Below, piece by piece: positions 1 through 64,000 of a DNA stretch of 64,000 nt (the stretch's first letter is position 1; each line of letters begins with the position of its first letter). This stretch comes from Enterobacter cancerogenus (lineage in GTDB: Bacteria; Pseudomonadota; Gammaproteobacteria; Enterobacterales; Enterobacteriaceae). The notes beneath the pieces are model-generated. The model was not told where the DNA came from. It did not search any database and worked only from the letters and a program-made list of their open reading frames with translations. Location of the stretch: NCBI RefSeq assembly GCF_019047785.1, contig NZ_CP077290.1:620001-684000 (forward strand), written 5' to 3'. Position numbers and translations under genes: made by a program.

Positions 1-2
1 CG

Positions 3-641
3 CACACGGACATGACGCAGTGGAAGCTGGATACATTCTGTAAAGACCAGTCCTGCATCGACGACGTCAACCTCTACCGTCTTGATAACGTGCTGGACGG
101 GCTGAAACAGGACAGCGTTCTGGTCATACACCTGATGGGCAGCCACGGTCCGGCCTATTACAACCGCTATCCCAGCAGTTTCCGGAAATTCACCCCGACC
201 TGTGATACCAATGAAATTCAGGACTGCGATCATCAGTCACTGATTAACACCTACGACAACACGATTCTGTACACCGACAGCGTGGTCAGTAAAACCATCG
301 ACGCGCTGAAAGCGCGCCAGAGCAGCATGAATACGGCGCTGATCTACCTGTCTGATCACGGTGAATCGCTGGGTGAAAGCGGAATTTATCTGCACGGCAC
401 GCCTTACATGCTGGCGCCGGAACAGCAGACGCACATTCCGTTCGTGTTCTGGCTCTCCCCGGACTATGCGAAAAACTTTGGCGTTGATGAGCAGTGCTTA
501 CGTGATTATGCAGCAAAAAATGCGGTGTCACAGGACAACTTGTTCTCAACGGTGCTGGGGATGATGGACGTGAAATCAACCGTTTATCAGCAGCAGCTGG
601 ATATTGTTAACGCATGCAGACACGAAATCGGCTTGCATTAG
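3..641 (+). CDS. eptA: Lipid A phosphoethanolamine transferase, EptA/MCR family (C-terminal part, 5' end outside window)
   Basis: This family transfers phosphoethanolamine from phosphatidylethanolamine to lipid A in the inner membrane, lowering surface charge and polymyxin binding. Only the periplasmic sulfatase-fold catalytic domain is visible. The frame is open to the window edge, so the N-terminal membrane segments lie upstream. Family landmarks are HLMGSHGPAYY, TCDTNEIQDC, NTYDNTILYTD and the metal-site region SDHGESLGESGIYLHG. The stop codon overlaps the NemR operator that precedes nemR. In K-12 a different gene (ydhL) occupies this place, so this is a local variation. The exact subgroup, intrinsic EptA or an MCR-like paralogue, cannot be settled from this fragment. 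Confidence 0.85.
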   Translation, partial: HTDMTQWKLDTFCKDQSCIDDVNLYRLDNVLDGLKQDSVLVIHLMGSHGPAYYNRYPSSFRKFTPTCDTNEIQDCDHQSLINTYDNTILYTDSVVSKTIDALKARQSSMNTALIYLSDHGESLGESGIYLHGTPYMLAPEQQTHIPFVFWLSPDYAKNFGVDEQCLRDYAAKNAVSQDNLFSTVLGMMDVKSTVYQQQLDIVNACRHEIGLH

Positions 642-654
642 ACCGAATGGTCTA
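639..654. promoter_or_regulatory. NemR operator
   Basis: A perfect palindrome TAGACC-GAAT-GGTCTA lies 14 bp before nemR and matches the known NemR box TAGACC-N4-GGTCTA. Its first three bases are also the stop codon of the preceding transferase gene. A weaker related sequence (TAGTC...GGTCTA, about 1294-1308) lies in front of nemA. Confidence 0.85.
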
Positions 655-667
655 ATACAGTGCAGCG

Positions 668-1267
668 ATGAGCAGACACACTGAACACGATACGCGCGAA
701 CATCTACTGGCTACCGGCGAGCGTCTTTGCATGCATCGCGGGTTTACCGGAATGGGGCTGAGCGAACTGTTAAAAACCGCCGAAGTGCCGAAGGGATCGT
801 TTTATCACTATTTTCGATCCAAAGAAGCCTTCGGCGTGGCGATGCTTGAGCGGCACTATGCCAGCTATCATCAACGCCTCGCCACCCATTTTGCCCAGGG
901 TGAAGGCAACTATCGGGATCGTGTGCTGAACTACTATCAGGAAACGCTGACCCAGTTCTGTCAGCAGGGCATTATTAGCGGCTGCCTGACGGTAAAACTT
1001 TCTGCCGAGGTGTGCGATCTTTCCGAAGATATGCGCGCAGCCATGGATAAAGGCGCCACGGGTGTTATCGCCCTGCTTGCACAGGCGCTGGAGAAAGGTC
1101 GCGACGAAAAAACGCTGGCCTTCTCCGGAGAGCCGTTAACCCAGGCGCAGGTTCTTTATGCTCTGTGGTTAGGTGCCAATCTTCAGGCCAAAATTTCTCG
1201 CAGTGCCGCACCGCTTGAAAGCGCCCTGGCACATGTGAAATGCACGATTACAGCGCCTGGCGTTTAG
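668..1267 (+). CDS. nemR: NemR, TetR-family repressor sensing electrophiles and bleach
   Basis: NemR represses nemRA and is released when cysteines react with N-ethylmaleimide, quinones, methylglyoxal or hypochlorite. The 199-residue product has an N-terminal TetR helix-turn-helix (about residues 10-55, with KGSFYHYFRSKEAF). It carries Cys21, Cys98, Cys106 and Cys116, the same cysteine positions as in E. coli NemR, including the redox-sensing Cys106. It starts just after the NemR operator and is followed after 54 bp by its known target nemA, so autoregulation is expected. Confidence 0.93.
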   Translation: MSRHTEHDTREHLLATGERLCMHRGFTGMGLSELLKTAEVPKGSFYHYFRSKEAFGVAMLERHYASYHQRLATHFAQGEGNYRDRVLNYYQETLTQFCQQGIISGCLTVKLSAEVCDLSEDMRAAMDKGATGVIALLAQALEKGRDEKTLAFSGEPLTQAQVLYALWLGANLQAKISRSAAPLESALAHVKCTITAPGV

Positions 1268-1321
1268 CAGGCGTTTTTTATTTACCTTGTTACTAGTCGA
1301 CTGGTCTACTCAGGAGTCTTT

Positions 1322-2419
1322 ATGTCCGATGAAAAATTATTTACCCCACTGAAAGTGGGTGCTGTTACTGCACCAAACCGCGTATTCATGGCCCCGCTGA
1401 CCCGTCTGCGCAGCATTGAGCCGGGTGATATTCCCACCCCGCTGATGGGTGAATACTATCGTCAGCGCGCAAGCTCTGGCCTGATCATCTCCGAAGCAAC
1501 CCAGATTTCCGCTCAGGCGAAAGGCTACGCGGGCGCACCTGGCCTGCACAGCCCGGAGCAGATTGCCGCGTGGAAGAAAATCACCGCTGGCGTGCACGCT
1601 GACGATGGCCGCATCGCGGTGCAGCTGTGGCACACCGGGCGTATCTCACACAGCAGCATCCAGCCTGGCGGCCAGGCACCGGTTTCCGCCTCGGCCTTAA
1701 GCGCCAATACCCGCACCTCCCTGCGCGATGAAAACGGCAACGCCATTCGCGTTGATACGTCCATGCCGCGTGCGCTGGAGCTGGACGAGATCCCGGGTAT
1801 CGTCAATGATTTCCGTCAGGCGGTCGCGAATGCGCGTGAAGCCGGTTTCGACATGGTTGAACTGCACTCGGCCCACGGCTACCTGCTGCACCAGTTCCTC
1901 TCCCCGTCTTCCAACCATCGTACCGACCAATACGGCGGCAGCGTTGAGAACCGCGCGCGTCTGGTACTGGAAGTGGTGGACGCAGTGTGTAAAGAGTGGA
2001 GCGCTGACCGTATCGGTATCCGCGTCTCCCCGATCGGTACGTTCCAGAACGTGGACAACGGCCCGAATGAAGAAGCAGACGCGCTGTATCTGATTGAAGA
2101 ACTGGCCAAACGCGGCATTGCCTACCTGCACATGTCCGAGCCAGACTGGGCGGGCGGTCAGCCATACACCGAAGCGTTCCGTCAGAAAGTGCGCGATCGT
2201 TTCCACGGGGTGATCATCGGTGCGGGCGCGTACACGCCTGAGAAAGCAGAAGATTTGATCAACAAAGGTCTGATCGATGCCGTTGCGTTTGGTCGCGATT
2301 TCATCGCTAACCCGGATCTGGTCGCACGTCTTAAACATAAAGCAGAGCTTAACCCTCAGCGTCCGGAAAGCTTCTACGGCGGCGGCGCGGAAGGCTACAC
2401 CGACTACCCTACGCTCTAA
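1322..2419 (+). CDS. nemA: N-ethylmaleimide reductase, old yellow enzyme family
   Basis: An FMN- and NADPH-dependent cytosolic enoate reductase that reduces N-ethylmaleimide, quinones, nitroaromatics and other electrophiles. The 365-residue length is that of E. coli NemA. It is a TIM-barrel flavoprotein with old-yellow-enzyme motifs [31 protein letters not shown] and [10 protein letters not shown]. The start has a good ribosome site (CAGGAG). It is co-regulated with nemR upstream and followed by glyoxalase I, as in E. coli, making an electrophile and methylglyoxal defence cluster. Confidence 0.96.
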
Positions 2420-2519
2420 TCCCGTCATTGTGCATTGATAGCGGCGACACATCGCCGCTATACTAAAACATCGTTTCTGTTTAAAAAGATAATCCTTTCC
2501 ATTGGTTAATGAGGAAATT

Positions 2520-2927
2520 ATGCGCCTACTTCACACCATGCTACGCGTTGGCGACCTGCAACGTTCTATCGATTTCTACACTAACGTACTGGGCATGAAA
2601 CTGCTGCGCACCAGTGAAAACCCGGAATACAAATACTCGCTGGCCTTCGTGGGCTATGGCCCGGAATCCGATGAAGCGGTTATCGAACTGACCTATAACT
2701 GGGGCGTGGAGAGCTATGACCTGGGCAACGCCTACGGCCATATCGCGCTGGAAGTGGATAACGCAGCCGAAGCCTGTGAACGCATCCGCAGCAACGGCGG
2801 CAACGTCACGCGTGAAGCGGGCCCGGTTAAAGGCGGCACAACCGTGATTGCCTTCGTTGAAGATCCGGACGGTTACAAAATCGAACTGATTGAAGCCAAA
2901 GACGCCGGTCGCGGTCTGGGCAACTGA
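2520..2927 (+). CDS. gloA: Lactoylglutathione lyase (glyoxalase I)
   Basis: Converts the methylglyoxal-glutathione hemithioacetal to S-lactoylglutathione, the first step of methylglyoxal detoxification. The 135-residue protein is one VOC/glyoxalase domain. Expected metal ligands are present: His5 (MRLLHTM), the Glu in [10 protein letters not shown], the His in YGHIALE and the Glu in YKIELIEA. An upstream in-frame TTG at 2502 exists, but the ATG at 2520 has a GAGG ribosome site and matches the family start. It lies 100 bp after nemA in the same direction. Confidence 0.97.
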
Positions 2928-2932
2928 TCCCC

Positions 2933-2959
2933 CAGGGCGCATTTGCGCCCTGTTGTTTT
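2933..2959 (+). terminator. Intrinsic terminator after gloA
   Basis: An 8-bp stem CAGGGCGC / GCGCCCTG with loop ATTT is followed by TTGTTTT, six bases after the gloA stop. Confidence 0.75.
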
Positions 2960-3023
2960 ACTGCATCCCCTGCCAAAATTTGCCATAATGCGCACTGCTT
3001 TTTTCCCCATGTAAGAGACCCTG

Positions 3024-3674
3024 ATGTCCGATAACGCTCAATTTACCGGTCTGTGCGACCGTTTTCGTGGTTTTTATCCCGTTGTCATTGATGTAGAAAC
3101 AGCCGGATTTAACGCTAAAACCGATGCGCTGCTTGAGATTGCCGCCATAACGCTGAAAATGGATGAACAGGGCTGGCTTACACCGGACACCACGCTGCAT
3201 TTCCACGTTGAACCCTTCGAAGGGGCGAATCTGCAGCCCGAGGCGCTGGCGTTTAACGGCATCGATCCGAAAAACCCGCTGCGCGGCGCGGTGAGCGAGT
3301 ACGACGCGCTTCACGCCATTTTTAAAATGGTGCGTAAAGGCGTGAAAGATAACGACTGTAGCCGCGCCATTATGGTGGCGCACAACGCCACCTTCGACCA
3401 CAGTTTTACGATGGCTGCCGCCGAGCGCGCCTCACTTAAGCGCAACCCTTTCCACCCTTTCGTAACCTTTGACACAGCGGCGCTGAGCGGTCTTGCGCTC
3501 GGTCAGACGGTGTTGTCAAAAGCCTGCATCACCGCAGGAATCGAATTTGACGGCACGCAGGCGCACTCCGCGCTCTATGATACCGAGCGCACAGCCGAGT
3601 TGTTCTGTGAAATCGTGAACCGCTGGAAGCGGTTAGGCGGCTGGCCGCTGCCGATGGGCGAGAACGACGCATAA
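3024..3674 (+). CDS. rnt: Ribonuclease T
   Basis: A homodimeric 3'-to-5' exoribonuclease that trims tRNA 3' ends (end turnover) and matures 5S and 23S rRNA and other stable RNAs. The 216-residue protein has the DEDDh exonuclease motifs: IDVETAG (Exo I), NATFDHSF (Exo II) and [13 protein letters not shown] (Exo III, with the general-base His). In E. coli the helicase gene lhr follows rnt in the same operon. Here a terminator and the convergent grxD follow at once, so lhr is absent at this locus. Confidence 0.97.
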
Positions 3675-3701
3675 AAAAAGCGACCGAAAGGTCGCTTTTT
3701 T
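3673..3701. terminator. Bidirectional terminator between rnt and grxD
   Basis: A stem AAAAGCGACC / GGTCGCTTTT with a GAAA loop and an A/T tract on each side serves both convergent genes. Confidence 0.85.
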
Positions 3702-3716
3702 ACAGGGCCGGCAAGC

Positions 3717-4064
3717 TTACTCTGCGCCCGGCTCTTCAGTTTTGTACTTCGCCGCAGTCTCTTTGATCAGCTGCTGCAGTTCGCCACGCTGATACATTTC
3801 GATCAGGATGTCGCAGCCGCCAACCAGCTCGCCATCAATCCACAGCTGTGGGAAGGTCGGCCAGTTTGCGTATTTTGGCAGTTCAGCACGGATGTCAGGG
3901 TTTTGCAGGATATCAACGTAAGCAAAACGCTCACCACAGGCAGACAGCGCCTGAACCGCTTGCGCGGAGAAACCGCAGCTAGGCAGCTTCGGAGAACCTT
4001 TCATGTACAGGAGAATCGGGTTTTCAGCGATCTGGCGCTGGATTTTTTCAATAGTGGTGCTCAT
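3717..4064 (-). CDS. grxD: Monothiol glutaredoxin 4
   Basis: A monothiol glutaredoxin that binds and transfers [2Fe-2S] clusters with glutathione and partners BolA proteins. The 115-residue protein has the CGFS active site (PSCGFSAQAV, about residue 30) and the family motif WPTFPQLWIDGELVGGCDI. It is transcribed toward rnt and shares its terminator. The start has a purine-rich AAGGAAG ribosome site. Confidence 0.97.
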   Translation of the reverse strand: MSTTIEKIQRQIAENPILLYMKGSPKLPSCGFSAQAVQALSACGERFAYVDILQNPDIRAELPKYANWPTFPQLWIDGELVGGCDILIEMYQRGELQQLIKETAAKYKTEEPGAE

Positions 4065-4402
4065 GTTTTGCTTCCTTTAACTTCTGTTACGGCAATTGTC
4101 TGACATTGTAGCGGTTCAGACAGACATCGGAAAATAACATTTTAGTCACGTTTATATATTTTAACGTGTGTGGCTATAAGTTGCATTGAAAATGGTACTT
4201 ACCCCTTCTCCCGCTAAGGTTTTGCTTAGGGAGTGAACAATAGTGCTACAGAACGATGAATTTTTTTGCACTTGCTAACGAAACACGTTTTTAGAGTGAA
4301 AAATGCTATTAACTTCCCGGGTTTTTATAGATTAGAATCGACGGGCTTTGTAAATCACACGCGGGCATTATTGATGGCCTGCAATTATCAGGGGACTGCC
4401 CA
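4065..4402. promoter_or_regulatory. grxD-mepH divergent intergenic region
   Basis: No coding sequence is supported. It must hold both divergent promoters. A possible mepH -10 element TAGAAT is at 4333-4338, about 65 bp before the start, with only a weak -35 (TTAACT). I assign no regulator site. Confidence 0.4.
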
Positions 4403-5173
4403 GTGGCGCGGATAAATAAAATCTCGATCACGCTCTGTGCTTTACTGTTTACATCACTCTCATTCACGCCAGCGGCGAACGCCTCTGAACAGGCGCGGCA
4501 TTCTGCTGTACAAAAAACGCATCTGGCGAAAAACACAGAACGTAAGAAAAAAACTCCCGGCAAGACCGTTAAGAAAAAAACCACCGCTCAGACCAAACAG
4601 ACCGCCTCCAGCAAGACCAAATCGAAAACCAAAACCTCCCGCACCCACACGCGTAAAACTACCCAAACAGCTGCCAGGCTCGTGAGCGAAAAATGCACGG
4701 TGCGCAAGGGGCATAAATCGACGTGCATCAAAGCCACCAAACTCGCGGAAGTGCATAAGGTGCGCATGCAAAAAGCGCAAAAGACGGCGATGAATAAACT
4801 GATGGGGCAAATTGGTAAACCCTATCACTGGGGAGGTTCCTCTCCGCGTACCGGTTTCGACTGCAGCGGCCTGGTCTATTACGCGTATAAGGATCTGGTG
4901 AAGTTTCGTATTCCCCGCACCGCGAATGAAATGTACCACCTGCGCGATGCGGCTCCGGTAAACCGTGGCGAACTCCAGAACGGCGACCTGGTGTTCTTCC
5001 GCACCCAGGGCCGCGGCACGGCTGATCACGTTGGCGTGTACGTCGGCAATGGAAAATTCATTCAGTCTCCGCGTAGCGGCCAGGATATTCAGATAACCTC
5101 TCTCAGTGAAGACTACTGGGTACGCCACTACGTTGGCGCGCGCCGGGTCATGACGCCGAAAACCGTCCGCTAA
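4403..5173 (+). CDS. mepH: Murein DD-endopeptidase MepH (NlpC/P60)
   Basis: Cleaves D-Ala-mDAP cross-links in peptidoglycan, allowing insertion of new strands during growth. It starts at GTG with AGGGGAC eight bases upstream, and the N-terminus MARINKISITLCALLF matches E. coli MepH. A signal peptide ends near ANA (residue 27). A lysine- and threonine-rich low-complexity linker covers about residues 40-90. The C-terminal NlpC/P60 domain has the catalytic Cys in FDCSGLVYYAY and His in DHVGVYVGNG. At 256 residues it is slightly shorter than the E. coli protein (271), the difference lying in the variable linker. Confidence 0.95.
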   Translation: MARINKISITLCALLFTSLSFTPAANASEQARHSAVQKTHLAKNTERKKKTPGKTVKKKTTAQTKQTASSKTKSKTKTSRTHTRKTTQTAARLVSEKCTVRKGHKSTCIKATKLAEVHKVRMQKAQKTAMNKLMGQIGKPYHWGGSSPRTGFDCSGLVYYAYKDLVKFRIPRTANEMYHLRDAAPVNRGELQNGDLVFFRTQGRGTADHVGVYVGNGKFIQSPRSGQDIQITSLSEDYWVRHYVGARRVMTPKTVR

Positions 5174-5179
5174 CCCCTG

Positions 5180-5206
5180 CCCTGCTACCGTCGTAGCAGG
5201 GTAAGC
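5180..5206 (+). terminator. Terminator after mepH
   Basis: A 9-bp perfect stem CCCTGCTAC / GTAGCAGGG with loop CGTC lies six bases after the stop. Only a loose T-rich run follows. Confidence 0.65.
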
Positions 5207-5295
5207 TCCTCTTTTGCATACCCTTTTAATCTGCTACTCTATCCTTGTTGTCTGTAGGGTTATTGGCAACGTATAAAACAATAAGGAGAGAAGCA

Positions 5296-5877
5296 ATGTC
5301 GTTCGAATTACCTGCACTACCGTATGCAAAAGACGCCCTGGCACCGCACATTTCTGCGGAAACCCTGGAGTACCATTACGGCAAACACCACCAGACCTAC
5401 GTCACCAACCTCAACAACCTGATCAAAGGCACCGAGTTTGAAGGCAAAACGCTGGAAGAGATCGTGCGTAGCTCAGAGGGTGGCGTGTTCAACAATGCCG
5501 CTCAGGTGTGGAACCACACCTTCTACTGGCACTGCCTGGCACCAAATGCGGGCGGAGAACCTGTTGGTGAACTGGCCGAGGCGATCAACGCGGCGTTTGG
5601 CAGCTTCGCGGACTTTAAAGCGAAATTTACCGACGCTGCGGTGAAAAACTTTGGTTCCGGCTGGACATGGCTGGTGAAAGAGGCCAACGGCAAGCTGGCT
5701 ATCGTGTCGACGTCTAACGCTGGTACACCGCTGACCACCAGCGCCACGCCGCTGATGACGGTGGACGTGTGGGAACACGCCTACTACATCGACTACCGTA
5801 ACGCGCGCCCTAACTATCTGGAGCACTTCTGGGCGCTGGTTAACTGGGAATTCGTGGCGAAGAACTTCGCCGGGTAA
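5296..5877 (+). CDS. sodB: Iron superoxide dismutase
   Basis: Cytosolic enzyme that dismutates superoxide using Fe. The 193-residue protein shows the metal ligands His27 ([11 protein letters not shown]), His74 (WNHTFYWHC) and the Asp/His pair in [13 protein letters not shown]. The [14 protein letters not shown] signature is of the iron type. The start at 5296 follows AAGGAGAG; an in-frame upstream start at 5245 has no comparable site. In E. coli the sRNA RyhB pairs across this start region under iron limitation, and the AAGGAGAGAAGCAATG context is suited to the same control. Confidence 0.98.
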
Positions 5878-5882
5878 GAGAC

Positions 5883-5913
5883 ACGCAGAAGGGTTCGCCC
5901 TTCTGCGTTTTTT
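5883..5913. terminator. Bidirectional terminator between sodB and ydhP
   Basis: An 11-bp perfect stem ACGCAGAAGGG / CCCTTCTGCGT with a TTCG loop is followed by T6. It sits between convergent genes. Confidence 0.9.
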
Positions 5914-7080
5914 CTATTTTGCAGCGCAGGCCGCTTCAGGCTGTTTTCGCCCGGACATCAGTACAAGCAGCAGGCCAAGCCCGGCCACAATTGCCCCCAT
6001 CACGGGGACAAAGCCGTAACCCAGACCACCCGAGATCACCGCACCGCCCGCCGCAGCGCCCAGCGCATTCCCCAGGTTGAATGCCCCGATATTGACGGAA
6101 GATGAGAGCCCCGGCGCCTCATGAGCAACACGCATCACGCGCATTTGCAGTGGCGGTACCACGGCAAAGGTCGCCGCCCCCCAGACCACCATCGCAATCG
6201 CCGCCCCCACTTCAGTGCGCGCCAGCCACGGGATGGCCACCATAATCACAATCAGCAGGGTTAAAAAGCCTTTCAGCGTGCCGGTAACGGAACGGTCTGC
6301 CAGCTTCCCGCCAAGGTAATTGCCAATCGAGAAGCCCACGCCAATCAGCACCAGCATCGCGGTAATAAAGATCGGCGTAGCGTGAGTGATCTCATGCAGC
6401 ACCGGTGAAATATAGGTATAGAGGGTAAACATCGCCCCGGCGCCCAGCACGGTGGTCAATAGCGCGGAAAGAACCTGAGGGCGCACCAGCACCGACAGCT
6501 CTTTGCGTACATCAGGGCGTTCTCCGGCGCTGCCCTTCGGCAGGGAGAAGAACAGTGCGGCCATCGCCACAACCCCAAGTGCGGCGGTGGCGAGGAACGA
6601 CATGCGCCAGCCGATGACTTCACCGAGCCAGGTCGCCGCCGGTACGCCGCCAATATTGGCGATCGTCAGGCCCATAAACATGGTGGCGACCGCGCTGGCC
6701 TGCTTGTGTTTGGGAACCACGCTGGCGGCAACGACTGATCCCAGCCCGAAGAAAGCACCGTGGTTGAGGCTGGTCAGAATACGCGACAGCATCAGGGTGG
6801 TGTAGTCAGGCGAAATTGCGGAGAGCACATTGCCAAGCGTGAAGATCGCCATCAGGAAAATCAGCGCATTGCGACGCGCGCGGTGCGAGAGCAGCAGCGT
6901 CATCAGGGGTGCCCCCACCATCACGCCGATCGCATAGGCGCTGATCAGCATACCAGCCGCCGGTATTGAGACGTCTACGCCCCGCGCGATAACGGGCAGC
7001 AAGCCCATCGGGGAGAATTCAGTGGTGCCAATCCCAAAAGCGCCAATCGCCAGGGCCAGCAAGGGGAAATTGATTTTCAT
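5914..7080 (-). CDS. ydhP: Major facilitator superfamily transporter YdhP
   Basis: A 12-helix inner-membrane MFS drug/proton antiporter-type protein (388 residues; E. coli YdhP is about 389). Opening landmarks are ALAIGAFGIGTTEFSPMGLLPVIA, typical of the arabinose-efflux/AraJ-like branch, and conserved glycine-rich helices follow. The substrate is not established from sequence; the E. coli protein is annotated as a putative efflux transporter. It lies convergent to sodB and downstream of ynhF. Confidence 0.9.
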   Translation of the reverse strand: MKINFPLLALAIGAFGIGTTEFSPMGLLPVIARGVDVSIPAAGMLISAYAIGVMVGAPLMTLLLSHRARRNALIFLMAIFTLGNVLSAISPDYTTLMLSRILTSLNHGAFFGLGSVVAASVVPKHKQASAVATMFMGLTIANIGGVPAATWLGEVIGWRMSFLATAALGVVAMAALFFSLPKGSAGERPDVRKELSVLVRPQVLSALLTTVLGAGAMFTLYTYISPVLHEITHATPIFITAMLVLIGVGFSIGNYLGGKLADRSVTGTLKGFLTLLIVIMVAIPWLARTEVGAAIAMVVWGAATFAVVPPLQMRVMRVAHEAPGLSSSVNIGAFNLGNALGAAAGGAVISGGLGYGFVPVMGAIVAGLGLLLVLMSGRKQPEAACAAK

Positions 7081-7245
7081 GCGTTAACTCCGGATGCCGT
7101 GTCGCGTCGTGACACAGAACAATGAAGCCAAAAGCATGACATCAATCACAAAAAATGAGAAGTTTACATTTTGGCAAAAGATTTTTGCCAGAGGGGTAAC
7201 AATCAGGCGAGGATGTGGAGGGAGACGCCTCTCCCTCCGCGTGAA

Positions 7246-7335
7246 TCAGTGCAGCGCAGCCGTTAAACCACCGGCCACAATCAATGCCAGCACAATAACG
7301 GTGGTAACCAGCGAAAACTTCAGATCGGAACTCAT
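7246..7335 (-). CDS. ynhF: Small membrane protein YnhF
   Basis: A 29-residue protein, MSSDLKFSLVTTVIVL followed by ALIVAGGLTAALH. It is almost identical in pattern to E. coli YnhF, a stress-linked small inner-membrane protein that keeps formyl-Met. A single hydrophobic helix spans about residues 8-27. AAGGAGAAAAATTG precedes the ATG. It lies in the same ydhP-ynhF-purR context as in E. coli. Its molecular role is unknown. Confidence 0.9.
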   Translation of the reverse strand: MSSDLKFSLVTTVIVLALIVAGGLTAALH

Positions 7336-7572
7336 CAATTTTTCTCCTTTTAATCACCCCACGAAAAGTGAGCTTGCTCATTTTTACACAGTTCAGGTCA
7401 AAAATCTTCCTGGTTTTAACCTGATATCCACTTTTGCTCTTCCCCTTTTCATCAAGATAGGACAAAATTCCACGCTAAATTTATTAGCGTACCGGCCATT
7501 GACCCCCTCCTGACGTCCTGTGTCGTTTTCCCGGCGTGTCGCAATTCAAGATTGCGTAATAAGGGTGAGAGA

Positions 7573-7588
7573 AGGCAAACGTTTACCT
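7573..7588. promoter_or_regulatory. PurR operator upstream of purR (O1-like)
   Basis: AGGCAAACGTTTACCT matches the PUR box ACGCAAACGTTTGCGT around the central CAAACGTTT. It lies 45 bp before purR, consistent with the known autorepression. Confidence 0.8.
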
Positions 7589-7632
7589 TCATGATTATCA
7601 GGAGCTTAGGATATGGTCTGGAGTGACATTTA

Positions 7633-8658
7633 ATGGCAACAATAAAAGACGTAGCAAAACGCGCAAACGTTTCCACTACAACCGTATCACATGTTATTAA
7701 CAAAACTCGCTTTGTTGCTGAAGAGACGCGCAATGCCGTCTGGGCGGCGATCAAAGAGCTGCACTACTCCCCGAGTGCGGTAGCGCGTAGCCTCAAAGTG
7801 AATCACACCAAATCGATCGGTTTGCTGGCGACCAGTAGCGAAGCGGCCTATTTCGCAGAAATTATCGAAGCGGTCGAAAAAAACTGCTTTCAGAAAGGCT
7901 ATACCCTGATTCTGGGCAACGCCTGGAACAACATTGAAAAACAGCGTGCCTATCTTTCAATGATGGCGCAAAAGCGCGTCGACGGCCTGCTGGTGATGTG
8001 TTCAGAATACCCGGAATCGGTGCTTTCCATGCTGGAAGAGTACCGTCACATCCCGATGGTGGTGATGGACTGGGGCGAAGCGCGCGCCGATTTCACCGAC
8101 TCCGTGATTGATAACGCTTTTGAAGGCGGCTATATGGCGGGTCGTTATCTGGTAGAACGCGGGCATCGCGAGATTGGAGTTATTCCCGGCCCGCTTGAGC
8201 GCAACACCGGCGCAGGGCGTCTGGCTGGCTTTATGAAAGCGATGGAAGAAGCACTGATCACCGTGCCGGAAAACTGGATTGTGCAGGGCGACTTCGAGCC
8301 AGAATCGGGCTATCGCGCCATGCAGCAGATCGTCTCCCAGCAGCCTCGCCCGACCGCCGTCTTCTGCGGGGGCGATATTATGGCAATGGGTGCGCTCTGT
8401 GCGGCGGATGAACTGGGTCTGCGCGTGCCGCAGGACATTTCCGTGATCGGGTATGACAACGTGCGTAACGCCCGTTTCTTCACCCCGGCGCTGACCACCA
8501 TCCACCAGCCGAAAGATTCGCTGGGCGAAACCGCTTTCAACATGCTGATGGACAGGATCGTTAACAAGCGTGAAGAATCGCAGTCTATTGAAGTCCACCC
8601 GCGTCTTGTTGAGCGCCGTTCCGTTGCGGATGGCCCTTTCCGCGACTACCGTCGCTAA
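7633..8658 (+). CDS. purR: Purine repressor PurR (LacI family)
   Basis: Hypoxanthine- or guanine-bound repressor of purine and pyrimidine nucleotide synthesis genes. The 341-residue protein starts with the LacI helix-turn-helix ([24 protein letters not shown]), then a hinge ([12 protein letters not shown]) and a periplasmic-binding-protein-like corepressor domain. A second PUR box (GCGCAAACGTTTCCAC, 7661-7676) lies inside the first codons, as with the O2 site of E. coli purR, giving dual-operator autoregulation. Confidence 0.98.
7661..7676. promoter_or_regulatory. Intragenic PurR operator (O2-like)
   Basis: GCGCAAACGTTTCCAC inside purR codons 10-15 retains the PUR box core GCAAACGTTT. Confidence 0.7.
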
Positions 8659-8674
8659 TGGTTAACGGGGCCAG

Positions 8675-9586
8675 CTACGCTGGCGCCCGTAGCCACTCCC
8701 GGTTCAGCGTTTCGCTGTCTCCCAGATAATCCAGCAGCCAGGCCATGGCAGGCGATACGTCGTTCTGCTGCCAGGTGAGGCAACAGGCTGCATCCGGGAA
8801 CGGGTTTTCCAGCTGCAGGGCAACCCATTCTCCGCTGTCGATCCTCGGACGTGCAAAGTGGACGGGCACCATCGCCACGCACAGGCCCGCCGTCAGGCAG
8901 GTGGCAGACGACTCCCAGTCAGGTGCCACCACGCGCCGCTGGTTGTCCAGCAGCCAGGTGATGCGTTTGGGCAACGAACGCGAGGTATCTTCCAGCACCA
9001 GCGACGGCCAGTTGCGCAGCGTGTCGTCACTCAGCGGCCCTTCCAGCGCGGCCAGAGGATGATGGCGGGCGACCACGCAGGTCCAGCTCAGCATGCCCAT
9101 ATCCCGAAAAGCGTAACGTCCCCCAACGGGAATAGCCTGCGTCGCGCCGATAGCCATCTCAACCCTGCCGTCCGCCAGCGCATCCCAGACGCCGTTGAAC
9201 ACCTCCTGCGATACCCGCAACTCAACGTCCGAGAAATGGCGATAGAAATCCACGATCATCTGCCGTGTGCGTTCGGGCTTCACAATGTTGTCTACCGCAA
9301 TGGAGAGATGGCCCCGCCAGCCATTGGCGATCTGTTGGCACTGCTCGCGGGTGATCTGCATTTTTTTGATGACAGAACGTCCCTCCTTGAGAAACCACGC
9401 CCCAGCAGGCGTTAACACCACGTCGCGGTGCCGACGCTCAAACAGCGGCACCGCCAGCCACTCCTCCAACTGGCGCACGGTATAACTGACTGCAGAGGGA
9501 ACCCGATGCAGTTCCTGCGCGGCGCCGGTAAAACTGCCGTTACGCGCCACGGCGTCTACCACTTCAAGAGAATAATCAGACCACAT
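8675..9586 (-). CDS. punR: PunR, LysR-family activator of purine nucleoside transport
   Basis: LysR-type regulator; in E. coli PunR (YdhB) activates punC in response to adenosine. The start MWSDYSLEVVDAVARNGSFTGAAQELHRVPSAVS begins directly with the helix-turn-helix. The longer frame to 9706 would overlap punC and its start region and lacks family similarity. The protein is 303 residues with a C-terminal effector domain (about 90-295). It is divergent from punC with 114 bp between, the usual LysR layout. Confidence 0.9.
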   Translation of the reverse strand: MWSDYSLEVVDAVARNGSFTGAAQELHRVPSAVSYTVRQLEEWLAVPLFERRHRDVVLTPAGAWFLKEGRSVIKKMQITREQCQQIANGWRGHLSIAVDNIVKPERTRQMIVDFYRHFSDVELRVSQEVFNGVWDALADGRVEMAIGATQAIPVGGRYAFRDMGMLSWTCVVARHHPLAALEGPLSDDTLRNWPSLVLEDTSRSLPKRITWLLDNQRRVVAPDWESSATCLTAGLCVAMVPVHFARPRIDSGEWVALQLENPFPDAACCLTWQQNDVSPAMAWLLDYLGDSETLNREWLRAPA

Positions 9587-9700
9587 TTTCTGCCTGCAAA
9601 AAATTTGAATGCACTTACCAAATATTAGCGTTTCACAAGCCGCTTTGCACTCCCTACACTCTGCGCCAATTAACACCTGCCTCCTCAGGAGAAAAAAACA

Positions 9701-10900
9701 ATGCAACCCAGGAACGGATTTTTAGTCTGGCTCGGCGGCTTAAGCGTGCTTGGCTTTCTGGCAACCGATATGTACCTCCCTGCTTTCGCCGCGATGCAGG
9801 AAGATTTGCAGACGCCTGCCGCCGCCATCAGCGCCAGCCTGAGCTTATTCCTTGCGGGCTTCGCCATCGCACAGCTGATGTGGGGGCCGCTCTCTGACCG
9901 CTTTGGCCGCAAGCCGGTGCTGTTACTCGGCCTTGCGATTTTTGCCGTAGGCTGTCTGGGGATGCTGTGGGTACGTGATGCCACCTGGCTGCTGGTGCTG
10001 CGCTTTATTCAGGCGGTGGGCGTATGCGCGGCAGCGGTCACCTGGCAGGCGCTGGTGACCGACTACTACCCGGCCTCACGCACAAACCGGATCTTCGCTA
10101 CCATCATGCCGCTGGTCGGCCTGTCGCCGGCCCTTGCTCCGCTACTGGGCAGCTGGATCCTCGCCCATTTCGACTGGCAGGCGATTTTCGCCACGCTGTT
10201 TGCCATTACGCTGGTGCTGATGCTGCCCGCCTTTGCGCTTAAGCCGGCCCATAAAAAAGCCACGCACGCCGATGCGAAGCCCATCACCTTTATCTCCCTG
10301 CTGCGCACCAAAGCGTATCGCGGTAACGTCCTGATTTACGCCGCATGCTCTGCGAGCTTCTTCGCCTGGCTCACCGGCTCACCTTTTATCCTCCACGATA
10401 TGGGCTATAGCCCGGCGGCCATCGGTCTGAGCTACGTTCCGCAAACTATCGCCTTCCTGGTGGGCGGCTACGGCTGTCGTGCGGCCCTGCAGAAATGGGA
10501 CGGACAACAGATGCTGCCCTGGCTGCTGGCGCTCTACACCCTGAGCGTGGTAGGCACCTGGGCTGTCGGTTTCATTCCGGGCGTGGGGCTTGCAGAAATT
10601 TTGATTCCTTTCTGCGTGATGGCCGTCGCCAACGGCGCAATCTATCCAATCGTGGTGGCGCAGGCGTTGCGTCCGTTCCCACAGGCCACCGGCCGCGCGG
10701 CGGCGCTGCAAAATACCCTGCAGCTGGGGTTATGTTTCCTCGCAAGCCTCGTGGTTTCCGCGCTGATCGTTACCCCGCTGCTCACCACCACCAGCGTGAT
10801 GCTGTTTACCGCTGTGCTGGCCGTCATCGGATATCGCATACAGTCTTCTGCCTACCGTGAGCAGGCCAGCCGCGCGCAGGCAGACGCCTCCCAGGCATAA
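9701..10900 (+). CDS. punC: PunC, purine nucleoside transporter (MFS)
   Basis: A 12-helix MFS protein of 399 residues, matching E. coli YdhC/PunC almost throughout ([27 protein letters not shown], then [14 protein letters not shown]). In E. coli it is an inner-membrane transporter for adenosine and related purine nucleosides under PunR control. CAGGAGAAAAAAACA gives the start. The purR-punR-punC grouping puts purine sensing and transport together. Confidence 0.93.
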
Positions 10901-10976
10901 TCGCATGGGAAATTATGTTGCATATCAGTGATTAGGTTGCTAAGAATTTTCTATTGAATCACCAAATTTTGAGGCC

Positions 10977-10983
10977 TATACTA
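10977..10983 (+). promoter_or_regulatory. Distal cfa promoter (-10 element)
   Basis: CTATACT is an excellent extended -10. A start about 7 bp downstream (near 10990) gives a leader of about 210 nt, agreeing with the distal cfa transcript of E. coli, which starts about 212 nt before the coding region. Confidence 0.7.
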
Positions 10984-11020
10984 AATTTGGTTCGATAAAT
11001 ACGATAAATATTAAGTGTTA

Positions 11021-11046
11021 ACGGGAGCCGGAGTGCTCCCGTTTTA
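11021..11046 (+). promoter_or_regulatory. Hairpin with T-run in the long cfa leader
   Basis: A perfect 8-bp stem ACGGGAGC / GCTCCCGT with loop CGGAGT is followed by TTT-A. It lies only about 30 nt into the distal transcript. It could be an attenuator, an RNase-protective structure or the end of a short leader RNA. Confidence 0.5.
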
Positions 11047-11088
11047 CCATGGAAGGCATTTCGGCAAGGGTTATCTCCCTTCCTCTGT

Positions 11089-11099
11089 TCTACGTCGGA
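11089..11099 (+). promoter_or_regulatory. Probable RydC sRNA target in cfa leader
   Basis: TCTACGTCGGA can pair with the RydC 5' seed (CCGAUGUAGA as I remember it) with one G-U pair. It sits 100-110 nt before the start codon, where RydC is known to bind the long cfa mRNA and stabilise it in Salmonella. Confidence 0.6.
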
Positions 11100-11152
11100 T
11101 ACTAGCCTCGCGGGCATTTACCGTGAGATTTCTCACAAACCATAAAAAGCGT

Positions 11153-11159
11153 CTACGCT
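11153..11159 (+). promoter_or_regulatory. Proximal sigmaS-type cfa promoter (-10)
   Basis: CTACGCT with a following purine-rich start near 11166 lies 33 nt before the coding region. That is the position of the sigmaS-dependent proximal start in E. coli. Confidence 0.7.
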
Positions 11160-11198
11160 GTTTGAAGGTTCTGATCACAGCAAGGTGATGGAGAAGCT

Positions 11199-12347
11199 AT
11201 GAGTTCATCGTGTATAGAAGAAGTCAGCGTTCCGGACGACAACTGGTCCCGGATCGCCAGTGAACTGTTGAGTCGTGCGGGCATCACTATTAACGGGTCC
11301 TCCCCTTACGACCCTCAGGTCAAACATCCCGACTTTTTTAAACGCGTCCTGCAGGAGGGATCGTTAGGCCTGGGCGAAAGCTATATGGATGGATGGTGGG
11401 ATTGCGAGCGGCTGGATATCTTTTTCACCCGCGTTTTACGCGCGGGGCTGGAGAACCAGCTCCCTCGTCACGTTAAAGACACGCTGCGCATCGCCTCCGC
11501 CCGCCTGTTCAACCTCCAGAGTAAAAAACGGGCATGGATCGTTGGCAAAGAACATTACGATCTTGGCAACGACCTGTTCAGCCGTATGCTCGACCCCTTC
11601 ATGCAATATTCCTGCGGCTACTGGAAAAAGGCGACCACGCTTGAAGAGGCGCAGCAGGACAAATTGCGCTTAATCTGTGAAAAACTGCAGCTTGAACCCG
11701 GCATGCGCGTACTGGATATCGGCTGCGGCTGGGGTGGTCTGGCGTACTTTATGGCGAAGCATTATGGCGTCAGCGTTGTCGGCGTCACCATCTCTGCCGA
11801 ACAGCAAAAAATGGCGCAGGAACGCTGCCAGGGTCTGGATGTCGATATTCGTCTGCAGGATTATCGCGATCTTAATGAGCAATTCGATCGAATCGTCTCG
11901 GTCGGAATGTTTGAGCACGTAGGGCCGAAAAACTATAAGACCTACTTTACGGTAGCCGATCGTAACCTGAAGCCGGACGGTATCTTCCTGCTGCATACCA
12001 TTGGCTCAAAGCGGACCGACAACAACGTTGACCCGTGGATCAATAAATACATCTTTCCGAATGGCTGTTTGCCCTCTGTACGCCAGATAGCCAATGCCAG
12101 TGAATCTCACTTTATCGTGGAAGACTGGCACAACTTTGGCGCAGATTACGACACCACGTTAATGGCATGGCACGAACGCTTCCAGGCGGCCTGGCCGGAG
12201 ATTGCCGACAACTATTCCGAACGGTTCAAAAGGATGTTCAGTTATTATCTGAATGCCTGCGCAGGGGCATTCCGGGCGCGTGATATTCAGCTGTGGCAGG
12301 TGGTCTTTAGCCGCGGTATTGAACACGGCCTGCGGGTGGCTCGCTAA
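11199..12347 (+). CDS. cfa: Cyclopropane-fatty-acyl-phospholipid synthase
   Basis: Adds a methylene group from S-adenosylmethionine across the cis double bond of membrane phospholipid acyl chains, mostly on entry to stationary phase and under acid stress. The 382-residue protein matches E. coli Cfa in length. The SAM-binding motif is VLDIGCGWGGLAYFMA (about residue 170), with HYDLGNDLF before it and FEHVGPKNY after it. The 298-bp upstream region holds two promoters and a likely RydC site. Confidence 0.98.
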   Translation: MSSSCIEEVSVPDDNWSRIASELLSRAGITINGSSPYDPQVKHPDFFKRVLQEGSLGLGESYMDGWWDCERLDIFFTRVLRAGLENQLPRHVKDTLRIASARLFNLQSKKRAWIVGKEHYDLGNDLFSRMLDPFMQYSCGYWKKATTLEEAQQDKLRLICEKLQLEPGMRVLDIGCGWGGLAYFMAKHYGVSVVGVTISAEQQKMAQERCQGLDVDIRLQDYRDLNEQFDRIVSVGMFEHVGPKNYKTYFTVADRNLKPDGIFLLHTIGSKRTDNNVDPWINKYIFPNGCLPSVRQIANASESHFIVEDWHNFGADYDTTLMAWHERFQAAWPEIADNYSERFKRMFSYYLNACAGAFRARDIQLWQVVFSRGIEHGLRVAR

Positions 12348-12349
12348 AA

Positions 12350-12378
12350 AAATAACCCCGGAAGCCCGGGGTTATTTT
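12350..12378. terminator. Bidirectional terminator between cfa and ribE
   Basis: A stem AATAACCCCG / CGGGGTTATT with short loop and A/T tracts on both sides lies between convergent genes. Confidence 0.9.
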
Positions 12379-13019
12379 TATTCTTCGTCAATCGCTTTTA
12401 TTATCGCCGCTTCCTTTGCCGCCAGTACGCGCTCAACGGTATCGACGACCGCCTGGGTTTGCGGATCAATTTCGATATTCACGCGATGCCCCAGTTTTTT
12501 TGCGCCCAGCGTCGTACGCTGCAGCGTCTCCGGAATTAAATGCACGCAAAAACGCGTCGGCGTGACCTCACCCACCGTCAGACTGATCCCATCAATGCCA
12601 ATAAACCCTTTGTACAGGATGTATTTCATTAATGCCGGGTCCTGCACTTTAAACCAGATTTGACGGTTATTTTCCGAGGTAATGATTTTGGCGACCTCGG
12701 CCGTGGTCATGATGTGGCCTGACATCAGATGCCCGCCAATCTCATCGCTGAACTTCGCGGCACGCTCAACGTTTACGGTATCCCCTACCGCCAGCTCGCC
12801 GAGATTGGTAATCCGCAATGTTTCTTTCATTAAATCAAAGCTGATGTGATTACCATTAATTTCTGTGACGGTCAGGCAGCAGCCGTTATGCGCAATCGAC
12901 GCACCGGTTTCGATGCCGTCGAGCATATATTCCGGCAGCTCAACAACGTGAGTACGAAAATTGGGTTTTTCATCAATAGACACCACTTTAGCGGTGCCCT
13001 GGACAATACCAGTAAACAT
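12378..13019 (-). CDS. ribE: Riboflavin synthase alpha subunit
   Basis: Dismutates two molecules of 6,7-dimethyl-8-ribityllumazine to riboflavin, the last step of the pathway. The 213-residue protein has the two duplicated lumazine-binding barrels. The first begins [12 protein letters not shown] with the CCLTV motif; the second contains HIMTTAEV and GISLTVGEV. In E. coli this gene (ribC/ribE) is also divergent from mdtK. Confidence 0.97.
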
Positions 13020-13151
13020 GCCTGTAACTCCTGTTTTTTCCGGACGGTGGTGACACCGTTTAATCCCAACACAATAACAGTTGGAAAAACAGGTTGCCAG
13101 CAGTGTGCTTTTTCTGGCTATTTTTTCACTAGATAATTAGGTAAACCCCGC

Positions 13152-13209
13152 TACAATAGCTGGCATCCCCCTGCATTTTCTTTTTGCTGCCCGTTATGGC
13201 GGCTTTTTT
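13152..13209 (+). promoter_or_regulatory. mdtK promoter and leader with internal intrinsic terminator
   Basis: A -10 TACAAT is at 13152-13157. About 30 nt after the expected start there is a hairpin GCTGCC / GGCGGC (one G-U pair, loop CGTTAT, 13186-13203) followed directly by T6. It ends 36 bp before the mdtK GTG. Transcripts from this promoter could stop here, so it looks like a leader attenuator or a very short leader RNA. No ligand or peptide is evident. Confidence 0.55.
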
Positions 13210-13244
13210 AGTCTCTCAAATAACAACAATTCAAAGGTGTTCAC

Positions 13245-14618
13245 GTGCAGAAGTACATGATTGAAGCGCGTCAGTTATTGGCACTGGCTATCCCGGTGAT
13301 CGTCGCGCAGGTTGCCCAGACAGCAATGGGATTTGTCGATACGGTGATGGCCGGTGGCTATAGCGCCACCGATATGGCCGCCGTGGCTATCGGGACCTCA
13401 ATTTGGCTTCCCGCGATCCTTTTCGGCCACGGACTGCTGCTGGCGCTGACCCCGGTGATCGCGCAGCTGAACGGTTCAGGCCGCCGCGACCGTGTGGCGC
13501 ACCAGGTTCGCCAGGGGTTCTGGCTGGCCGGTTTCGTCTCGGTGCTGATCATGGTGGTGCTCTGGAACGCGGGGCATATCATTCGCGCGATGCAGAATAT
13601 TGACCCCGCTCTGGCCGATAAAGCCGTCGGATATCTGCGCGCGTTACTTTGGGGTGCTCCGGGCTATCTCTTTTTCCAGGTCGCGCGTAACCAGTGTGAA
13701 GGGCTGGCGAAAACCAAGCCCGGCATGGTGATGGGCTTTATCGGCCTGCTGGTGAATATTCCGGTGAACTACATCTTTATTTATGGCCACTTCGGGATGC
13801 CTGAGCTCGGCGGCGTCGGCTGTGGCGTCGCAACCGCGGCGGTGTATTGGGTGATGTTCTTTAGCATGCTCACCTTCATTAAGAGGGCGCGCTCGATGCG
13901 TGATATCCGTAACGAGCAGGCATTCAGCACCCCGGACTGGCACGTGGTAACCCGCCTCATCCAGCTCGGCCTGCCCATTGCCCTGGCGTTGTTCTTCGAA
14001 GTCACCCTCTTTGCGGTCGTTGCCCTGCTGGTTTCACCGCTCGGGATCGTAGACGTTGCCGGGCACCAGATTGCGCTGAACTTCAGCTCCCTGATGTTCG
14101 TTCTGCCTATGTCGCTGGCCGCCGCCGTGACCATTCGGGTGGGCTTCCGTCTGGGACAAGGTTCCACGCTTGATGCGCAAACCGCCGCACGAACCGGGCT
14201 GGGCGTTGGCGTCTGTATGGCCGCCTGTACGGCGCTCTTTACCGTGGCGCTGCGTGAGCAAATCGCCCTGCTCTATAACGACAACCCAGAAGTGGTTATG
14301 CTTGCGTCTCATCTGATGCTGCTCGCGGCGATTTATCAACTATCCGACTCCATTCAGGTGATCGGCAGCGGCGTGCTGCGCGGATATAAAGACACGCGCT
14401 CGATCTTCTTTATCACCTTTATCGCCTATTGGGTGCTGGGTCTGCCGTGCGGCTACGTGCTGGCGTTAACCGATCTGGTGGTGGATCGCATGGGGCCTGC
14501 CGGGTTCTGGATGGGCTTTATCATCGGTCTGACCTCCGCAGCCATAATGATGATGTTGCGTATGCGCTTTCTGCAACGTCAGCCTTCGACGGTCATTTTG
14601 CAGCGCGCTGCACGATAA
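13245..14618 (+). CDS. mdtK: Multidrug efflux pump MdtK (MATE family)
   Basis: A sodium-coupled MATE antiporter of the inner membrane that exports fluoroquinolones and other cationic compounds. The 457-residue protein has 12 hydrophobic helices and matches E. coli MdtK closely ([46 protein letters not shown]). It starts at GTG with AAAGGTG upstream. It is divergent from ribE. Confidence 0.97.
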
Positions 14619-14771
14619 ATCTCCGGTAGCCGCCCGCCGGCGGCTACTTTCTCCTCACTTTGCGCGGTAATGAAGCAATCGCGTGAAATCAGAGAGAAAA
14701 ATGCATTTTCCCTCTTGCCACCTTGGGGCTGTGCCGCTAATATTCGTCCCCGTTGTCACCGACAACACGTT

Positions 14772-14848
14772 GCGTTCATAGCTCAGTTGGTTAGAGCACC
14801 ACCTTGACATGGTGGGGGTCGTTGGTTCGAGTCCAATTGAACGCACCA
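14772..14848 (+). tRNA. valV: tRNA-Val(GAC)
   Basis: A 77-nt cloverleaf with encoded CCA. The acceptor stem is GCGTTCA / TGAACGC, the anticodon loop is CTTGACAT (anticodon GAC), and the T loop is GGTTCGAGTCC. It is the first of a tandem pair after mdtK, as valV-valW in E. coli. Confidence 0.97.
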
Positions 14849-14852
14849 TTCT

Positions 14853-14929
14853 GCGTCTGTAGCTCAGTTGGTTAGAGCACCACCTTGACATGGTGGGGGT
14901 CGATGGTTCGAGTCCATTCAGACGCACCA
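14853..14929 (+). tRNA. valW: tRNA-Val(GAC)
   Basis: A 77-nt tRNA 4 bp after the first, with an identical anticodon arm (GAC), acceptor GCGTCTG / CAGACGC and encoded CCA. The accessory block with glycosidase and fimbriae starts just beyond it. I found no duplicated tRNA 3' end that would mark an attachment site. Confidence 0.97.
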
Positions 14930-15187
14930 TTCTATTATCCCTCTGTAGTTCTCAAATTTTTAACCTGAAATCCTGCAATATCTTCAACGTAAACTGTTGC
15001 GTCGGATTAACGTATTTTTCCTTGCGTTTCCCATATCAGCCCAGACATGTTCAGGGGCAGCCAGCCCTTTTAAGTCTATTCAGAGTCTTGCAGGTTGAAT
15101 GAGGGTAACGGTCAGGCCATTAACCAGAACATCAGGGTAAATGCAATGAATGCGGCGTTACCGCCGCATTGGCACACAATTCTGGCG

Positions 15188-16330
15188 TCAGCACAAAATA
15201 TGCAGAACATCCCCTTCCGCCAGCATCGCGATGGCATCCAGCGTAATGCCGTCCACATCACTATACCGGTGGGATAACACCAGCGAGTTAAGCGCGCAGG
15301 ATACGGGGGGCCGGGCAACGGGGACCTTCAACTGCTGAAGCGCAAGTTCGCCATATAAGACTCTCAGCGTCACGTCCTGCGCGCACAGATCCGCCGTTCC
15401 CCAGGCACTCCCAGTCGTCCAGAATAGCTGCTGTTCGCCGGGCTCGACCGGGTTAAGCGCCAACAATCGCTGCGGCGCAGAATAACGCAAACCACTCCAT
15501 GCCAGCAGTAACCCAAAGCTGGAAAGCGAGCGGGCATAGTGACTGCCACACTCGAATTCATTCCAGGGATTACGCTTATACCCGTCATAACGGGTGCGGA
15601 TCGAGCAGACGATATCCAGACCGGCCTGCACGCGCCCCTGGGCTATCATATGCGCGGCCGTCTGATATTCGAAGCCGGTCATCGTCTCCTGGGCATAGGG
15701 AACAGGAATACGCGGCGCCTCTGTCGGCCAGGCGCAGATCGCTACGCCCTGCTCATCATTAAGGGCGAAGATCCGGCACGGGTTAACGTGGTCGCGCATC
15801 CGGCGGAAGTTATATTTTTCAATCGCCCGTAGCGCGCTCCCAACCTCCTGCGGCGGAAAAATATCGTCCAGCAAACAAAGCTCGGCCAGCCACTGCCCCA
15901 TCAACTGATCGATATGGCATCCGTCACCCAGCTGATATTTCAGCTGTTGGCTCTCGTTGTCCCAGTAAAAATCATAAACATCACCATGATCGTTATTCCA
16001 CGTGATCTCCGCAGGCTGCCAGTAAGAGGCCAGTATTTCCCGGTCGGTTAAATCAATCCGCTGCTGATAATATTCGCCATTGAAGAGTGTCGATAGCTGG
16101 CTTCGGCCATTATCCAGCACGCTTTGCCACAGCGCCGCGTCTTTATCCTGCCCCAGTACTGTTGCTATTTGTACCCCAGCCGCCAGCGCCGCCAGATATA
16201 AACCGCTCAGCCAGGGATTGGGGCCGAACAACTCCATGTCCAGAGTATGATGCTGCCTGCCGGTAATCAGCCCCTGGCGAAGAGGGTCCCACCGATCTTC
16301 ATTGTTCTCGTCCCACGCAAACCTAATCAT
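15188..16330 (-). CDS. GH116-family glycosidase, C-terminal catalytic portion (downstream of in-frame TGA)
   Basis: This reads as the (alpha/alpha)6 catalytic domain of a GH116/GBA2-like beta-glycosidase (DUF608 family). Motifs are HHTLDMELFGPN, whose Glu matches the family nucleophile; AWPTEAPRIPVPY; and NPWNEFECGSHYARSLSSF. The frame is continuous with the upstream half. The 15 codons before the ATG at 16330 (GDKNWLWQKWPAVCA) also read as protein, so that ATG is probably not a natural start, and no ribosome site precedes it. By remembered alignment, the residue at the acid/base Asp position is Gln (YAQETMTGFEYQ). Function in this strain is doubtful unless the TGA is read through. Confidence 0.75.
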   Translation of the reverse strand: MIRFAWDENNEDRWDPLRQGLITGRQHHTLDMELFGPNPWLSGLYLAALAAGVQIATVLGQDKDAALWQSVLDNGRSQLSTLFNGEYYQQRIDLTDREILASYWQPAEITWNNDHGDVYDFYWDNESQQLKYQLGDGCHIDQLMGQWLAELCLLDDIFPPQEVGSALRAIEKYNFRRMRDHVNPCRIFALNDEQGVAICAWPTEAPRIPVPYAQETMTGFEYQTAAHMIAQGRVQAGLDIVCSIRTRYDGYKRNPWNEFECGSHYARSLSSFGLLLAWSGLRYSAPQRLLALNPVEPGEQQLFWTTGSAWGTADLCAQDVTLRVLYGELALQQLKVPVARPPVSCALNSLVLSHRYSDVDGITLDAIAMLAEGDVLHILC

Positions 16331-16375
16331 GGCGCAAACGGCGGGCCATTTTTGCCACAGCCAGTTTTTGTCACC

Positions 16376-16378
16376 TCA
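16376..16378 (-). other. In-frame TGA interrupting the GH116 gene
   Basis: Reading on the minus strand, codons run IYRDWLL-TGA-GDKNWLWQKWP with no frame change. Relatives have Ser here (L-SGD-). TCA to TGA is a one-base change, so a recent nonsense mutation is the simplest reading. The base after the stop is G, and no clear selenocysteine-type hairpin follows. Confidence 0.85.
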
Positions 16379-17809
16379 CAGTAGCCAGTCACGATAGATA
16401 TTGATCACTTCGCCAAATTGACCGTCAACGCACGCGCGAAAATCGAAAGGCGCACTTCCCAACGGCAGCGCGAGACGAAAGCGCAGGCTGCCCGATTCGC
16501 GCAGGTTATATTGCTGATTGAGATCCCGCATGCTGCGCGACAAACGTGGGAACAGCCACGGTAGCGCCAGCGCATAGTTCCATACGTGAATACAGGAGCC
16601 TTCGCAGCAGCCCAGATCGTCCAGCGTACCTTCCCAGCCGTAAAAGCTGCCATCTTCCAGACGCAGGCAGGTGGGAGCATGAAGCACCGCCAGATTCGCC
16701 GATACCGCTTCTTTGACTACCGCAGGCAGCGTTGAGTGATGCAACGCCTGCTGAAAAGCCAGCGTCTGTGCTTTTAAGCGCCCGGCATTGTGCTCAACAT
16801 AATCCAGGACATGGCTGGCGCTGGCAAATTTCACCGCATAATAATTGCGCCATCCCGGCTGCCCCTGCCAGTCCTCATATCGCAGGAGCTCGTGGGTCGC
16901 TTTATCATACCAACGGCGCCAGTAGTTGTAGCTAATGGGCATATACCAGCTCAGCAAAAAGCGCACCCGTCGGCGTTCCCCCGCTGCCAGATGAAAATGA
17001 GCGGCCAGTGAAGAGGTATCCTGAAAAGCAGCTGGCCGATCGTAGCGCCGGTTTTCCAGCCGCGGCGCGCGACAAAAGTCATGCCAGAAGACGCTTACGC
17101 TGTCGAACCAGCTTCCGCGATACCAGTTTTCCTGCCAGCTGACGTCCGTGGCATCCGTTGATAGCGCCATTTCGCCAAAGCATGGGTGGCTGGGGTCAAC
17201 ACGCTGTTGACCAAATTGTAGAGTGGGATAATGTCGCCCGGTGCAGTAGCGGTTTACCGTGTCGGCATCGGCTAAATCATTATGCAACGAACAACAAAGC
17301 GTAAAATCCAACGCCTCATCGGCCGTATTGATAACGTCCCACTCAAACCAGGCGACGGGTAATGACGAATCATCCTCATTGCCTGGGATAAATGGGTTGA
17401 ATGCCAGTAACTGAACATCCGCCGGAAAATGCGGATCGCTAAATTGCAGGGTGGCGCAGGGAAATTCACCCTCAAATACCGTTCGCGAAAAATGAGGCAT
17501 TCCCGCAAGGGCCTCTACCGCCGGACCTGTGCCATAACCGGTGTGCTGCTTGCGCAGTCGCTCGCGCACGTTGTAGCTGCCAGAAAGGGACTCCTGGTAA
17601 TCGCCGTGCAGCACCCTTGCATCCACCAGTTCACCGGCACGCTCGGCTTTAATGGCAAAGTGCGTATACCCGTTGTGGCGTCCCTTGTCCGGGTGATTGT
17701 ATATTTCCCAGTCGGTCAGGCGTCCATTGCCGGCAAGGCTGATATTTCCGCAGCCAATCCCACCCAGAGGAAAACGTATTTCTTTCGTTTTTTCATTTTG
17801 GTAACGCAT
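16376..17809 (-). CDS. GH116-family glycosidase, N-terminal portion
   Basis: A 477-residue product covering the N-terminal beta-sandwich domain of a GH116/GBA2-like protein (EIRFPLGGIGCGNISLAGNGRLTDWEIYNHPDKG) and the start of the catalytic domain (LEDGSFYGWEGTLDDLGCCEGSCIHVWNYALALPWLFPRL). It ends at an in-frame TGA. Together the halves span about 870 residues, a normal family length. No signal peptide is present, so it would be cytosolic and act on imported glycosides. Its ATG overlaps the transporter stop by one base, indicating translational coupling in a transporter-hydrolase operon. Confidence 0.8.
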   Translation of the reverse strand: MRYQNEKTKEIRFPLGGIGCGNISLAGNGRLTDWEIYNHPDKGRHNGYTHFAIKAERAGELVDARVLHGDYQESLSGSYNVRERLRKQHTGYGTGPAVEALAGMPHFSRTVFEGEFPCATLQFSDPHFPADVQLLAFNPFIPGNEDDSSLPVAWFEWDVINTADEALDFTLCCSLHNDLADADTVNRYCTGRHYPTLQFGQQRVDPSHPCFGEMALSTDATDVSWQENWYRGSWFDSVSVFWHDFCRAPRLENRRYDRPAAFQDTSSLAAHFHLAAGERRRVRFLLSWYMPISYNYWRRWYDKATHELLRYEDWQGQPGWRNYYAVKFASASHVLDYVEHNAGRLKAQTLAFQQALHHSTLPAVVKEAVSANLAVLHAPTCLRLEDGSFYGWEGTLDDLGCCEGSCIHVWNYALALPWLFPRLSRSMRDLNQQYNLRESGSLRFRLALPLGSAPFDFRACVDGQFGEVINIYRDWLL

Positions 17810-19185
17810 CAGTTCGCCTCCTGCCCAACGTTTTGACTATCACGTAGCGCCAGTTCATGCGCCACGTCTTTATTTCTCTGTTCCGTCAGAGGATATACGC
17901 GCAAAATAAGAGGCGCGACCAACAGTAAAATTCCCGGTGCAATCGTAAAACTAATGTTAATCCCCAGAATGGTTTGCACACTTTGCCCGACGTTTGGCAC
18001 ATAGTGAATAAGGGCCAGAATATAGCCAGTAAGGGCGCCGCCAATCGCACCAGAGAGTTTTAGCTGAAACAGATTTAACGAAAAAACCATGCCCTCCACT
18101 CGCTGGTGGTTTTTATATTCATACCATGCGACGGTATCCGGTAGCATCGCACCCAAAATGACACCCAGCACGCCAAGAAAATAACCAGGCAGACTGTTCA
18201 TGATAACCGCCGTCCATAAATTCAAATGCGAGGAGAAAAACAGCAGGCAACAAACCACCCCAAGGAGTAGCGACGATACAATACAGGCCCGCACTTTTCC
18301 TGCCAGAGATATCAGCCACGCACAGGAGAGCGCCCCCAGCAGAGCCAAAAAGGTAGAGATCCCCAGATAGGACGCCATTGCAGATTCGCTATGGAAGATA
18401 TATTTGAAATAATACAGGCCAAAACCTACCCTGGCAGAAATAACGAAATTAAAGATAAACCAGAAAGACATTAATATGATAAGCGGTCGATTGTTTTTCA
18501 GCAACTCCAAATAGAGCCGAAAAGAATGAGATTCTTTCTTTTTCGTCACCACGATTTCTTTTGTATTAATAAAATTCACTAACGCGCAGATCAGAAAAAA
18601 AACGCCATAAACTACGCCGACCGCGCTCCACGAATGGGCAAGCAGCGCCAGTAGCGGCAGTGTAATCAGGCTGGCCAGCCACTGGCCACACATCGCCCCT
18701 ACGCGTGTTGCCAGGACAACTTTATTACGGCTTACCGGATCGCGGGTAATTACTGTCGCCAGAGCCCAGTACGGCACATCAAAAGAGGTGTAGGACATGC
18801 TCAAGAGAAAGTAGGTTACATAGGCCCAGATAATGGTTGCGGTCATCGACATTTTGGGCACAGAAAATGTCGCAATGAGCGAAACCGCACAGGCTATTCC
18901 GCCAAACAATAGCCACGGACGAAACTTACCAAACCGGGTATGCGTATTATCAAATAACCATCCCCAGACTAAATCGGAAAAGGTATCCCAGATGCGGGTA
19001 ACTAAGAAAATCGTTGCCACCGTCGCCGCAGGAATTCCCACGCTGTCAGTGTAATAGATCATCAGAAAGGTGACGATCATAACAAAAATAAAATTATCAG
19101 CAATCCCACCTAACATATAACTTAGAATGGTTTTATAACTTAATTCGTTCCCTGATTTACTGGCAGACAAAGCACATTCACTCAT
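17809..19185 (-). CDS. GPH-family sugar:cation symporter (MelB/YicJ-like)
   Basis: A 458-residue, 12-helix transporter of the glycoside-pentoside-hexuronide:cation symporter family. The N-terminus SYKTILSYMLGGIADNFIFVMIVTFLMIYYTDSVGI and the first loop RIWDTFSDLVWGWLFDNTHTRFGKFRPWLLFG are family hallmarks, including the conserved Asp in helix II. It is the first gene of the operon, with a GGAGGAG ribosome site, and is coupled to the GH116 gene. It most likely imports the glycoside that the enzyme cleaves, but the substrate is unknown. No dedicated regulator lies beside it. Confidence 0.87.
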   Translation of the reverse strand: MSECALSASKSGNELSYKTILSYMLGGIADNFIFVMIVTFLMIYYTDSVGIPAATVATIFLVTRIWDTFSDLVWGWLFDNTHTRFGKFRPWLLFGGIACAVSLIATFSVPKMSMTATIIWAYVTYFLLSMSYTSFDVPYWALATVITRDPVSRNKVVLATRVGAMCGQWLASLITLPLLALLAHSWSAVGVVYGVFFLICALVNFINTKEIVVTKKKESHSFRLYLELLKNNRPLIILMSFWFIFNFVISARVGFGLYYFKYIFHSESAMASYLGISTFLALLGALSCAWLISLAGKVRACIVSSLLLGVVCCLLFFSSHLNLWTAVIMNSLPGYFLGVLGVILGAMLPDTVAWYEYKNHQRVEGMVFSLNLFQLKLSGAIGGALTGYILALIHYVPNVGQSVQTILGINISFTIAPGILLLVAPLILRVYPLTEQRNKDVAHELALRDSQNVGQEAN

Positions 19186-19525
19186 AACTCCTCCAATAAC
19201 ATTCCATTACATTTATTTTCATTCAGAATTAAAAGCGATCACCATTTAATTCCGATGTCAGTGTAAAACCCGAAAATATCGCGTAAACGGTGCTGTACAA
19301 TATTGTGACCGCCGTCGATTATTTCAGGAGAAATCACTGCGACGGGAAGTTGATTGAATGGATAAAAATGACCGAATGAGGAAAGAAGTCATTTAAACGG
19401 GCAGAAATTAAGGTACGTTTGTCGTCAATAACGTGGGCCTGGGCGGTTATCTGCTGATGTATGCATGCTAAAGAGGACGCGTGGCGCGTCCTCTTTCATT
19501 ATGGTGCACAAAACCGGGTCCTGCG
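19186..19525. promoter_or_regulatory. Intergenic region upstream of the GPH-GH116 operon
   Basis: This 340-bp AT-rich stretch must hold the operon promoter. I see no convincing operator. Its right part carries the fimbrial operon terminator at 19470-19496. Confidence 0.45.
19470..19496. terminator. Terminator after fimbrial operon 1
   Basis: A perfect 12-bp inverted repeat AAAGAGGACGCG / CGCGTCCTCTTT with a 3-base loop lies 30 bp past the last fimbrial gene. The T-run is short. Confidence 0.75.
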
Positions 19526-20530
19526 CTATTTATAGGTCAGCGTAAAGGTCGCCGTGGCGTTGGCCGTGCCTGCCGTTATCGCCGACGTGGTCTGGTAGTA
19601 GCGCGCCTTAAGCTGTACCGTCTCAGATCCTCCGTACGACGAGGTGTAGTAGTACCTGCTCTGACCAAACTGCACCGCGCTGTCATCCGGTGTAAAGTAG
19701 AGCTGCACGCCCACCCCCGTTGCGGCCATATCACCCGGCGCGCTGTCCAGTTTTATCACGCCCGCAGCACTGGACGGATCCTGAGTGGCGTCAATCTGGA
19801 CGTTGATACGGGCACTTTTGTCGCAGTCCAGTCTGATCACGAACGTCTGCCAGCCGGTGGTTGAGCCCGGTCCGGAGAACTCAGCCTTTTTATGCTGGCC
19901 TAACTCGACGCTGACATCGGGCGTCGTGACTGCACAGGCAATCGTATCAATTTGCCCGCCGGAAAAGGTGATCGGCAGTTCCGTTGACCACTGCCCGTTC
20001 TCCCGGGTACCGGCAATAAAACGCCCGGGTGAACCACTCAGCGCACCGGGGGTAATGTCACCGGTTTTAATCAGGCGGACCCGCGCCTGATCGTTGATCG
20101 AGGGATGGTAACCCGTACTGTGGCTAATCTGGAGCGTGAACACCTGCGACTGTCCGCTGGCAATACCGCTCCAGCTCTCCGGTAACGGTGTACTGTCCAC
20201 GGAGTTGCGACCTTCAAACACATACCCCACGCCCGGCACGTTGGTCTTGAAAACCGCCTCACCGTTCCAGGTGATGCTGGCTTTCGCGCCCGTGTTTTTG
20301 ATACCGGCAACGATGGCGTATTGCGGGGTGCCATCATAATTACAGTCCTGATAGGCTACGCCCTGGTTGGACATCAGCCAGTCGCTGATGGGCTGCCCCA
20401 CCGTCGCGTCCCGCTGGACAATCACCGTGCCGGGGCTGATTGAAAAACTTCCTGTAGCCGTACAAAACGCCCACGATGTCTGGCAGAAAGCGATGCCCAC
20501 CAGCAGAATAATTATGCGCCATACCGTCAT
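19526..20530 (-). CDS. Fimbrial tip adhesin / minor subunit (operon 1)
   Basis: A two-domain fimbrial protein of 334 residues. The start MTVWRIIILLVGIAFCQTSWAF overlaps the usher stop (ATGA) and gives a clean signal peptide; the longer frame to 20614 lies inside usher coding. The N-terminal domain (about 23-180) is a putative receptor-binding domain with a Cys pair. The C-terminal pilin domain (about 190-334) ends TATFTLTYK, the donor-strand motif read by chaperone and usher. It is the last gene of the operon, the usual adhesin position. The receptor is unknown. Confidence 0.85.
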   Translation of the reverse strand: MTVWRIIILLVGIAFCQTSWAFCTATGSFSISPGTVIVQRDATVGQPISDWLMSNQGVAYQDCNYDGTPQYAIVAGIKNTGAKASITWNGEAVFKTNVPGVGYVFEGRNSVDSTPLPESWSGIASGQSQVFTLQISHSTGYHPSINDQARVRLIKTGDITPGALSGSPGRFIAGTRENGQWSTELPITFSGGQIDTIACAVTTPDVSVELGQHKKAEFSGPGSTTGWQTFVIRLDCDKSARINVQIDATQDPSSAAGVIKLDSAPGDMAATGVGVQLYFTPDDSAVQFGQSRYYYTSSYGGSETVQLKARYYQTTSAITAGTANATATFTLTYK

Positions 20531-23028
20531 TTCACTGTCTCCTGGCATTCCTGGGTCACCGTGATCACCGGTGGCTGGTTTTCCTGTTCCGGCAGTCGGT
20601 AATGCACCGCGCACTGCTGTACCCCGTTCCAGTTCACCGCAATCTCGCCTTCCTGCGGTACGCCGGTGAGGTACACCTGGCCGTCATCACCCACGATCCC
20701 GCTGCCGCCCTCTTTGAGCTTCGCCTGTGCGCCAAACGGCACCGGCAGCCCGCGGTAATACAGCGTCATCAGCACGCGCCGCCCGACGCGGGTGTTGAAG
20801 TCGGCCATCACCACCGCGCCCTGCGTTGGCGTCACCGTCTGCACGGCGGTGTCGATATCCACCTCGTCGCCGAGCGTGCTGGTATCCAGCGCGATACGGT
20901 TTTTCTTGTACGGGTTGACGTACGGCACCACCGCATAGCCGCGCCAGTCGGTATAGACCCCGGTATTGTTCTGCACCTTCGTGTCATCCGCGCCGGGCGC
21001 GTTGACAATCGCCAGCGACTGGCCGAGCGGCTGGGACAGCGTGATGCCGTGCGGATGGGCGACAATGCCGCCTCTCAGGCCGTAGTTGACCTGCTGCGTG
21101 TCGTCGTCGTAGTTGTAGCCGCCGGTGATTTCACCCTGTCCGCCTTTGTAGTCGGCGCTGATATTGCCGGAGCCGCCCACGCCGTGGTTGGTGTAGCTCT
21201 GCTGGAGGCTGTAGCTCAGGTTGTTATCGGCAAGCGCCGTGCCGTTCAGCCCCACCTGCTGGCGGGTGTCGCCATGTTTCGCGGTGTTGACGCTGTAGCT
21301 CACCCAGGCATTCGGCATAAAGCGGCTGAGTGGCACCTGGACGTTGAACGCCAGCTGCTGGTCGGCGGGCTGAGTGCTCTCCGGGTAGTCGCTGTAGCTG
21401 TACGTCACGCTGTAGCTGATGCCGTCGATGTTGCCGTTCCAGCCAGTGCTCAGAGTGCGTTCATAGCCGTCCTCCTGCCAGTAATCCTGCTGGTAGCCGG
21501 AAACAAAAAACGAGCCGTAGCTACCGATACTCTGGCTGAGGTCAAGCTGAAGGCGCTGACGTTTGTTGTACGTCATCCGCCAGCCGTCGTCGCTGTCTGC
21601 CCGCAGGTCGTTCGCCTCCTGGAAGGTGTAAAACCCGGCGGTGGAGTAGCGGTAGGCTGCCAGCGTAAAGCTGGTGTCGGTGGTCTGAAAATCTTTCGAG
21701 TACTGCACCCGGTACGACTGGCCGTTGTGGCTGTCGTCGTTATTCAGCGTGGTATGCGCGGCGGTGATATCGGCGGAAAGCGAGCCGAGTTCACCGAGGC
21801 CAAAACCCAGTCCCGCCGCCCCGGACTGATAGTCCTGCGAATAGAGTGTGCCGCCATAAAGGGTGATGGCATACGGCAGGCCGTAAATCGCCGTGACCTG
21901 GCCGAACTCCGGTTCATCGCTGTCGTCGTTGCCGCTGCGGTATTTCCCGGCGGTGAGGGCATATTTCAGGCGGCCTTCACGCTGCATGATCGGCACCGCC
22001 GAGAACGGCTGGACGAAGGTGCGCTCGCTGCCGTCAGCCTCTTTGATGGTCACTTCCAGGTTGCCGCTGCCGGAGGTCGGGTAGAGGTCGCTGATGGTGA
22101 ACGCGCCGGGGGCAACGTAGCTCTGGTAGATGATGTAGCCGTTTTGCTTAATGGTCACCTGGGCACTGGACTGGGCGATGCCGCGGATAATCGGGGCGAA
22201 CCCGCGCAGGCTGTCCGGCAGCATATTGTCGTCAGAGGCCAGTTGCGCGCCACGAAACTGGACGCTGTCGAAGATATCCGACGGCGTGTAGCTGTCGCCG
22301 AGCGTCAGCTGTCCCTTCAGGCGCTGAATATCCCGCTGAAGGTATGTGTTCACCGAGTCCCAGTGGCTGCCGCTGTCCTCGTCGTAGTTCCAGGTCGAAT
22401 AGTTGCGCAGCCGCCACGCGCCGAGGTTGATACCGCTTTGCAGGTTGGCGTAGTAGTTATCGTCCGAACCGTTTTCCCCGTCGCGCCAGGTGTTGCTGCC
22501 GCTGAGGTTGTAGTTCAGCAGCGCGGCGGGCACGCCTTCGTCCCACTCGGACGGGTCCACCCAGCCACGCGCGCTGGCATTCATCGCCGCCTGCGGAATA
22601 CTGACGTTAAGCTGGAGTTTGCTGAAGCGCAGGTCGGTGGCGGCCATCGGGATAAAGCGGCCAATGTCGTCCAGAGGCTTATCCAGCGGCAACGCCGCCA
22701 GCGCGGGGAAGACGTCGGTTTTCACGCCCCAGGCTTTCAGCATGGCGGGCGTTATCTGCGCGGTGAGCTTTTTATCCGGCCCGGCGACAAAGGCAATGTC
22801 CTGCGCTTCTCCCTGTTTTTCGCTGTTCACATACACCGTCACCCGGTAGGTGCCGGGAAGCTGACCGTCGGATTCGGCAAAGGCCGACAAATCCGCGACC
22901 GGCTGGCCGGGGTTATCAATTTCCAGCGCGTGGGTGTTGAAGACCTCACGGGCCTCGGCACTGCGCAAACAGTGTGCCTGAAGCAGCGTCAGCAGGATAA
23001 TCATCAGACGTGGCGTCGTGTTGTTCAT
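20527..23028 (-). CDS. Fimbrial outer-membrane usher (operon 1)
   Basis: An 833-residue FimD/PapC-family usher: signal peptide, N-terminal domain (FNTHALEIDNPGQPVADLSAF), 24-strand beta-barrel with plug (LRGFAPIIRGIAQSSAQVTIKQNGY, SVAPGAF-type motif YVAPGAFTISDLYP) and C-terminal domains with a Cys pair near the end. It receives chaperone-subunit complexes and secretes the polymer. The start at 23028 follows AAGGAGG; a GTG at 23043 overlapping the chaperone stop is less likely. A long opposite-strand frame over this gene is a shadow. Confidence 0.95.
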   Translation of the reverse strand: MNNTTPRLMIILLTLLQAHCLRSAEAREVFNTHALEIDNPGQPVADLSAFAESDGQLPGTYRVTVYVNSEKQGEAQDIAFVAGPDKKLTAQITPAMLKAWGVKTDVFPALAALPLDKPLDDIGRFIPMAATDLRFSKLQLNVSIPQAAMNASARGWVDPSEWDEGVPAALLNYNLSGSNTWRDGENGSDDNYYANLQSGINLGAWRLRNYSTWNYDEDSGSHWDSVNTYLQRDIQRLKGQLTLGDSYTPSDIFDSVQFRGAQLASDDNMLPDSLRGFAPIIRGIAQSSAQVTIKQNGYIIYQSYVAPGAFTISDLYPTSGSGNLEVTIKEADGSERTFVQPFSAVPIMQREGRLKYALTAGKYRSGNDDSDEPEFGQVTAIYGLPYAITLYGGTLYSQDYQSGAAGLGFGLGELGSLSADITAAHTTLNNDDSHNGQSYRVQYSKDFQTTDTSFTLAAYRYSTAGFYTFQEANDLRADSDDGWRMTYNKRQRLQLDLSQSIGSYGSFFVSGYQQDYWQEDGYERTLSTGWNGNIDGISYSVTYSYSDYPESTQPADQQLAFNVQVPLSRFMPNAWVSYSVNTAKHGDTRQQVGLNGTALADNNLSYSLQQSYTNHGVGGSGNISADYKGGQGEITGGYNYDDDTQQVNYGLRGGIVAHPHGITLSQPLGQSLAIVNAPGADDTKVQNNTGVYTDWRGYAVVPYVNPYKKNRIALDTSTLGDEVDIDTAVQTVTPTQGAVVMADFNTRVGRRVLMTLYYRGLPVPFGAQAKLKEGGSGIVGDDGQVYLTGVPQEGEIAVNWNGVQQCAVHYRLPEQENQPPVITVTQECQETVK

Positions 23029-23039
23029 CACGTCCTCCT

Positions 23040-23720
23040 TCACAGCGTACGACTTTCGGTCTGGCTGATGCCGCCGTAGTCGCTGATGGCCTGCCAGGTC
23101 ACGCGGGATGCGCGCGCGGACGGTAGCGTGAAGCTGGCACTGCCTTTGGGCGGCACCATATCCGCCTCTTTGATCTCCTGCCCGTCAACCTTCAGGGTGA
23201 ACAGCGTGACGTAATACGGCGTGGGGTTACTGACGGTAAGATGATTGCCGCTGCGGGCGACGCTCAGCTGGTGATACGCGCTCTCCGGTTGTCCTTCCAG
23301 CCCGGCCGGTCGGAAAAACAGCTTCAGGCGCGACTTGACCACAACCTGCAGCACGTTGGTGCGCGGCCTGCTGTCGTCGGTGGCGGGGATCGATTTCACG
23401 TTCAGCCAGAACACCGACTCCCGGTCCTGCGGCAGGTTGCCCCCGGTGCGCACAATGCGCAGCATGTTCTCTTCATCGGGATTGATGCGAAACAGCGGTG
23501 GGGTGACGATGAACGGCGCTTTGCCGCCCTGCTCGCCGCTGTCCACCCAGCTTTGCACCAGATAGACGCCCGATTTCTCCGGGTTACGCACCGAAGCGGC
23601 CGTCTCTTTTTTATCCCCGTCATAAATCACGCGCGTCCCGCCAATCACAATCCCGGCCTGCGCCTGCACGCTCAGGAAAGCGAGCACCAGCGCCAGCATC
23701 ACGTCTGCATACCTGTTCAT
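23040..23720 (-). CDS. Fimbrial periplasmic chaperone (operon 1)
   Basis: A PapD-like chaperone of 226 residues with a signal peptide (MNRYADVMLALVLAFLSVQAQA). Immunoglobulin-fold landmarks are GGTRVIYDGDKKETAASVRN, YLVQSWVDS, PFIVTPPLFRI and FWLNVKSIP, with the conserved basic residues that anchor subunit C-termini. It delivers pilins to the usher by donor-strand complementation. The start at 23720 has a CCGGAG ribosome site; the longer frame to 23816 is unlikely. Confidence 0.95.
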   Translation of the reverse strand: MNRYADVMLALVLAFLSVQAQAGIVIGGTRVIYDGDKKETAASVRNPEKSGVYLVQSWVDSGEQGGKAPFIVTPPLFRINPDEENMLRIVRTGGNLPQDRESVFWLNVKSIPATDDSRPRTNVLQVVVKSRLKLFFRPAGLEGQPESAYHQLSVARSGNHLTVSNPTPYYVTLFTLKVDGQEIKEADMVPPKGSASFTLPSARASRVTWQAISDYGGISQTESRTL

Positions 23721-23820
23721 CTTCTTATTCTCCGGACAAAAAATACGCATCCCTGCGAAACGTTCCCTGTTATGCGGCGGCGCATGGGTAGGAGTGGATG
23801 CGCCCCGCGACGTCACAGCC

Positions 23821-24333
23821 TTATTTGTAATTAATGGTGAACTGCGAGGTACCGTTGGCTGTCCCGGTGGTCACCGCGGTGCCGGTGGAAACATACCGGG
23901 CGACGAAGTCCAGGGAATTGGTGCCCTCTGCGAGGGTGTAATCCGCTGATGCCGAGTGCAGGGGAATGGCGGTCCCGTTTTTATCAGCGATTTCAATACC
24001 GACGCCGGTCGCGATCCCGGTACCGCTGTCCAGCGCCAGCAGGTTTTGATTAACGCCATCTGACGTCCCGTCAAACTTGACGTTCGCCCCGGTAACGGTG
24101 TCCGGGCAGTCGCTCAGGCTAAGGGTAAAGCGCGTCGGGGAGGCTTTCATGCCGGCCGCACCGTTCAGTACGGTTTGCGCCACATTGCCCAAATCGACGT
24201 TCATATTTTGCGAACCGCTGTCCACGGTACAGGTCTGGTCAGTGATGCTGCCGGTAAAGTGGATGGTGCCATCGGCAGCGACCGCACCTGCGGCCACCAG
24301 TAATAAACACGCGCTTAACATCGTTTTTTTCAT
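23821..24333 (-). CDS. Major fimbrial subunit, FimA-like (operon 1)
   Basis: A 170-residue type 1-like pilin with signal peptide (MKKTMLSACLLLVAAGAVA), a Cys pair (DQTCTVDSG and LSDCPDTV) and the C-terminal chaperone motif GTSQFTINYK. It forms the fibre shaft. It is the first gene of the operon, directly downstream of the recombinase and the 301-bp inverted-repeat segment, as fimA is in E. coli. AAGGAG precedes the start. Expression probably depends on the orientation of that segment. Confidence 0.93.
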   Translation of the reverse strand: MKKTMLSACLLLVAAGAVAADGTIHFTGSITDQTCTVDSGSQNMNVDLGNVAQTVLNGAAGMKASPTRFTLSLSDCPDTVTGANVKFDGTSDGVNQNLLALDSGTGIATGVGIEIADKNGTAIPLHSASADYTLAEGTNSLDFVARYVSTGTAVTTGTANGTSQFTINYK

Positions 24334-24542
24334 ACATTTCTCCTTGGTGAACGATCACGCAGGTCTCGACCCTGCTTCACTCCGGCGGCGAAAAAATCAC
24401 CATAAGACTTTCCCGTTAGTGCCAGAGTGGTGAGTTCAGGAGAAAATATGGAGAAGGATGAAAAGGGGAAATAAAATATCAGCAGGCGGGCGTTCTGACT
24501 GTTGTCACGGCATAAAACCGTAAGGCGGTGAGCATGTGAAAA

Positions 24543-24575
24543 CTGGCAACGTGAATAACGCAAGCACGTTGCCAG
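24543..24575. repeat. 11-bp inverted repeat inside the switch element
   Basis: CTGGCAACGTG / CACGTTGCCAG separated by 11 bp. It may be a hairpin or a protein site in the middle of the element, comparable in place to the IHF/Lrp region of fimS. Confidence 0.6.
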
Positions 24576-24656
24576 CGGTAACCAGAGGAAGCAACATAGG
24601 CTTTACATGTAATGTTGGTTTAAAATCAGCAAGATAGTCCGTTATCAAAAGGGGCC

Positions 24657-24692
24657 TCAGAAAAATTTTGACACTGCGCTAAATTTTTCTGA
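24657..24692. repeat. 12-bp palindrome overlapping the invertible promoter
   Basis: TCAGAAAAATTT / AAATTTTTCTGA with a 12-bp centre. The -35 lies at its centre and the -10 begins at its right arm, so a bound protein would block the promoter. In the leftward direction it could also act as the recombinase mRNA hairpin. Confidence 0.6.
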
Positions 24693-24696
24693 TACT
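24668..24696 (+). promoter_or_regulatory. Invertible fimbrial promoter (now pointing away from fimA)
   Basis: A perfect -35 TTGACA (24668-24673), a 17-bp spacer and GATACT (24691-24696). Transcription would start near 24703, at the edge of the right repeat, running antisense into the recombinase gene. After inversion the same promoter would face fimA with a leader of about 85-90 nt. Confidence 0.75.
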
Positions 24697-24699
24697 ACT

Positions 24700-25290
24700 T
24701 TACATTCTGGCACTAATTGTGGGGTTTTCTCTCATCGTCCCCCAGACATTCATAAATCTTTGTGTATTCGTCGCCGTATAAATCACCGTATGCCGGATGT
24801 TCCGGTGCCCCAGATAATCCTGTATCAATCGGGTATCCCGCCCCAAATCTGCCAGCGCATAACCGCAACCGTGTCTTAGCATATGCGGATAGGCGGCAAT
24901 ACTGACACCCGCCAGTTCGCCATAACGTTTGAGTAACAATCTCACCTGATGACGTGACAGCGCGCCGCCCTTTTGCGACAGGAACAGCCAGTCTGAATCT
25001 GCATCCCGCCAGCGGTTACGGACCGCCAGCCAGCGCATAAGCGCAGGCAGTTCGGCATCAAACAGCGGATGCTGCGTCGAGAGGCTGTTTTTCAGTCGCC
25101 GGACATAGACCGAACGCCCAACCAGATCGAGATCGGACAGGCGCATTCCGCACAGCTCGCTGACCCGCAGGCCGTGTAAGTAGCACATCTGAATAAGGCA
25201 ATAATCGCGCTCAAAATGGATACCTCTGTCCGCTGCAAGCAGTATCTGTCCCACTTCATGGCGAGTGAGATGCTTTCGTTTTTCAGGCAT
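24700..25290 (-). CDS. FimB/FimE-type tyrosine recombinase
   Basis: A 196-residue site-specific recombinase (FimB and FimE are about 200). Catalytic residues are visible: Arg42 (HGLRVSELCGMRLSDLDL), His136 and Arg139 (PHMLRHGCGYALADLG), His162 (YLGHRNIRHT) and Tyr171 (VIYTATN). It would invert the adjacent 301-bp element. Its last codons (TISAR-Met-stop) lie within and just beyond the right inverted repeat, so inversion would change the C-terminus. The ribosome site is AAGGAGC. A strong hairpin with T8 stands 30 bp before the start. Confidence 0.93.
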   Translation of the reverse strand: MPEKRKHLTRHEVGQILLAADRGIHFERDYCLIQMCYLHGLRVSELCGMRLSDLDLVGRSVYVRRLKNSLSTQHPLFDAELPALMRWLAVRNRWRDADSDWLFLSQKGGALSRHQVRLLLKRYGELAGVSIAAYPHMLRHGCGYALADLGRDTRLIQDYLGHRNIRHTVIYTATNTQRFMNVWGTMRENPTISARM

Positions 25291-25605
25291 TCGCCTTTGC
25301 TCCTTATTAAAATAATAATGAAAAAAAACAGGCCAGAACTGCCTACACAGTCCTGGCCTGAGCCAGAGAATACCATCAGAATCGCTAATCGGGTGATGAC
25401 GCAGAACTCAACATTTTTTACGAGCAGTCGACTGTTTATGCAGTGAACGTCATGACAAAACGCCGCGTCTGGCAGACGAAATCTCTGTTGCCGAACGGGG
25501 TGAAACAGACGTGGCCGGGGTTATCTGCAGCGCCGGAGAAGGGCCATATTTAGTCAATCAGACCCTGAAAAGCACAACGGGCCGTTAAGCCCGTTGCCGT
25601 CAAAG
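25291..25605. promoter_or_regulatory. Region upstream of the recombinase
   Basis: Apart from the leader hairpin, I see a small inverted repeat CAACGGGC / GCCCGTTG (about 25575-25595) just past the 66-residue ORF, likely its terminator. No further gene is supported. Confidence 0.4.
25320..25360 (-). terminator. Terminator-like hairpin in the recombinase leader
   Basis: Arms CAGGCCAGAACTG (25329-25341) and CAGTCCTGGCCTG (25348-25360) with one mismatch and a 6-base loop. Read leftward it is followed by T8, then AAGGAGC and the recombinase start 30 bp on. It is either a terminator for an upstream transcript or an attenuator of the recombinase. Confidence 0.7.
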
Positions 25606-25806
25606 TTAGCGCAGTTCTTTTATCCTCGCCCGCTCGGCCTGCATTCGATAAAGTTCGTATCGCTCCCGGAACCATGCTTGTTGTTCATCACTCATATTGC
25701 CGGTCACGGCAGCAACATCAATCTCCTGGCCCAGGGCGTGCATACGGGCAAAACTGCGTGCCAGAAAATCAAAATTCTTCAGTGCGTATATTTCTTGTCG
25801 GTTCAT
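25606..25806 (-). CDS. Small conserved-looking hypothetical protein (66 aa)
   Basis: I do not recognise this protein. It is a charged, helical 66-residue product (MNRQEIYALKNFDFLARSF..., ending RARIKELR) rich in Arg, Glu and Gln, without signal peptide or membrane segment. A GGAGGGATATGCG ribosome region precedes the ATG and an inverted repeat follows the stop, which supports a real gene. It lies between the recombinase and ydhS. Confidence 0.6.
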   Translation of the reverse strand: MNRQEIYALKNFDFLARSFARMHALGQEIDVAAVTGNMSDEQQAWFRERYELYRMQAERARIKELR

Positions 25807-26050
25807 CGCATATCCCTCCAGTCATTGAATTTGCTGTTCAAGGTCATATGCTTTTCTGATTTCAGTATCCGCCCGGGAAAGATCGTTTTTTGAGCAATGC
25901 GTGCGCCTTTGCTTGCCCGCCCTCTCATTTCCGGAATGCTTTACAAAGGCTATCGACACGCATGCTGTTCGGAATAATACGTCTCTCTCATTTTTATCCC
26001 TTTCTCCTGCTACGCTTTTCCTATAACAAAAAAACGCAGGAAGGATGTCG

Positions 26051-27646
26051 ATGAAGAAGATCGCGATTATAGGCGCGGGGCCTACCGGTATTTACACTTT
26101 TTATTCACTTCTCAGGAGTCAAACCCCTCTCGCTGTCACCGTGTTTGAAAAAGCAGACCAGGCTGGTGTGGGCATGCCCTACAGCGACGAGGACAATTCG
26201 CGGCTGATGTTGGCTAATATCGCCAGTATCGAGATCCCGCCGCTCTTTATAACCTACCTGGACTGGCTCAGGACGCAAAGCCAGACACATCTCACACGCT
26301 ACGGCGTGGATAAATCGACGCTGCATGAACGACAGTTTTTGCCGCGCATTCTGCTGGGCGAGTACTTTCGCGACCGCTTTTTAGCCATTGTGCAAGAAGC
26401 GCAGCGCCGCGGATTCGATGTCCAGGTGCATGAATCCGCCCCGGTTACCGACCTTGATGTCCGGGAAGACGGCGTGACCCTCTGCGTCAATGACGCCCCC
26501 TTTGACGATAAATTTGATCTCGCGGTTATCGCCACCGGCCACGTCTGGCCCGAAGACGATGAAGCATCAAAAACATTCTTCCCGAGCCCGTGGTCGGGCC
26601 TGATGGACGCCAAAATTCCGCCCTGCCGTGTCGGGATTATGGGCACCTCGCTCAGCGGGCTGGATGCGGCCATGGCGGTGGTGATCCAGCATGGACGCTT
26701 TGTTGACGACAGGTTTGAGCTGGACGACAAAAGCCAGGATCTGAAAATTGTGCTGATGTCGCGCACGGGCATTCTGCCCGAGGCGGATTTTTACTGCCCT
26801 ATCCCCTATGAACCGCTGTCGATCCTGACCGACGCGGCTGCCGACGCCGAAATCGCAAAAGGCCCGGAGGGATTGCTCGACCGGATTTTTGCCCTGATGG
26901 TCAGGGAACTTGAACAGGCCGACCCGCAGTGGAGCGAGGCGATTGCCCTGAATACGCTGGATCCCGATACTGTTTTTGATGCCTGGTTCGCCGATCGCAA
27001 ACGTCACGATCCCTTCTCGTGGGCGGAGGATAACCTTCGCGAGGTAGAGCGAAACAAACGCGATAAACGCACCGTTGCCTGGCGCTACACCGTCCTGCGG
27101 CTGCATGAGGTGGTTCAGGAAGTGGTGCATCATCTGGATGACCGGGACGCAGAACGATTCAAGCGGGGGCTGGCGCGGGTGTTTATTGATAATTATGCAG
27201 CCATCCCCTCTCAGTCGATTCGCAGGCTGCTGGCCCTTCGGGAAGCGGGGATCATCAGCGTGCTGGCGCTTGGCGAGGATTACGACCTGGATATCGGGAG
27301 CGATCAAACCGCCATCAGAACCGGCGAGACCACCTACCGCTTCGACGTGTTCATTGATGCTCGCGGGCAAAAGCCCCTCAAAACGAAGGATCTGCCCTTC
27401 CCTTCGCTGCGCAAACAGCTGCTGGCAACGGGGGATGAGATACCGGACGTTGGAGAGGACTATACCCTGCGCGCGCCCGAGGCACTACGCGGGCGGATTG
27501 CGTTTGGAGCGATACCGTGGCTCATGCACGACCATCCCTTTGTTCAGGGGCTGGCAGAAAGCGCAGAGATGGGTGAAGCGATGGCAAAAGCGGTGTCGCA
27601 ACCGGCAGTGCGATCGCGCAAGAAATTGCAGTTTGTAGAGAACTAA
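26051..27646 (+). CDS. ydhS: FAD/NAD(P)-binding protein YdhS
   Basis: A 531-residue flavoprotein-like protein matching E. coli YdhS. The N-terminal dinucleotide fold is KKIAIIGAGPTGIYTFYSLL; a second nucleotide-binding motif is VGIMGTSLSGLDAAMAV (about residue 195). It belongs to the HpyO/lysine-monooxygenase-like group, but its substrate is unknown. ATG 26051 sits six bases after AAGG and matches the E. coli start; ATG 26045 abuts the ribosome site and is less likely. It marks the return to the K-12 backbone after the accessory block. Confidence 0.93.
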   Translation: MKKIAIIGAGPTGIYTFYSLLRSQTPLAVTVFEKADQAGVGMPYSDEDNSRLMLANIASIEIPPLFITYLDWLRTQSQTHLTRYGVDKSTLHERQFLPRILLGEYFRDRFLAIVQEAQRRGFDVQVHESAPVTDLDVREDGVTLCVNDAPFDDKFDLAVIATGHVWPEDDEASKTFFPSPWSGLMDAKIPPCRVGIMGTSLSGLDAAMAVVIQHGRFVDDRFELDDKSQDLKIVLMSRTGILPEADFYCPIPYEPLSILTDAAADAEIAKGPEGLLDRIFALMVRELEQADPQWSEAIALNTLDPDTVFDAWFADRKRHDPFSWAEDNLREVERNKRDKRTVAWRYTVLRLHEVVQEVVHHLDDRDAERFKRGLARVFIDNYAAIPSQSIRRLLALREAGIISVLALGEDYDLDIGSDQTAIRTGETTYRFDVFIDARGQKPLKTKDLPFPSLRKQLLATGDEIPDVGEDYTLRAPEALRGRIAFGAIPWLMHDHPFVQGLAESAEMGEAMAKAVSQPAVRSRKKLQFVEN

Positions 27647-27674
27647 CAGGGCTTCCGTGCCCTTTGATGGCTGA

Positions 27675-28316
27675 TTACTCGAAGAATACGCTCGGGTTTT
27701 CAGACAATGACACGAAGGTTTTGGTGTCTTTATCAAGGGCACGAATATCGCCGCTCTCGATATCATACACCCAGCCGTGCAGGCGAATGGCGTTGTTGCG
27801 CAGCCCGACCGCCACCGACGGGTGGGTTTTGATGTTGCTCAGCTGGGCAAAGACGTTTTCCTGCACCATCGCGTTCACTTTATCGATCGGGCGCTCCCAG
27901 CTTTTCTTCTCGACGACCGCTTTAGCGGCATCGGAATAGCGCAGCCAGTGCGAAACGGCAGGCATTGGCTCCAGGTTGGCGTTATCGGCAATCGCCTTCA
28001 TTGCACCACAGTTGGAGTGACCGCAGATCACGATGTCGGTTACGCCCAGCGCCACAACTGCATACTCAATCGTGGCAGACACGCCGCCAGGCTCTGGCCC
28101 GAACGGCGGCACGATGTTGCCAGCATTACGAATGACAAAAAGCTGTCCCGGCTCTTGCTGCGTAACCAGTTCCGGGACCAGACGGCTGTCGGAGCAAGAG
28201 ATGAACAGCGCTTTGGGATTCTGACTGGACGCTAAACTGCGGAAGAGCTCTTTACGTTGCGGGAAAATCTCTTTTTGAAAGCTGAGAAAACCTTCAATGA
28301 TATGTTGCATAGCCAT
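27675..28316 (-). CDS. Beta-class carbonic anhydrase (CynT/Can-like)
   Basis: A zinc enzyme interconverting CO2 and bicarbonate in the cytosol. The 213-residue protein has the zinc ligands in [11 protein letters not shown] and GHSNCGAM and the family block [26 protein letters not shown]. It resembles CynT more than Can, but no cyanase or cyanate genes lie nearby, so a stand-alone bicarbonate supply role is more likely. It converges with ydhS, with a small hairpin between them. Confidence 0.9.
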
Positions 28317-28381
28317 TTCTCTTTTATCTGTTTTAGTTTAGGTATGATCGCGATCACACTCGTAAAGTTAACCACCGCGCT

Positions 28382-29164
28382 TTAGTCCAGACAAGCAATA
28401 TATTTCTGGCCCGACCGCTGCACAATCTCATCCGCTTTCGCCAGTACGTTCTGCCCTTCAAACGCGCCATAAAGACGCTGATAACGTTTGCCCATCAGCC
28501 GGTCCGTCACCTGCGCTACGGTTGCAGCAGGCAGCGGAAGCATGTTGGGGTAGCTCCACATAAACGAGACGGCGGTTTGACCTGGGGTGACCTGAAGAAT
28601 GTCTCCGGCCAGTAAAACCCCGTCGCCGTCCTGCCAGTGCAGCACCGTGCCCCCGGCAAAGTGTCCGCCAAGGCGCAGAAGCGTGACCGACGGCGCGATC
28701 TCCAGCGCGTCGCCTTCCCAGAAGTGGAGCGCCGGGCTGTCGCGCATTACCCATTCGCGGTCGCTGGCATGGAGATAAACCGGGGCATCAAAGGCCTCGG
28801 CCCAGTCCTGCATCGTCGTGTAGTAATGAGGATGCGAGATCGCGATGGCGCTGATGCCGCCGAGCGCCGTGACCAGCGATCGGGTAGCCGGATCAAGGTT
28901 CGCGATGCAATCCCAGAGAATATTGCCGTGGGCGGTCCGCAACAGGAATGCCCGCTGGCTGATGGCAAATGCCGGAACGGTTTTCAGGGCCAGCAACTGC
29001 GGCTCCAGCTGCTGCCATTTGTTGGTGTGCGTTGCGGTGACGCTGTCAAAATCCATCCATGCCTGCCCGGTAGCCGGAACGTACTGGCGTTCATCTTCGC
29101 AAATCGGGCATCTGTCAGGCTGGCGATCGTAAGAGGTGCCGCAGGTTTTACAGAGCGTAATCAT
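28382..29164 (-). CDS. MBL-fold metallo-hydrolase with N-terminal zinc ribbon
   Basis: A 260-residue protein. The first 30 residues form a rubredoxin-like zinc ribbon (CKTCG...CPIC). The rest is a metallo-beta-lactamase fold with NILWDCIANLD, ISHPHYYTTMQDW, the GGHFAGGTVLHW His and LLAGDIL. The usual HxHxDH motif is reduced, so the metal site may be atypical. No specific substrate can be assigned. It lies 65 bp upstream of the carbonic anhydrase on the same strand. Confidence 0.82.
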   Translation of the reverse strand: MITLCKTCGTSYDRQPDRCPICEDERQYVPATGQAWMDFDSVTATHTNKWQQLEPQLLALKTVPAFAISQRAFLLRTAHGNILWDCIANLDPATRSLVTALGGISAIAISHPHYYTTMQDWAEAFDAPVYLHASDREWVMRDSPALHFWEGDALEIAPSVTLLRLGGHFAGGTVLHWQDGDGVLLAGDILQVTPGQTAVSFMWSYPNMLPLPAATVAQVTDRLMGKRYQRLYGAFEGQNVLAKADEIVQRSGQKYIACLD

Positions 29165-29289
29165 CAGGTTTCCTCAGCGATAAACCACTGAGTATGGCAG
29201 GGATTATTCTTATGTGCTGCACGGTACATTGCAGGCGCATTTTGCCCTATACTCTGCCAGTATCAAAAACTGAACCAGGCAGGTGTCCT

Positions 29290-29430
29290 ATGGAAATTGA
29301 TCTCGATAACTTAGTGTTTAACGGGCTGGATGAAGCAGAAGAGCGTAACGCGGAACGTCTTGATGACGCGGACAAAAAGGCCCAGGCGATTGTCGCCGAC
29401 GATGACTGCGGCGACGCCTGCAAGATCTGA
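29290..29430 (+). CDS. Small acidic hypothetical protein (46 aa)
   Basis: I do not recognise this protein: 46 residues, strongly acidic, starting MEIDLDNLVFNGLDEAEERN and ending DDDCGDACKI with two cysteines. AGGTGTCC lies before the ATG and a clear intrinsic terminator follows within 10 bp, so the transcription unit looks real. It is divergent from the MBL-fold gene. Confidence 0.65.
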   Translation: MEIDLDNLVFNGLDEAEERNAERLDDADKKAQAIVADDDCGDACKI

Positions 29431-29436
29431 TGAGAA

Positions 29437-29463
29437 AGCACCGGTGACCCGGTGCTTTTTTTA
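29437..29463 (+). terminator. Intrinsic terminator after the 46-aa gene
   Basis: An 8-bp stem AGCACCGG / CCGGTGCT with a TGAC loop is followed by T7. Confidence 0.9.
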
Positions 29464-29478
29464 TTATCGTTTCATCCC

Positions 29479-30885
29479 TTAATTTTCAGGGACATGCTTG
29501 AATCCGCTCAGCATTAACATGATGCTCTCGTCCGACGAGGCCGGCTGGAACTGATAGTGATTCCCCTGCCGATCGCCCCCGATATACCATGAAATTTCCG
29601 TTTTGCCTTCGGCCAGCGCCTTGCGTACGGCTTTGTCCACATCGACCATGCGATACTCGCGCGAATGGTTTAGATAGAGCACGGCATCAGACCGGTAGTT
29701 ACACGCCGGGCGCGAGGTCCAGCGCACGGTGGCCGGATCCCAGTCGTTGCTGGCCGGGTAGAAGAAGATCTGATCGGCACCGTTGGTCTCAACCTTCCCG
29801 CCGAAGATCCGCACGCGATACTTGAACTGCGAGGCGTCCTGGCCTGCTGGCAGCGGTGGGATTTTAAATTTCACCAGCGACAGGGTTTCGGCGTTGCGGG
29901 TGCGCCCGCCGTTCTGCCAGTTATCCTGAACCAGTAGCACCTGCGGCGCAGGCTGGGACGCGTCAGGCTCCTGACTGCTAAGCCAGACGTTCGCTTTCGG
30001 TATGGAATAGCCGTAAGGCACGGTGGTACCGCAGTCCATTCCCCGGTTCATACACCGGTCAGTCATAAAACGCGCCCCCTCTTCGGTCCAGCCGTTCATA
30101 AAGTCGGCATGGGCCGTGTACAGGCTGCCCCAGCGCTCCTCACGCTCGTTACCGTGCATGATCGGATCCATAGACAATTGCACTTTTGTGGTGTCCAGGG
30201 AGGTGATGGTCGGGAGTACCCAGGCCACGTTCATATTGACGGTGGGGATCTTCACCGGGAACCCGCTCGGGCAGGCGCCTTTGATGTCGTAGGTGGCATT
30301 CGCGAGACCGTGAACCGGCTTCAGGTTGACGCCATCCCAGCAGTTCGGAAACTGTATGCCAATATTAAACTGTACCGCATCCTTCGCTTTACGCAGGCCG
30401 CACGTTTCCCCCACCTTGTTGCTGTAGCCTTTGCCGTTCGCGCAAAGGAACGTGATGTGTGGGTTGGGCGCCGCGCCGTGGTGGTCTCCCGCCAGCAGCG
30501 ACAGCCCCGCCGGGAAAGGTGAAAGCGGCCAGGTATCGACGTGTGAGGCCTGATAGTAGGTTTTTTGGTAGGCCGGTTTCACCACCGTGCCGTCCGGCAG
30601 GCGCAGCGACGGCACCCAGTAGGCCGAGCTGTCGGCTTTGTTATCGCAGGTTGTCTCTTCGTGCTGGCGCAGCGTTTCACGGGTAGAGGCCGCGTCGGTA
30701 TGCCTGTTGCCAAAGAAGTCGTGCAGCATGGCCTGGTTGGGCATGCCGTACATCATGATCGCATCGTCGCCGAGCGTGTGGGAATAACTGCACTCCACGT
30801 GCGCCTGGGGGGCAGCATGAGCGGCGTGCATGGCAAACAGTAAAGCGGGGGCAGAAAGGGCTGTAGTGAGCGTGGTCCGTTTCAT
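29479..30885 (-). CDS. Secreted DUF1996-domain protein
   Basis: A 468-residue exported protein. The signal peptide is MKRTTLTTALSAPALLFAMHAAHA. The first two thirds fit the DUF1996 family (AMLHDFFGNRHTD, SSAYWVPSLRLPDGTVVKP, GIQFPNCWDGVNL), best known from fungi and actinobacteria. The C-terminal part (about 320-468) resembles a carbohydrate-binding jelly roll (WDPATVRWTSRPA; YRMVDVDKAVRKAL). Function is unknown; binding or cleavage of an external polysaccharide is a guess. The start at 30885 is chosen from GGAG six bases before the second of two adjacent ATGs. Confidence 0.75.
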   Translation of the reverse strand: MKRTTLTTALSAPALLFAMHAAHAAPQAHVECSYSHTLGDDAIMMYGMPNQAMLHDFFGNRHTDAASTRETLRQHEETTCDNKADSSAYWVPSLRLPDGTVVKPAYQKTYYQASHVDTWPLSPFPAGLSLLAGDHHGAAPNPHITFLCANGKGYSNKVGETCGLRKAKDAVQFNIGIQFPNCWDGVNLKPVHGLANATYDIKGACPSGFPVKIPTVNMNVAWVLPTITSLDTTKVQLSMDPIMHGNEREERWGSLYTAHADFMNGWTEEGARFMTDRCMNRGMDCGTTVPYGYSIPKANVWLSSQEPDASQPAPQVLLVQDNWQNGGRTRNAETLSLVKFKIPPLPAGQDASQFKYRVRIFGGKVETNGADQIFFYPASNDWDPATVRWTSRPACNYRSDAVLYLNHSREYRMVDVDKAVRKALAEGKTEISWYIGGDRQGNHYQFQPASSDESIMLMLSGFKHVPEN

Positions 30886-31058
30886 CATTTTCTCCATGAA
30901 ATGAAAGGACCTATTGGTAACAAAAGCCGCCTGATTCACCGAGCGATTCACCGCCCGTTTTTCCGCGCCAAAGTGCTTTACACGGGCGTTTTAGCCCAGT
31001 TCAGGGCCAGGTTGCGCGCGGTGCCGTTGAGCGTGCGGGAACCACGCCGGGACAAACC

Positions 31059-31268
31059 TCAGCCGGCCAGGGCTTTCACCACTGTTTCCATCGCCTGGGT
31101 GGTCAGTTCGCTGCGTTTCACGCGCTGGTTCGCGAGTGCGGTACGCAGCACGCCGGCAATCACAATATGCTTCGGCTCCTGGCCCAGATCGCGCATCTCA
31201 AGAACGACCTTCCCCACCACCCGGCACATCTCCTGATACAGCGCTTCGTCTTTGGTCACATTGCCCAT
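31059..31268 (-). CDS. fumD: Fumarase D-like protein (YdhZ)
   Basis: A 69-residue protein, nearly identical in pattern to E. coli FumD/YdhZ (MGNVTKDEALYQEMCRVV..., LRDLGQEPKHIVIAGVLRTALAN-type core). FumD is reported to have fumarase activity, though the small size makes the mechanism unclear. The start at 31268 matches the E. coli N-terminus; the frame extends three residues further. In K-12 fumD lies beside pykF; here the transsulfuration and importer genes lie between them. Confidence 0.92.
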   Translation of the reverse strand: MGNVTKDEALYQEMCRVVGKVVLEMRDLGQEPKHIVIAGVLRTALANQRVKRSELTTQAMETVVKALAG

Positions 31269-31323
31269 CGTCATCACTCCGTTGCCCTAAACGGCCAGCT
31301 TAAATGATTCATCGGCTGGATAC

Positions 31324-31355
31324 AAAAAAAGCCCGGCGAGACGTTCACCGGGCTT
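31324..31355 (-). terminator. Terminator after the MetNIQ-like operon
   Basis: Read leftward: AGCCCGG...CCGGGCT stem followed by T7, 20 bp past the binding-protein gene. Confidence 0.85.
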
Positions 31356-31374
31356 CATCTGTTTAATCAACGCA

Positions 31375-32187
31375 TCAGTTATTAACGGGGATCACCGCGC
31401 CTTTATATTTGGTGCGGATCCAGTCCTGAATCTCTTTGGAGTGCAGCACGTCCACCAGCGCAACGATATCTTTTTTCTTCTCGTCACCGCGATGCACGGT
31501 GATGATATTGGCGTACGGGTTGTTCTCACCGCTCTCGACTGCAATCGGGTCGTGAACCGGATCAAGGCCAGCGTCGATGGCGTAGTTGGCGTTAATCACC
31601 ACCGCCGCGCCTTCGTCGTTGTTGTACATCTGCGGCAGCAGAGAAGCTTCTACGTTAGGCGTAAACTGCAGCTTTTTCGGGTTCTCCACGATATCGCTGA
31701 TGCGCGCAGTCACTTTGTCGATGCCCGGCTTCAGCTTGATCACGCCCTCTTTCTCGAAGATGGAGAGGATGCGCCCCTCTTCAGACACCGCGTCGCGCAT
31801 GATAATTTTGCCGCCTTCCGGCAGATCCTTCAGCGATTTGTATTTTTTCGAGTAGATGCCGATTGGCTCAATGTGGATCGCGCCCGCGCTGACAAAATCG
31901 TAATCCTTGTCGCCCGCGTGATCTTTCAGCACGCTGTTAAGATAGGGAATATGCTGGAAGTAGTTAGCATCGATGTCGCGCCCCGCCAGCGCGGTGTTAG
32001 GCAGAATGTAGTCCTGGAACGGTTTGATCTCCAGATCGATACCCTGCTTCGCCAGGATCGGCTTCGCCTGCTCCAGAATTTCCGCGTGCGGTGTATTGGA
32101 TGCGCCCACGGTCAGCGTGTCGGCCCACGAGGCGAAGCTCAGGGCGCTCAGGGTGGCGGCGGCGATCAGCGTCAGCGTTTTTTTCAT
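31375..32187 (-). CDS. MetQ/NlpA-family substrate-binding protein
   Basis: The periplasmic binding component of a methionine-type ABC importer, 270 residues. It has a Sec signal (MKKTLTLIAAATLSALSFASWA) followed by DTLTVGASNTPHAEILEQAKPIL and the family motif ANYFQHIPYLN. Unlike E. coli MetQ there is no lipobox Cys; the cleavage region is SWA-DTL, so it should be soluble. It is the last gene of an ATPase-permease-binding protein operon that is divergent from transsulfuration genes, suggesting methionine, homocysteine or cysteine-related substrates. Confidence 0.87.
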   Translation of the reverse strand: MKKTLTLIAAATLSALSFASWADTLTVGASNTPHAEILEQAKPILAKQGIDLEIKPFQDYILPNTALAGRDIDANYFQHIPYLNSVLKDHAGDKDYDFVSAGAIHIEPIGIYSKKYKSLKDLPEGGKIIMRDAVSEEGRILSIFEKEGVIKLKPGIDKVTARISDIVENPKKLQFTPNVEASLLPQMYNNDEGAAVVINANYAIDAGLDPVHDPIAVESGENNPYANIITVHRGDEKKKDIVALVDVLHSKEIQDWIRTKYKGAVIPVNN

Positions 32188-32214
32188 GATATGGTTCCTG
32201 TGTGTTATTAGAGA

Positions 32215-32883
32215 TTATCTTTTGTCTAACAGTGAAGTAATGACATCGCCGCAGAACTGGATAATGAAAACGATGATCAAAATGGTCACCGTTGCCACCA
32301 GCGTGACGTCACCGTGGTTGCGCTGGAATCCTTCCAGATAGGCCAGGTTTCCCAACCCGCCGGCACCAATCACTCCCGCCATCGCGCTGTAGCTCACCAG
32401 CGCGATGAGCGTCACTGTGATACCTGAAACCAGTGCGGGTGATGATTCCGGGAGTAAAACCCGAAACACTAACGTGCTCAGCCGGGCTCCCATGGAACGC
32501 GTGGCTTCGATTACCCCTTTGTCCACTTCGCGCAGGGCAATCTCAACCAGACGCGCATAGAAAGGTGCCGCGCCAACAATCAGAGCAGGCAGCGCCGCGT
32601 TGGCCCCGAGAATGGTGCCGACAATCGTTTTCGTGAACGGGATCAGCAGTACGATCAGAATGATGAACGGGATAGAGCGGAACACGTTCACCACAATCGA
32701 GATCACGCTGTAGACCGTACGGTTCTGAAACAGCCCGCCGCGCGCGGTTAAAAACAGCGCCAGGCCAAGCACGATGCCCAGCACAAACGTCGCCACCCCG
32801 GACAGCGCCGTCATGTACAGGGTCTCCTGGGTTGCAGACCAGAGCTGGTCCCACTTCAGATGCGGAAAGAGATTCTCAGCCAT
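32215..32883 (-). CDS. MetI-family ABC permease
   Basis: An inner-membrane permease of 222 residues with five predicted helices. The MetI-type EAA loop is visible (EIALREVDKGVIEATRSMGA). It overlaps the ATPase gene stop by 8 bp, so translation is coupled. It is a paralogue of the metNIQ permease of E. coli. Confidence 0.9.
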   Translation of the reverse strand: MAENLFPHLKWDQLWSATQETLYMTALSGVATFVLGIVLGLALFLTARGGLFQNRTVYSVISIVVNVFRSIPFIILIVLLIPFTKTIVGTILGANAALPALIVGAAPFYARLVEIALREVDKGVIEATRSMGARLSTLVFRVLLPESSPALVSGITVTLIALVSYSAMAGVIGAGGLGNLAYLEGFQRNHGDVTLVATVTILIIVFIIQFCGDVITSLLDKR

Positions 32884-33898
32884 GCTTCACGACCTCGCCT
32901 TCAATATCGCTGTGCTGCAAATCGGCGAGGATATTGTTCAGTTGTTCATCGGATGCCACCACGTGCACCCACAGTTGTCCAAATACCCCGTGGGCGGTTT
33001 GGGTCATTTTTCCGTGCAGAATATTAAACGGCAGGCCGTAGCGCAGGGTCAGTTCGCCCACAACCGGACGGTGCGTGCTGTGCCCGGTGAAGGTCAGCCT
33101 GATCACCGTGCCCTCCAGCGCGTTCGCCAGTTCGGCATTAAAGCTTTCATCCTCGGCGTACTGGCTCACCTGACGGACAAACTGTTGGGTAATCGGCTGC
33201 TGCGGATGCGTAAAGACGCTCAGGACCTCTCCCTCTTCCACCACTTTGCCGTTTTCCATCACCGCCACGCGGTCGCAAATTTTGCGCACCACGTGCATTT
33301 CGTGGGTGATCAGCACGATGGTCAGCTTAAAGCGACGGTTAATGTCCGAAAGCAGATCGAGGATCTGATCGGTGGTCTGCGGATCAAGCGCAGAGGTGGC
33401 CTCATCGCACAAGAGCACGTCAGGGTTATTCGCCAGCGCACGGGCGATGCCGACACGCTGTTTTTGACCGCCGCTCAGCTGAGACGGATAGGCATTTTCG
33501 CGCCCCTTCAGCCCAACCAGCTCTACCAGTTCGGCCACGCGAGCCTTGATCCGGGCTTTAGGGACACCCGCAATTTGCATCGAAAAGGCGATATTCTCAT
33601 TCACCGTACGCGACCACAGCAGGTTGAAGTGCTGGAAAACCATGCTGATTTTCAGGCGTGCCTGTCGCAGCGCTTCGCCTTTTGCGGCGGAAATATCCTG
33701 CCCGTTGATGGTCACGCTACCGACGCTTGGCTTTTCAAGGCCATTGAGCAGGCGAATTAAGGTACTTTTCCCCGCGCCGCTGTAGCCGATAATGCCGTAA
33801 ATTTGGCCCTGCTCCACCGTCAGATTGACGTTATCAACCGCCGTGAGCGCCACCTTTCCGTTGTCAAAAATCTTCGAAATGTTCCTGAGTACTATCAT
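32876..33898 (-). CDS. MetN-family ABC transporter ATPase
   Basis: A 340-residue ATPase: Walker A GYSGAGKST, signature LSGGQKQR, Walker B DVLLCDEATSALD and a C-terminal NIL/ACT-like regulatory domain (about 265-340), which in MetN binds methionine and inhibits transport. The start MIVLRNISKIFDNGKVALTAV is the family start; the frame extends to 33988 without support. It is the first gene of the operon, divergent from mtcB. Confidence 0.92.
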   Translation of the reverse strand: MIVLRNISKIFDNGKVALTAVDNVNLTVEQGQIYGIIGYSGAGKSTLIRLLNGLEKPSVGSVTINGQDISAAKGEALRQARLKISMVFQHFNLLWSRTVNENIAFSMQIAGVPKARIKARVAELVELVGLKGRENAYPSQLSGGQKQRVGIARALANNPDVLLCDEATSALDPQTTDQILDLLSDINRRFKLTIVLITHEMHVVRKICDRVAVMENGKVVEEGEVLSVFTHPQQPITQQFVRQVSQYAEDESFNAELANALEGTVIRLTFTGHSTHRPVVGELTLRYGLPFNILHGKMTQTAHGVFGQLWVHVVASDEQLNNILADLQHSDIEGEVVKHG

Positions 33899-34297
33899 TC
33901 TTATTCTGATCCGTTCCGCATTTAGCGGTTTAGCAGTATGGATGTCCAAAAGAGAGTAAACAGCCGTTATCAACTTTGAAATGACCAAAATGGAATGTCT
34001 TATAACCTGATGAAATAAGAGGCGCAGCTACAGCCTGCGAGCCTGTTAGATGAATTTCAGCAATTGATTTCTGGCGAATGCATATACCGCCGCGCTCAGC
34101 CGGCAAAATCGGCTATTTTTAGCGCAAAACAGGTCGATTTGGCCATCCTCACTTCCAGAGCACTTTACGTCTTGCTGTCTTTCCCCCCCGAAACGGTATG
34201 AATATTCCTTTCTGTCATAACTGGCAGTGAAAGGTTCTTTATTGAGAAAATTTCAGGGTCCTATCATCCGGTCATGAAATCCTGAAAGGACATGACC
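33899..34297. promoter_or_regulatory. Divergent control region, MetNIQ-like operon / mtcBC
   Basis: A 399-bp non-coding stretch between divergent operons. A small stem AGCCG / CGGCT followed by ATTTTT lies near 34098-34119, and a -10-like TATCAT at 34262-34267 precedes mtcB. I could not identify a convincing MetJ box or a CysB site by eye. Confidence 0.4.
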
Positions 34298-35668
34298 ATG
34301 ACGATTTACCATTCCGTTACCGACCTGATTGGCCAGACGCCCGTCATCCAGCTGCACAAACTCGATACCGGCCCCTGCTCGTTGTTTCTCAAGCTGGAAA
34401 ACCAGAACCCCGGCGGCTCGATTAAAGATCGCGTGGCGCTGTCGATGATCGCGGAAGCCGAGCGCAGCGGCCTGTTGCAGCCCGGCGGCACGATTATTGA
34501 GGCCACTGCCGGGAATACGGGGCTGGGCCTGGCGCTGATTGCGGCGCAAAAAGGCTATGCGCTGATTCTGGTTGTGCCGGACAAAATGAGTCGTGAAAAG
34601 ATATTCCACCTGCGTGCGCTGGGCGCACAGGTGGTGCTCACCCGTTCAGACGTGAATAAAGGCCACCCGGCCTACTATCAGGATTACGCCCAACGTCTGG
34701 CGGACGAATTGCCCGGTGCGTTTTATATCGACCAGTTTAATAATCCAGCCAACCCGCTGGCGCACCGCACCACGACCGCACCGGAGCTGTTTGAGCAGCT
34801 TAATGGCAACATCGACGCCATTGTCGTTGGCGTTGGCTCCGGCGGAACGCTGGGTGGCCTGCAGGCATGGTTTGCCGAACACTCTCCTCACACCGAGTTC
34901 GTGCTGGCGGATCCCGCCGGGTCGGTTCTGGCCGATCAGGTTGAGACCGGGCGCTATCAGGATGCCGGCGCCTGGCTGGTCGAGGGGATTGGCGAAGACT
35001 TTATTCCCCCGCTGGCCCACATTGAGGGGGTGAACCGCGCCTGGCGCATCAGCGATCGCGAGGCTTTTGCCACCGCGCGCGACCTGCTGAAAACAGAGGG
35101 CATTCTGGCCGGTTCCTCCAGCGGCACGCTGCTCGCCGCCGCGCTGAAATATTGCCAGGCACAGTCCTCGCCCAAACGCGTGGTGACCTTTGCCTGCGAC
35201 AGCGGCAATAAATATCTCTCAAAAATGTTTAACGATGACTGGCTGCGCCAGCAGGGGTTGATCTCGCGCCCTGCGGCTGGCGACCTGTCCGACTACATTG
35301 CCCTGCGGCACGACGAGGGTGCAACGGTGACTGTCGCACCGGATGACACGCTCTCCACCGTGCTGGCGCGAATGCGCCTGTATGACATCTCCCAGCTTCC
35401 GGTCATGGAGAATGGCCGGGTCGTTGGCATCATTGATGAGTGGGATCTGCTGCGCCATATCGGAGGGGATGGCGATCGTTTCGCGCTACCCGTCACCCGG
35501 GCCATGACGCGACAGGTTGAGTTTCTCGATAAACACGCCCCTGACAGCGCCCTGTTCAACATCTTCGACCGCGGTCTGGTCGCTGTCATTACTGACAACG
35601 ACCGTTTTTTAGGGCTGATCACGCGCAGCGACGTTCTGACCACCTGGCGCAACCGCCTGTCACAATAA
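34298..35668 (+). CDS. mtcB: Cystathionine beta-synthase (reverse transsulfuration)
   Basis: A PLP enzyme condensing homocysteine with serine (or O-acetylserine) to cystathionine. The 456-residue protein has an OASS-like domain with the PLP lysine in NPGGSIKDRVAL and the phosphate loop GVGSGGTLGG, then paired C-terminal CBS domains (about 330-456). The start at 34298 is seven bases after AAGGA. With the next gene it forms the reverse transsulfuration pair described as mtcBC in Klebsiella, letting cells make cysteine from methionine. Confidence 0.88.
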   Translation: MTIYHSVTDLIGQTPVIQLHKLDTGPCSLFLKLENQNPGGSIKDRVALSMIAEAERSGLLQPGGTIIEATAGNTGLGLALIAAQKGYALILVVPDKMSREKIFHLRALGAQVVLTRSDVNKGHPAYYQDYAQRLADELPGAFYIDQFNNPANPLAHRTTTAPELFEQLNGNIDAIVVGVGSGGTLGGLQAWFAEHSPHTEFVLADPAGSVLADQVETGRYQDAGAWLVEGIGEDFIPPLAHIEGVNRAWRISDREAFATARDLLKTEGILAGSSSGTLLAAALKYCQAQSSPKRVVTFACDSGNKYLSKMFNDDWLRQQGLISRPAAGDLSDYIALRHDEGATVTVAPDDTLSTVLARMRLYDISQLPVMENGRVVGIIDEWDLLRHIGGDGDRFALPVTRAMTRQVEFLDKHAPDSALFNIFDRGLVAVITDNDRFLGLITRSDVLTTWRNRLSQ

Positions 35669-35679
35669 AGGAATAAACG

Positions 35680-36825
35680 ATGAAAAATCTGGCCACCCTC
35701 AGCGTTCACAGCGGCGAGTTTCGCGACGAGCACGGCGCGGTCATGCCGCCGATTTACGCCACGTCCACGTTTGCACAACCGTCGCCGGGCGAGCACACCG
35801 GCTATGAGTATTCCCGCAGCGGTAACCCGACCCGCCACGCGCTGGAAACCGCGATTGCCGGGCTTGAAGGCGGTTCGCGGGGCTACGCGTTTGCGTCCGG
35901 CCTCGCGGCGATTTCGACCGTGCTTGAGCTTCTGGATAAAGACAGCCATATCATCGCCATTGATGACGTTTACGGCGGCACCTGGCGCCTGATAGAAAAC
36001 GTGCGCAAGCGCAGCGCCGGGCTGCAGGTGAGCTGGGTAAAACCCGGCGACCTGGCGGCTATCGAAGCCGCGATCCGGCCCCAGACGCGCATGGTCTGGG
36101 TAGAAACACCGACCAATCCGCTGTTAAAGCTGGCCGATCTGGCGGCGATAGCGGACATTGCGCGTCGTCATGGCGTTATCAGCGTGGCGGATAACACCTT
36201 TGCCTCACCGGTGATCCACCGTCCGCTGGCGTCCGGATTTGATATCGTGGTGCACTCAGCCACCAAATATCTCAACGGCCATTCGGACGTGGTGGCCGGG
36301 CTGGCGGTGGTGGGCGATAACCCGGCGCTGGCCGAACAGCTGGGCTTCCTGCAAAACGCCGTTGGCGGCGTTCTGGATCCGTTCAGCAGTTTCCTGACCC
36401 TGCGCGGCATCCGTACCCTTTCGCTGCGCGTCGAGCGCCACTCAATCAACGCACTGGCCGTGGCCCAATGGCTGGAGCAGCACCCGCAGGTTGAGAGCGT
36501 ATTTTACCCGGGGCTGGCGTCACACCCGCAGTATGAACTTGCCCGTCGCCAGATGGCGCTGCCCGGCGGCATGATTTCGCTGGTGGTTAAAGGCGATGCG
36601 CAACGCGCGACAGAGGTCATCCGCAAACTGAAACTGTTTACGCTTGCCGAAAGTTTGGGCGGCGTGGAGAGTCTGGTCAGCCAGCCCTACAGCATGACGC
36701 ACGCCTCTATCCCTCTTGAGCAGCGTCTGGCTAACGGGATCGTCCCGCAGCTTATCCGCCTGTCGGTGGGGATAGAGGACGCGCAGGATTTGATCGCCGA
36801 CCTCGACCAGGCGCTGACTCTTTAA
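35680..36825 (+). CDS. mtcC: Cystathionine gamma-lyase
   Basis: A PLP enzyme cleaving cystathionine to cysteine, 2-oxobutyrate and ammonia. It has 381 residues of the Cys/Met metabolism family, with the PLP lysine in VVHSATKYLNGHSDVVAG, plus YEYSRSGNPTR and SLGGVESLVSQP. MetB-like cystathionine gamma-synthase is the main alternative from sequence alone; the upstream cystathionine beta-synthase, 12 bp away, favours gamma-lyase. Confidence 0.87.
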   Translation: MKNLATLSVHSGEFRDEHGAVMPPIYATSTFAQPSPGEHTGYEYSRSGNPTRHALETAIAGLEGGSRGYAFASGLAAISTVLELLDKDSHIIAIDDVYGGTWRLIENVRKRSAGLQVSWVKPGDLAAIEAAIRPQTRMVWVETPTNPLLKLADLAAIADIARRHGVISVADNTFASPVIHRPLASGFDIVVHSATKYLNGHSDVVAGLAVVGDNPALAEQLGFLQNAVGGVLDPFSSFLTLRGIRTLSLRVERHSINALAVAQWLEQHPQVESVFYPGLASHPQYELARRQMALPGGMISLVVKGDAQRATEVIRKLKLFTLAESLGGVESLVSQPYSMTHASIPLEQRLANGIVPQLIRLSVGIEDAQDLIADLDQALTL

Positions 36826-36832
36826 GCAATAC

Positions 36833-36855
36833 GCGGCAGGTGTTGCACCTGCCGC
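36833..36855 (+). terminator. Hairpin after mtcC
   Basis: A perfect 10-bp stem GCGGCAGGTG / CACCTGCCGC with a 3-base loop, without a T-run. It is a probable 3' end structure. Confidence 0.55.
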
Positions 36856-36938
36856 CATAAGATGTCATTTCACCTTAACGCATTGATAACAATCTTATGT
36901 GAAACTGCAAAGATTGTTTTTGAAACGCTGTTTCCATT

Positions 36939-36967
36939 TTCCTTTTACCTCCCTTTCAGCGTATAAT
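36939..36967 (+). promoter_or_regulatory. pykF promoter
   Basis: A consensus -10 TATAAT is at 36962-36967 with only a weak -35. Transcription from about 36974 gives a leader of about 230 nt. Confidence 0.65.
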
Positions 36968-36984
36968 GCGCGCCAAATCCCTGG

Positions 36985-36998
36985 TGAATGGTTTCAGC
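36985..36998. promoter_or_regulatory. Cra (FruR) operator of pykF
   Basis: TGAATGGTTTCAGC is the reverse of GCTGAAACCATTCA and closely matches the Cra consensus GCTGAATCGATTCA. It lies just downstream of the start point, fitting Cra repression of pykF. Confidence 0.75.
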
Positions 36999-37202
36999 GC
37001 TTGGAAGACAAAAAACCACGTACAACTTTTCCTCTCTCCCGTTGGGCTGTCACACAGGCACACTTTCTTCTGCACGCTCATTTGATGTCTCCTATCCTTA
37101 GTGCGTGTCATATACTCTTTTGCAACACAGGTTTGACTCCGCGGCGGTGCGCCCCCGGAGCGAGATTTCCATATCCTTCCCAACTTAAAGACTAAGACTG
37201 TC

Positions 37203-38615
37203 ATGAAAAAGACGAAAATTGTTTGCACCATCGGCCCAAAAACCGAATCTGAAGAGATGCTGAGCAAAATGCTGGACGCCGGCATGAACGTTATGCGTCT
37301 GAACTTCTCTCACGGTGACTATGCTGAGCACGGTCAGCGTATCCAGAACTTGCGCAACGTGATGAGCAAGACCGGCAAAAAAGCCGCAATCCTGCTGGAC
37401 ACCAAAGGTCCTGAAATCCGTACTATCAAGCTGGAAGGCGGTAACGACGTTTCCCTGAAAGCGGGTCAGACCTTCACCTTCACCACCGACAAGTCTGTTG
37501 TCGGCAACAGCGAAACCGTTGCGGTAACCTATGAAGGCTTCACCAGCGATCTGTCCGTTGGCAACACCGTTCTGGTGGACGACGGCCTGATCGGCATGGA
37601 AGTGACCGCTATCGAAGGTAATAAAGTTATCTGTAAAGTGCTGAACAACGGCGACCTGGGCGAAAACAAAGGCGTTAACCTGCCGGGCGTTTCCATCGCG
37701 CTGCCAGCACTGGCTGAAAAAGACAAGCAAGACCTGATCTTCGGCTGCGAGCAAGGCGTTGACTTCGTGGCAGCGTCCTTTATCCGTAAGCGTTCCGACG
37801 TGGTGGAAATCCGTGAGCACCTGAAAGCGCACGGCGGCGAGAAGATTCAGATCATCTCCAAAATTGAAAACCAGGAAGGCCTGAACAACTTCGACGAAAT
37901 CCTCGAAGCGTCTGACGGCATCATGGTTGCACGTGGTGACCTGGGCGTTGAAATCCCGGTTGAAGAAGTTATCTTCGCGCAGAAGATGATGATCGAGAAA
38001 TGCGTTCGCGCGCGCAAAGTGGTTATCACCGCGACGCAGATGCTGGACTCCATGATCAAAAACCCACGCCCTACCCGCGCAGAAGCAGGCGACGTGGCGA
38101 ACGCCATCCTCGACGGTACCGACGCAGTCATGCTGTCCGGTGAGTCTGCAAAAGGGAAATACCCGCTGGAAGCCGTTAGCATCATGGCGACCATCTGCGA
38201 GCGTACTGACCGCGTGATGACCAGCCGTCTGGACTTCAACAACGACAGCCGTAAACTGCGCATCACCGAAGCAGTGTGCCGCGGTGCGGTAGAAACCGCC
38301 GAAAAACTGGACGCGCCGCTGATCGTTGTGGCAACCCAGGGCGGTAAATCTGCTCGTGCAGTGCGTAAATACTTCCCGGACGCCACCATCCTGGCGCTTA
38401 CCACTAACGAAACGACTGCGCGTCAGCTGGTGCTGAGCAAAGGCGTTGTGGCGCATCTGGTGGAAGAAATCGCATCAACTGACGATTTCTACATCCAGGG
38501 TAAAGAACTGGCGCTGCAAAGCGGTCTGGCACAGAAAGGCGACGTTGTGGTAATGGTTTCTGGTGCGCTGGTCCCAGCGGGCACCACTAACACCGCATCT
38601 GTTCACGTGCTGTAA
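37203..38615 (+). CDS. pykF: Pyruvate kinase I
   Basis: Fructose-1,6-bisphosphate-activated pyruvate kinase converting phosphoenolpyruvate and ADP to pyruvate and ATP. The 470 residues match E. coli PykF. Motifs include [24 protein letters not shown], the catalytic lysine region [10 protein letters not shown] and [12 protein letters not shown]. Strong translational codon bias is visible. It is followed by a clear terminator and then lpp, as in E. coli. Confidence 0.98.
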
Positions 38616-38642
38616 TAATTCCCGAACGAATTAATTTTGATT

Positions 38643-38669
38643 AAAGCGCCCCACGGGGCGCTTTTTTTA
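38643..38669 (+). terminator. Intrinsic terminator after pykF
   Basis: A stem AGCGCCC / GGGCGCT with a four-base loop is followed by T7. Confidence 0.92.
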
Positions 38670-38850
38670 TTCCTGTCTTTAGCCCTGTCTAATCAAAAAG
38701 CAAATCGGGTTTTTCTATTTAATCGCCAATTATCTAAGATGAATCCGATGAAAAATGCCTTTTTTAACATAGCTTTTTCGACAAAAATGCCAAATACGAT
38801 GCTTCTTTGAGCGAACGATCAAAAATAGGCGCATTCCCAACAAAAAAATA

Positions 38851-38885
38851 TTCTCAACCTAAAAAAGTTTGTGTAATACTTGTAA
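38851..38885 (+). promoter_or_regulatory. lpp promoter
   Basis: The sequence around TTCTCAACCTAAAAAAG and TTTGTGTAATACTTG is almost the same as the very strong E. coli lpp promoter; -10 TAATAC is at 38874-38879. The 310-bp gap before lpp is otherwise AT-rich and holds no gene. Confidence 0.88.
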
Positions 38886-38912
38886 CGCTACATGGAGATT
38901 AACTCAATCTAG

Positions 38913-39161
<249 letters not shown>

Positions 39162-39175
39162 TAGTACCTGTTAAT

Positions 39176-39207
39176 AAAATGGCGCACATTGTGCGCCATT
39201 TTTTTTG
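39176..39207. terminator. Terminator between lpp and ldtE
   Basis: An 11-bp stem AAATGGCGCAC / GTGCGCCATTT with an ATT loop, with T8 on the plus strand and A-rich sequence on the other, between convergent genes. Confidence 0.92.
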
Positions 39208-39218
39208 CCTTTTCCAGA

Positions 39219-40232
39219 CTACTGCGTCACCTTCTCTCCCTCGCGCTCTGCAACCGCATCTGACCCCCGGCTATTTTGCACCGATAACACGTTTGTGCTC
39301 GCGGACGTGCCGCTCGCCGTTGACACGGCAACCGGTATCCCGGCCCGGCGTGACAACGCTTTATCAATAAGCGCTTTATCATTGCCCGCCTGCGCCACAA
39401 AGGTCGCAAAATCCGCTGAGTGGCTTATCGCTACGGTTTGCGGGTCCTCCCCTTCCTGCTGCGCCAGCGGACGGTGAACCTCGATGTAACGCCTGCCGTC
39501 TGGCTCCACGGCGAATTTGACCGGCTCGTTGATAATCTGGACCCGCGTGCCGACGCGCACCTGTTCGAACAGCGCTTTAATATCCGGGGCATTCATGCGC
39601 ATACAGCCGGAACTGACGCGCAGACCGACGCTATTTGGCGCGCTGGTACCGTGGATGAGATATTCACCGTTACCGATGCCTAAACGCAGTGCAAAGCGTC
39701 CCAGTGGGTTATTTGGCCCTGCGGGTACGACAGGCGGCAGTTTAATGCCCTGCGCCAGTGAGCGTGCTCTGATGCCCGCCGTTGGCGTCCAGGTAGGATT
39801 GGGGATTTTCTGGCTCACGCGCGTGGTACTGACCGGCGTTTCCAGCCCCAGCTGGCCGATGCCAAGCGGATAGACCTCTACCCTGTTTTCATCCGGCGGG
39901 AAGTAATAGAGCCGCAGCTCTGCCAGGTTCACCACAATCCCCTCGCGCGGGGTGTCCGGTAGCAGCATTTGAGACGGTATAGTGATTACCGTGCCCGGCG
40001 CGGGGTTCACCGGTGCAATGGTATTATTGGTCTCAAGGATCAGCTGTGCGGCGGTGTTAAACCGTCGCGCAATGTCCTGCAGTTTATTATCGCCCTCCTG
40101 AATGGTGTACGTTTGATTTTGGCCAATAAGCCTGCTGCCGACGGGCGGCAAAGGGTAATCCACCGCACGGGCCGTATTAAGGGCACCGAGCGAACCTAAA
40201 AGTATAAGAGTAATGAAAGACGCGCGCTTCAT
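39219..40232 (-). CDS. ldtE: L,D-transpeptidase LdtE
   Basis: Forms 3-3 (mDAP-mDAP) cross-links in peptidoglycan. The 337-residue protein has a signal peptide (to ARA), a LysM domain ([18 protein letters not shown]), and a YkuD catalytic domain with [20 protein letters not shown] holding the catalytic Cys and His. The order lpp-ldtE-suf matches E. coli, where this is YnhG/LdtE. The C-terminal 40 residues are Ser/Ala-rich and variable. Confidence 0.96.
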
Positions 40233-40329
40233 GCTGAGATTCCTTATTCACTGACAGAACGCCAGAAAGCTGAAAAACCAGCGAGGCGGGAACCACCTCG
40301 CGAAACAGAATGAATGCTGTCCTGTAAGT

Positions 40330-40746
40330 CTAGCTAATGATTGCGGCTTTAGCGCGGATGGCGCGGATCATCGCTTCCAGACCCTGGGAGCGTGACGGGG
40401 TGAGATGCTGCGTGAGCGCCATTTTTTCAAACCACGGGCGCACGTCAAAGGCGACGATATCCTGAGGAGACATCTGGTGATAGAGAATAAACACGACGGC
40501 GATAAGCCCTTTTACAATGGCGGCATCGCTGTCACCCTGTAGCTCAATAACGCCGTCGCTATTCTGGTGCATCACAATCCACACCTGGCTCTGACAGCCC
40601 TGAATAATATTATCAGGGTTATGGGCCTCTTCACCGAGCGGCGGCAAACGCTGTCCCAGCTCAATAATATAGAGATACTTCTCTTCCCAGTTTGCGCAAC
40701 GCCCGAAGTTACGCAGCAGTTTTTCTTTGTCCGGCAGTTCTGCCAT
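40330..40746 (-). CDS. sufE: Cysteine desulfuration protein SufE
   Basis: Accepts persulfide sulfur from SufS and passes it to SufB. The 138-residue protein has the acceptor Cys in IQGCQSQVW (about Cys51) and the family motif [18 protein letters not shown]. It is the last gene of the sufABCDSE operon, 14 bp after sufS. Confidence 0.97.
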
Positions 40747-40760
40747 GTTTCGCCTCTTTG

Positions 40761-41981
40761 TTAACCCAGCAGCTGATGAATGCGCTTCAGCCCAGCCACC
40801 AGTCTGTCGACCTCTTCCATCGTGTTATACATTACCAGCGATGCCCGGCACATTGCCGGCACCTGGTACCACTCCATCAGCGGCATAGCGCAGTGATGTC
40901 CGGTACGTACCGCCACGCCGTAATTATCAAGGAAGCTCCCCACATCATAGGCGTGGTGTTTCCCCAGATTAAAGGCGATAACGCCCTGGCGGTTGGCTGG
41001 GCCGTATAACGTCAGGTCCGGCACGTTGGCAAGCTCCTGTAACGCATAATGCATCAGCAGCTGTTCATATTCATGAATTGCCTCAAGGCCGATGGCCGAG
41101 ACGTAAGATAACGCCGCTCCCAGGCCGATAATCCCGCCGGTGTTGGGCGTCCCCGCCTCAAAGCGCCACGGCGCACGGGCGTAGGTGGTGCCCTGCGTCA
41201 GGCTGACGGTGGCGATCATCGACCCGCCCCCTTCCCACGGCGGCATGGCCTGCAAAATATCTTCTTTGACGTACAGCACGCCAATACCGGTAGGCCCGTA
41301 AAGCTTATGGGCGGAGAAGACGTAGAAATCGCAATCCAGCGCCTGCACATCCACCGCGTGGTGCATCACCGCCTGGGCACCATCTATCAACACCTTCGCG
41401 CCCACCTGATGCGCCTTCGCAACGATCTCCGCTACCGGGTTCTCGGTGCCCAGCACGTTAGAGACCTGCGTCACCGCCACCAGCCGCGTGCGCTCGTCCA
41501 GCAGTGCGTCAAGCTGCGCCAGCTGAAGCGTGCCATCGTCATGCAGCGGGACCACGCGCAGCTCTGCACCGACGCGCTCGCAGAGCATCTGCCACGGCAC
41601 GATATTGGCATGGTGCTCCATCCGGGTGATGATGATGTTATCACCCGCGTGCACCTGCGCGCTGCCCCAGCTGTTAGCCACCAGGTTGATCCCTTCGGTG
41701 GTGCCGCGCACAAAGACCAGCTCTTCCGGCGAGCGGGCGTTGAGGAACGCAGCGGCCTGAGTACGCACGTTTTCCATGCTTTGAGTGGCTTCGGCGCTAA
41801 GCGTGTGAATGCCACGATGCACGGCGGCATAGCCGTGGCGGTAGAACCCGGCTTCAGCGTCAATGACCTGATTGGGCTTCTGGGCACTGGCCGCGCTGTC
41901 GAGATAGGCCAGCGGCAGACCGTTGACTTCACGGGTCAGGACCGGGAAATCAGCCCGGATTTTTTCTACGGGAAAACTCAT
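40761..41981 (-). CDS. sufS: Cysteine desulfurase SufS
   Basis: A PLP enzyme that takes sulfur from cysteine as a persulfide, activated by SufE. The 406-residue protein shows the PLP lysine in [14 protein letters not shown] and the active Cys in [13 protein letters not shown] (about Cys364). It overlaps sufD by 4 bp. Confidence 0.97.
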
Positions 41982-43249
41982 GCCTCGCCTCCAGGCAGAC
42001 GCTGGCCAATACGAGTCAGGACCTGCTGTTTGAGTATGCCGTCGCGCAGGGCTTCCGTCAGCTCCGCGGCAAAGGCATAGATAATCATCTTCTGCGCGGC
42101 CTGCTGGTCAATGCCGCGCGAGCGCAGATAGAACATCTGTTCGTCGTCAATCCGCCCGACCGTTGCGCCGTGGCTGCATTTGACGTCATCGGCGTAGATC
42201 TCCAGTTGCGGCTTGGTATCCACCTCCGCCAGACGGCCCATCAGCAGGTTGTTGTTGGTCATCTGCCCGTCGGTCTTGATCGCGTGCTGCGCCACGTTGA
42301 TCAGGCCATTAAACACCGCACGCCCTTTATCGCTGACGATGGTTTTATGCAGCTGGCGGCTGTTACAGTAGCCTTTGTTGTGCTCAAGCCAGGTACGCGT
42401 GTCGCACACTTCTGATTTCACCGGCATCGCCAGGCTGTTGATGCGCAGGGTGGTGTTTTCACCGTTAAGCTGCGTGCTGGTGTTGTGTCTTAGCACCGCG
42501 CCGCCGAGCAGGAAGCTGTGGCTGTCGGCCGCGCCGTCTGGCCCCAGCGCAATGTCGTTATGAGCAAAGTGATGGCTCACCGGGTTTTCAAACGCCAGCT
42601 TGATGTGGTGAAGCTGGGCGTTCGCGGCCACGTTCATGGTCAGGCGCGCCCCGGTGAAATGGCGGGTATCGTTCAGGCTGACATAATGCTCGATGACCGT
42701 CGCCTCCGCCCCTTCCGCCAGCTCAACGTGGTGACGATAGTGCGCCGTGTTGATCTCATCGCCGTCCAGCCCCTGGGTGATGTGCATCAGCAGTAGCGGT
42801 TTGTCAGGGCGCTGGTTACGCCTGACGGAAATATGCGTCACGCTCTGCGCCAGGCTTTCGGTCAGGTGCAGGAAAACCTCAGGCTGCACGGGCGCATGCA
42901 GGTTCTGCCGATCGTTATTGATCGCCACCTCAAATCCGCTCTCCTGGGTGCTGTCGCTCAGTTCAGGTCGGAACTGCCCGTCAACAAAGACCAGACGCAC
43001 CGCATCCAGGGTGAGCGCCAGCGCGTCGCGCTGCGCCGGGTGAACGTCAGCCAGGCGCGTGACAAATTCGCCCTTCAGCAGGCCATCGAGCGGGGTGTAT
43101 TTCCAGTTCTCCTGCTTACGCGTCGGCAGGCCGAGGCGCAGCAGCTGCTGCAAATGGTGCTCAGCCTGTTCAGACCGGGTGTTGCCCTGCGCTTCAAACA
43201 GGCGGTGCCACTGCTGGAGAACATTACTGCTGTTCGGTAAGCCAGCCAT
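41978..43249 (-). CDS. sufD: Fe-S cluster scaffold subunit SufD
   Basis: Part of the SufBC2D scaffold complex that builds [4Fe-4S] clusters under iron limitation and oxidative stress. The 423-residue protein is the SufB/SufD beta-helix family; typical C-terminal text is [25 protein letters not shown]. It overlaps sufC upstream and sufS downstream, showing tight coupling. Confidence 0.96.
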
Positions 43250-43970
43250 AACCTTGCTCCTCCAGTTGTTTGACCAGCGTAAAATCGCCGGATTTCACAA
43301 TACGTCCCTGATAGAGCACGTGCACAAAATCCGGTTTGATGTAGTCAAGAATGCGCTGGTAGTGGGTCACGATGATGAACGAGCGGTTGCCATCGCGCAG
43401 AGAGTTAACCCCGTCCGCCACAATTTTCAGGGCATCGATATCCAGGCCGGAGTCGGTCTCATCCAGAATGCAAAGTTCCGGTTCGAGCACCGCCATCTGC
43501 AGGATATCGTTACGCTTTTTCTCACCGCCGGAGAAGCCGACGTTGACCGAGCGGGTCAGCAGGTCTTCCGGCATTTTTAACAGCTTGATCTTCTCTTCCA
43601 TCAGATCCTGGAAGTCAAAGCGGTCCAGCGCGTCGAGGCCGCGATACTTGCGTACCGCGTTGAGCGCGGTTTGCAGGAAGAACTGGTTGCTGACGCCGGG
43701 TATTTCCACCGGATACTGGAAGGCCATAAAAATGCCCTCGCCCGCCCGCTCTTCCGGCGACATCTCCAGAAGATCTTTGCCGTTAAACTCAACCGCGCCG
43801 TGGGTGACTTCGTAATCTTCTCGTCCTGCCAGCGTCGCAGAAAGCGTACTTTTCCCGGAGCCGTTTGGCCCCATGATGGCGTGGACTTCGCCCGGTTTGA
43901 CGTTAAAGTTGAGACCGCGGAGGATCTCTTTATCTTCCACACTGACCTGTAAATCTTTAATGCTTAACAT
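43224..43970 (-). CDS. sufC: Fe-S assembly ATPase SufC
   Basis: ABC-type ATPase of the SufBC2D complex, soluble rather than a transporter. The 248-residue protein has Walker A GPNGSGKST, signature region GFSGGEKKR and Walker B ILDETDSGLD. It overlaps sufD by 26 bp. Confidence 0.98.
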   Translation of the reverse strand: MLSIKDLQVSVEDKEILRGLNFNVKPGEVHAIMGPNGSGKSTLSATLAGREDYEVTHGAVEFNGKDLLEMSPEERAGEGIFMAFQYPVEIPGVSNQFFLQTALNAVRKYRGLDALDRFDFQDLMEEKIKLLKMPEDLLTRSVNVGFSGGEKKRNDILQMAVLEPELCILDETDSGLDIDALKIVADGVNSLRDGNRSFIIVTHYQRILDYIKPDFVHVLYQGRIVKSGDFTLVKQLEEQGYGWLTEQQ

Positions 43971-43979
43971 GTGCTTTCC

Positions 43980-45470
43980 TTAACCGACGCTGTGTTCAAG
44001 ACTGATGGCGAGGAGTTTCTGGGCTTCAACGGCAAATTCCAGCGGCAGTTCAGAGAACACATCCTTGCAGAAGCCGTTCACAATCATCGAAATGGCATCT
44101 TCTTCGCTGATCCCACGCTGCAGGCAGTAGAAGAGCTGATCTTCCCCGATGCGCGAGGTTGTCGCCTCGTGCTCAAGCTGCGCGCTGTTGTTCCGGCACT
44201 CGACGTACGGGAAGGTGTGTGCCCCGCAGTCGGCACCGATCAGCATAGAGTCACACTGGGTAAAATTACGGGCGTTGGTCGCCGTCGGCATGATTTTCAC
44301 CAGACCGCGATAGCTGTTCTGGCTGTGCCCGGCAGAGATGCCTTTCGAGATGATCGTCGATTTGGTATTTTTGCCGATATGGATCATCTTGGTGCCGGTA
44401 TCCGCCTGCTGATGACCGCTGGTGAGCGCCACCGAGTAGAACTCGCCGATGGAGTTGTCCCCGCGCAAAATGCAGCTTGGGTATTTCCAGGTGATGGCCG
44501 AGCCGGTTTCCGACTGGGTCCAGGACATTTTGCTGTTCTGACCTTCGCACAGCGCACGCTTGGTGACGAAGTTCAGAATGCCGCCGGTATTGCCGTCCCC
44601 CGGGAACCAGTTTTGCACCGTGGAGTATTTCACTTCCGCGTCTTTGTGGATGATCACTTCCACGACCGCAGCATGAAGCTGGTAGCTGTCACGCACTGGC
44701 GCTGAGCACCCTTCAATATAGCTGACGTAACTGCCTTCATCGGCAACCAGGATAGTTCGTTCGAACTGACCGGTTTTCTCCGCGTTGATACGGAAATAGG
44801 TCGACAGCTCCATCGGGCAGCGCACCCCTTTCGGCACGTAAATAAAGGTGCCGTCGGAAGCCACCGCGGCGTTCAGGGCCGCAAAGAAGTTGTCGTTACT
44901 CGGCACCACGGTACCGATGTACTTTTTCACCAGCTCGGGGTGATCGTGAATCGCCTCGCCGAACGAGCAGAAGATGATCCCCTGTTCGCCCAGTTTTTCA
45001 CGGTAGGTCGTCGCGACGGAGACGGAGTCAAAGATGGCGTCCACCGCCACCTCTTTGCCTTCGCGTACCGGTACCCCGAGCTGGTTGAATGCGTCTTCAA
45101 CCTCTTTACTGAGGAAGCTATTGTCAGCGCCGGTTTGCTGGACCGCGCCAGGCTGAGAGGCGCAGGTGTCATCACAGCTGCCGCAGGACGGCGCGGAGTA
45201 GTAGCTGTAATCCTGATAGTTCAGCTTATCGTAGTGCGCTTTCAGCCAGTGCGGCTCCTCCATTTCCAGCCAGGCGCGAAACGCGCTCAGGCGGAATTCG
45301 AGCATCCACTCCGGCTCATTACGCTTGGCCGAAATGGCACGTACAACCTCTTCGTTGATGCCTTTCGCCAGCTCATCGGTCTGCAACTGCGTGAAGAACC
45401 CCTCTTTATAGTTGAGGTGCCCGCCACTCCAGGTGTTAACATCACTCGTTGCTTCAGTATTACGAGACAT
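43980..45470 (-). CDS. sufB: Fe-S cluster scaffold subunit SufB
   Basis: The core scaffold of the SufBC2D complex, binding the nascent cluster and receiving sulfur from SufE. The product is 496 residues, with conserved [24 protein letters not shown] near the C-terminus and a Cys-rich segment ([11 protein letters not shown]). The start [15 protein letters not shown] matches E. coli; the frame to 45509 overlaps sufA and is not the start. Confidence 0.97.
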
Positions 45471-45478
45471 AGTACCGC

Positions 45479-45847
45479 CTATACCCCAAAGCTTTCGCCG
45501 CAGCCACATTCGTTCTGGGCTTTCGGGTTATGAAATTTAAACAGCTGATTTAAACCTTCACGGACATAGTCAACCTCGGTGCCGTCGATAAAGGGCATCG
45601 CCTGCAGCGCGACGTAGAGCTTCGCGCCGTCAGTTTCAAACACCAGGTCATCTTTAGCAGGTTCTGTGACGGTATCCAGCACATAGCCGAAGCCTGCGCA
45701 GCCCGTCTGTTTTACGCCTAAGCGCACGCCCAATATTTCGGGCTTCTTCGCCACCAGCTCATGGATATGGGCTGCAGCGGCGGGCGTAAGCGTTAGCCCG
45801 CGCCAGGCAAAATCGGCAGGATTGAAGGTTTCTGAATGCAGTTCCAT
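45479..45847 (-). CDS. sufA: Fe-S carrier SufA
   Basis: An A-type carrier moving Fe-S clusters from SufBCD to target proteins. The 122-residue protein has the three conserved cysteines in GCAGFGY and CGCGESF. It is the first gene of the operon, next to the Fur-type box. Confidence 0.97.
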
Positions 45848-45891
45848 AGGTCCACCTCATCTAATAAGCCACCAGGGCATAACACCATGTT

Positions 45892-45910
45892 AGTGATAAC
45901 GATTATCACT
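45892..45910. promoter_or_regulatory. Fur box of the suf operon
   Basis: AGTGATAACGATTATCACT is an almost perfect palindrome close to the Fur consensus, 45 bp before sufA. Iron-bound Fur represses suf in E. coli. Confidence 0.85.
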
Positions 45911-46451
45911 TCAACCCCTTGCGAGCAGGGGCTTTCGGCTTAATCGCCCTTTTTGGCGACTTTCCTTAAGCATAGACCCTGTAGCAAGTTGCAGGAGGGA
46001 GGGTTTGAATTGTTCAATGCCTTGATAAATCGCCCATTTTTCATTAAGAGAGAATTAAAATCGGCAAAAGTAAAATATGCATCGGAAATGCCTATTATTA
46101 AGATAGATTTTCTGGTTTCTGCGGTTTTTAGCAATTTACGCTAAATCAAAGAGTTGCCGTTAAGGGGTTTCTGCAGGAATCTGCCGCTGGGTTATGCGCT
46201 GATTGCCTGACGTAGTGTTAACGGCAAGGTTCGTGAAACATCACCCCTATTTCTCAAAATCTGGGTGTGGAAAGCGTTTATCCCTGCAAAGAACAGGCTT
46301 AATCGCGAAAGGTATTGAGTGAGGTTATTTACCCTTGTTTAAGCATGGATGCGATCTATTTTGGTTAATATCGCTTCGTCATTATTTACATCTTGCTCAA
46401 TATATTCGGCGTAATGTTTCCCTGTTAATTGTTCATACAAAGGGAAAATTT
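45911..46451. other. Non-coding accessory spacer
   Basis: This AT-rich stretch of 541 bp lies between the suf control region and the amidase-like gene. I see no supported gene in it. The short open frames present lack ribosome sites. It must contain the promoter for the next two genes. Confidence 0.4.
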
Positions 46452-46814
46452 ATGTCATGGAATAAATCAGAAGCCGTTTCTTATGCCCGCACCCACGCTC
46501 AGGCTCATACCGGCCATTATTGCGCGCGCGCCGTCGCTGCCGCCATTCGCGCGGGCGGCGTCAAAATCGAAGGCGCTAATGCTAAAGACTTCTGGCGGTC
46601 GCTCGAAAACGCGGGCTTTGTTAAAGTGTACGGAACCCCCGTGGCTGGAGATGTTGCAGTCATTGATGCACTGCCGGGCCCAGGTGAATATGGTCATGCA
46701 TGCATATACGACGGCGCAGGAACGTGGTATTCCGATTTCAGACAAAACAGCTTATATCCAGGACCACGGTACAGAAAGTTACAGCCTGCCGTGACGCTTT
46801 ACAGGCATTATTAA
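46452..46814 (+). CDS. Small NlpC/P60- or CHAP-like peptidoglycan amidase, candidate toxin/effector
   Basis: A 120-residue protein without signal peptide. A papain-like layout is visible: Cys in GHYCARAVAAAIRAGG (about residue 24), then AGDVAVIDALPG and the His in YGHACIYDG, followed by WYSDF. Such short Cys-His amidases are typical of type VI secretion effectors of the Tae kind. The next gene, one base after the stop, encodes a secreted DUF3828-like protein as expected for an immunity partner. No secretion genes lie in the window, so the effector role is inference. The ribosome site is AAAGGGA. Confidence 0.7.
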   Translation: MSWNKSEAVSYARTHAQAHTGHYCARAVAAAIRAGGVKIEGANAKDFWRSLENAGFVKVYGTPVAGDVAVIDALPGPGEYGHACIYDGAGTWYSDFRQNSLYPGPRYRKLQPAVTLYRHY

Positions 46815-46815
46815 A

Positions 46816-47250
46816 ATGAAAAAAGTAGCCGTTCTTCTCATACTCAGCGCCACCGCATCAGCAGCGGATGATATGCAAATTCCCATGCAGCGAGCGCTTG
46901 AATTTAATCGCTGGTACGTGAACCAGATTAATGACGACCACTTTCCCATTAGTGATAGCGGACGAATTGATACCTACGTCACCGCAAGCACTATGCAGAA
47001 ATTGCGTCATGCGCAGGATCCGCGCTACGCCGATGAAGAATATTATGACGCAGATTTTTTCACCAAATCGCAATATATCGGTGACGACTGGGCGCAAAAT
47101 GTGTCGATAGCTTCTTATGATGCCGATCCGGTTTGCGTTAACGTCAGCATCACTTACGGCAAAAAAAATCCCCACACGGTTATCGACTGTATGGTTAAGG
47201 AGAATGGTGTATGGAAAATTCAATCCGTCGCTGCACGAGATAATAACTGA
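46816..47250 (+). CDS. Secreted DUF3828-like protein, candidate immunity protein
   Basis: A 144-residue protein with a signal peptide (MKKVAVLLILSATASA) that would place it in the periplasm. The pattern FNRWYVNQIND near the N-terminus and VKENGVWKIQSV at the C-terminus resembles DUF3828 proteins. Two Cys residues (VCVNVSI and IDCMV) could form a disulfide. It starts one base after the amidase-like gene, so it is translationally coupled. A periplasmic inhibitor of the amidase is the likely role. Confidence 0.65.
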   Translation: MKKVAVLLILSATASAADDMQIPMQRALEFNRWYVNQINDDHFPISDSGRIDTYVTASTMQKLRHAQDPRYADEEYYDADFFTKSQYIGDDWAQNVSIASYDADPVCVNVSITYGKKNPHTVIDCMVKENGVWKIQSVAARDNN

Positions 47251-47314
47251 ACCACATTACAACGGATCATGAATGGAATTCATCCGTGAAAACATCGTCT
47301 CACCAGAAAGCATA

Positions 47315-47334
47315 AACCCCGCATCGGCGGGGTT
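47315..47334. terminator. Hairpin between the immunity-like gene and bluR
   Basis: A stem AACCCCGC / GCGGGGTT with an ATCG loop between convergent genes; T-run weak. Confidence 0.6.
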
Positions 47335-47378
47335 CTCATCGTCAATCACATTATCAGCGCGTGGCCGCGTTATACCAA

Positions 47379-48113
47379 CTATTCTGCCCCGTGGAATGAC
47401 ACGGCAAAACCCTGTTCCCGCCAGTGATCCAGCTGTTCCTGCTGGCGTGCCGTAGGCGTTTTTCCCGTCCAGACGAAGATTTTTTGTCCCGGGAAAAGCT
47501 CGGGGCGCGGCGAATCAATGGGTTCAGCCAGGACGTCAATATGCCATCCTTTCCACGCCAGGCGTGCAGCTTCGAGCCAGAGATGGGTTCGGTCATCACA
47601 CTCCCAGCCAATCAGCAGCGCGTCTTTGCCGACTTTCTTGCGCGATTCAACCAGGCTTGTGATGGCAAATTCAATCAGTACGCCGTCGAGCAGGCTCGCC
47701 ATGTGACGCACCGTATTCTGGTCCTGATTCATTTTTTGACGTACGGGAGTGATAATCATGTCGATCAGCACATCCATCGCGTAGTCGCGACGAAACTCGC
47801 CGATCTTGGCGCGCAGCTTTGTTGGGTTCGCGTAGCGCAGAACGGTTAACATCTCTTCCTGAAGCACCACCCAACTGCTTTGGGTCAATACTTCTTTATT
47901 TTCAAGTAATGCTTTAACTTTACCGACCGACACGCCGCTTTTCATCAGGCGCTTGATCTCTTCGATACGCAGGATATCTTCATCGTCAAACTGCCGATGA
48001 CCCCCTTCGCTGCGCTGTGGCTTTAACAATCCATAACGGCGCTGCCAGGCACGCAGCGTAACGGGGTTAATACCGCATCGTTCGGCGACTTCGCCGATAC
48101 TGTAATAGGCCAT
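47379..48113 (-). CDS. bluR: BluR, MerR-family repressor antagonised by blue light
   Basis: Represses the ycgZ-ymgAB(C) operon until light-activated BluF binds it. The 244-residue protein has an N-terminal MerR helix-turn-helix ([40 protein letters not shown]) and a cobalamin-binding-like C-terminal domain (about 100-244) without an evident B12 His motif. It is closer to E. coli BluR than to MlrA in its C-terminus ([15 protein letters not shown]). The start at 48113 has GGGAG; the frame runs on to 48140. Confidence 0.93.
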
Positions 48114-48301
48114 AAACTCCCTCACGCTCAATACTTCCATACCTAACTCGTCTTACCTTATCAGATTGTACAACGCATTTGTATAACTAACTCCTCATCC
48201 TGGAACAAGTGGATGGTGTACAAACCATCCACTCGTTAATGTATTGTTGTATAAATTTGACCGTTCGTACAGCTATGCGTGAGTCATAGTGTACAACCTG
48301 A
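48114..48301. promoter_or_regulatory. bluR upstream region with TGTACA motifs
   Basis: It contains ATTGTACAA (48165-48173), TGTACAA (48217-48223) inside a perfect 9-bp inverted repeat AGTGGATGG / CCATCCACT (48208-48233), and GTACA...TGTAC near 48267-48294. TGTACA is the half-site of the related regulator MlrA, so these are candidate BluR sites. Confidence 0.55.
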
Positions 48302-49522
48302 TTAAATTTCGAACTTTTTCTCAGGCCAGGCGATGGCTGGAACGCCGCCCAACCGTGGGCTCGCAAAAAGATGCCCCTGGAACTGAGAAATGCCAGCCGA
48401 TTCCAGCCACATCCACTCTTCAGCCAGCTCCACGCCGACGGCACAAAACTGGATTTCGAGTGAGGCGCAGCACTTAATGATCGCCTGGATAATCGCCTGA
48501 CGCGGCCCGCTTTTGTGAACGTTCGCCACCAGATCGCGGTTTATCTTGATTCTGTCCGGCTGAAACTGAGCCAGAAGCTGCAGCCCGGCAAATCCGGCAC
48601 CAAAGTGATCGATCGTCACGCTGATACCGGCGCTTTTAAGCTGTCTCACGGCGTGATTAAATTCCTCAAAGCGTGAAATGGCTTCGCTTTCAGTGAATTC
48701 CACCACGATTTGCTCCGGTACAAAGCCGTTCGCTTCGATTGCCGTGAGCAAAAAGTCCACCGCATTCGGCGCATTAACCAGCGTCATCGGCAGCAGATTG
48801 AGGGACAGCGTCTGGGTCTGAAGCCCCAGCGCGCAGGCCATGGAAAGCGCGACCTGCTTACTTTTCAGGTCGGCTTCATAGATGGCATTGCCCGTGAGTG
48901 ATGAAAAATAGTCCGCTGGCGATCCGCCATCCACCGTACGGACAAGCGCTTCCCACGAGACCACCTGCTGCATAAACGGGTCAACGATAGGCTGAAACGC
49001 GAAGCTACAGTCTGCGCCCTTCGGCACCACAGCAGGCTGTGCGGATAACGCGGTTTCTTCCTGAACAAAATCCCAGGCATCCGCAGAGGGAAGTTCAAAG
49101 TAGTTGGCTTTTTCCGTAGCCTCAACGAACGTGCGGAAGAACTGCAGCGCGCGGTCGTTGTATGTCATCTGGTACTTGGTGGTGCCTTTGTCCAGCACCT
49201 GCTGAAGAACCTCGTCCCTGTCATATTTACGCAGGTCGAAAAGCTCCATCCCGACGTTACCAAACCGGCGTGAAGGCCCATGGTCGCAAAGCAGCTCCAC
49301 CAGATTGTGATGTCGCGGATCGCGACAAATATTCTGATAGATTGCCAAAACGCTCGCTTCGGGTCCCTCGAGTAACTGGAAAAAATGCGTTCCATTGAAC
49401 AGCAAAATTCCGGTTACGTCCGCGTGTTGGTTCTTCCTGTTTGCAACCCCTACCATGTCTTCCAGTGCTTTCACTGGAACGTCCTCGCAGATGTGACTGC
49501 GGTAAATGATGGTTGTTAGCAT
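48302..49522 (-). CDS. bluF: BluF, BLUF-EAL blue-light anti-repressor
   Basis: A flavin-based blue-light sensor that binds BluR and lifts repression of ycgZ-ymgAB. It has 406 residues. The BLUF domain (about 1-95) shows the flavin-site Tyr (TTIIYRSHI), Asn (ANRKNQHADVTGILLF) and Gln (FFQLLEG). The C-terminal EAL domain (about 165-400) is degenerate: ALVR instead of the EALLR-type motif, IDHFGAGFAG instead of DDFGTGYSS. It is therefore probably inactive on c-di-GMP, as in E. coli. The start at 49522 gives the usual N-terminus MLTTIIYRS. Confidence 0.94.
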   Translation of the reverse strand: MLTTIIYRSHICEDVPVKALEDMVGVANRKNQHADVTGILLFNGTHFFQLLEGPEASVLAIYQNICRDPRHHNLVELLCDHGPSRRFGNVGMELFDLRKYDRDEVLQQVLDKGTTKYQMTYNDRALQFFRTFVEATEKANYFELPSADAWDFVQEETALSAQPAVVPKGADCSFAFQPIVDPFMQQVVSWEALVRTVDGGSPADYFSSLTGNAIYEADLKSKQVALSMACALGLQTQTLSLNLLPMTLVNAPNAVDFLLTAIEANGFVPEQIVVEFTESEAISRFEEFNHAVRQLKSAGISVTIDHFGAGFAGLQLLAQFQPDRIKINRDLVANVHKSGPRQAIIQAIIKCCASLEIQFCAVGVELAEEWMWLESAGISQFQGHLFASPRLGGVPAIAWPEKKFEI

Positions 49523-49777
49523 GCTTGTTCCGGGGTTAATAGGGTCGGCCACAAATCATTGTGGGTAGGGTTCTGTTATAGCACATTAATTCGCTAACAA
49601 ATAATCTACATCTCAATAAGTTACATGCGATCGCACACCCCGTAAGCATCCTGTACAACACAACATTCAGAACGCGCATTGTACAATATATCCTGACACA
49701 GTCGCATAAAATTAATTTCACATAACCACATGTTAAATAACAATATTTGTTATAAACGCTACAAAATATTTAAAAAA

Positions 49778-49798
49778 CTGTACATTTTCCATGTACAG
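49778..49798. promoter_or_regulatory. Probable BluR operator before ycgZ
   Basis: A perfect 8-bp palindrome CTGTACAT-N5-ATGTACAG lies 65 bp before ycgZ, the size and place expected for a MerR-type operator. A second TTGTACAA is at 49679-49686. The rest of the 340-bp bluF-ycgZ gap is AT-rich with no gene. Confidence 0.7.
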
Positions 49799-49862
49799 AT
49801 TTAAAAAATGTGTATACCTTATTTGTAACGTTACTGATTACGGAATTTTACAGGAGCGAAAC

Positions 49863-50102
49863 ATGCAACAGAACGGTTACGTCGCTGACTCAGCAGCCGC
49901 GATTGCGCAGTACTTCGAAAAAGCCGCGCTTCCCACTCAGCAAGAGACGCTGGGCCAGGTGGTTGTTGAGATCCTGAGCGACGGGCGGAATTTGAATCGC
50001 AAATCGCTCTGCACCAAACTTTTAAGCCGCCTTGAAAGGGCCTCCGGCCCGGAAGAGGAACAGCACTATCACATGCTGCTTGGACTGCTCTTTGAACGAT
50101 AA
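49863..50102 (+). CDS. ycgZ: YcgZ, two-component connector-type small protein
   Basis: A 79-residue member of the YcgZ/YmgA/AriR family. In E. coli these small proteins act through the Rcs phosphorelay to raise colanic acid and lower curli, after blue light or cold. The core QQETLGQVVVEILSDGRNLNRKSLCTKLLSRLE matches E. coli YcgZ. The start at 49863 has AGGAGCG; an upstream in-frame start does not. It heads the BluR-controlled operon. Confidence 0.92.
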   Translation: MQQNGYVADSAAAIAQYFEKAALPTQQETLGQVVVEILSDGRNLNRKSLCTKLLSRLERASGPEEEQHYHMLLGLLFER

Positions 50103-50422
50103 TGAACAGCAGTGATGTAGACAAACTGATCGACCAGCTTATCGGTGAAGCCGTTCTTTCTCTTCTGAAAGAGCGGGGGCCAGTTACAACCGAAGCGCTG
50201 CTTCAGCGTCTGCAAAGTATGAAAGCACATGAAAAGAATCCCCAGCGGCGGGAGACACTCGCGAAGGTGATTGCCGAAATGGGTGAAACCACAATCCCGT
50301 TTATGCGTCGCAGAGCCGCTCAAGGACGATCCAACAGAGAGGGATCTCTGAAATATAACAGAGACAATGTAGTGCCTTTATTTGGTAATGGAAAACCGTC
50401 CGATCCAAAGAAAATACATTGA
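50102..50422 (+). CDS. ymgA: YmgA-like small regulatory protein
   Basis: A 106-residue product beginning in the stop codon of ycgZ (TAATG overlap). The N-terminal half is helical and family-like (DQLIGEAVLSLLKERGPVTTEALLQRLQSMK), the C-terminus basic (ending DPKKIH, compare KKINRIH in E. coli YmgA). It is somewhat longer than YmgA (90). Assignment rests on position and family pattern. Confidence 0.8.
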   Translation: MNSSDVDKLIDQLIGEAVLSLLKERGPVTTEALLQRLQSMKAHEKNPQRRETLAKVIAEMGETTIPFMRRRAAQGRSNREGSLKYNRDNVVPLFGNGKPSDPKKIH

Positions 50423-50451
50423 CTACAACTTAACAGCTACGGTGAGAACAA

Positions 50452-50730
50452 ATGAGACAAAATATTCAGCTTCAACCCGAATACCATTCCGCCTTTTTAG
50501 ATAGCGCATTATCGGAGTATTTCCGTCACGCAGGCGAGCGTTTTGCTGAAGAGTCCGCTGTTTTTTCTACTGCAGTCCGTTGTGTTTTGGCCTCGGAAGG
50601 CCATCTGACCAATAAAGCCATCATTCTGTGGCTCATCCAGACGCTGGAAACCACGCACGATGTGGTCCAGGCAGACGTAATCCGCAAAACGCTGGAAATT
50701 GTGGTGGGCTACACCATGGACGATCTTTAA
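50452..50730 (+). CDS. ariR: AriR/YmgB, biofilm and acid-resistance regulator
   Basis: A 92-residue protein with the AriR core (ALSEYFRHAGERFAEESAVFSTAV; NKAIILWLIQTLETTHDVVQADVIRKTLEIVVGYT). E. coli AriR/YmgB is a helical dimer reported to act on biofilm and acid resistance and to feed the Rcs system. It follows ymgA by 29 bp. ymgC, present in K-12, is not found here. Confidence 0.92.
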   Translation: MRQNIQLQPEYHSAFLDSALSEYFRHAGERFAEESAVFSTAVRCVLASEGHLTNKAIILWLIQTLETTHDVVQADVIRKTLEIVVGYTMDDL

Positions 50731-50805
50731 CATCTTCCCCTCATTTATGCCGGCGTGTCATTTTATCCAGAATGACACGCCCTTTTCCTCTTCTGCTTTT
50801 TACGA

Positions 50806-51438
50806 TTAATGACTCAGCTCATCGCGAAATACGGCAGGCCAGTTATTTTTCTCTGCCAGCCGATTCATCCACAGCACTAACTCATAATCACTGCGCAAAT
50901 TGAATTTCTGCATCGCCATATATTTGTGCGTAAACACGGTTTTGCCGCTAATACGTAATTTATTGGCTATCTGCAGCACCGTCATACCTTTATGCAAGCC
51001 AATCATAATGCGAATCTGCTGGGGTGAAAGGTATTTCTGCTGGCAATCAAAACATGATACGGCCTGCTGATGATATTCCGGGCGCTGGAGGTTATGCCAC
51101 AGACGGCAGAGTTCCTGGCGCATTCTGGCAAGCGATGCGCGTCGGGAGATAAAAATAATATCCTCAAAACAGGAGCCCATTGCGCAGGCGCGCCGGTCAT
51201 CATCGACAAAGCCAATGATTATCCCCTTCTGTCGCGCATGCAGTTCCGGCAAACAGGTAAAGCACTCCCCCGGGCATAACGACAGCACGATGATATCGGC
51301 GTTTTTTACGCTTTCAGGTGTAAAAGTAAAATTGAAGCCGATAGTCTGCCCGCGTTCGCGCCAAAAGAAATCGCTAAAAAACGCGGTGAGTCCGCAGCGG
51401 AATAAGGCATTAGATTCTTTTATCAGGATATTGATCAT
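50806..51438 (-). CDS. LuxR-family transcriptional regulator beside fimbrial operon 2
   Basis: A 210-residue protein with a C-terminal LuxR/FixJ helix-turn-helix (LSPQQIRIMIGLHKGMTVLQIANKLRISGKTVFTHKYMAMQKFNL, about residues 135-185). The N-terminal region is a receiver-like fold without a clear phosphorylatable Asp site and with several Cys (CPGECFTC; SCFDC). It is the last gene of the fimbrial gene series, 26 bp after a subunit gene, so it may be co-transcribed and control fimbriae or motility, like MrkI or FimZ-type regulators. Confidence 0.8.
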   Translation of the reverse strand: MINILIKESNALFRCGLTAFFSDFFWRERGQTIGFNFTFTPESVKNADIIVLSLCPGECFTCLPELHARQKGIIIGFVDDDRRACAMGSCFEDIIFISRRASLARMRQELCRLWHNLQRPEYHQQAVSCFDCQQKYLSPQQIRIMIGLHKGMTVLQIANKLRISGKTVFTHKYMAMQKFNLRSDYELVLWMNRLAEKNNWPAVFRDELSH

Positions 51439-51463
51439 TTTTCTCTCTTTACGCTCATACCGT

Positions 51464-51970
51464 TCAGTTGTACTGCATGGTGAGGACCACCACCGCGCTC
51501 AGCGATCCGGGCGTTGCCCTGCCGTCGACCGATGTGACCACGGCCTGCATGGGCAGCGTGACCGTTCTGTCTGCGCCGATCGCCCGCGTAATTGTTGACC
51601 CGCTCCCCTTTAACGTCCCGCTGCTCGCCTCGGACATGGCAATAGCCACATGCGTCGCCGTGCCGCTGTTCTTGTAATACTCCGGCCCAGCGTCGGGATC
51701 AGGCGTGCCGGTGAAGAGCACCGTTACGCTCCGCGTGCCCGCCGGGCACAGGGTAAAGGCCAGGTTAAACGAAACCGGATCGGTAGACGCGCCCGGGGTA
51801 GCCATGTTTGTGGCCTGATGATCGCCAAGGTTGATATCGAGGCTGTCATTGCCTGCGTTAAACACGCAGGGTGACGCGACAATATTTCCCGTGACGCTCA
51901 GGTTCACCCCATCCGCAGCCTCTGCACTGGTGCTCAGCAGGCTCGCCAACAGCAACATTTTGATATTCAT
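51464..51970 (-). CDS. Minor fimbrial subunit (operon 2)
   Basis: A 168-residue pilin with signal peptide (MNIKMLLLASLLSTSAEA), a Cys pair (SPCVFNAG and TLCPAGTRS) and C-terminal VVLTMQYN for chaperone binding. The start at 51970 has GGGAG nine bases upstream; an in-frame GTG at 51976 is an alternative. It lies after the adhesin gene, an unusual position for a subunit. Confidence 0.8.
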   Translation of the reverse strand: MNIKMLLLASLLSTSAEAADGVNLSVTGNIVASPCVFNAGNDSLDINLGDHQATNMATPGASTDPVSFNLAFTLCPAGTRSVTVLFTGTPDPDAGPEYYKNSGTATHVAIAMSEASSGTLKGSGSTITRAIGADRTVTLPMQAVVTSVDGRATPGSLSAVVVLTMQYN

Positions 51971-51985
51971 CTTCACAGGCTCCCG

Positions 51986-52933
51986 CTACTGGTAGGTGAG
52001 ATTAAGCGTGGCGGATGCATTCGCGGAGCCCGCCTCCACGACCGGCAGCGTCTGGTAATAGCGCGCGGTCAACGGAAATGTCTCCTGCCCACCCGCAGCG
52101 AACTTCATCACCAGACGGTTATTCAACGTCAGCGGCGTGCCGTTATATAACAGTTGTACGCCGACGCCTTTTGCCGTGCCGGTGTTACCCTGTCCGGTTA
52201 AGGCCAGCACGCTGTTATTCGCCACATCGGGATTCTGAATGCCGCTTAAGGTCGCCGTCACGTTGGCGCCCGCATCGCAATTCAGACCCAGGTTTTGGGT
52301 GTTTTGCGCCCCCGAAGGGGTAGTGCCCACCGTTGAGCCAAACGTCGCGGCGGAGATATCGCCTATCGGAAAGGTCAGTTGCGGCGTGAGGATCGTGCAG
52401 GCCACGACATTAACGGTTCCGTCGGTAATACGCGTGGTCAGGCCGTCGCGAAAAACGCCGTCAGCGTCCTGCACGGCGACGACGCCGACAACGCCCGGCG
52501 TCAGCGAGCCAGAGGTCACTGGCCCGGTGACAATCAGTTCAATTTTCCCGCCCCACCATTCCACGTAAGATGTCTGCGCGTTATACGAAAAGGTGTTCAT
52601 CGGGTTGTCGAAATGCGCGCCCGAAGAGAAGCGGATACCAATTCCCGGGATATTAGTATCGTAAATATGATTGCCCAGGGTGCTCGGCACGGCATTCAGG
52701 TATCGCAGGCTGAACCCTAGGATCAACGGGTTGCTACAGCCACTTAAATACGATTTCGTCGTGGTGGCCGCGCGGGAAAAGATAACCGTCCCCACCGCGA
52801 CATCGCGCTGCACTGACAACGTCCCTACCGAGAGCGTCGACTCCAGGGGCGTGATCGTCGTGCAGGTGCCGGCGTCCGCGACAGGTGCGCTTAACGCGAG
52901 ACAAAGCATAAAAATGAAGATCGGTAATCGCAT
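51986..52933 (-). CDS. Fimbrial tip adhesin / minor subunit (operon 2)
   Basis: A 315-residue two-domain protein with signal peptide (MRLPIFIFMLCLALSAPVADA), an N-terminal putative binding domain with Cys residues (GTCTTITPLES; SGCSNPL), and a pilin domain (about 175-315) ending ATLNLTYQ. The layout parallels the adhesin of operon 1, but the sequences are clearly diverged. The receptor is unknown. Confidence 0.83.
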   Translation of the reverse strand: MRLPIFIFMLCLALSAPVADAGTCTTITPLESTLSVGTLSVQRDVAVGTVIFSRAATTTKSYLSGCSNPLILGFSLRYLNAVPSTLGNHIYDTNIPGIGIRFSSGAHFDNPMNTFSYNAQTSYVEWWGGKIELIVTGPVTSGSLTPGVVGVVAVQDADGVFRDGLTTRITDGTVNVVACTILTPQLTFPIGDISAATFGSTVGTTPSGAQNTQNLGLNCDAGANVTATLSGIQNPDVANNSVLALTGQGNTGTAKGVGVQLLYNGTPLTLNNRLVMKFAAGGQETFPLTARYYQTLPVVEAGSANASATLNLTYQ

Positions 52934-52943
52934 CGGTTAAACC

Positions 52944-55466
52944 CTAAAGGCAGTTAATTGTCAGTTCGGTCATGCCCGCCGGAGAAGGCGGGTCCGCAAG
53001 CGTGAACGCGGCGCGGCACTGCTGGTCCGGGCCAGGCCCCCACTTCACGTCGAGCGTTCCCCGATCCTCCAGACCGGAGAGGTACGCCTGCCCTCTGTCG
53101 CCCACAATCACGCTGTCGCTCTCCACGCGCGCCAGGGTGACGATGGCACCAAAAGGCACGGCACGCCCCCGGTAAAGCAAGGTTATCAGGGCGCGGCGGC
53201 CAATTTTCGCCCTGTAGTCCGATCGCACTACCGCGCCACGGGTTGGCGTCACCGTCTGGGTGGTCAGCTCCAGCTCGACGTCGTCAGGCAGGCTTTCGGG
53301 CGCGAGGGTAATGTCGTTTTGACGGTATACCGACAGATTGCTGACCACCGTATAGCCGCGAAAGTCAGTTTTGACGCCCGGCTGGTTGCGGATAGCAACA
53401 TCATGCGCGCCCGGCGCTTTAACCAGTGAGTTGGTCTCGCCAAGCGGCTGCGAGAGCGTCAGGCCATTCTCATGCAGAAGAATCCCGCCCTGCAGGCCAT
53501 AGTTGAGGCGGGCGCTCTGTTTGTCGTAGCCGTATCCCAGGCTCGCATCGCCGTAAGCGCCTTTATAATCGCCGCTCAGGGTGCCGGAGTTGCCTGCGCC
53601 ACGGGTGCCATAGCCCTGCTGCAGGTTCCAGCTCAAGGCCTGGTTGTCCAGCGCCACACCGTTCAGGCCGACGTTGTGCGTTGTGCCATTGTGTTTACTG
53701 ACGTTCATCCCTTCGCTGGCCCACGTCTGCGGCAGGAGTGCATCAAGCGGAACGCTGATGTTAAGGGCCAGAAGCTGATCTTTTTCATACCGTTTTTGGC
53801 TGCCACTGGCGTCGGGGGTGCCGTTTCTGCTGTACGTCCACGTCAACCCGAAGCTGACATGCCGCCAGTAGTTGTTATACCCAAGGCTGTAGGACGCCAT
53901 GGTTCGTCCGGAATTCCAGTAATCTTCCCGCGCCGCGCTCAGCATCAGCGACCCACGGTTCCCGCCGAGCGACTGACTCATCGTCAACTCCGCCCGGTTG
54001 CGACGCCGCTCCTGAACGATGCGGTTATCGCCATACGTATCCAGAGTCTCCTGCATGCCGTAATAGCCGCGGGTGGCATAGCGGTAGCCCGCAATTGAAA
54101 AATGGGTGCCAGTGCTGACCATGTTTTTAGCGTATCGCGCCCGCAGGGACTCACCGTGAGCCTGGCCCTCGCCCCGAGGCGATGATTCGCTCCGCGTCAC
54201 GTCCACAGACACGGCACCGAGGCCGCCCATATTTTTTCCGACCCCCAGCGACAGGGCCTGATACTTAGCGGATGCCTGCACGCCGCCGTAAAGGGTGTAT
54301 CCCTGCGGCAAACCATATATGGCCGTCACTACGCCAAACGGCGTGTTTTCTTCGCTGCGGTCATACGAGCGGTACTGTCCGGCGGTGAGCGCGTATTTCA
54401 GTCGCCCTTCCCGCTGCAAAACCGGCAGAGAAGCAAACGGCAGCGTAAAGTGCTGCTCGCTCCCGTCACTTTCCACTATGGTGACGTCAAGATCGCCCGC
54501 GCCGCCGGTAGGGTACATATCGGTAATCGCAAAGGCCCCGGGCGCCACGTAGGTCTGATAAATCTGATAGCCGTTTTGGCGCACAACTACCTGGGCATTG
54601 GTGCGGGCAATCCCTCTGACCACCGGGGCGTACCCTTTCTGCGAATCCGGCAGCATATCGTCATCCGAGGCCAACTGGCCGCCGCGAAACGGCAGACTGT
54701 CAAACACATCCGAGGGGGACGCGCTGTCGCCTAACGTAAGCTGCGCTTTCAGGGGGATAATGGCGCGCTGAACATAGGTATAAACCGTATCCGTGCTGCT
54801 CTGCCCTGACGCGTCTCGCGACAAGGTGCTGTAATTTCGCAGTCGCCACGGCCCGACGTTAAGCCCTGGACGCAGGTTAATGTACTGGCTGCTGGCGTCC
54901 GTTCCGGTATGTTGCCTGGCCCAGCCTTTTGCCCCGCTAAGGCTGTAATTCAGCATGGCGGCGGTGATCCCGTCGTCCCAGCGGTCGGGCGAGACATAGC
55001 CGCGTGCGGGCATAGCGATCGCGGCCTGCGGAATACTGATGATGAGCCGCTGCGCCGCAAACTCAAACCGTGCGCTGGCCTGCGGGATCGCCTCCAGGTT
55101 GACGCAGTCCGCGCTGTCTTGCGACAACGCGGGGAACAGCGCGGTTTTTACACCCCACGCTTTTAGCCGCTCGAGGCTCAGACAGGGCTGCAAGGGTGCG
55201 TCCGCGGCTTTCCCGGCAATAAACTGCACGTCTTTGGTCTCTACAAGCTGGCCGTCGAGAATAATGTCAACGCGGTACTGGCCCGGCGCCTGACCGCCCG
55301 TTTCAAACGCGGACAAATCCGCTTTGCCCATACCCGGGTTATCCAGCTCCACCAGCTCGGGGTTGAATGTTTCACGGGCGTAAACTGACTGCGCGACGTT
55401 GAAAAACGCAACGACAAAATATAACGCCTGACGCGCGGGCCACATTTTATTCTTTTTCGTTGCCAT
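52944..55466 (-). CDS. Fimbrial outer-membrane usher (operon 2)
   Basis: An 840-residue usher with signal peptide (to YA), N-terminal domain (FNPELVELDNPGMGKADLSAFETG), barrel and plug (QKGYAPVVRGIARTNAQVVVRQNGY; YVAPGAFAITDMYPTG) and C-terminal domains. It shares motif order with the operon 1 usher, so the loci are paralogous but not recent copies. AGGGAAAAG precedes the start. Confidence 0.94.
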   Translation of the reverse strand: MATKKNKMWPARQALYFVVAFFNVAQSVYARETFNPELVELDNPGMGKADLSAFETGGQAPGQYRVDIILDGQLVETKDVQFIAGKAADAPLQPCLSLERLKAWGVKTALFPALSQDSADCVNLEAIPQASARFEFAAQRLIISIPQAAIAMPARGYVSPDRWDDGITAAMLNYSLSGAKGWARQHTGTDASSQYINLRPGLNVGPWRLRNYSTLSRDASGQSSTDTVYTYVQRAIIPLKAQLTLGDSASPSDVFDSLPFRGGQLASDDDMLPDSQKGYAPVVRGIARTNAQVVVRQNGYQIYQTYVAPGAFAITDMYPTGGAGDLDVTIVESDGSEQHFTLPFASLPVLQREGRLKYALTAGQYRSYDRSEENTPFGVVTAIYGLPQGYTLYGGVQASAKYQALSLGVGKNMGGLGAVSVDVTRSESSPRGEGQAHGESLRARYAKNMVSTGTHFSIAGYRYATRGYYGMQETLDTYGDNRIVQERRRNRAELTMSQSLGGNRGSLMLSAAREDYWNSGRTMASYSLGYNNYWRHVSFGLTWTYSRNGTPDASGSQKRYEKDQLLALNISVPLDALLPQTWASEGMNVSKHNGTTHNVGLNGVALDNQALSWNLQQGYGTRGAGNSGTLSGDYKGAYGDASLGYGYDKQSARLNYGLQGGILLHENGLTLSQPLGETNSLVKAPGAHDVAIRNQPGVKTDFRGYTVVSNLSVYRQNDITLAPESLPDDVELELTTQTVTPTRGAVVRSDYRAKIGRRALITLLYRGRAVPFGAIVTLARVESDSVIVGDRGQAYLSGLEDRGTLDVKWGPGPDQQCRAAFTLADPPSPAGMTELTINCL

Positions 55467-55502
55467 TTCTTTTCCCTGATGTTTTCAGGAGAGACCTTTA
55501 CT

Positions 55503-56183
55503 TTATAATGACGCGTTAACCTGATGGGTTATTCCAGGGCTGCCGTAGTCATTGATGATTTTAAATATCATTGCACTACCATTAGCCCCCTGCGGAATAG
55601 CAAAGCGGGTGACCGAGCCTGGCAGAACAAACGTCACGTCTTCCACTTTTTTTCCACCCAGGCTTATTTCATTAAAATTGATGACATATTGCGTCGGGTT
55701 CGATACTTCCAGAGTATTGCCCCTGCGCTGCCATTTTAACTGGTTCGCCTGTTCTTCCGGGCTGGAGCCTTTTAAATTGGCCGGACGATAAATCAGCTTT
55801 ATGCGTGTTTTCACGGCAATTTGCAGGGCATTGGTTTGGGCTGCCGATGAGGGAATGGCTTTTATATTGAGCCAGAACAAACTCTCTTTATTCTGGGGCA
55901 GTGCGCCGGTCAGCACGATTCGTTCAACGTTTTGCTGCCCACCCTCCAGACGATAAAGCGGAGGCGTAATCACAAACGGCGCTTTATTATTCTCCCCTTG
56001 TGGCATATCCACCCAGGACTGAATCAGATAAGGCGAGCTGTCAGGGTTATTAACGTTAATGGAGGCCTCTTTTTTAGCCCCGTCAAAAATAACGCGCGTT
56101 CCGCCGATAATCACACCGGCGTACGCGTCCGTTATACCCAGAGCAGCGGCCGATATCAGAATCATTTTGCCAATAACTTTCAT
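55503..56183 (-). CDS. Fimbrial periplasmic chaperone (operon 2)
   Basis: A PapD-like chaperone of 226 residues; signal peptide MKVIGKMILISAAALGITDAYA, then GGTRVIFDGAKKEASINVNNPD, YLIQSWVDMP, PFVITPPLYRL and FWLNIKAIPS. The start at 56183 has AGG upstream; the frame to 56204 lacks support. Confidence 0.94.
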   Translation of the reverse strand: MKVIGKMILISAAALGITDAYAGVIIGGTRVIFDGAKKEASINVNNPDSSPYLIQSWVDMPQGENNKAPFVITPPLYRLEGGQQNVERIVLTGALPQNKESLFWLNIKAIPSSAAQTNALQIAVKTRIKLIYRPANLKGSSPEEQANQLKWQRRGNTLEVSNPTQYVINFNEISLGGKKVEDVTFVLPGSVTRFAIPQGANGSAMIFKIINDYGSPGITHQVNASL

Positions 56184-56258
56184 TTTTCTACCTGTTTGAA
56201 ACAAGGGGGCAATATGCCCCCCATCGAGACGTAAGCGTAATAACGCTGTGCTCGTATA

Positions 56259-56801
56259 TCAGTTGTAAACCACAGAGAAGTTAGCCACAGAGTTAGCCGG
56301 ACCCGCGACCACCGTCGCTGCAGTTGAGATATACTGAGCATAGAAATCCAACGTATTATCCGCAGTGCTGCTCAGCATATAGGTATAACCGTTGGTACCG
56401 TGCAGAGGCAGGTCTGCTTTATCTGCCGTCATCAGGTTAATTGCAATCCCGGTGGCTGCACCCGCTACTGAGGAATCAATAGCCAGCAGGTTTGAATTGC
56501 TGATATCCGGCGTACCGTCAAAACGCACTTTTGCGCTGGTCACCGTAACCGGGCAATTTTTCAGAACGATATTAAATTTCGTTGCGGGCGTTCTGGAGCC
56601 GGTGGCGGTAAACTCTGTTTTATAATAATCGCCCAGTACGACAACCTGGTTTTGCGACGCGATATCCACATCACAGGCGGAATCCAGAATATTACCCGCG
56701 AAATTTACGGATCCTGCTGCAGCGAATAACGTTGTTGCCGTCAGGGCAGAACTTGCTGCAAGGGCAGCCATTACCATCATTTTTTTCATCATCATCATCA
56801 T
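56259..56801 (-). CDS. Major fimbrial subunit (operon 2)
   Basis: A 180-residue pilin. Signal peptide ends near FAAA; a Cys pair (SACDVDIAS and LKNCPVTV) and C-terminal VANFSVVYN follow. The gene begins with five ATG codons in a row (56787-56801), two more being close behind, so the exact start is uncertain. It is the first gene of the operon and faces the divergent IprA-like regulator across 392 bp carrying three palindromes. Confidence 0.9.
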   Translation of the reverse strand: MMMMMKKMMVMAALAASSALTATTLFAAAGSVNFAGNILDSACDVDIASQNQVVVLGDYYKTEFTATGSRTPATKFNIVLKNCPVTVTSAKVRFDGTPDISNSNLLAIDSSVAGAATGIAINLMTADKADLPLHGTNGYTYMLSSTADNTLDFYAQYISTAATVVAGPANSVANFSVVYN

Positions 56802-56953
56802 CCCGTGTAACTTTATTTATTATCGACATTCACGCAGCAGGAAGCCGTAAAAAGAATCGACAGCAATTCTTTTTATCTGGCGATATGCAATGTGCATTTT
56901 CTGACCGCTGTATAAAATTTAGAGAAACTTAATGTTGAATACAATCGATTTGA

Positions 56954-56969
56954 GGTCTAGCTGTAGACT
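56954..56969. promoter_or_regulatory. Palindrome 1 (GTCTA-N4-TAGAC)
   Basis: GGTCTA-GCTG-TAGACT. First of three sites with the invariant core GTCTA-N4-TAGAC in the fimbrial-regulator intergenic region. Confidence 0.75.
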
Positions 56970-57025
56970 CTGTTTTAACCGCAAATTAACACTGCCTATG
57001 TCGCGGATATTACTCAAAATTTTGC

Positions 57026-57043
57026 GAGTCTATTTTTAGACTC
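57026..57043. promoter_or_regulatory. Palindrome 2 (GTCTA-N4-TAGAC)
   Basis: GAGTCTA-TTTT-TAGACTC, a perfect 7-bp inverted repeat. Its centre is 73 bp from that of palindrome 1. Confidence 0.8.
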
Positions 57044-57091
57044 TTTCCGCGTTAGTAACCTTTTCAGTGGCTTATTCCCGCAACGTCCTTC

Positions 57092-57107
57092 GGTCTACTT
57101 TTAGACC
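57092..57107. promoter_or_regulatory. Palindrome 3 (GTCTA-N4-TAGAC)
   Basis: GGTCTA-CTTT-TAGACC, a perfect 6-bp inverted repeat 65 bp from palindrome 2 and 86 bp before the regulator start. Confidence 0.8.
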
Positions 57108-57193
57108 CGTGCTACATATTCACTCCCTCCTCATTTTTTAAGATAATTCGCAGGTGATCAAAAAACAATCACGCTTCCCAGTTGAGGTCTTAA

Positions 57194-57853
57194 ATGAATA
57201 CGCGTCTGTCCGCCGCCCATGACAGCGGAATATCAACGGTACTTGAATTAAAACCTTACAGGCACATTGAAACACTCATTAAACATGTTTTGCCTGCTGC
57301 ACAACGCATGGTGCTCGCCCGCGGCGAAGTCGTTCAGTATTATGATAAAGAGATCCGCCAGTGCTTCCTGCTGCTGCAAGGCGGCGTGGCCCTGCACCGT
57401 CGCGGTGACGGGATTGTTTTAAATTCTGAATCGGCTCCGTTTATTCTCGGCGTGAGCAGCCAGTTCTCATCTGAGCATTTATACGTCAGGGCGAATGAGA
57501 CATCCGAAATTGCACGCGTTCCGCTGGAGGTTTTTAATAACCTCGTTGCGCGCGAGGATCTGTGGGAGCATTTCTCAAAGCTGCTGATCTACACCGCCTC
57601 CCGCGTCTATGAGCACTGCGCGCAAATCTCGCAGATGTCGGCCTATGACATCATCCGCTTCCAGCTTGTCGAACTGATGCAGGAGCCGGAAGCCATCCGG
57701 TTGAATACCACCGCAGCGGCGTATATTAAAAGCCGGACCTATTTATCGCGCAGCGGCATCATGCGTATTCTTGCCGAACTGCGTACCGGAAAGTACATCA
57801 CCATGGAGCGTGGGATACTGCTTGAGCTTCATCATTTACCGCGAAAATATTGA
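57194..57853 (+). CDS. IprA/YaiV-like winged-helix regulator 1
   Basis: A 219-residue Crp/Fnr-like protein of the IprA/YaiV group: N-terminal cyclic-nucleotide-binding-like barrel (QCFLLLQGGVALHRRGDGIVL, residues about 50-110) lacking obvious cAMP-binding residues, and a C-terminal winged helix (AAAYIKSRTYLSRSGIMRILAELRTGKYITMERG). It is divergent from fimbrial operon 2 across three palindromes, so autoregulation and fimbrial control are likely. IprA in Salmonella affects peroxide resistance; the role here is unknown. Confidence 0.82.
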   Translation: MNTRLSAAHDSGISTVLELKPYRHIETLIKHVLPAAQRMVLARGEVVQYYDKEIRQCFLLLQGGVALHRRGDGIVLNSESAPFILGVSSQFSSEHLYVRANETSEIARVPLEVFNNLVAREDLWEHFSKLLIYTASRVYEHCAQISQMSAYDIIRFQLVELMQEPEAIRLNTTAAAYIKSRTYLSRSGIMRILAELRTGKYITMERGILLELHHLPRKY

Positions 57854-57930
57854 TCGGTAACCCTTTAAACCGGGTAATGACCCCGCGGTTCGCACTATAA
57901 TGAGATAATCTATGTATAAGGTTATCCGTT

Positions 57931-58560
57931 ATGTCCTCGTCTGAAAAACCTTCCAGAGGTTCACCCTACGCTAAAGAGCTGATCGCCTTCTTACGTCCCT
58001 CGTGCGTCACGCGTACAACAGGCCGCGGCGAACAACTAGATCTGCAGGTCAACGGTGAAGGGATGTGTTATTTGATCCTTGAAGGGACGGTCGCAATCTA
58101 CCGCCGAAGCGACACGCTGATGCTCTCAACGGCCAGCAGCCCTGCCCTGTTTGGCGTCGCTAACCTGACGGACATTTTTTTTGATGACTACCTTAAAACC
58201 GTCACGCCCTGCCTGATCGGGGTGCTGACTACGGCTCAGGTTAACCACATCATCGAAGAGAATGCGCTCTGGGGGCTGCTCTCCAGCCACCTGATGTTTA
58301 TGTATAACCGGCTCTATAACGCCATCATGCCTCAGGGAGCTCCAACGGCGTATGAGATGATCCGCCAGCAGCTGCTCCGGCTGATGGAAGAAGATGAGAG
58401 CTACCGTTCCGCAGTCACGGCAGAACGCTACATCCGCGACAAAACCCAGCTTTCGCGAAGCGGCGTGATGCGTATTCTGGCGGATCTTAAAACAGGCGGG
58501 TTTATCGAAATGGAGGAAGGCAGGCTGATTACCATCAACAAACTGCCGGCCAAATACTGA
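57931..58560 (+). CDS. IprA/YaiV-like winged-helix regulator 2
   Basis: A 209-residue paralogue of the preceding gene with the same order: barrel (CYLILEGTVAIYRRSDTLMLS) and winged helix (AERYIRDKTQLSRSGVMRILADLKTGGFIEMEEGRL). It follows by 77 bp on the same strand. Both end in LP-x-KY, supporting tandem duplication followed by strong divergence. It ends at a bidirectional terminator shared with ydiH. Confidence 0.82.
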   Translation: MSSSEKPSRGSPYAKELIAFLRPSCVTRTTGRGEQLDLQVNGEGMCYLILEGTVAIYRRSDTLMLSTASSPALFGVANLTDIFFDDYLKTVTPCLIGVLTTAQVNHIIEENALWGLLSSHLMFMYNRLYNAIMPQGAPTAYEMIRQQLLRLMEEDESYRSAVTAERYIRDKTQLSRSGVMRILADLKTGGFIEMEEGRLITINKLPAKY

Positions 58561-58571
58561 ATGACAGGCAC

Positions 58572-58599
58572 AAAAAAGGCCGCAAGCGCGACCTTTTTT
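58572..58599. terminator. Bidirectional terminator before ydiH
   Basis: A6-GGCCGC / GCGACC-T6 stem with one mismatch and an AAGC loop, between convergent genes. Confidence 0.85.
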
Positions 58600-58605
58600 C
58601 AGTGC

Positions 58606-58800
58606 TTAGTGGACATGAACGCCCAACCGCCAGGCAAAATAGATCTCTTCTTTGAGTTCATTTGAAGAGAGTGCAAGCAGGTCAGCAAATTCGAGTTCAA
58701 GTTGTTTCAGCTTTTTCAGGTACTGCGCCGGAGACAGGTTGCTCGAATCGCGACGTAAATATTCAATTGCCAGCTGGGTTGGGGTTATTTCAGAATCCAT
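58606..58800 (-). CDS. ydiH: Small conserved protein YdiH
   Basis: A 64-residue protein matching E. coli YdiH along its length (PTQLAIEYLRRDSSNLSPAQYLKKLKQLELEFADLLALSS). It is helical, charged and of unknown function. The start at 58800 has GAGGA five bases upstream; an in-frame ATG at 58821 is less likely. Confidence 0.92.
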   Translation of the reverse strand: MDSEITPTQLAIEYLRRDSSNLSPAQYLKKLKQLELEFADLLALSSNELKEEIYFAWRLGVHVH

Positions 58801-58885
58801 GATGTCCTCGCTTATGTACAAAACGTGACCAGTATATCACAACGTGCTGACCAGTTTTTGACCAAAAGCAAAGCATCTGGAAACT

Positions 58886-59296
58886 TTACACCACCGCCGT
58901 CGTCAGCCTCGACGAGCAACACAGGCGATCTTCTTCGTCCAGAATATCAATCTGCCACACCTGATGACGGCTCCCGGCGTGCAGCGCGCGGCACACGCCA
59001 CGCACCCGACCGCTGCGCACGGCGCGGATGTGATTGGCATTCACCTCCAGCCCGACAACCTTCTGCTCGCCGGAAGTACACAGGTACCCTGCCACCGAGC
59101 CCAGCGTTTCGGCCAGCACTACGGATGCGCCGCCGTGCAGCAGGCCAAACGGCTGATGCGTGCGATGATCCACGGGCATCGTCGCCTCGAGTTCATTCTC
59201 ACCAATGCGGATAAACTGGATATCCAGCAGCCCCACCATATTCCCGTTGCCCATGGCGTTGAGCGCCTCAAGCGTCACTTCACGTTTCCAGATCAT
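58886..59296 (-). CDS. menI: 1,4-dihydroxy-2-naphthoyl-CoA hydrolase
   Basis: A hotdog-fold thioesterase of 136 residues that releases 1,4-dihydroxy-2-naphthoate in menaquinone synthesis (E. coli YdiI/MenI). The catalytic Glu lies in HGGASVVLAETLGSVAGYL (about Glu63). The start overlaps the ydiJ stop by 4 bp, so the two are coupled, as in E. coli. Confidence 0.96.
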   Translation of the reverse strand: MIWKREVTLEALNAMGNGNMVGLLDIQFIRIGENELEATMPVDHRTHQPFGLLHGGASVVLAETLGSVAGYLCTSGEQKVVGLEVNANHIRAVRSGRVRGVCRALHAGSRHQVWQIDILDEEDRLCCSSRLTTAVV

Positions 59297-62200
59297 CCAA
59301 TAATCTCCAGTAAGGCCTGTAGCGGATGGCGAACCCCGTTACCCTCAATACGTTTTACCTGGCTGCGGCACGAATAGCCCGTTGCCAGACAGCGGTTGCG
59401 CGGCAGACGCTGCATCGCCTGGTGCCACGACAGCTCATAGATGCCGAGCGAATTCGCGTGGTTTTTGATTTCATGGCCGTACGTGCCTGCCATCCCGCAG
59501 CAGCCCACGCTGACGCTCTCAAGCTTCGCGCCAAAACGCGCGAAAATAGCGGCCCACTGCGCCGGCGCGCCGGGCAGTGCGGTCACTTCGGTACAGTGAC
59601 CAAACAGGTACCACGACTCGCCGCTGACGTCGGTTTGCGCGGTCTTATCCAGCGCGGCGGGCAGCCACTCGTGGACCAGCATCACGTGAAAATCACCGCG
59701 TTTATCGCCGAGGATCTGCTTGTATTCATCGCGATAGCAGAGCACCAGGGCAGGATCGACGCCGACCATCGGGATACCCAACTGCGCAACGCGATTTAAA
59801 AAATCAGACGTTTTCTGTGCGGTTTTCGCAAAGCGCGTCAGGAAACCTTTGATGTGCTGCGCCTTACCGTTCGGTGAGAACGGCAGCACCACCGGCTGAT
59901 AGCCAATTTTTTCAGCCAGCCGCACGAAGTCGGCCACAACCTCGGCGTCGTAATAGCTGGTGAACGGATCCTGAACCACCAGCACCATGCCGGATTTTTG
60001 CTCCGGGCTGAGCGCCTCAAGCTGTTCCAGCGTCATGTTCGCCGAGCGGTGCCCCACCAGCTGGCGCTGCAGCGACGGCGTGGACAGCAGCGGCAGATCC
60101 ACCATCCCGATATGTTTTTCGGAAAGTTTGCGCACCAGCGGCTGGTTAATAAAGAAGTTGAAGGTTTTAGGCGCGCGCGCCATCAGCGGGGCGTAGCTTT
60201 CGACCGTTGCCACCAGGTGATCGCGCATCGGGCGCAGATACCGCGTGTGGTAAAGCTGCAGGAAGCGCGAGCGGAAATCCGGCACGTCAATTTTAATCGG
60301 GCACTGGGTAGAACAGGCTTTGCAGGCCAGACAGCCGGACATTGCCTCTTTAACTTCGTGCGAGAAATCGTACTCGCCCCGGTCCGCATGCCAGCTGTTG
60401 CGGGTGCGTTCGATAAGCGAGCGCAGGCTGGCCCGTTTTTCCGGCAGCTCCTGCTCCAGCTTCAGCGGATCCACTCCGCGATCGGCCAGCAGGCGCAGCC
60501 ATTCACGCACCAGCGTCGCACGCCCTTTCGGAGAGTGGATCCGGTTGCTGGTGATTTTCATCGACGGGCACATCGGGCTGTTGACGTCAAAGTTAAAGCA
60601 CAGCCCGTTGCCGTTACACTCCATCGCCCCGCGCCAGGACGAGCGCACCGCAATCGGGATCTGCCTGTCATAGGTGCCGCGCTTAACCGCATCCACCTGC
60701 AGCATCGGCGCATCCACGCCCTCAGGCGGGCATATCTTGCCGGGGTTAAGCCGGTTATCCGGGTCGAAGGCGGCTTTGATCTTGCGTAGCTCGCCGAACA
60801 GTTGCTCGCCGAAGAACGCCGGGCTGTACTGGGCGCGAAAGCCCTTCCCGTGCTCGCCCCACAGCAATCCACCGTATTTCGCCGTTAAGGCCACCACGTC
60901 ATCAGAGATCTCTTTCATCAGGATCTCCTGCTGCGGGTCGCACATGTCCAGCGCCGGGCGAACGTGCAGAACCCCGGCATCGACATGCCCAAACATGCCG
61001 TAGCTCAGGCCGTGGCTGTCCAGCAGCGCGCGGAACTCAACGATATAATCGGCCAGATGCTCCGGCGGAACGCAGGTATCTTCCGCAAACGGGATCGGCT
61101 TGGCGGCCCCTTTGGCATTGCCCAGCAGCCCCACGGCTTTTTTGCGCATCGCATAGATACGTTCGATGCCAGAGAGATCCTGACAGAGCTGCCAGCCAAT
61201 GATCCCGCCTTCGCCACGCGCCATCAGTTCATCCAGACGCTGACATAATGCCGCCACCTGGCCGTCAATCAGCGCGGCATCATCCCCGGCAAACTCCACA
61301 ATGTTCAGGCCAAGCATCTCTTTGTCCGGCACGTCGGTGATAAGCTCGCTGACGGAGTGCCAGACGATATCTTCCCGGGCCAGATTTAAGACTTTGGAAT
61401 CGACGGTTTCCACCGACAGCGCCCGCGCCTCAACCATAAATGGCGCATTGCGCAGCGCGGAATCAAAGGAGTTGTATTTGACGTTCACCAGCCGCCGCAC
61501 CTTCGGCAGCCGGGTAATATCAAGGCGCGCCTCGGTGATAAAGGCCAGCGTCCCTTCCGAACCGGTCAGGATGCGGGTCAGGTCGAACTGCGTCATGTCG
61601 TCGTTGAAAACGTGGCGCAGGTCGTAGCCCGTCAGGAAGCGGTTCAGTTTCGGGAATTTATCAAGAATAAGCGGGCGATTGTCCCGGCAGCGTTCCAGCA
61701 CGGTACGGTAGATGCGCCCGGTGACGGTGTTCTCTTTGCCCAGCGTCTCGGCCAGTTCAACCGGCAGCGGCTGCGTATCCAGGATATCGCCACCGAGCAA
61801 CACGGCGCGCACGCCCATAACGTGATCGGACGTTTTGCCGTACACCAGCGACCCCTGCCCCGACGCATCGGTATTGATCATCCCGCCAAGGGTCGCGCGG
61901 TTACTGGTGGAGAGCTCAGGGGCAAAGAAGTAGCCGAAAGGTTTAAGGTACTGGTTGAGCTGATCCTTAATGACGCCCGCCTCGACACGCACCCACCCCT
62001 CTTCCGGGTTAATTTCGATGATGCGGTTCATATAGCGCGACATATCAATGATAATGCCCTGGTTCAGCGCCTGCCCGTTGGTGCCCGTCCCGCCGCCGCG
62101 CGGGGTGAAGACCAGAGAGAGAAACCGCTCCTGCGACGCCAGCCGTGCAATCAGCGCGACATCGGCGGTAGAACGCGGAAAGACGACCGCATCAGGAAGA

Positions 62201-62349
62201 AGCTGGTAGATACTGTTATCCGTCGCCATCGTCAGCCTGTCGGCATAATTCGTGGCGGTATCACCTGTAAAACCCTGTTGCTCCAGTGCCTGCAAAAAAT
62301 TAAGCACCAGCTGAACGACGCCGGGTGCCTGAGAAATCTGTGGGATCAT
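59293..62349 (-). CDS. ydiJ: FAD/Fe-S D-2-hydroxyglutarate dehydrogenase YdiJ
   Basis: A 1018-residue oxidoreductase. The N-terminal FAD-binding domain (PRSTADVALIARLAS; TPRGGGTGTNGQALNQG) and FAD-oxidase C domain cover about 1-530. A ferredoxin domain has CLACKACSTQCPIKIDVPDFR (about 660), and a C-terminal CCG-type domain contains CCGMAGTYGHE. E. coli YdiJ oxidises D-2-hydroxyglutarate. It is first in the ydiJ-menI transcription unit. Confidence 0.95.
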   Translation of the reverse strand: MIPQISQAPGVVQLVLNFLQALEQQGFTGDTATNYADRLTMATDNSIYQLLPDAVVFPRSTADVALIARLASQERFLSLVFTPRGGGTGTNGQALNQGIIIDMSRYMNRIIEINPEEGWVRVEAGVIKDQLNQYLKPFGYFFAPELSTSNRATLGGMINTDASGQGSLVYGKTSDHVMGVRAVLLGGDILDTQPLPVELAETLGKENTVTGRIYRTVLERCRDNRPLILDKFPKLNRFLTGYDLRHVFNDDMTQFDLTRILTGSEGTLAFITEARLDITRLPKVRRLVNVKYNSFDSALRNAPFMVEARALSVETVDSKVLNLAREDIVWHSVSELITDVPDKEMLGLNIVEFAGDDAALIDGQVAALCQRLDELMARGEGGIIGWQLCQDLSGIERIYAMRKKAVGLLGNAKGAAKPIPFAEDTCVPPEHLADYIVEFRALLDSHGLSYGMFGHVDAGVLHVRPALDMCDPQQEILMKEISDDVVALTAKYGGLLWGEHGKGFRAQYSPAFFGEQLFGELRKIKAAFDPDNRLNPGKICPPEGVDAPMLQVDAVKRGTYDRQIPIAVRSSWRGAMECNGNGLCFNFDVNSPMCPSMKITSNRIHSPKGRATLVREWLRLLADRGVDPLKLEQELPEKRASLRSLIERTRNSWHADRGEYDFSHEVKEAMSGCLACKACSTQCPIKIDVPDFRSRFLQLYHTRYLRPMRDHLVATVESYAPLMARAPKTFNFFINQPLVRKLSEKHIGMVDLPLLSTPSLQRQLVGHRSANMTLEQLEALSPEQKSGMVLVVQDPFTSYYDAEVVADFVRLAEKIGYQPVVLPFSPNGKAQHIKGFLTRFAKTAQKTSDFLNRVAQLGIPMVGVDPALVLCYRDEYKQILGDKRGDFHVMLVHEWLPAALDKTAQTDVSGESWYLFGHCTEVTALPGAPAQWAAIFARFGAKLESVSVGCCGMAGTYGHEIKNHANSLGIYELSWHQAMQRLPRNRCLATGYSCRSQVKRIEGNGVRHPLQALLEIIG

Positions 62350-62372
62350 TACTGTCGACCCTAATAAGAGGT

Positions 62373-62388
62373 GTGAAATCGTTTGCGT
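62373..62388. promoter_or_regulatory. PurR operator of ydiK
   Basis: GTGAAATCGTTTGCGT, read in reverse ACGCAAACGATTTCAC, matches the PUR box in 12 of 16 bases. ydiK is a known PurR target in E. coli, and purR itself lies earlier in this window. Confidence 0.7.
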
Positions 62389-62546
62389 TGTGTCTGGAAA
62401 GTTTTATCACATTTTTTTCTTATGTGCTCTGGTGAATTACAGGCAGAATCCGCCTGTCAAAAATCGCTGAAATCACTAATGATTAGTGATACGCGGTTTA
62501 TGTTCCCGCCAGCCGTTCTGGCGTTCTAAAAAGGAAAGTTTCGTTT

Positions 62547-63662
62547 ATGGTCAATCTTCGTCAGCCCAGGGATGTTGCGCAAATATTGCTGTCGGTGCTG
62601 TTTCTGGCACTTATGATCATTGCGTGTCTGTGGATTGTTCAACCGTTTATTCTCGGGTTTGCATGGGCCGGGACCGTCGTTGTCGCCACCTGGCCGCTGC
62701 TGTTGCGTCTGCAGAAGATGCTGTTTGGTCGCCGCGCTTTAGCCGTTCTGGTGATGACCCTGCTGTTGTTCCTGCTGTTTATTATTCCGATTGCCCTGCT
62801 GGTGAATAGCCTCGTTGATTCCAGCGGCCCGGTGATCCGCGCCGTGAGCAGCGGCGACATGACGCTGCCGGACCTCGCGTGGCTCAACAGCATTCCGGTG
62901 ATTGGCGCAAAGCTCTACAGCGGCTGGCACGGTCTGCTGGAGATGGGCGGCAGCGCCCTGATGGCAAAAGTCCGCCCGTACATCGGCACCACGACCACCT
63001 GGTTTGTCGGCCAGGCGGCGCATATCGGTCGCTTTATGATGCACTGTGCGCTGATGCTGGTGTTTAGCGCCCTGCTGTACTGGCGCGGTGAGCAGGTTGC
63101 GCTCGGCGTACGTCACTTCGCGACCCGCCTCGCCGGTAAACGCGGCGACGCCGCCGTGCTGCTGGCCGCTCAGGCCGTTCGCGCCGTCGCGCTTGGTGTA
63201 GTGGTTACCGCGCTGGTGCAGGCGATCCTCGGCGGCATCGGCCTTGCTGTCTCCGGCGTGCCGTATGCCACCGTCTTTACCGTGGTGATGTTGATGACCT
63301 GTCTTGCGCAACTGGGCCCTTTATTGGTGCTGGTACCGAGCATCATCTGGCTTTACTGGACGGGCGATACCACCTGGGGCACCGTCCTGCTGGTGTGGAG
63401 CTGCGTGGTCGGGACCATGGATAACGTCATCCGCCCGATACTGATCCGCATGGGTGCCGATTTACCGCTGATTTTGATTTTGTCCGGCGTGATCGGCGGG
63501 CTGATTGCCTTCGGGATGATCGGCCTGTTTATTGGCCCGGTTCTGCTGGCCGTGACCTGGCGTCTGTTCTCCGCCTGGGTGCATGAAATCCCACCGCCGG
63601 GCACCGACCCGGACGCGATCCTGAGCGAACTGGAAGCGCTGGAAGATAAGAATACGCAGTAA
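62547..63662 (+). CDS. ydiK: AI-2E-family transporter YdiK
   Basis: A 371-residue inner-membrane protein with about eight helices, of the AI-2 exporter/YdiK-PerM family (IIACLWIVQPFILGFAWAGTVVVATWPLLLRLQ; DNVIRPILIRMGADLPLILILSGVIGGLIAFGMIGLFIGPVLLAV). Its substrate is unknown. PurR control suggests a link to nucleotide metabolism. AAGGAAAG precedes the ATG. Confidence 0.94.
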   Translation: MVNLRQPRDVAQILLSVLFLALMIIACLWIVQPFILGFAWAGTVVVATWPLLLRLQKMLFGRRALAVLVMTLLLFLLFIIPIALLVNSLVDSSGPVIRAVSSGDMTLPDLAWLNSIPVIGAKLYSGWHGLLEMGGSALMAKVRPYIGTTTTWFVGQAAHIGRFMMHCALMLVFSALLYWRGEQVALGVRHFATRLAGKRGDAAVLLAAQAVRAVALGVVVTALVQAILGGIGLAVSGVPYATVFTVVMLMTCLAQLGPLLVLVPSIIWLYWTGDTTWGTVLLVWSCVVGTMDNVIRPILIRMGADLPLILILSGVIGGLIAFGMIGLFIGPVLLAVTWRLFSAWVHEIPPPGTDPDAILSELEALEDKNTQ

Positions 63663-63669
63663 ACCTGTT

Positions 63670-63696
63670 GCCGGGTGGCGCCTTCGCTTACCCGGC
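63670..63696. repeat. REP-like palindromic repeat after ydiK
   Basis: GCCGGGT...ACCCGGC with a GC-rich centre, the form of Enterobacter/Klebsiella REP elements, eight bases after the ydiK stop. It may also act as a 3' end hairpin. Confidence 0.7.
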
Positions 63697-63864
63697 CTGC
63701 TGTTCGAATACTTAAACAACGCTAAACTATTTATTCTCTGCCCACTGGTCAGACCCGCCCTATATCCCGCCCATCTGCAATTAAACATGCGAAATCTTTA
63801 CTTCTCTTTAACTATTGAGAGGAATCTGATCGACGCTAAAAGTTGAGATGCCTACTATTAGGAC

Positions 63865-63969
63865 ACGGTTATAAATCAACACCTTGATTTATAAGCATGG
63901 AAATCCCCTGAGTGAAACAACGAATTGCTGTGTGTAGTCTTTGCCCATCTCCCACGATGGGCTTTTTTT
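63865..63969 (+). ncRNA. rprA: RprA small regulatory RNA
   Basis: The 105-nt Hfq-dependent sRNA that activates rpoS translation and other targets. The sequence starts ACGGTTATAAATCAACAC and is nearly identical to E. coli RprA: the TTGATTTATAAGCATGGAAA and CCCCTGAGTGAAACAACG segments and the terminator GCCCATC...GATGGGC with T8. It follows ydiK as in E. coli. The -10 TACTAT lies at 63852-63857; GAGGAATCTGAT about 30 bp upstream may be part of the RcsB site that controls rprA. Confidence 0.97.
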
Positions 63970-64000
63970 TGCCCTGTGTACGCACAAGGCATAAAAAAAG

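Follow-up and report, generated by a model that had tools for sequence, protein, structure and literature searches.

A putative 301-bp promoter-inversion switch, in the OFF orientation, beside a four-gene chaperone-usher fimbrial operon

Positions 24416-24716 of the 64-kb stretch of DNA analysed here (the window) are best explained as a site-specific promoter-inversion switch whose present orientation would leave the adjoining fimbrial operon OFF, a reading whose probability is put at about 0.87. Judged by sequence, the region combines an adjacent invertase with its catalytic residues, repeats that bound a segment in the range of about 250-320 bp and a promoter near an end of the element. From the family of the enzyme and the anatomy of the locus, the adjacent FimB/FimE-family tyrosine recombinase would bind both repeats and invert the 279-bp interior. 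In the orientation seen, the sole good promoter is predicted to fire antisense into the recombinase gene, leaving the four-gene chaperone-usher operon silent; after inversion the promoter is predicted to face fimA across a leader of about 96 nt and so to turn the operon ON. The features are:

19526..20533, minus strand: two-domain tip adhesin, about 335 aa (PF22003 + PF00419)
20527..23043, minus strand: outer membrane usher, 838 aa from the longest start (PF00577)
23040..23720, minus strand: periplasmic chaperone (PF00345, PF02753)
23821..24333, minus strand: major pilin gene, fimA-like, 170 aa (PF00419)
24416..24426, plus strand: IRL, the fimA-side 11-bp inverted repeat TTAGTGCCAGA; the arm reaches 24429 with one mismatch
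24427..24705, no strand: 279-bp putative invertible interior, predicted from repeat anatomy
24543..24575, minus strand: 11-bp perfect stem-loop, then TTTT on the minus strand (folding -19.7 kcal/mol, z -4.84)
24668..24696, plus strand: sigma70-like promoter TTGACA-17-GATACT from the promoter scan, now reading antisense into the recombinase gene
24700..25290, minus strand: FimB/FimE-type tyrosine DNA invertase, 196 aa (NF007370, PF00589)
24706..24716, minus strand: IRR, the recombinase-side repeat TCTGGCACTAA, within the 3' end of the recombinase open reading frame (...TISARM*)
25606..25806, minus strand: GlgS-type cell-surface composition regulator, 66 aa, intact, accompanying the module in three hosts

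The operon and the repeats

The operon has four genes, for pilin, chaperone, usher and adhesin, the start of the chaperone being set from a 226-aa E. coli homologue (the longest start in the open reading frame list is 23816). Together with a pilin domain, PF00419, the adhesin has an MrkD-like receptor domain, PF22003, that at 28.9 bits is barely over the cut-off of 27. The window holds a further chaperone-usher operon at 51989-56723 on the minus strand, which is 27-47% identical to the first operon as found in E. coli.

An earlier note on this DNA, made from the letters alone, had described perfect 11-bp repeats 279 bp apart, and they are exactly that: TTAGTGCCAGA at 24416-24426 and TCTGGCACTAA at 24706-24716 form an exact inverted pair with a gap of 279 bp, the whole element spans 301 bp, and extension of the arms takes them to 14 nt at 93% complementarity. 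Its placing of both repeats between the recombinase and the first fimbrial gene holds for the left repeat but not for the right, which falls within the final codons of the enzyme's gene (stop codon at 24700-24702). The sequence TTAGTGCCAGA has two copies in the window, both at the element (in 100 shuffles the mean was 0.02 and two were never seen), and this exact pair at a spacing of 268-290 bp is present in one of 392 family genomes, the window's own. Since a perfect arm of at least 11 bp at a span of 250-350 bp also arises in 16 of 5000 dinucleotide shuffles of the local region (about 0.3%), the repeat pair on its own is modest evidence, and it is conservation that carries the case.

Relatives and conservation of the arms

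Twelve distinct elements were read, those of the window, a congener, five E. coli, three Kosakonia, Entomohabitans and Leminorella, and their spans lie between 299 and 304 bp. Of 5426 E. coli genomes, 42 match a 1-kb query across the switch at a coverage of 80% or more, with 86-87% identity among the matches listed (20 of 42), and the recombinase likewise reaches at least 80% coverage in 42 E. coli genomes; five of the 42 carriers were fetched and read. The interior alone matches 43 E. coli genomes, including IH5, where half an element lies in a stretch that is rearranged and rich in pseudogenes; this genome was left out of the 42. In the window's genus a recombinase match at E 1e-60 is present in six of 61 genomes, namely the window's own, the congener (G012, 96% identical, with an usher that is 88% identical) and four at 53-58%. 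Recombinase identity is 86% for Kosakonia cowanii (L003), 83% for Entomohabitans (L004; L023 reads the same) and 70% for Leminorella (L005; L024 reads the same). Two further loci, L022 and L041, with recombinases 86% identical, come from two genomes of one genus and are counted as Kosakonia because they closely match L003. At the protein level alone, Klebsiella quasipneumoniae, Citrobacter portucalensis and Enterobacter ludwigii have relatives of the recombinase at 83-85%.

Both 14-nt arms (the right at 24703-24716) are identical in all six close relatives, in which the interior is 73-78% and the fimA leader 72-82% identical. The arm core is TTAGTGCCA in the window, congener, E. coli and Kosakonia, TTTGTGCCA in Entomohabitans and TAGGACCAA in Leminorella, the two arms being altered together; the perfect arm match is down to 9 bp in Kosakonia, with the core retained, and in Leminorella. 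The conserved spans and the co-variation of the arms between lineages are strong evidence for what would be a real recombination site.

A repeat pair lies by the 3' end of the recombinase gene, with spans of 299-322 bp, in 19 of the 35 loci or segments inspected, several of these 19 being one element fetched a second time. The other 16 (L006, L007, L017, L020 and L025-L036, with recombinases 33-65% identical) gave no convincing pair, the stretches for L017 and L026 being incomplete; in L006 there are 11-bp paired repeats at 307 bp, of which the left one falls far within the recombinase gene and beyond the stretch inspected. Three loci with recombinases of 53-57% identity (L018, L019 and L021) have 15-bp inverted repeats spanning 311-322 bp by a FimB-type recombinase, and are probable further switches; in L018 and L021 the 15-bp pair is past the recombinase stop codon. 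Farther afield, an order-wide draw of 394 genomes gave the window's own copy as the only match at E 1e-85, plasmids gave no close copy (best 63%) and phages no match at E 1e-30, and one viral contig has a 64% relative (L040).

Promoter and stem-loop

The earlier note's strong promoter pointing away from fimA is confirmed by a scan of 24250-24800 in which promoter-like sites were those with at least nine of 12 consensus bases: TTGACA at 24668-24673 is followed, after a spacer of 17 nt, by GATACT at 24691-24696, and the two sites found in all are both on the plus strand, away from fimA. The same scan bears out the note's view that no comparable promoter reads toward fimA, as no promoter-like site is present on the minus strand in 24250-24800, and this range takes in 24333-24416, where a constitutive fimA promoter might have lain. 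The direction of the promoter in the OFF orientation is read from the letters themselves, and under a less strict pattern a similar promoter turns up at the same place and in the same direction in all 14 segments read (12 distinct). For the leader in the ON orientation the note's 85-90 nt gives way to a predicted length of about 96 nt, assuming that transcription starts 7 nt past the -10 hexamer.

A guess at the function of the stem-loop is that in the OFF orientation, with its TTTT, it may halt read-through from the recombinase gene before fimA. The stem motif CTGGCA...TGCCAG is kept in 14 of the 14 segments read, and TTTT follows it in seven, being missing in Kosakonia, Entomohabitans and Leminorella; because of the latter figure, and because the terminator scan did not call the stem-loop at 24543-24575, it is a weak candidate for a terminator. 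The possibility that it is instead an auxiliary site for the recombinase, CTGGCA being common to the stem and the repeats, was rejected, as Leminorella keeps the motif though its repeats have changed.

Orientation and alternative explanations

Orientation could be assigned for 49 elements, the window's included, and all 49 are OFF. For the 42 of E. coli the assignment compares element strand with recombinase strand by eye; for the congener and L003 it is by alignment, and for L022, L041, Entomohabitans and Leminorella by promoter position. Most of the E. coli copies have one common identity score, and since they are probably clonal the 42 are not independent. The exact pattern of the ON junction had no match in viral contigs either. 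The search of related genomes for both orientations that the earlier note had proposed has thus yielded one orientation only, an outcome that the note had itself named as counting against the switch, and of its claim of an invertible fimbrial promoter, presently OFF, the anatomy, the enzyme family and the co-varying arms speak in favor, but the other orientation was seen in none of 49.

A single orientation fits a strongly OFF-biased switch and equally a locked one. The leading alternative, which we consider unlikely, is of the latter kind: a former switch with its sites and enzyme still recognisable and inversion absent or negligible in rate. Besides the 49 of 49, it could draw on the window's module being without the conjugation genes that adjoin the module in two other hosts. 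However, the recombinase open reading frame, its catalytic residues, both arms and the promoter are all intact, and the arms co-vary in diverged species, as would fit continued use.

Much less likely again is a fixed regulatory region with no inversion at all, in which the repeats bind a recombinase-like regulator and the RNA made from the promoter is antisense to the recombinase gene. The constant direction of the promoter (14 of 14 segments, 12 of them distinct) and the failure to find an ON form suit it, and a conserved antisense promoter without inversion would equally give the promoter conservation counted above. Yet the catalytic residues are retained, and inverted repeats bound the 252-314 bp elements of the FimB/FimE enzyme family in the parts of the published accounts that were available (PMC9820224, PMC6083910). 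Furthermore, as there is no fimA-directed promoter-like site, an intact operon would under such an arrangement have no promoter of its own. Last, repeats that arose by chance beside an unrelated recombinase are highly improbable. The local shuffles, 16 of 5000 of which have a pair as long at a fitting span, might be cited in their favor, but five other lineages have repeats in the same position, and the changes in them are coordinated.

The recombinase and its C-terminus

The putative switch enzyme reaches 244.9 bits with NF007370, the NCBIfam invertase model, whose cut-off is 221. The catalytic residues, claimed earlier to be intact, are found by motif as R42, H136, R139 and Y171, the placing being by motif and numbering; those of FimE are given as R41, H136, R139 and Y171 in the available text of PMC9820224. 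It is the only close match of its type in the genome at E 1e-10; two other matches at that threshold are 31 and 33% identical, have open frames of 302 and 308 aa and are, we infer, probably XerC and XerD.

With the right repeat lying in its own gene, the enzyme would have its C-terminus altered by inversion, and the predicted effect is conversion of a 196-aa into a 210-aa form. When the interior is reversed in silico the ending ...TISARM becomes ...TISARVVSSGENMEKDEKGK, the last residue being replaced by a 15-residue tail and the length going from 196 to 210 aa. The same exercise changes the C-terminus in ten of 12 loci, the window among them, with the predicted stop at the same offset in seven of the 12 (window, congener and five E. 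coli); across those seven only the first seven residues of the tail are identical. The recombinases of Kosakonia, Entomohabitans and Leminorella (three of the 12 loci) also change, with other tails, and those of L018 and L021 show no C-terminal change.

Among 379 proteins found, the C-termini of 30 were inspected. Seven of 210 aa (P0013-P0015 and P0017-P0020, of which P0015 is named Klebsiella michiganensis) were considered as ON-state recombinases, 210 aa being the length predicted for that state, and rejected, as their tails, ...LVPECKVVSEKFSKVSKLF, fit the OFF-side end in another frame, a judgement made by eye from the protein. One of 203 aa (P0024, ...SARVVNIIKKN) might by its protein alone be an ON form and was counted neither way.

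A more speculative proposal, which we hold to be doubtful, is that one gene gives two enzymes, of 196 aa in the OFF state and of 210 aa with the VVSSGEN... tail in the ON state, and that the tail might influence how fast inversion proceeds or which direction it favors, so that a single gene would do the paired job of FimB and FimE; antisense RNA from the OFF promoter would help to hold the OFF state, and the switch would travel on a conjugative element with the gene for GlgS, a restraint on fimbriae in E. coli. With the C-terminal change, the state of a switch would be written into the enzyme that flips it, and this makes for a testable case.

Relation to known inversion switches

The term 'undescribed', used in the earlier note, is fair for this copy, but the mechanism is known (fimS, mrp, fot, hyxS and ipuS; KpcI). 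The literature search, to which subscription papers were mostly closed so that absence from print is not established, found among the titles and abstract openings listed no account of this switch or of a conjugative-element copy in E. coli. Published promoter-inversion elements include fimS, mrp and fot (excerpts of PMC9820224) and hyxS and ipuS (excerpts of PMC6083910).

For the predicted C-terminal change the nearest precedent is ipuS with its recombinase IpuA, of E. coli CFT073, according to the accessible portion of PMC6083910. Like the element here it is a promoter inversion element by a FimB-family recombinase, with the distal repeat within the recombinase gene so that inversion alters the C-terminus; it differs in having 260 bp and 7-bp repeats and in controlling ipuR-upaE (an autotransporter) instead of a fimbrial operon (PMC6083910). 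In the ON state IpuA is shortened by 11 aa, whereas the window recombinase is predicted to be lengthened by 14 aa; the shortened IpuA is still active in both directions, and four of the five CFT073 recombinases act on ipuS (same excerpts). A C-terminal change on inversion thus has published precedent, with extension rather than truncation predicted here.

In type 1 fimbriae the gene order is fimB-fimE-fimS-fimA, all in the same direction. The fimS element resembles the one here in its FimB/FimE-family enzymes, in its similar size (314 bp) and in its position before the pilin gene, and differs in having two recombinases, a 9-bp repeat, TTGGGGCCA, and a different operon (as far as PMC9820224 could be consulted). 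The present element is not fimS, its core being TTAGTGCCA and the recombinase the single one of its type in the genome. By hand comparison TTAGTGCCA matches TTGGGGCCA at seven of nine positions, and because of this, and of the four in five CFT073 recombinases that act on ipuS, a specificity differing from that of fimS, as earlier proposed, does not follow from the repeat sequence. The mrp element of Proteus mirabilis, with MrpI, is like the window in having one recombinase and one fimbrial promoter element between the recombinase and pilin genes, but the element is 252 bp and the operon a different one (excerpts of PMC9820224).

The way in which the repeat arms of the elements read here vary along with the recombinases should be useful for work on site specificity in the FimB/FimE family, and the element would be a further promoter-inversion switch, one that is widely spread and associated with conjugation. 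The kpcS element of Klebsiella pneumoniae reportedly has about 302 bp and 11-bp repeats, which would agree with the 302 bp of the E. coli elements here, and with its recombinase KpcI it may be the same switch and the nearest named relative. By the title of Wu et al. (2010, Microbiology 156:1983), a site-specific recombinase regulates the chaperone-usher fimbriae concerned. The Klebsiella cluster is named kpcABCDEFG in the part of a review that was available (PMC7400442), seven genes versus the four of the window operon.

Association with conjugative elements and the GlgS gene

In the five E. coli loci that were fetched (L009-L013) the recombinase adjoins genes annotated as encoding integrating conjugative element proteins. 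The fimbrial switch module of the congener (L048), which is another species of the window's genus, is also by conjugative-element genes. The GlgS gene, the sole match of its kind in the genome at E 0.001, and the recombinase are separated by about 5.0 kb, with conjugation genes between, both in the congener and in E. coli L009; in the window the distance is about 0.3 kb and the intervening conjugation genes are absent, the homologous blocks being 64 bp apart in the window against the congener and 139 bp apart against L009. On the left, homology to L009 stops at the end of the adhesin (19528). On these grounds the operon and switch appear to have come as cargo on a conjugative element, which would since have decayed in the window. 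At E 1e-150 none of the other 60 genomes of the genus has the left neighbor of the module, while its right neighbor is present in 57 of 61.

In E. coli, deletion of GlgS is reported to increase both flagella and type 1 fimbriae (excerpts of PMC7537768, citing Rahimpour et al. 2013), and because of the reported effect on type 1 fimbriae, the linkage of GlgS with the switch may be functional. The E. coli S10 stretch has no adhesin gene annotated; an IS150-family transposase gene there adjoins a shorter usher gene (L010 2083-3452), and the switch is still there.
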